From: Xanthobacteraceae bacterium
GTDB lineage: Bacteria > Pseudomonadota > Alphaproteobacteria > Rhizobiales > Xanthobacteraceae
Assembly: GCA_030043175.1 (NCBI GenBank)
Contig: JASHYD010000093.1
Location: forward strand, 1-10,175
DNA length: 10,175 bases
Direction: 5' to 3'
The position numbers were made by a program, and so were the translations under genes. Under the pieces are notes generated by a model. That model was not told where the DNA came from, did no database searches, and saw only the letters and a program-made list of their open reading frames with translations. Position 1 is the stretch's first letter. Each line of letters begins with the position of its first letter. This document shows, in pieces, positions 1-10,175 of the stretch.

Positions 1-827
1 AAGTGCACCCCGAGCAAGGGTACGCTCGAAAACATCGATCGGGTGCTCAAGAATCCGACCAGTCTGGGCTTTGTGCAACTTGACGTCTACGCCAACGAGG
101 CGAGCAAGCGGCCAGAGGAATTCAAGAAGCTCACCGTGGTCCGCAGCGACATCGCGTGCGAAGGCCTGTGGATGGTGACGAAAAACCCGGCTCTTAACAA
201 CTATGGGCATGTCCTGGCCTTGTCGCGGCGCATTCCGTTCGTCTTGCCTGCGCAAGCGAGCGGCTCGGCAGCGACCTTTGCCTTCCTGCAGGCGAACGAC
301 CGCGACGGCCTAGGCCGTGTGCCGGAAGCGAATATACGTTACGCGGCCGACGCCACCGCGGTGTTGAACGAGGCGGCTTCCAGCACCGCCGGAGCGGTCG
401 GCTTTCTCGTGCAGTTTGCTGATCCCGAGAACGCCAATATCAAGCTAATCGTGGAGAAAGGGCTTACGGTCATTCCGGTGGCGAGCCGGCAGATATTGCA
501 CCTCACGCTGAATGACCGGAATATCTATCAGCTGCAGACGTTCACTTTGAGGACGGTCGGCCTCTTCGTGAAGGCATTGGAGGCAACCACCGTCTGCACG
601 GCCGTCGCAGTTAAACGCCGGAGCAGTTCGGTGGCGAACGTGACAAGGATGACCAGATGGACTTGATCGAGACGGTTCGCGAGGTGCCGGTCGAGAGACT
701 GCTGCCCCAGGAGAGCCGTGTTGCTCAGCTGATACGCGACACAAAGAAGGCCTCGGAGCGAGTGATCGAGGAAATGTCGGCGCTGGTGGAGCGAACCCGC
801 AAGGCGATCGAGGAGCGCAGCCCGTAA
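1..827 (+). pseudogene. TAXI/PBP2-like binding domain with helical tail, 5'-partial and frameshifted
   Basis: The reading frame is open from base 1, so the start lies outside the window. Frame 1 runs to a TGA at 664-666. The protein is clearly paralogous to residues 267-540 of the 2884-4566 product, sharing ENIDR, QLD, CEGLWMVT, SGSAA, FAFLQA and VQFADPENA. Homology leaves frame 1 near 613-617 and resumes in frame 3, where GERDKDDQMDLIE and LLPQESR match GEDQVNQRDLI and LLPQQSR of the paralog. It then continues to a TAA at 825-827. One missing base in the AAA run at 613-615 restores an uninterrupted reading. The family is inferred to be a periplasmic TAXI-type solute-binding fold. Whether an N-terminal Lon-like domain and membrane helix precede it, as in the paralog, cannot be seen. 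The break may be a real mutation or a sequencing error in the homopolymer; recoding seems unlikely. Confidence 0.7.
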
Positions 828-1022
828 CCCGAACGCTGGTTTGAGGGGCGGGCATGGGCACCGGCCCTGGACCGCGCAGCTGCGCTGATGCCGCGGGCGC
901 GACCGACGCCTCTTGGTTTTGAAAGCTCGGCTCAGCGGCCAACAAGACAATCCGCGTCCCTGGCGTCACCCGACTAAACACCTCCGGGGACTTGACAGGT
1001 GAAGAGCCATTTCGAAGGCTCG

Positions 1023-1316
1023 ATGACAGACATGTTTTCTGCGGCCTTAAAGGTGATGCGCGTAAGTTACGATTTGTGGTGGATCGCCCTGGTCATCACC
1101 ACTGGAACCGGGACCTTGGCGTGCAATCACGTTGCGTTGCGACTAATTCTGCGAATGTGGCGGGCTTGGAGGCGATCGAAACGGGGAGTGCCACACGAGA
1201 CAGACCGAAACGCTCAGGTCGGGATTGTCGGCATAACGCCGAAGGCGGTGCAAATGCGCCGCATAATGCGGTTCGGGACAAAACGCCGTAACAGCGATAC
1301 CGGGTGGACAGATTAG
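1023..1316 (+). CDS. Possible small membrane protein, unrecognised
   Basis: This is a 97-codon ORF from ATG 1023; a GTG at 999 would add eight residues. I do not recognise the family. Residues about 13-42 form a hydrophobic stretch (DLWWIALVITTG, then ALRLIL) followed by a strongly basic segment (RMWRAWRRSKR), the pattern of a single membrane helix with a cytoplasmic basic flank. The rest is polar and basic. The stop TAG at 1314-1316 overlaps a GTG at 1316-1318 that lies in frame with the downstream sigma-like gene, which could couple their translation. The surrounding stretch 828-1022 shows nothing recognisable. Codon use is only moderately GC-rich at third positions, so this may also be non-coding spacer. 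Confidence 0.3.
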   Translation: MTDMFSAALKVMRVSYDLWWIALVITTGTGTLACNHVALRLILRMWRAWRRSKRGVPHETDRNAQVGIVGITPKAVQMRRIMRFGTKRRNSDTGWTD

Positions 1317-1372
1317 TGGCTTTATTTCGCCGGGCCTCGGCAGCACCGAGGAAGGTAACAAGCGAGCGGACC

Positions 1373-2287
1373 ATGACCGATGATGATGGACGCAATCAAT
1401 GGGGTGCGAGTGATCGAAGACGTTGGTGGCAACTCAGGAAGATGATTACGAGGAGATGCGTGTGTCGTTCCGGTCCGCTGCTCGACCTGATCAGAGGGGT
1501 GATTGAGTTCGATGAGGACCTGCTTAGCCAAATCAAAATCAAGGTTGAGCAGATGAGAGACGAGGCTATGACCCCGCCAAATCTTGCGACGGCGCCTGCC
1601 AGGCAGAAGGCCATTTGGGACGCGGCTGGGGATTTCTTTTTTGATCAATCACGGCTTGTCGAAGGCATAATAAAAGATGAAGGCGTGCGAGGGCTAAAGC
1701 CGAACGTGGCCCAAGAGCAGGCGCTTACAGTAATGTTGTACTCTCTGCTTGACGCCCGCCGGCGAGAGCTCTCGGGAAGGACGGAGTACGAAGAACGCAT
1801 TTGGCGAAAGCTCTGGCCAATCAGCAAGAGTCTGATGGAAGAATTCCAGGAGGGACACGGACGTCCGCGTCCTCCCGGATATCGGTGCTCCCGGGAACAC
1901 GCCACGGAAATCCGGCTGCGCATCCTGCGTGGCATACCAAATGATCCATCGGTTCGCAGCATAAAGATTGACACAATCAAAGGCTATTTCGACCAGTTTT
2001 GTGACGAGTGCGTCAAATTAGCTTCCCAGGAGTATGCGGGCGTGCACTATGGGGAGGGTGACCACGGCGCGGGCCTGCCGACCTATGTAAAGGCAGTGAT
2101 GTTGCTTAGCCTGAAGAAATGTATCGGTCAGCTCGGCGAGCCTGAGCGCAACGTTATCCTAGCGTCATTAGAGGAAGACGAAGGGGCCGAATACCGCTGG
2201 CGAGAAGGGATGAAAACGGATGAATTTCGGCGGCTGAAAAATCTGGCGCTACGCCACCTTCGCAACTGCCTGGATCCGAAGGAGTAG
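1373..2287 (+). CDS. Sigma-70-region-4-like regulatory protein (putative)
   Basis: From ATG 1373 the product has 304 residues, is soluble and is rich in charged residues. The last 60 residues resemble sigma-70 region 4: KKCIGQLGEPERNVI (about 247-262) looks like the first helices, and EFRRLKNLALRHLRNCL (about 284-300) looks like a recognition helix followed by a basic amphipathic helix ending in the typical LR.CL. The first 200 residues are helical and unlike a standard ECF region 2, so this would be a divergent or sigma-like factor; I cannot name a family. The frame stays open upstream to GTG 1304, and GTG 1316 is also possible, with GGGTGG eight bases ahead; no start has an ideal ribosome binding site. 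The gene is followed after two bases by its presumed partner, so the two are co-transcribed. It could instead be a non-sigma helical regulator. Confidence 0.5.
   Translation: MTDDDGRNQWGASDRRRWWQLRKMITRRCVCRSGPLLDLIRGVIEFDEDLLSQIKIKVEQMRDEAMTPPNLATAPARQKAIWDAAGDFFFDQSRLVEGIIKDEGVRGLKPNVAQEQALTVMLYSLLDARRRELSGRTEYEERIWRKLWPISKSLMEEFQEGHGRPRPPGYRCSREHATEIRLRILRGIPNDPSVRSIKIDTIKGYFDQFCDECVKLASQEYAGVHYGEGDHGAGLPTYVKAVMLLSLKKCIGQLGEPERNVILASLEEDEGAEYRWREGMKTDEFRRLKNLALRHLRNCLDPKE
2279..2284 (+). promoter_or_regulatory. Ribosome binding site AAGGAG for the 2290 gene
   Basis: AAGGAG lies inside the last codons of the sigma-like gene, five bases before ATG 2290. This fixes that start and indicates coupled translation of the two genes. 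Confidence 0.7.
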
Positions 2288-2289
2288 AG

Positions 2290-2856
2290 ATGATGGTCAA
2301 GTCCGGAATGGAGAAACTGCTTGGCGAGGTGCTCGCGCTTCACGACGAAGACGGGCGCGGCGCCGAGCTGACAGAGGAACGGGCCAGGGATGTTCTGTTG
2401 GGTCATGACGTGTTCAGGCGTGATGAAGAACGTCTTCTGGCAACATCACCGTTGGCGCGATCGACCTATGCCGAGGTCCAGGAGGATTTGCGACTCGAGG
2501 AGGAGGCATTCCTCACCCGCTGCAGGCGGGCTGGGATCGAGACCGAGATTGTCTTTCCCTTGGCGGCGAGCGGCGGCGAGGACCCTCCGGAGTTATCGAA
2601 CGCCGACTTCTCGATCAGACTGCGTAGTCGTCCGATATCCGAGGGATGGGTCATTTCCTTGACGCTGAGCGATCGATTTCGCAAAATCATGCATTCCGAC
2701 GGTTGGCTTGTCGTGGTTGACGATCAGGGCGTCACGTGGCTTCGTGGCCAAGTCAATAGTTATGGAGAAATTCACTCCTACAGCTTGCCGGAGGGCGAAG
2801 ATCCGGCAAAGACTGTTCGAAGGAAAGGATTCAAGCTGCGCGTTCGACCCGGCTGA
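2290..2856 (+). CDS. Soluble partner of the sigma-like protein, possibly anti-sigma-like
   Basis: The 188-residue protein has no signal peptide or membrane helix. Residues about 5-80 are helical and acidic, with the segment LLGHDVFRRDEERLLATSPLAR. The C-terminal half (about 103-186) looks like a beta sandwich: FSIRLRS, WVISLTLSDRF, WLVVVDDQGVTWLRGQV, YGEIHSYSLPEG, FKLRVRPG. The pattern of Asp, Gly, WLRG and later Gly recalls the transthyretin/carboxypeptidase-regulatory type of repeat, but this is weak. It has one cysteine, so it is not a zinc-binding anti-sigma protein. It starts two bases after the sigma-like stop and is followed 27 bases later by the membrane protease. Its position between a sigma-like factor and a protease suggests a sequestering protein destroyed on signal. 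That role is inferred from gene order only. Confidence 0.6.
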   Translation: MMVKSGMEKLLGEVLALHDEDGRGAELTEERARDVLLGHDVFRRDEERLLATSPLARSTYAEVQEDLRLEEEAFLTRCRRAGIETEIVFPLAASGGEDPPELSNADFSIRLRSRPISEGWVISLTLSDRFRKIMHSDGWLVVVDDQGVTWLRGQVNSYGEIHSYSLPEGEDPAKTVRRKGFKLRVRPG

Positions 2857-2871
2857 GAGGAGGCGGTCCTC

Positions 2872-2876
2872 GGAGG
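2872..2876 (+). promoter_or_regulatory. Ribosome binding site GGAGG for the 2884 gene
   Basis: GGAGG sits seven bases before ATG 2884 in the 27-base gap after the previous stop. It supports this start for the membrane protease, and the short gap argues for one transcript with the two genes before it. Confidence 0.75.
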
Positions 2877-2883
2877 ATAGGCG

Positions 2884-4566
2884 ATGTTGCGGCGTGGGGG
2901 ATCGAGAGAAGTTCGTAACGTTGGCTTTCCAGTTGTGAACAGCGATGGCCGCGATCGGCTCGTGCACGTGTATTGCAAGGCGAGCCTCGATCACCATGGC
3001 AACCCCACGATCCCCACCGGGCCCGACGATGTGATCCGGCGTTATCGCGGCGCCGCGTTGGAACACAATCCCCTGTACACGTTTTTCGATACTGATCCAC
3101 GCATCGGGGTGGAGATCTACGTCGACGGAAATAGCCTTGATTTGGCGTTCGTTATCGCCGACCGCATGGCTCGACACGGATACTCGGAGAGCCGAACGAT
3201 CGTCGCCACGGGGTGCTTGCGGGGTAACGATGGCATTGTCGGGCGGGTCGACGGATTCGAGAGAAAGGCGATCCTGCTTCACAAAAGCGATCTACGCAGC
3301 TTTTTGTTTATCTTTCCGAAGGCGAATTTCGTCGAATCTACCGGCGACGCGTTGCAACATCTCCAGGAGGAGTGCCATGCAGAATGCGTGCCAATCGAAA
3401 ACCTCGACGAAATCAAATTTCTTTGGGAGACAGGAATTGACCTCCCCCGTCCAGCGAAGTGGAGGCGAAGCCTAACAGCACTCGGGCTGGTGGCGGCGGT
3501 GAGCTTCACTGCAGTAACGTTGTTGCCTATCGAGAAGCCTCTACCCGCGCCACCACGGCCACCCCTTAATGCGCCCCTCGATAAGCGGATCAACACTGCT
3601 GACGACAATGGCGCCTACCAGACTCAGTTTTGTCCGCGACTGCTCGCTGCGGTCTCGGACGTTCTCTTCCGCGGCTACTGGTGCGCCACGAGCACGGGCA
3701 CAGTCGAAAACATCGATCGCGCGCTCGGATTTCCGACGAACATCGGCTTAGCGCAGCTTGACATCCTTGCCGATGAGGCAATCAAGCGGACTGAAGAACT
3801 CAAGAGGATCGTTGTCATCCGCACAGATGCGTGCGAGGGCCTCTGGATGGTCACCAGGAACTCGGGTCTCAAAAGCTATGAGCACGTTCGGGAGAATGCG
3901 TCTCGAATTCGTTTCATCCTGCCGAAAGGCAGTGGTTCGGCAGCTAGCTTCGCCTTCCTGCAGGCGGATGACCGCGACCGCCTGGGCCGCGTGCCCGACG
4001 CTAAAAAGCATTATGTGGACGGCACCACTGCAGTGCTGAATGAGGTGGCTCGCAGTAACGATGAAGCGGTGGGCTTTTTCGTACAGTTTGCAGACCCGGA
4101 GAACGCAATTTTCAAATTGATAACGCAGACCGACCTCACGATCATTCCGGTGATAAGCAACGAAATATTGGACATCCTGCAGTGGGACGGTCAGCCCGTT
4201 TATCAGCAGAGGACGTTCAAAACGAAATCGGGCGGCGTCTTCGGCGCCCTCGATATCCTCGCGAGACAGGTCACCACCGCCTGTACACCGCTTGCGATAA
4301 TCACCGGAAAGCCGGATGCGTCCGGCATTGGCGAAGATCAAGTCAATCAGCGCGACCTCATCAAAAAGATTAGCGAGGTGTCTAAGAATTTGCTCCCACA
4401 ACAGAGCCGTGCCGTGGCAATTATCATGTCTCTCCAGAAGCGCGTAACGCAGGTTTTCGAGGAGGCGGAGGCGCTGATCGAACGTGTACGGCGCAGGATC
4501 GACAAATCGCAGGAAATTAGGCGAAATAGCGGCACCACCGGCTACGGCACGTCCGGCCGGAGTTAA
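2884..4566 (+). CDS. Membrane sensor-protease: Lon-like (S16) domain, one TM helix, TAXI/PBP2-like binding domain
   Basis: The product has 560 residues in three parts. Residues about 10-182 resemble the Lon proteolytic domain: IGVEIYVDGNSLDLAF carries Ser84 at the place of Lon GPSAG, ATGCLRG matches the Lon TGE.TLRG strand, and GRVDGFERKAILL places Lys128 where Lon has its catalytic Lys in GGLKEK. The Ser-Lys spacing is 44, against 43 in E. coli Lon (Ser679/Lys722). There is no AAA+ ATPase module. RPAKWRRS then precedes a membrane helix (about 197-215), which by the positive-inside rule puts the protease in the cytoplasm. After a Pro-rich linker, residues about 245-475 resemble a TAXI-type periplasmic binding domain (STGTVENIDRA, GLAQLDILADEA, LWMVTRNSGLKSYEHV, ILPKGSGSAASF, VQFADPENA). 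Residues about 485-545 form a charged, probably coiled-coil tail. Inferred role: an external ligand controls intracellular cleavage, perhaps of the neighbouring gene product. The substrate and ligand are unknown. Confidence 0.75.
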   Translation: MLRRGGSREVRNVGFPVVNSDGRDRLVHVYCKASLDHHGNPTIPTGPDDVIRRYRGAALEHNPLYTFFDTDPRIGVEIYVDGNSLDLAFVIADRMARHGYSESRTIVATGCLRGNDGIVGRVDGFERKAILLHKSDLRSFLFIFPKANFVESTGDALQHLQEECHAECVPIENLDEIKFLWETGIDLPRPAKWRRSLTALGLVAAVSFTAVTLLPIEKPLPAPPRPPLNAPLDKRINTADDNGAYQTQFCPRLLAAVSDVLFRGYWCATSTGTVENIDRALGFPTNIGLAQLDILADEAIKRTEELKRIVVIRTDACEGLWMVTRNSGLKSYEHVRENASRIRFILPKGSGSAASFAFLQADDRDRLGRVPDAKKHYVDGTTAVLNEVARSNDEAVGFFVQFADPENAIFKLITQTDLTIIPVISNEILDILQWDGQPVYQQRTFKTKSGGVFGALDILARQVTTACTPLAIITGKPDASGIGEDQVNQRDLIKKISEVSKNLLPQQSRAVAIIMSLQKRVTQVFEEAEALIERVRRRIDKSQEIRRNSGTTGYGTSGRS

Positions 4567-4667
4567 TCGGCGTCCGCCAGACGCGCCAGGTTAGCGAGGT
4601 CTAACCCATTGATTCGCCCGGCATTGGTCAATCCGCGAACCGGTTCCGGATGAATTGAGAAGGCGCC

Positions 4668-4952
4668 TCATTGAGCCACCATGCTGATGGCCCAGCCGGG
4701 CTGCGGTAAGTTGCCCAATGGCACACTTAGATTTATCACGTGCTCGGCGGGCAAGCGAAGGTATTTCGAGTTCATCGACGACACCTCATGCTCGCGCCCT
4801 CTCTTCGGTCCGCCCTCAGTACGAAACTGGGCGCGCCAAAACCCGCCTTCTTTTGCACGGAGACGGCGACGAGCCGTCATCGCCGGGCGCCCGGACTTGC
4901 CTAGAACCTGACCGGCTTCGAATCCCGCCGCGTGGATAATCGCCGGCACCAT
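4668..4952 (-). CDS. Possible small hypothetical protein
   Basis: This is a 94-codon minus-strand ORF beginning at ATG 4952-4950. It is preceded at a suitable distance by a purine-rich GAGGGGGTGG stretch that could act as a ribosome binding site. The product is basic in its middle (RRRLRAKEGGFWRAQFRTEGG) and ends in a more hydrophobic segment (NLSVPLGNLPQPGWAISMV). I do not recognise a family. A plus-strand ORF at 4681-4911 covers the same bases with similar codon quality, so the coding strand is uncertain and neither may be real. Confidence 0.22.
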   Translation of the reverse strand: MVPAIIHAAGFEAGQVLGKSGRPAMTARRRLRAKEGGFWRAQFRTEGGPKRGREHEVSSMNSKYLRLPAEHVINLSVPLGNLPQPGWAISMVAQ

Positions 4953-5609
4953 ATTTCCACCCCCTCGGTTTCCGGCTTGCGCTCGCGCGTCTTCCAGAAC
5001 TCAGGATATAATCCCGTCATCATCTGATCGTTTGCGCTTCGATGCCGTCGAGATTCGAACGCGCCGCACATCTGGCTAATGTTATGCATCATAGCGCTAG
5101 TGATAATAGCATTGCTCTGTCGAGGTCAACAGCTTCGATCCCGGTTTTGGGGGGGCGGCTCGCGCCAAGCGCTTGAGTCAATCCGACCGTTGCCAATTAT
5201 CCTCGCGTGTTGAGGAGATCACAGACGTGCGTGGGACTTGGGGTAGCCGACCGGATTTCGGCGCCAAGGCGGAGCGTTCGAGCTATACCGGGTCGCCTCC
5301 CGATTGGACGATCTTGTGCGCCAAGTCTTTTGTGGGAGACCGGTTGGGGATCGCGCGTAAACCGCATTGCAGTTGATTGTGGGCTCAATGCGTTGCCGGC
5401 TCGGGCATGTTGCGTTGTCTCCGCGACCGATTCAAGGTCATTCACCAGGTGCCGAGAAAGTCATCGACGGTTCTCTGCGACACGGTGGTACAATCCGTCT
5501 GCAAGAAGGTGCTCACAATGTGGGCCAGCCAAAGGGCGCAAATTTCAAACCGGGGCACGGCGTCGGTTGTAAACGCCGTTGCCTCTGAATGGCTTACTTG
5601 CTACGGTGG

Positions 5610-5619
5610 GTAACGTTAC
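5610..5619. promoter_or_regulatory. Palindrome GTAACGTTAC upstream of the BlaI-type gene
   Basis: A perfect 10-bp palindrome ends 16 bases before ATG 5636. A further TTAC at 5594-5597 is inverted relative to the GTAA of the palindrome. BlaI/MecI regulators normally repress their own promoter through short dyads, so this is a reasonable operator candidate. It does not show the classical TACA/TGTA pattern of staphylococcal sites. Confidence 0.35.
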
Positions 5620-5635
5620 GTGGAGCGAATAAGTG

Positions 5636-6013
5636 ATGGACGACACCTTTCAGGACCTCGGCGAACTGGAGCAGGCGGTTATGCAGCTCATCTGGGCGGG
5701 TCGCCCGATGACGGCCGAACTCGTGCGCGAACAGTTGCCGCGGCGGTTGAAGGAATCAACGGTGCGAACGGTGCTGCGGCGGTTGGAAGAAAAGGGCTAC
5801 GTCAGCCATACGGTCGACGGGCGCACCTATGTGTTTGAGGCTACCCAAGCGCGGGGACGCGTCGCCGCCAATGCGGTCCGCCGTATTGTCGACCGGTTCT
5901 GCAACGGATCTGTGGAGGAGGTGCTGGTTGGCATGATCGATGCCAAGATGTTCGATCGGCGCCAGCTTGCTATGCTGAGGGACAAGATCGAGAAGGCCAA
6001 GAAGAAGCGGTGA
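5636..6013 (+). CDS. BlaI/MecI/CopY-family transcriptional repressor
   Basis: The product has 125 residues from ATG 5636; a GTG directly before it at 5633 is also possible, and GGAG at 5622-5625 serves either. The winged-helix domain covers about residues 4-75: LGELEQAVMQLIWAGRPMTAELV, then RRLKESTVRTVLRRLEEKGYVSHTVDGRTYVFEA, which is the typical recognition helix and wing of the family. The C-terminal third (about 85-125), with DRFCNGSVEEVLVGMIDAKM and a lysine-rich end, is the dimerisation part. Members bind DNA as dimers and are inactivated by cleavage by a BlaR1-type M56 membrane protease encoded next door. Here that partner follows 18 bases downstream but is broken, so the repressor may no longer respond to its original signal. 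Family assignment is secure; the target genes are unknown. Confidence 0.93.
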   Translation: MDDTFQDLGELEQAVMQLIWAGRPMTAELVREQLPRRLKESTVRTVLRRLEEKGYVSHTVDGRTYVFEATQARGRVAANAVRRIVDRFCNGSVEEVLVGMIDAKMFDRRQLAMLRDKIEKAKKKR

Positions 6014-6031
6014 CGCCGGCCGGAAGGCATG

Positions 6032-6490
6032 ATGTTAGTGCCGCTCCTGGAGGCGGCGCTCCGATCCTTTGCCCTGGGCGGCGCCGTGTGGTTGAGCCTT
6101 AGGTTCTTGCGCGCAACCCGCAGACCCCGAATGACAGCCCGGACCGTGCTGCTGATGGCACCTCTGTCGATGCCAGTGCTGACACTCGGCGACGGTGCCA
6201 ATCCCGGCATATTTGTCCCCACCGGACGTCGCGATCGCATCTCCACCCACCATCGCGCGCCCACGGCTTTAGCGGTAGAATTTCCATTGGAAAAGATCGA
6301 CCTACGGTCGGCAGCGCAGGCGTAGCGGGGCACTCCCAAGAATCTGCATTCGCGGATGCGCTAATTCGCGGTGCGATCGACTGGCTGGGGCTCGCAACCG
6401 GCTTCTATCTTGCCGTGTGCGTCGGCTTGTTGAGTTGGCGATCACAGGTCAATATGGGAGAGGCCTGCGTCTGCGCCGGCAGGGTCGATG
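6032..6490 (+). pseudogene. M56 (BlaR1-like) peptidase, decayed N-terminal remnant
   Basis: The first 97 codons start at ATG 6032 (ATG 6029 is too close to the GGAAGG at 6022-6027) and end at a TAG at 6323-6325. They give the typical M56 beginning: LLEAALRSFALGGAVWLSLRFLR as the first membrane helix and TARTVLLMAPLSMPVL as the second. Similarity to the next M56 helix then reappears in another frame: bases about 6364-6432 read DWLGLATGFYLAVCVGLL in frame 1. A continuation like LAITGQYGRGLRLRRQ follows in frame 3 to about 6490. I found no HExxH zinc motif in any plus frame to 6740, so the protease domain is lost. The gene is the usual partner of the BlaI-type repressor just upstream. Confidence 0.7.
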
Positions 6491-6737
6491 CGTTCTTCGC
6501 ATCTTCCGCTATCATGAAGCAGCACCGGCCATCACGAGGAGATTGCGGCCTTTCCCCCTCCGCGGGTATGCCGTCCCTCGGTCTGGGTCATGCAGTTCCC
6601 TCGGCTCAATCTGTCTTCCTCGCTTTCGAGTCATTTCCGGTCACTCCGGCGCCAACGATGGACGTGCTGCTGTCGGTGCGTACCGGTTATGCTGGCCTTG
6701 TCTTTCGGGACGGCGGCGGCAAGGTGGGTGAGAGTCA

Positions 6738-6902
6738 ATGCGCTTTGGTTCCTTCGTACCCAACCTCGGCAATGCGATCACCAATGCCGATGGGCGCTTC
6801 CAGATGAAATTCCTCGCCCGGGTCAAGGCGAGATCTGACATTCGCGCTTATTTCCCGGCAAGCGCATCGCTTGTGTCGCAGACGGCGACCGTCTCGCACT
6901 AA
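6738..6902 (+). CDS. Short ORF of unknown origin, possibly a gene fragment
   Basis: A 54-codon ORF runs from ATG 6738 to TAA 6900-6902. Its translation has a natural composition (GSFVPNLGNAITNADGRFQM, later DIRAYFPASASLVSQTATVSH), and the NADGRFQM piece recalls a beta-turn of immunoglobulin-like or carboxypeptidase-regulatory folds. The frame is closed by TGA at 6729-6731. There is no convincing ribosome binding site. It may be the tail of a larger, broken gene whose front lies in the 6490-6737 stretch, where I see nothing recognisable. Confidence 0.3.
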   Translation: MRFGSFVPNLGNAITNADGRFQMKFLARVKARSDIRAYFPASASLVSQTATVSH

Positions 6903-7006
6903 TATTCTTAAATTCCTCCGGGCTAAAACTCCGGCAGTGCGAGAAAGCCCGAAGCACAACCGTGGTGGTTCTTGCGTTGCGCTGGCGAGTTTCCAGAGGG
7001 CGCCCA

Positions 7007-7873
7007 TTAGCCCAGCGCGCCGGCCGGCTTGGCGTCAAGCTTCGTGTAAGCGTGGCGATTTTCAAGCAGCAGCAGCGTGACCGCAAAGTCATACTGCTCC
7101 GCGAAGATCGTCATCTCGCAGACCGGCTCGGCGAACCAGATGCCTGCCGGCAGTTCGACACCCGAGCGTCCGTCGACGATCATGTCCTGGCGGCCTGCCA
7201 AGGAGTCCGCGGGGATTGCAATTGGCGGCCCGCAGGCTCGAAAGAATGCGCCGGTCCTCACGGCCGGCTTGCTGGCCCGCGACCATAAAATGAATCCGTC
7301 GCGTGAAACGACCAGCACAGCTCGCCGCGCGGTGAATTGCAGCCAGCGCAGCGCCGCCGCGATGAGCGACACGCGGTAGCGGTCGGCGCAGTGCGAAATC
7401 ATATCGAGATCGACCTTGTCGCCTTCGGGAATCTGCCGCCGGAAATCGTCAAGTGGCATCAGCAGTCCGGCCGAGAACACGTTGGCCTCATGCTCGATCT
7501 GAGCGTACGCGCTGTCCCAGCAAACGACATCCTGCGCGCCGCACTGGATTCCCGCTGGGTAGGCCAGCCGGTGAATGAGGTAGTGGCCGAACTCGTGCCC
7601 GAGGGTGAAGTTGATGCGTCCTTCAGAGGCGATCGCGCTGTTATAGAAAATCCCCCAGCCCTTCTTCCCGGTGGGCGCGCGACAGAGGGTGCCATCAATT
7701 CCCGGCAGCGATCGGCCGAGGACGAGCGACACGGGATCATCCGGATATCGGTGCGCGCTGTACTCTTTCGCTACGAGCGTAACATCGACTGGGAAACGGT
7801 CCTTCCCCAGGACCGCATTGAGCTCCAAGCCGATGTCGATCGCCCACCGTTCGGGTGACGGGTCGCCCGTCAT
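7007..7873 (-). CDS. ImmA/IrrE-family (DUF955) metallopeptidase
   Basis: The product has 288 residues. The zinc-peptidase signature HEFGH is at residues 93-97 (His93, Glu94, His97). The family's downstream motif, EHEANVFSAGLLMP, is at 127-140 and supplies the third metal-ligand glutamate. The segment GWGIFYNSAIASEGRINFTLG just before HEFGH is the usual beta-strand lead. The C-terminal 120 residues form an extra domain that I cannot assign. Family members such as ImmA cleave or inactivate a partner Xre-type repressor, often on phages and integrative elements. The ATG overlaps the stop of the upstream Xre gene by four bases, so the two are translated from one message. The catalytic residues are all present, and activity on the Xre partner is a well-founded inference. 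Confidence 0.92.
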   Translation of the reverse strand: MTGDPSPERWAIDIGLELNAVLGKDRFPVDVTLVAKEYSAHRYPDDPVSLVLGRSLPGIDGTLCRAPTGKKGWGIFYNSAIASEGRINFTLGHEFGHYLIHRLAYPAGIQCGAQDVVCWDSAYAQIEHEANVFSAGLLMPLDDFRRQIPEGDKVDLDMISHCADRYRVSLIAAALRWLQFTARRAVLVVSRDGFILWSRASKPAVRTGAFFRACGPPIAIPADSLAGRQDMIVDGRSGVELPAGIWFAEPVCEMTIFAEQYDFAVTLLLLENRHAYTKLDAKPAGALG

Positions 7874-8193
7874 TTATCCTCACCCCACAGATCGACCATG
7901 CGTCGAATCTTGTCCTTGGTGGCCGGGTCCATTTTCCGGTAACGGCGAAAAAAGGCCTGGTCGGCGGCCTCCGCCACGTCCGTCTTGTCCGTGGGATCAA
8001 TAAGATAGTCCGAGGTGACCCCGAGCACCGAGGCGATTCGTGCAACTTTGTCGGCCGATGGCCTTGGCGGACTCTTGTTCTCTAATTCCCAGATATAGCT
8101 CTTACTTGACTCGGTCAGTTCCGCGAGCTTTTCAAGGGTGTAACCCTTCTTCTTCCTGAGTTCGCGGATCTTGTCGCCGAGGGCGGTGGACAC
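7870..8193 (-). CDS. Xre-family helix-turn-helix regulator
   Basis: The product has 107 residues and starts at GTG 8193-8191. AGGAGG (plus-strand CCTCCT, 8199-8204) lies five bases ahead of the start. The HTH_3 domain is residues about 8-62: KIRELRKKKGYTLEKLAELT, then SSKSYIWELENKS as recognition helix, and KVARIASVLGVTSDYLI. The C-terminus (AFFRRYRKMDPATKDKIRRMV) is a short helical tail common in such regulators. It is the first gene of the minus-strand pair with the ImmA/IrrE peptidase. It probably represses the divergent promoters between it and the genes to the right, and is a candidate substrate or partner of the peptidase. Confidence 0.93.
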   Translation of the reverse strand: MSTALGDKIRELRKKKGYTLEKLAELTESSKSYIWELENKSPPRPSADKVARIASVLGVTSDYLIDPTDKTDVAEAADQAFFRRYRKMDPATKDKIRRMVDLWGEDK

Positions 8194-8219
8194 GGCGGCC
8201 TCCTTTTCTCGAAAAGTTC

Positions 8220-8248
8220 AGACTACCGATACGATGCGTACTTGACAA
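8220..8248 (-). promoter_or_regulatory. Promoter-like sequence for the Xre-ImmA pair
   Basis: On the minus strand, TTGTCA (plus 8243-8248) and TAGTCT (plus 8220-8225) are separated by 17 bases. They match sigma-70 -35 well and -10 only partly. The position, just upstream of the Xre ribosome binding site, is right. The -35 overlaps that of the divergent candidate, so one bound repressor could affect both. Confidence 0.35.
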
Positions 8249-8270
8249 CGCTTATTTCGAGGCCTACGGT
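8242..8270 (+). promoter_or_regulatory. Divergent promoter-like sequence toward the primase side
   Basis: A perfect TTGACA at 8242-8247 is followed after 17 bases by TACGGT (8265-8270), a weak -10 box. It points toward the 8385 and 8623 genes. The weak -10 makes this tentative. Confidence 0.3.
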
Positions 8271-8279
8271 CATGTTCGG

Positions 8280-8291
8280 AGTATCGATACT
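8280..8291. promoter_or_regulatory. Perfect 12-bp palindrome AGTATCGATACT, candidate Xre operator
   Basis: This fully symmetric 12-mer sits in the divergent region between the Xre gene and the rightward genes, just downstream of the rightward promoter candidate. A related but imperfect sequence, CTACCGATACGAT, lies at 8223-8235 over the leftward -10 box. Dyads of this size next to an Xre gene are typical operators; binding by this Xre protein is inferred. Confidence 0.45.
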
Positions 8292-8384
8292 TTTAGACCC
8301 TTACTTTTGAGGTTCCATCTAGTTCTAGGGGGCGACAGACTGAAAAACATCCCTAATTGAGTACACCTGCGTCTCTCATCACAA

Positions 8385-8612
8385 ATGAATGGACTTGGCC
8401 TGGTCAGCCGCTGGGCTGTCGGGGCAGCGCTCAACCCAAGGAACGACCGTGATCACTACGTTGACCCTTCACCGCTCGGCAGCTGCACCCGCTTCGACCT
8501 CGCTGACGGCAAGCAGATACTCATCCATTACGCCGAAGTGCGCAGCCCCGGGTCATCCCGCTGCAGAACGGTCCATCCCTTCCGCTCGTGGGCTGACACG
8601 GCGGTTGCGTGA
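8385..8612 (+). CDS. Small hypothetical protein upstream of the Toprim gene
   Basis: A 75-codon ORF from ATG 8385 ends in TGA at 8610-8612, ten bases before the Toprim start. Its second half is strongly GC-biased at third positions and reads naturally: DPSPLGSCTRFDLADGKQILIHYAEV and VHPFRSWAD. I do not recognise a named family. The competing frame, which extends the Toprim ORF back to ATG 8389, gives a Ser/Ala/Pro-rich low-complexity sequence and is the less likely coding frame here. No good ribosome binding site precedes ATG 8385, so the true start may be further in. Confidence 0.45.
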   Translation: MNGLGLVSRWAVGAALNPRNDRDHYVDPSPLGSCTRFDLADGKQILIHYAEVRSPGSSRCRTVHPFRSWADTAVA

Positions 8613-8622
8613 GGTGGATGCC

Positions 8623-9681
8623 ATGTCCTCCCGAGCGGCCGAACTGGCGCGCCGGCTCGCGCGTGATGCCGAGGCGGTGTGCCGCCATTACCTCACCAAT
8701 GGCCGCCGCCACGGCCGCTACTGGCTGGTTGGCGATGTCGCCAACACACCAGGCCGCAGCCTGTTCGTTCGCCTGACCGGTCCCGACAGCGGCAAGGGTG
8801 CCGCTGGCAAGTGGACCGACGCCGCCACCGGCCAGTATGGTGATTTGCTCGATCTCATTGCTCTGACGACGGGTCTGGAGCGCTTGCGCGATGTCCTCGA
8901 TGAGGCGCGCGCATTCCTCAGATTACCACGGTGTCAACCATCGTCTGATCGGCCCGCCAGGCCCGCGCCGACCGGATCGCCCGAATCTGCACGCCGTCTG
9001 TTGGCGCTGGCCCGGCCGATCGGGAGCACCATCGCAGAGACGTACTTGCGCAAACGCGGCATCACGGCTTTGCCCGAAGCGGGCGCACTGCGCTTCCACC
9101 CCCGCTGTTACTACCGGCCTGAGGCCGACGCGCCGACCGAGATCTGGCCGGCGCTGATCGCGGCGGTCACGGACCTCGCCGGCAAGATCACCGGCGCGCA
9201 TCGCACCTGGCTCGACCCGTCCGGTAACGGCAAGGCTCCTGTCGGCACGCCACGGCGTGCGATGGGTCATCTGCTTGGGCACGGCGTCCGCTTTGGTGTG
9301 ACGAGCGATGTCATGACGGCCGGCGAAGGTCTCGAGACCATGCTGTCACTGCGTTGCGCTCTGCCGCACCTGCCCATGCTCGCCGCCCTGTCGGCCAATC
9401 ATCTTACCGCTATCCTGTTCCCGACAGCGCTCCGCCGTCTCTATGTCGCGCGCGACCGCGATCCGGCGGGTGACCTGGCGGTCGCGACCTTGACCAGGCG
9501 GGCGCAGTCGGTCGGGATCGAGGCGCTTACGCTGTCGCCGGTCCTGGGCGATTTCAACGAAGACTTGGGCTGCCTCGGCGTTCGCGAGCTTCGCGCCGCC
9601 TTGATTGCCCAGCTTGCCCCAGAAGACGTGCCGCGATTCCTGAGCGGCGATGGACGCCGCGGGCCGGTACATGCAATGTGA
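8623..9681 (+). CDS. Toprim-domain primase-like protein of mobile elements
   Basis: From ATG 8623, with GAGG at 8611-8614, the product has 352 residues. The N-terminal part (about 1-105) reads like the domain preceding Toprim in plasmid and integrative-element primase-like proteins: AEAVCRHYLTNGRRHGRYWLVGD, KWTDAATGQYGDLLDLIALTTG. A middle part (about 125-225) contains ETYLRKRGITALPEAGALRFHP, a common lead-in of this family. The Toprim domain is residues about 225-320, with the catalytic-type glutamate Glu235 in MTAGEGLETMLSL and the acidic pair Asp278/Asp280 in LYVARDRDPAGDLA. Such proteins act in DNA replication or priming of plasmids and ICEs. No helicase domain is present. The open frame reaches back to 8389, but that extension is low-complexity and overlaps a better ORF, so the 8623 start is preferred. 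Confidence 0.88.
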   Translation: MSSRAAELARRLARDAEAVCRHYLTNGRRHGRYWLVGDVANTPGRSLFVRLTGPDSGKGAAGKWTDAATGQYGDLLDLIALTTGLERLRDVLDEARAFLRLPRCQPSSDRPARPAPTGSPESARRLLALARPIGSTIAETYLRKRGITALPEAGALRFHPRCYYRPEADAPTEIWPALIAAVTDLAGKITGAHRTWLDPSGNGKAPVGTPRRAMGHLLGHGVRFGVTSDVMTAGEGLETMLSLRCALPHLPMLAALSANHLTAILFPTALRRLYVARDRDPAGDLAVATLTRRAQSVGIEALTLSPVLGDFNEDLGCLGVRELRAALIAQLAPEDVPRFLSGDGRRGPVHAM

Positions 9682-9864
9682 GGTTGAGGCTCCCGGGCAC
9701 GAGCGCCCCGTTGACCGTGATCGATGTTTTCGAACGCAAACCCACGCGACGACAGCGAGGTATTGCCAAGGACCGCATCTCGTTCCGATCGTCGTCGAAA
9801 CGCGGTACTTGGCCGCTACACCCGAAGCGGTCGCCAGGTCAGATTCTGCGACGATCGCTACGAG

Positions 9865-10044
9865 CTAAGCGCTCTGAGCATTGCCCGCCTGCCGCGCGAC
9901 CACAGCGTTCGCTTCCCGGATAGCGCGGCCTTCGTCGCCAGTTCGTTCCAAGGACTCGTTGGCGACTTTCGCCCACAGCTCTTTCAGCGTCGGCGTTGTC
10001 GCCTTACGCGTATGCCTCTCGGCATCATTCGGAGTCCACGGCAT
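9865..10044 (-). CDS. Small conserved-looking protein, function unknown
   Basis: The 59-residue product starts at ATG 10044-10042 with GGGAG about nine bases ahead; an upstream TTG at 10062 lacks that support. The sequence begins MPWTPNDAERHTRKA, continues with LKELWAKVANESL, and ends with TGDEGRAIREANAVVARQAG. I have a clear memory of very similar small proteins, with the same MPW...T.KA...W..VAN..L..TGDEG.AIR.ANA.V pattern, in phages and Rhizobiales accessory regions, annotated as hypothetical. It resembles the ChaB-like layout only loosely. It converges with the Toprim gene. The 183 bases between the two hold no gene I can support. Confidence 0.75.
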   Translation of the reverse strand: MPWTPNDAERHTRKATTPTLKELWAKVANESLERTGDEGRAIREANAVVARQAGNAQSA

Positions 10045-10175
10045 TTGATCAGGCTCCCGCAAATGATCGTTTCCGATGCGTTCTCTCTGCTTAATTTCAA
10101 GGCTAGAGAAGAAAGTTGGTTCCGCCCGCCATTGCCGTCCCCGGCTGGGGCTTTTCCGGCGGGGCGCTTTCGCGT

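Follow-up and report, generated by a model that had tools for sequence, protein, structure and literature searches.

The window (the whole stretch of DNA analysed, 10,175 bases) contains a three-gene operon that we tentatively read as a membrane-spanning version of a protease/anti-sigma/sigma relay, a reading whose chance of being right falls just short of even. Three open reading frames follow one another on the + strand at 1373-2287 (gene 1, 304 aa), 2290-2856 (gene 2, 188 aa), and 2884-4566 (gene 3, 560 aa). Gene 1 would be a sigma-family protein, gene 2 a soluble inhibitor, and gene 3 a sensor-protease. The periplasmic domain of gene 3 would bind a small ligand, which might be glutamate-like if TAXI proteins are a guide, and would change its conformation; this change would pass through a single helix and activate a cytoplasmic S16/Lon-like domain. 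This domain would cut gene 2, and gene 1 would be freed to direct transcription. We infer both the ligand gating and the direction of the signal.

The three-gene operon is real. The tight spacing claimed in an earlier, sequence-only reading was confirmed, with gaps of 2 and 27 bases between genes on the same strand. Of the good ribosome binding sites also claimed there, those of gene 2 (AAGGAG, 2279-2284) and gene 3 (GGAGG, 2872-2876) are clear, whereas that of gene 1 is weak. The open frame of gene 1 extends upstream to a GTG at 1304; the start at 1373 is supported by five relatives (P0121-P0125) that start at the same position. Searches at E ≤ 0.001 yielded 12 related proteins for gene 1, 26 for gene 2, and 250 for gene 3; of these 250, 120 were listed. 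One of them, P0001, is 100% identical to gene 3 and has a longest contig of 10,175 bases, so that the window behaves like an entire metagenome-type contig. The named sources were Xanthobacteraceae, Hyphomicrobium, Humitalea, and Steroidobacteraceae for the stand-alone binding-protein relatives, and Methylobacteriaceae for relatives of gene 2. None of the three window proteins matched a Pfam or NCBIfam family above cut-off, a PADLOC scan of them gave no match at E ≤ 1, and the weak family-profile matches among members of the three families carried mixed, mostly unrelated names. Among PHROGs, the sole match was to the gene 3 binding domain (phrog_6856, function unknown, E 1.3e-11). The ECF-like promoter pattern GGAAC-N14..19-CGTT occurred twice against 0.67 expected matches, neither time upstream of the operon. 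Rfam at the gathering threshold gave no match, and no tRNA was found.

Gene 3 comprises, all on the + strand, a probable S16/Lon-like domain (residues 1-184, 2884-3435), assigned from a Ser-Lys pair and its topology, a transmembrane helix (residues 196-214, 3469-3525; hydropathy 1.97), a TAXI-type periplasmic binding domain with four invariant Cys (residues 228-508, 3565-4407), and a predicted long C-terminal helix (residues 509-549, 4408-4530), for which the AF2 model has a mean pLDDT of 46-71 by block. As claimed earlier, the product appears to be a transmembrane protein: hydropathy gives one helix, whose N-terminal side is the more positive one in 22 of 26 relatives, and the Lon part is predicted to lie in the cytoplasm. 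The claimed TAXI/PBP2-like binding domain was likewise recovered, and the TAXI fold of the periplasmic part, shared with TAXI-family TRAP solute-binding proteins (8s4j, 8u79), is well supported. Unlike in these proteins, the binding domain of gene 3 is joined to a cytoplasmic domain, and none of the window's genes was identified as a TRAP membrane subunit. TIGR02122 gave no match to gene 3 itself at E ≤ 1 and matched five of 37 gene 3 family members, with a best E of 5e-4 and none above the curated cut-off; for P0061 the score was 11.4, the cut-off being 84.35.

The claim that gene 3 contains a Lon-like protease holds in part. The putative catalytic residues Ser84 (codon 3133-3135, + strand) and Lys128 (codon 3265-3267) align with the Lon catalytic pair at the spacing of about 43 residues that was looked for, and none of the shuffles reproduced this match. 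Both residues are invariant across 26 of 26 fusions (41-89% identity to gene 3, which is itself excluded). The topology of the domain in the AF2 model also follows the order that we take to be that of Lon. The Lon profile score of the domain, however, was no better than that of shuffles (26-row alignment). The invariants common to the domain and Lon numbered seven at default settings and eight at the full-length setting, as used for the shuffles. The SepM S16 family profile gave a weak match, below cut-off, in three of 37 gene 3 family members, and a sequence search of the domain against solved structures yielded none at E ≤ 10. No family match to an AAA+ ATPase module (LonA/LonB) was found in the gene 3 chain. 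SepM/YlbL-type S16 proteases, too, have an S16 domain without an AAA+ module; theirs lies outside the membrane and is accompanied by a PDZ domain, whereas that of gene 3 is predicted to lie inside. We conclude that the N-terminal domain of gene 3 is probably S16/Lon-like; it would be active, with gene 2 as its substrate.

Gene 2 consists of an N-terminal domain that is probably sigma-binding (residues 1-74, 2290-2511, + strand) and a C-terminal domain (residues 100-188, 2587-2856) that is conserved in the gene 2 alignment, is taken as beta-rich, and represents a possible cleavage region. Residues 1-74 share 74% identity (E 4e-30) with the N-terminal part of P0068, in which the domain is followed by a transmembrane helix and then a binding domain. 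Six such fusions, P0068 and five others, are present among the 120 listed relatives of gene 3, and their charge pattern places the gene 2-type domain inside the cell. In a second set (P0067, P0071, P0078, and, weakly, P0065), the position of the gene 2 N-domain is taken by a segment resembling a small membrane ORF that lies upstream of the operon. By their binding domain, all ten proteins form one clade (support 1.0). Of all the evidence, this domain fusion speaks most strongly for a signalling path common to gene 2 and the binding domain. Profile searches gave no family match for gene 2, and a sequence search of its family against solved structures found none at E ≤ 10. The zinc-binding motif HxxxCxxC of the ZAS class is absent from all 25 gene 2 sequences, the window copy included. 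By eye only, gene 2 resembles the zf-HC2 protein L032 without the zinc residues; an annotated zf-HC2 gene lies near one of the seven sigma genes examined, too few for a profile. Judging from this likeness and from the place beside a sigma-like gene, the N-domain is probably an anti-sigma domain, and gene 2 would bind and inhibit gene 1.

The sister fusions also bear on how a signal would reach gene 2. As the main alternative to our reading, the S16/Lon-like domain might serve for non-proteolytic docking: with a ligand bound outside, the membrane protein would capture or let go of gene 2, which would be sequestered and not cut. Because the gene 2 N-domain is fused there directly to a transmembrane helix and a binding domain, with no protease-like part, conformational signalling alone can suffice, and the same input may act with or without a protease. 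The non-significant Lon profile similarity points in the same direction. We nevertheless regard docking as unlikely, given that Ser84 and Lys128 are kept throughout the 26 fusions and that no shuffle gave a match to the Lon pair.

In the proteolytic relay that we prefer, the protein released from gene 2 would be gene 1 (1373-2287, + strand). The sequence-only reading had called it a sigma-like factor and had staked this on a sigma-4 or helix-turn-helix fold of the 1373 product, and such a fold is present in the predicted model. Residues 237-300 (2081-2272) adopt in the AF2 model the helix-turn-helix fold of sigma-70 region 4, which binds the -35 element, and this assignment is well supported by Foldseek and VIA-align. 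The ECF profile test agrees with it, and NCBIfam TIGR02989 matched three of 12 gene 1 family members, below cut-off. A sequence search of the gene 1 family against solved structures gave two weak matches, both unrelated. The claim is less secure for region 2, which binds the core and the -10 element: it was not detected by profile, since 121 of 200 shuffles reached the score. Gene 1 could alternatively be a DNA-binding regulator with a sigma region-4 domain, in which case the circuit would control a transcription factor rather than RNA polymerase choice. The undetected region 2 and the first 110 residues, which are poorly modelled by AF2, would fit such a regulator, but helices 138-162, 174-187, and 199-225 are mostly well predicted and located where region 2 is expected, and several of the VIA sigma matches reach into them (138-225), at a large rmsd of 11-17. 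We give this alternative a low probability and infer that gene 1 works as a sigma factor.

Whether the genes travel together was assessed by exact coincidence in the size of the relatives' longest contigs, with representatives of 90% clusters as rows and the chance level taken from jittered sizes. Six of the 12 gene 1 rows coincided with a gene 3 family member (0.12 expected from jitter): four with Lon fusions, one with a fusion fragment, and one with a stand-alone binding protein. For gene 2, 4 of 25 coincided with the gene 3 family (0.23 expected), two with a Lon fusion and two with a stand-alone binding protein, and gene 1 coincided with gene 2 in two cases (0.02 expected). No coincidence of all three genes was found among these representatives, which says little because each row stands for a 90% cluster. 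The pairwise co-occurrence in other contigs is good evidence, though indirect, and bears only indirectly on the condition set in the sequence-only reading that conserved co-occurrence be seen; the gene order would presumably extend to the relatives. In P0132, gene 1 runs directly into the Lon-like domain, apparently by a deletion or an assembly join that would fit the gene order in the window. Profile searches of genome contigs with the alignments of the Lon-like domain and of gene 2 revealed no genome with the operon; likewise, the alignments of gene 2 and gene 1 found none in viral contigs, nor did gene 3 in plasmids. Alternatively, the three genes may sit side by side and have no circuit in common, the binding protein being an orphan that acquired an unrelated domain next to an unrelated regulator pair. 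This would accord with the common stand-alone copies, the lack of a three-gene coincidence in other contigs, and a binding-domain tree in which the 27 Lon fusions split into pure groups of 21, 5, and 1, but is quite unlikely in view of the tight spacing, a pairwise linkage across contigs well above chance, and the fusion of the gene 2 domain elsewhere to the same binding domain.

In RseA/RsiW-type regulated intramembrane proteolysis, a membrane-spanning anti-sigma factor is cut by site-1/site-2 proteases. The proposed relay would share with it the path from an envelope signal through an anti-sigma to a sigma factor; here, however, it is the protease-like chain that crosses the membrane, whereas gene 2 appears to be soluble. 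The list of known anti-sigma release routes in the sequence-only reading was incomplete, as it omitted CalpL-CalpT-CalpS, described in PMC11417357 and PMC12751052. According to these and to PMC11229360, the Lon domain is switched on when the sensor is occupied and then cleaves the anti-sigma factor; this cleavage is held to lead to sigma factor release. This type III CRISPR, ECF sigma system resembles the present one in its sensor-joined Lon-type protease, anti-sigma-type substrate, and sigma factor (with partners that are partly putative here), and in the position of the protease domain N-terminal to the sensor. Its sensor, however, is a SAVED domain, whereas here a periplasmic TAXI-type domain lies behind a transmembrane helix; it is CRISPR-linked, whereas no CRISPR-like repeat array was found within the 10-kb window; and gene 2 here matches no solved chain at E ≤ 10. 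Csx29-Csx30-CASP-sigma (Craspase) acts similarly, with protease cleavage lifting the partner's inhibition of a sigma factor (excerpts of PMC10028731). It differs in its CHAT-type protease, which is switched on by target RNA, and the excerpts describe no membrane part. In line with the claim that no known single chain joins a binding domain to a Lon-type protease, the results of searches of the open-access literature described no fusion of a periplasmic binding domain and a Lon-like domain, most subscription journals being outside this scope.

In a wider reading, gene 3 would be a ligand-gated transmembrane Lon-type protease in a non-CRISPR Lon/anti-sigma/sigma relay that reads the periplasm, its binding domains would have been exchanged more than once, as the three pure groups in the tree suggest, and the phage copies might deprive such sensors of ligand or mislead them. 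As a whole, we consider this rather improbable. If the proposed relay is real, Lon-type cutting of an anti-sigma factor would be a general output module for different sensors and not a CRISPR peculiarity, and the pluggable sensors would include a membrane-spanning one. Within a single chain, a small molecule outside the cell would then be coupled to transcription by a mechanism unlike two-component systems or site-1/site-2 proteolysis, and the orphan TAXI-type binding proteins would gain, as a family, a function that can be tested.

Searched against viral contigs, the gene 3 alignment gave ten loci (L001-L010), all matched in the binding domain only; the ten contigs carry a stand-alone binding protein. 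Ten ORFs from five of these contigs were checked by function, revealing DNA polymerase, primase, and clamp-loader genes on L004 and a terminase on L008; the remaining ones had a general or unknown function or no match. Two viral-contig copies tested matched phrog_6856 (function unknown). Distant relatives (<60% identity) were present in 39 of 50,697 phage records, and TAXI-type binding proteins are encoded by phages including Erwinia phages with ~240 kb genomes. The tree contained eight phage copies of the ten loci, with L003 and L006 omitted as near-duplicates. These eight grouped with 17 stand-alone proteins (support 0.84), apart from the Lon fusions; a derivation from the fused sensor was therefore not supported, and there is no sign that the copies were taken from a gene 3-type sensor. 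The anti-CRISPR AcrIII-2 is a CalpL sensor domain taken by a virus and acts as a decoy against CalpL's second messenger. By analogy, one may speculate that phage binding proteins are decoys: since phages carry secreted copies and a virus co-opted the CalpL sensor, they might deprive or misdirect sensors.

Two more + strand pieces, absent from the sequence-only reading, lie upstream of the operon. One is the 3' portion of a stand-alone, secreted binding protein of TAXI type (1-827, + strand; 5' end cut by the window edge), which was recognized by sequence identity and is a close sequence relative of the periplasmic part of gene 3. The DNA repeats D1 and D2 link the two at 72-73%. Its frame is broken near 612, and the tail is readable in another frame (660-827); the break may be a genuine lesion or reflect an error in assembly. 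Over the first 204 codons, identity to the nine best relatives shown is 82-97%, and over the tail it is 85-98% to the eight best shown. Stand-alone binding proteins and Lon fusions coincide in longest-contig size at 31,655 and 32,648, which suggests that such an upstream copy may regularly accompany the operon. The small membrane-protein ORF (1032-1316, + strand) is similar to the N-terminus of binding-protein fusions, with 41% identity to P0067 over 63 aa (E 3e-6), further matches to P0071 and P0078, a weak one to P0065 (E 0.025), and none to NCBIfam. The similar beginnings of the P0067, P0071, and P0078 fusions hint that it may be part of the same gene set.

Downstream, the - strand encodes a CapP-like ImmA/IrrE protease (7007-7873, PADLOC E 1.3e-67) and a CapH-like HTH repressor (7870-8193, PADLOC E 1.7e-34). 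The CapP/CapH pair is known from CBASS control; no CBASS effector was found among the seven window proteins scanned with PADLOC. A BlaI/CopY-type repressor (5633-6325, + strand) is followed by a short ORF at the position expected for its membrane-sensor partner, which by eye looks degenerate. A Toprim/DUF7146 primase (8389-9681, + strand) resembles part of the TraI model over one stretch; its presence suggests that a mobile element may be located downstream.
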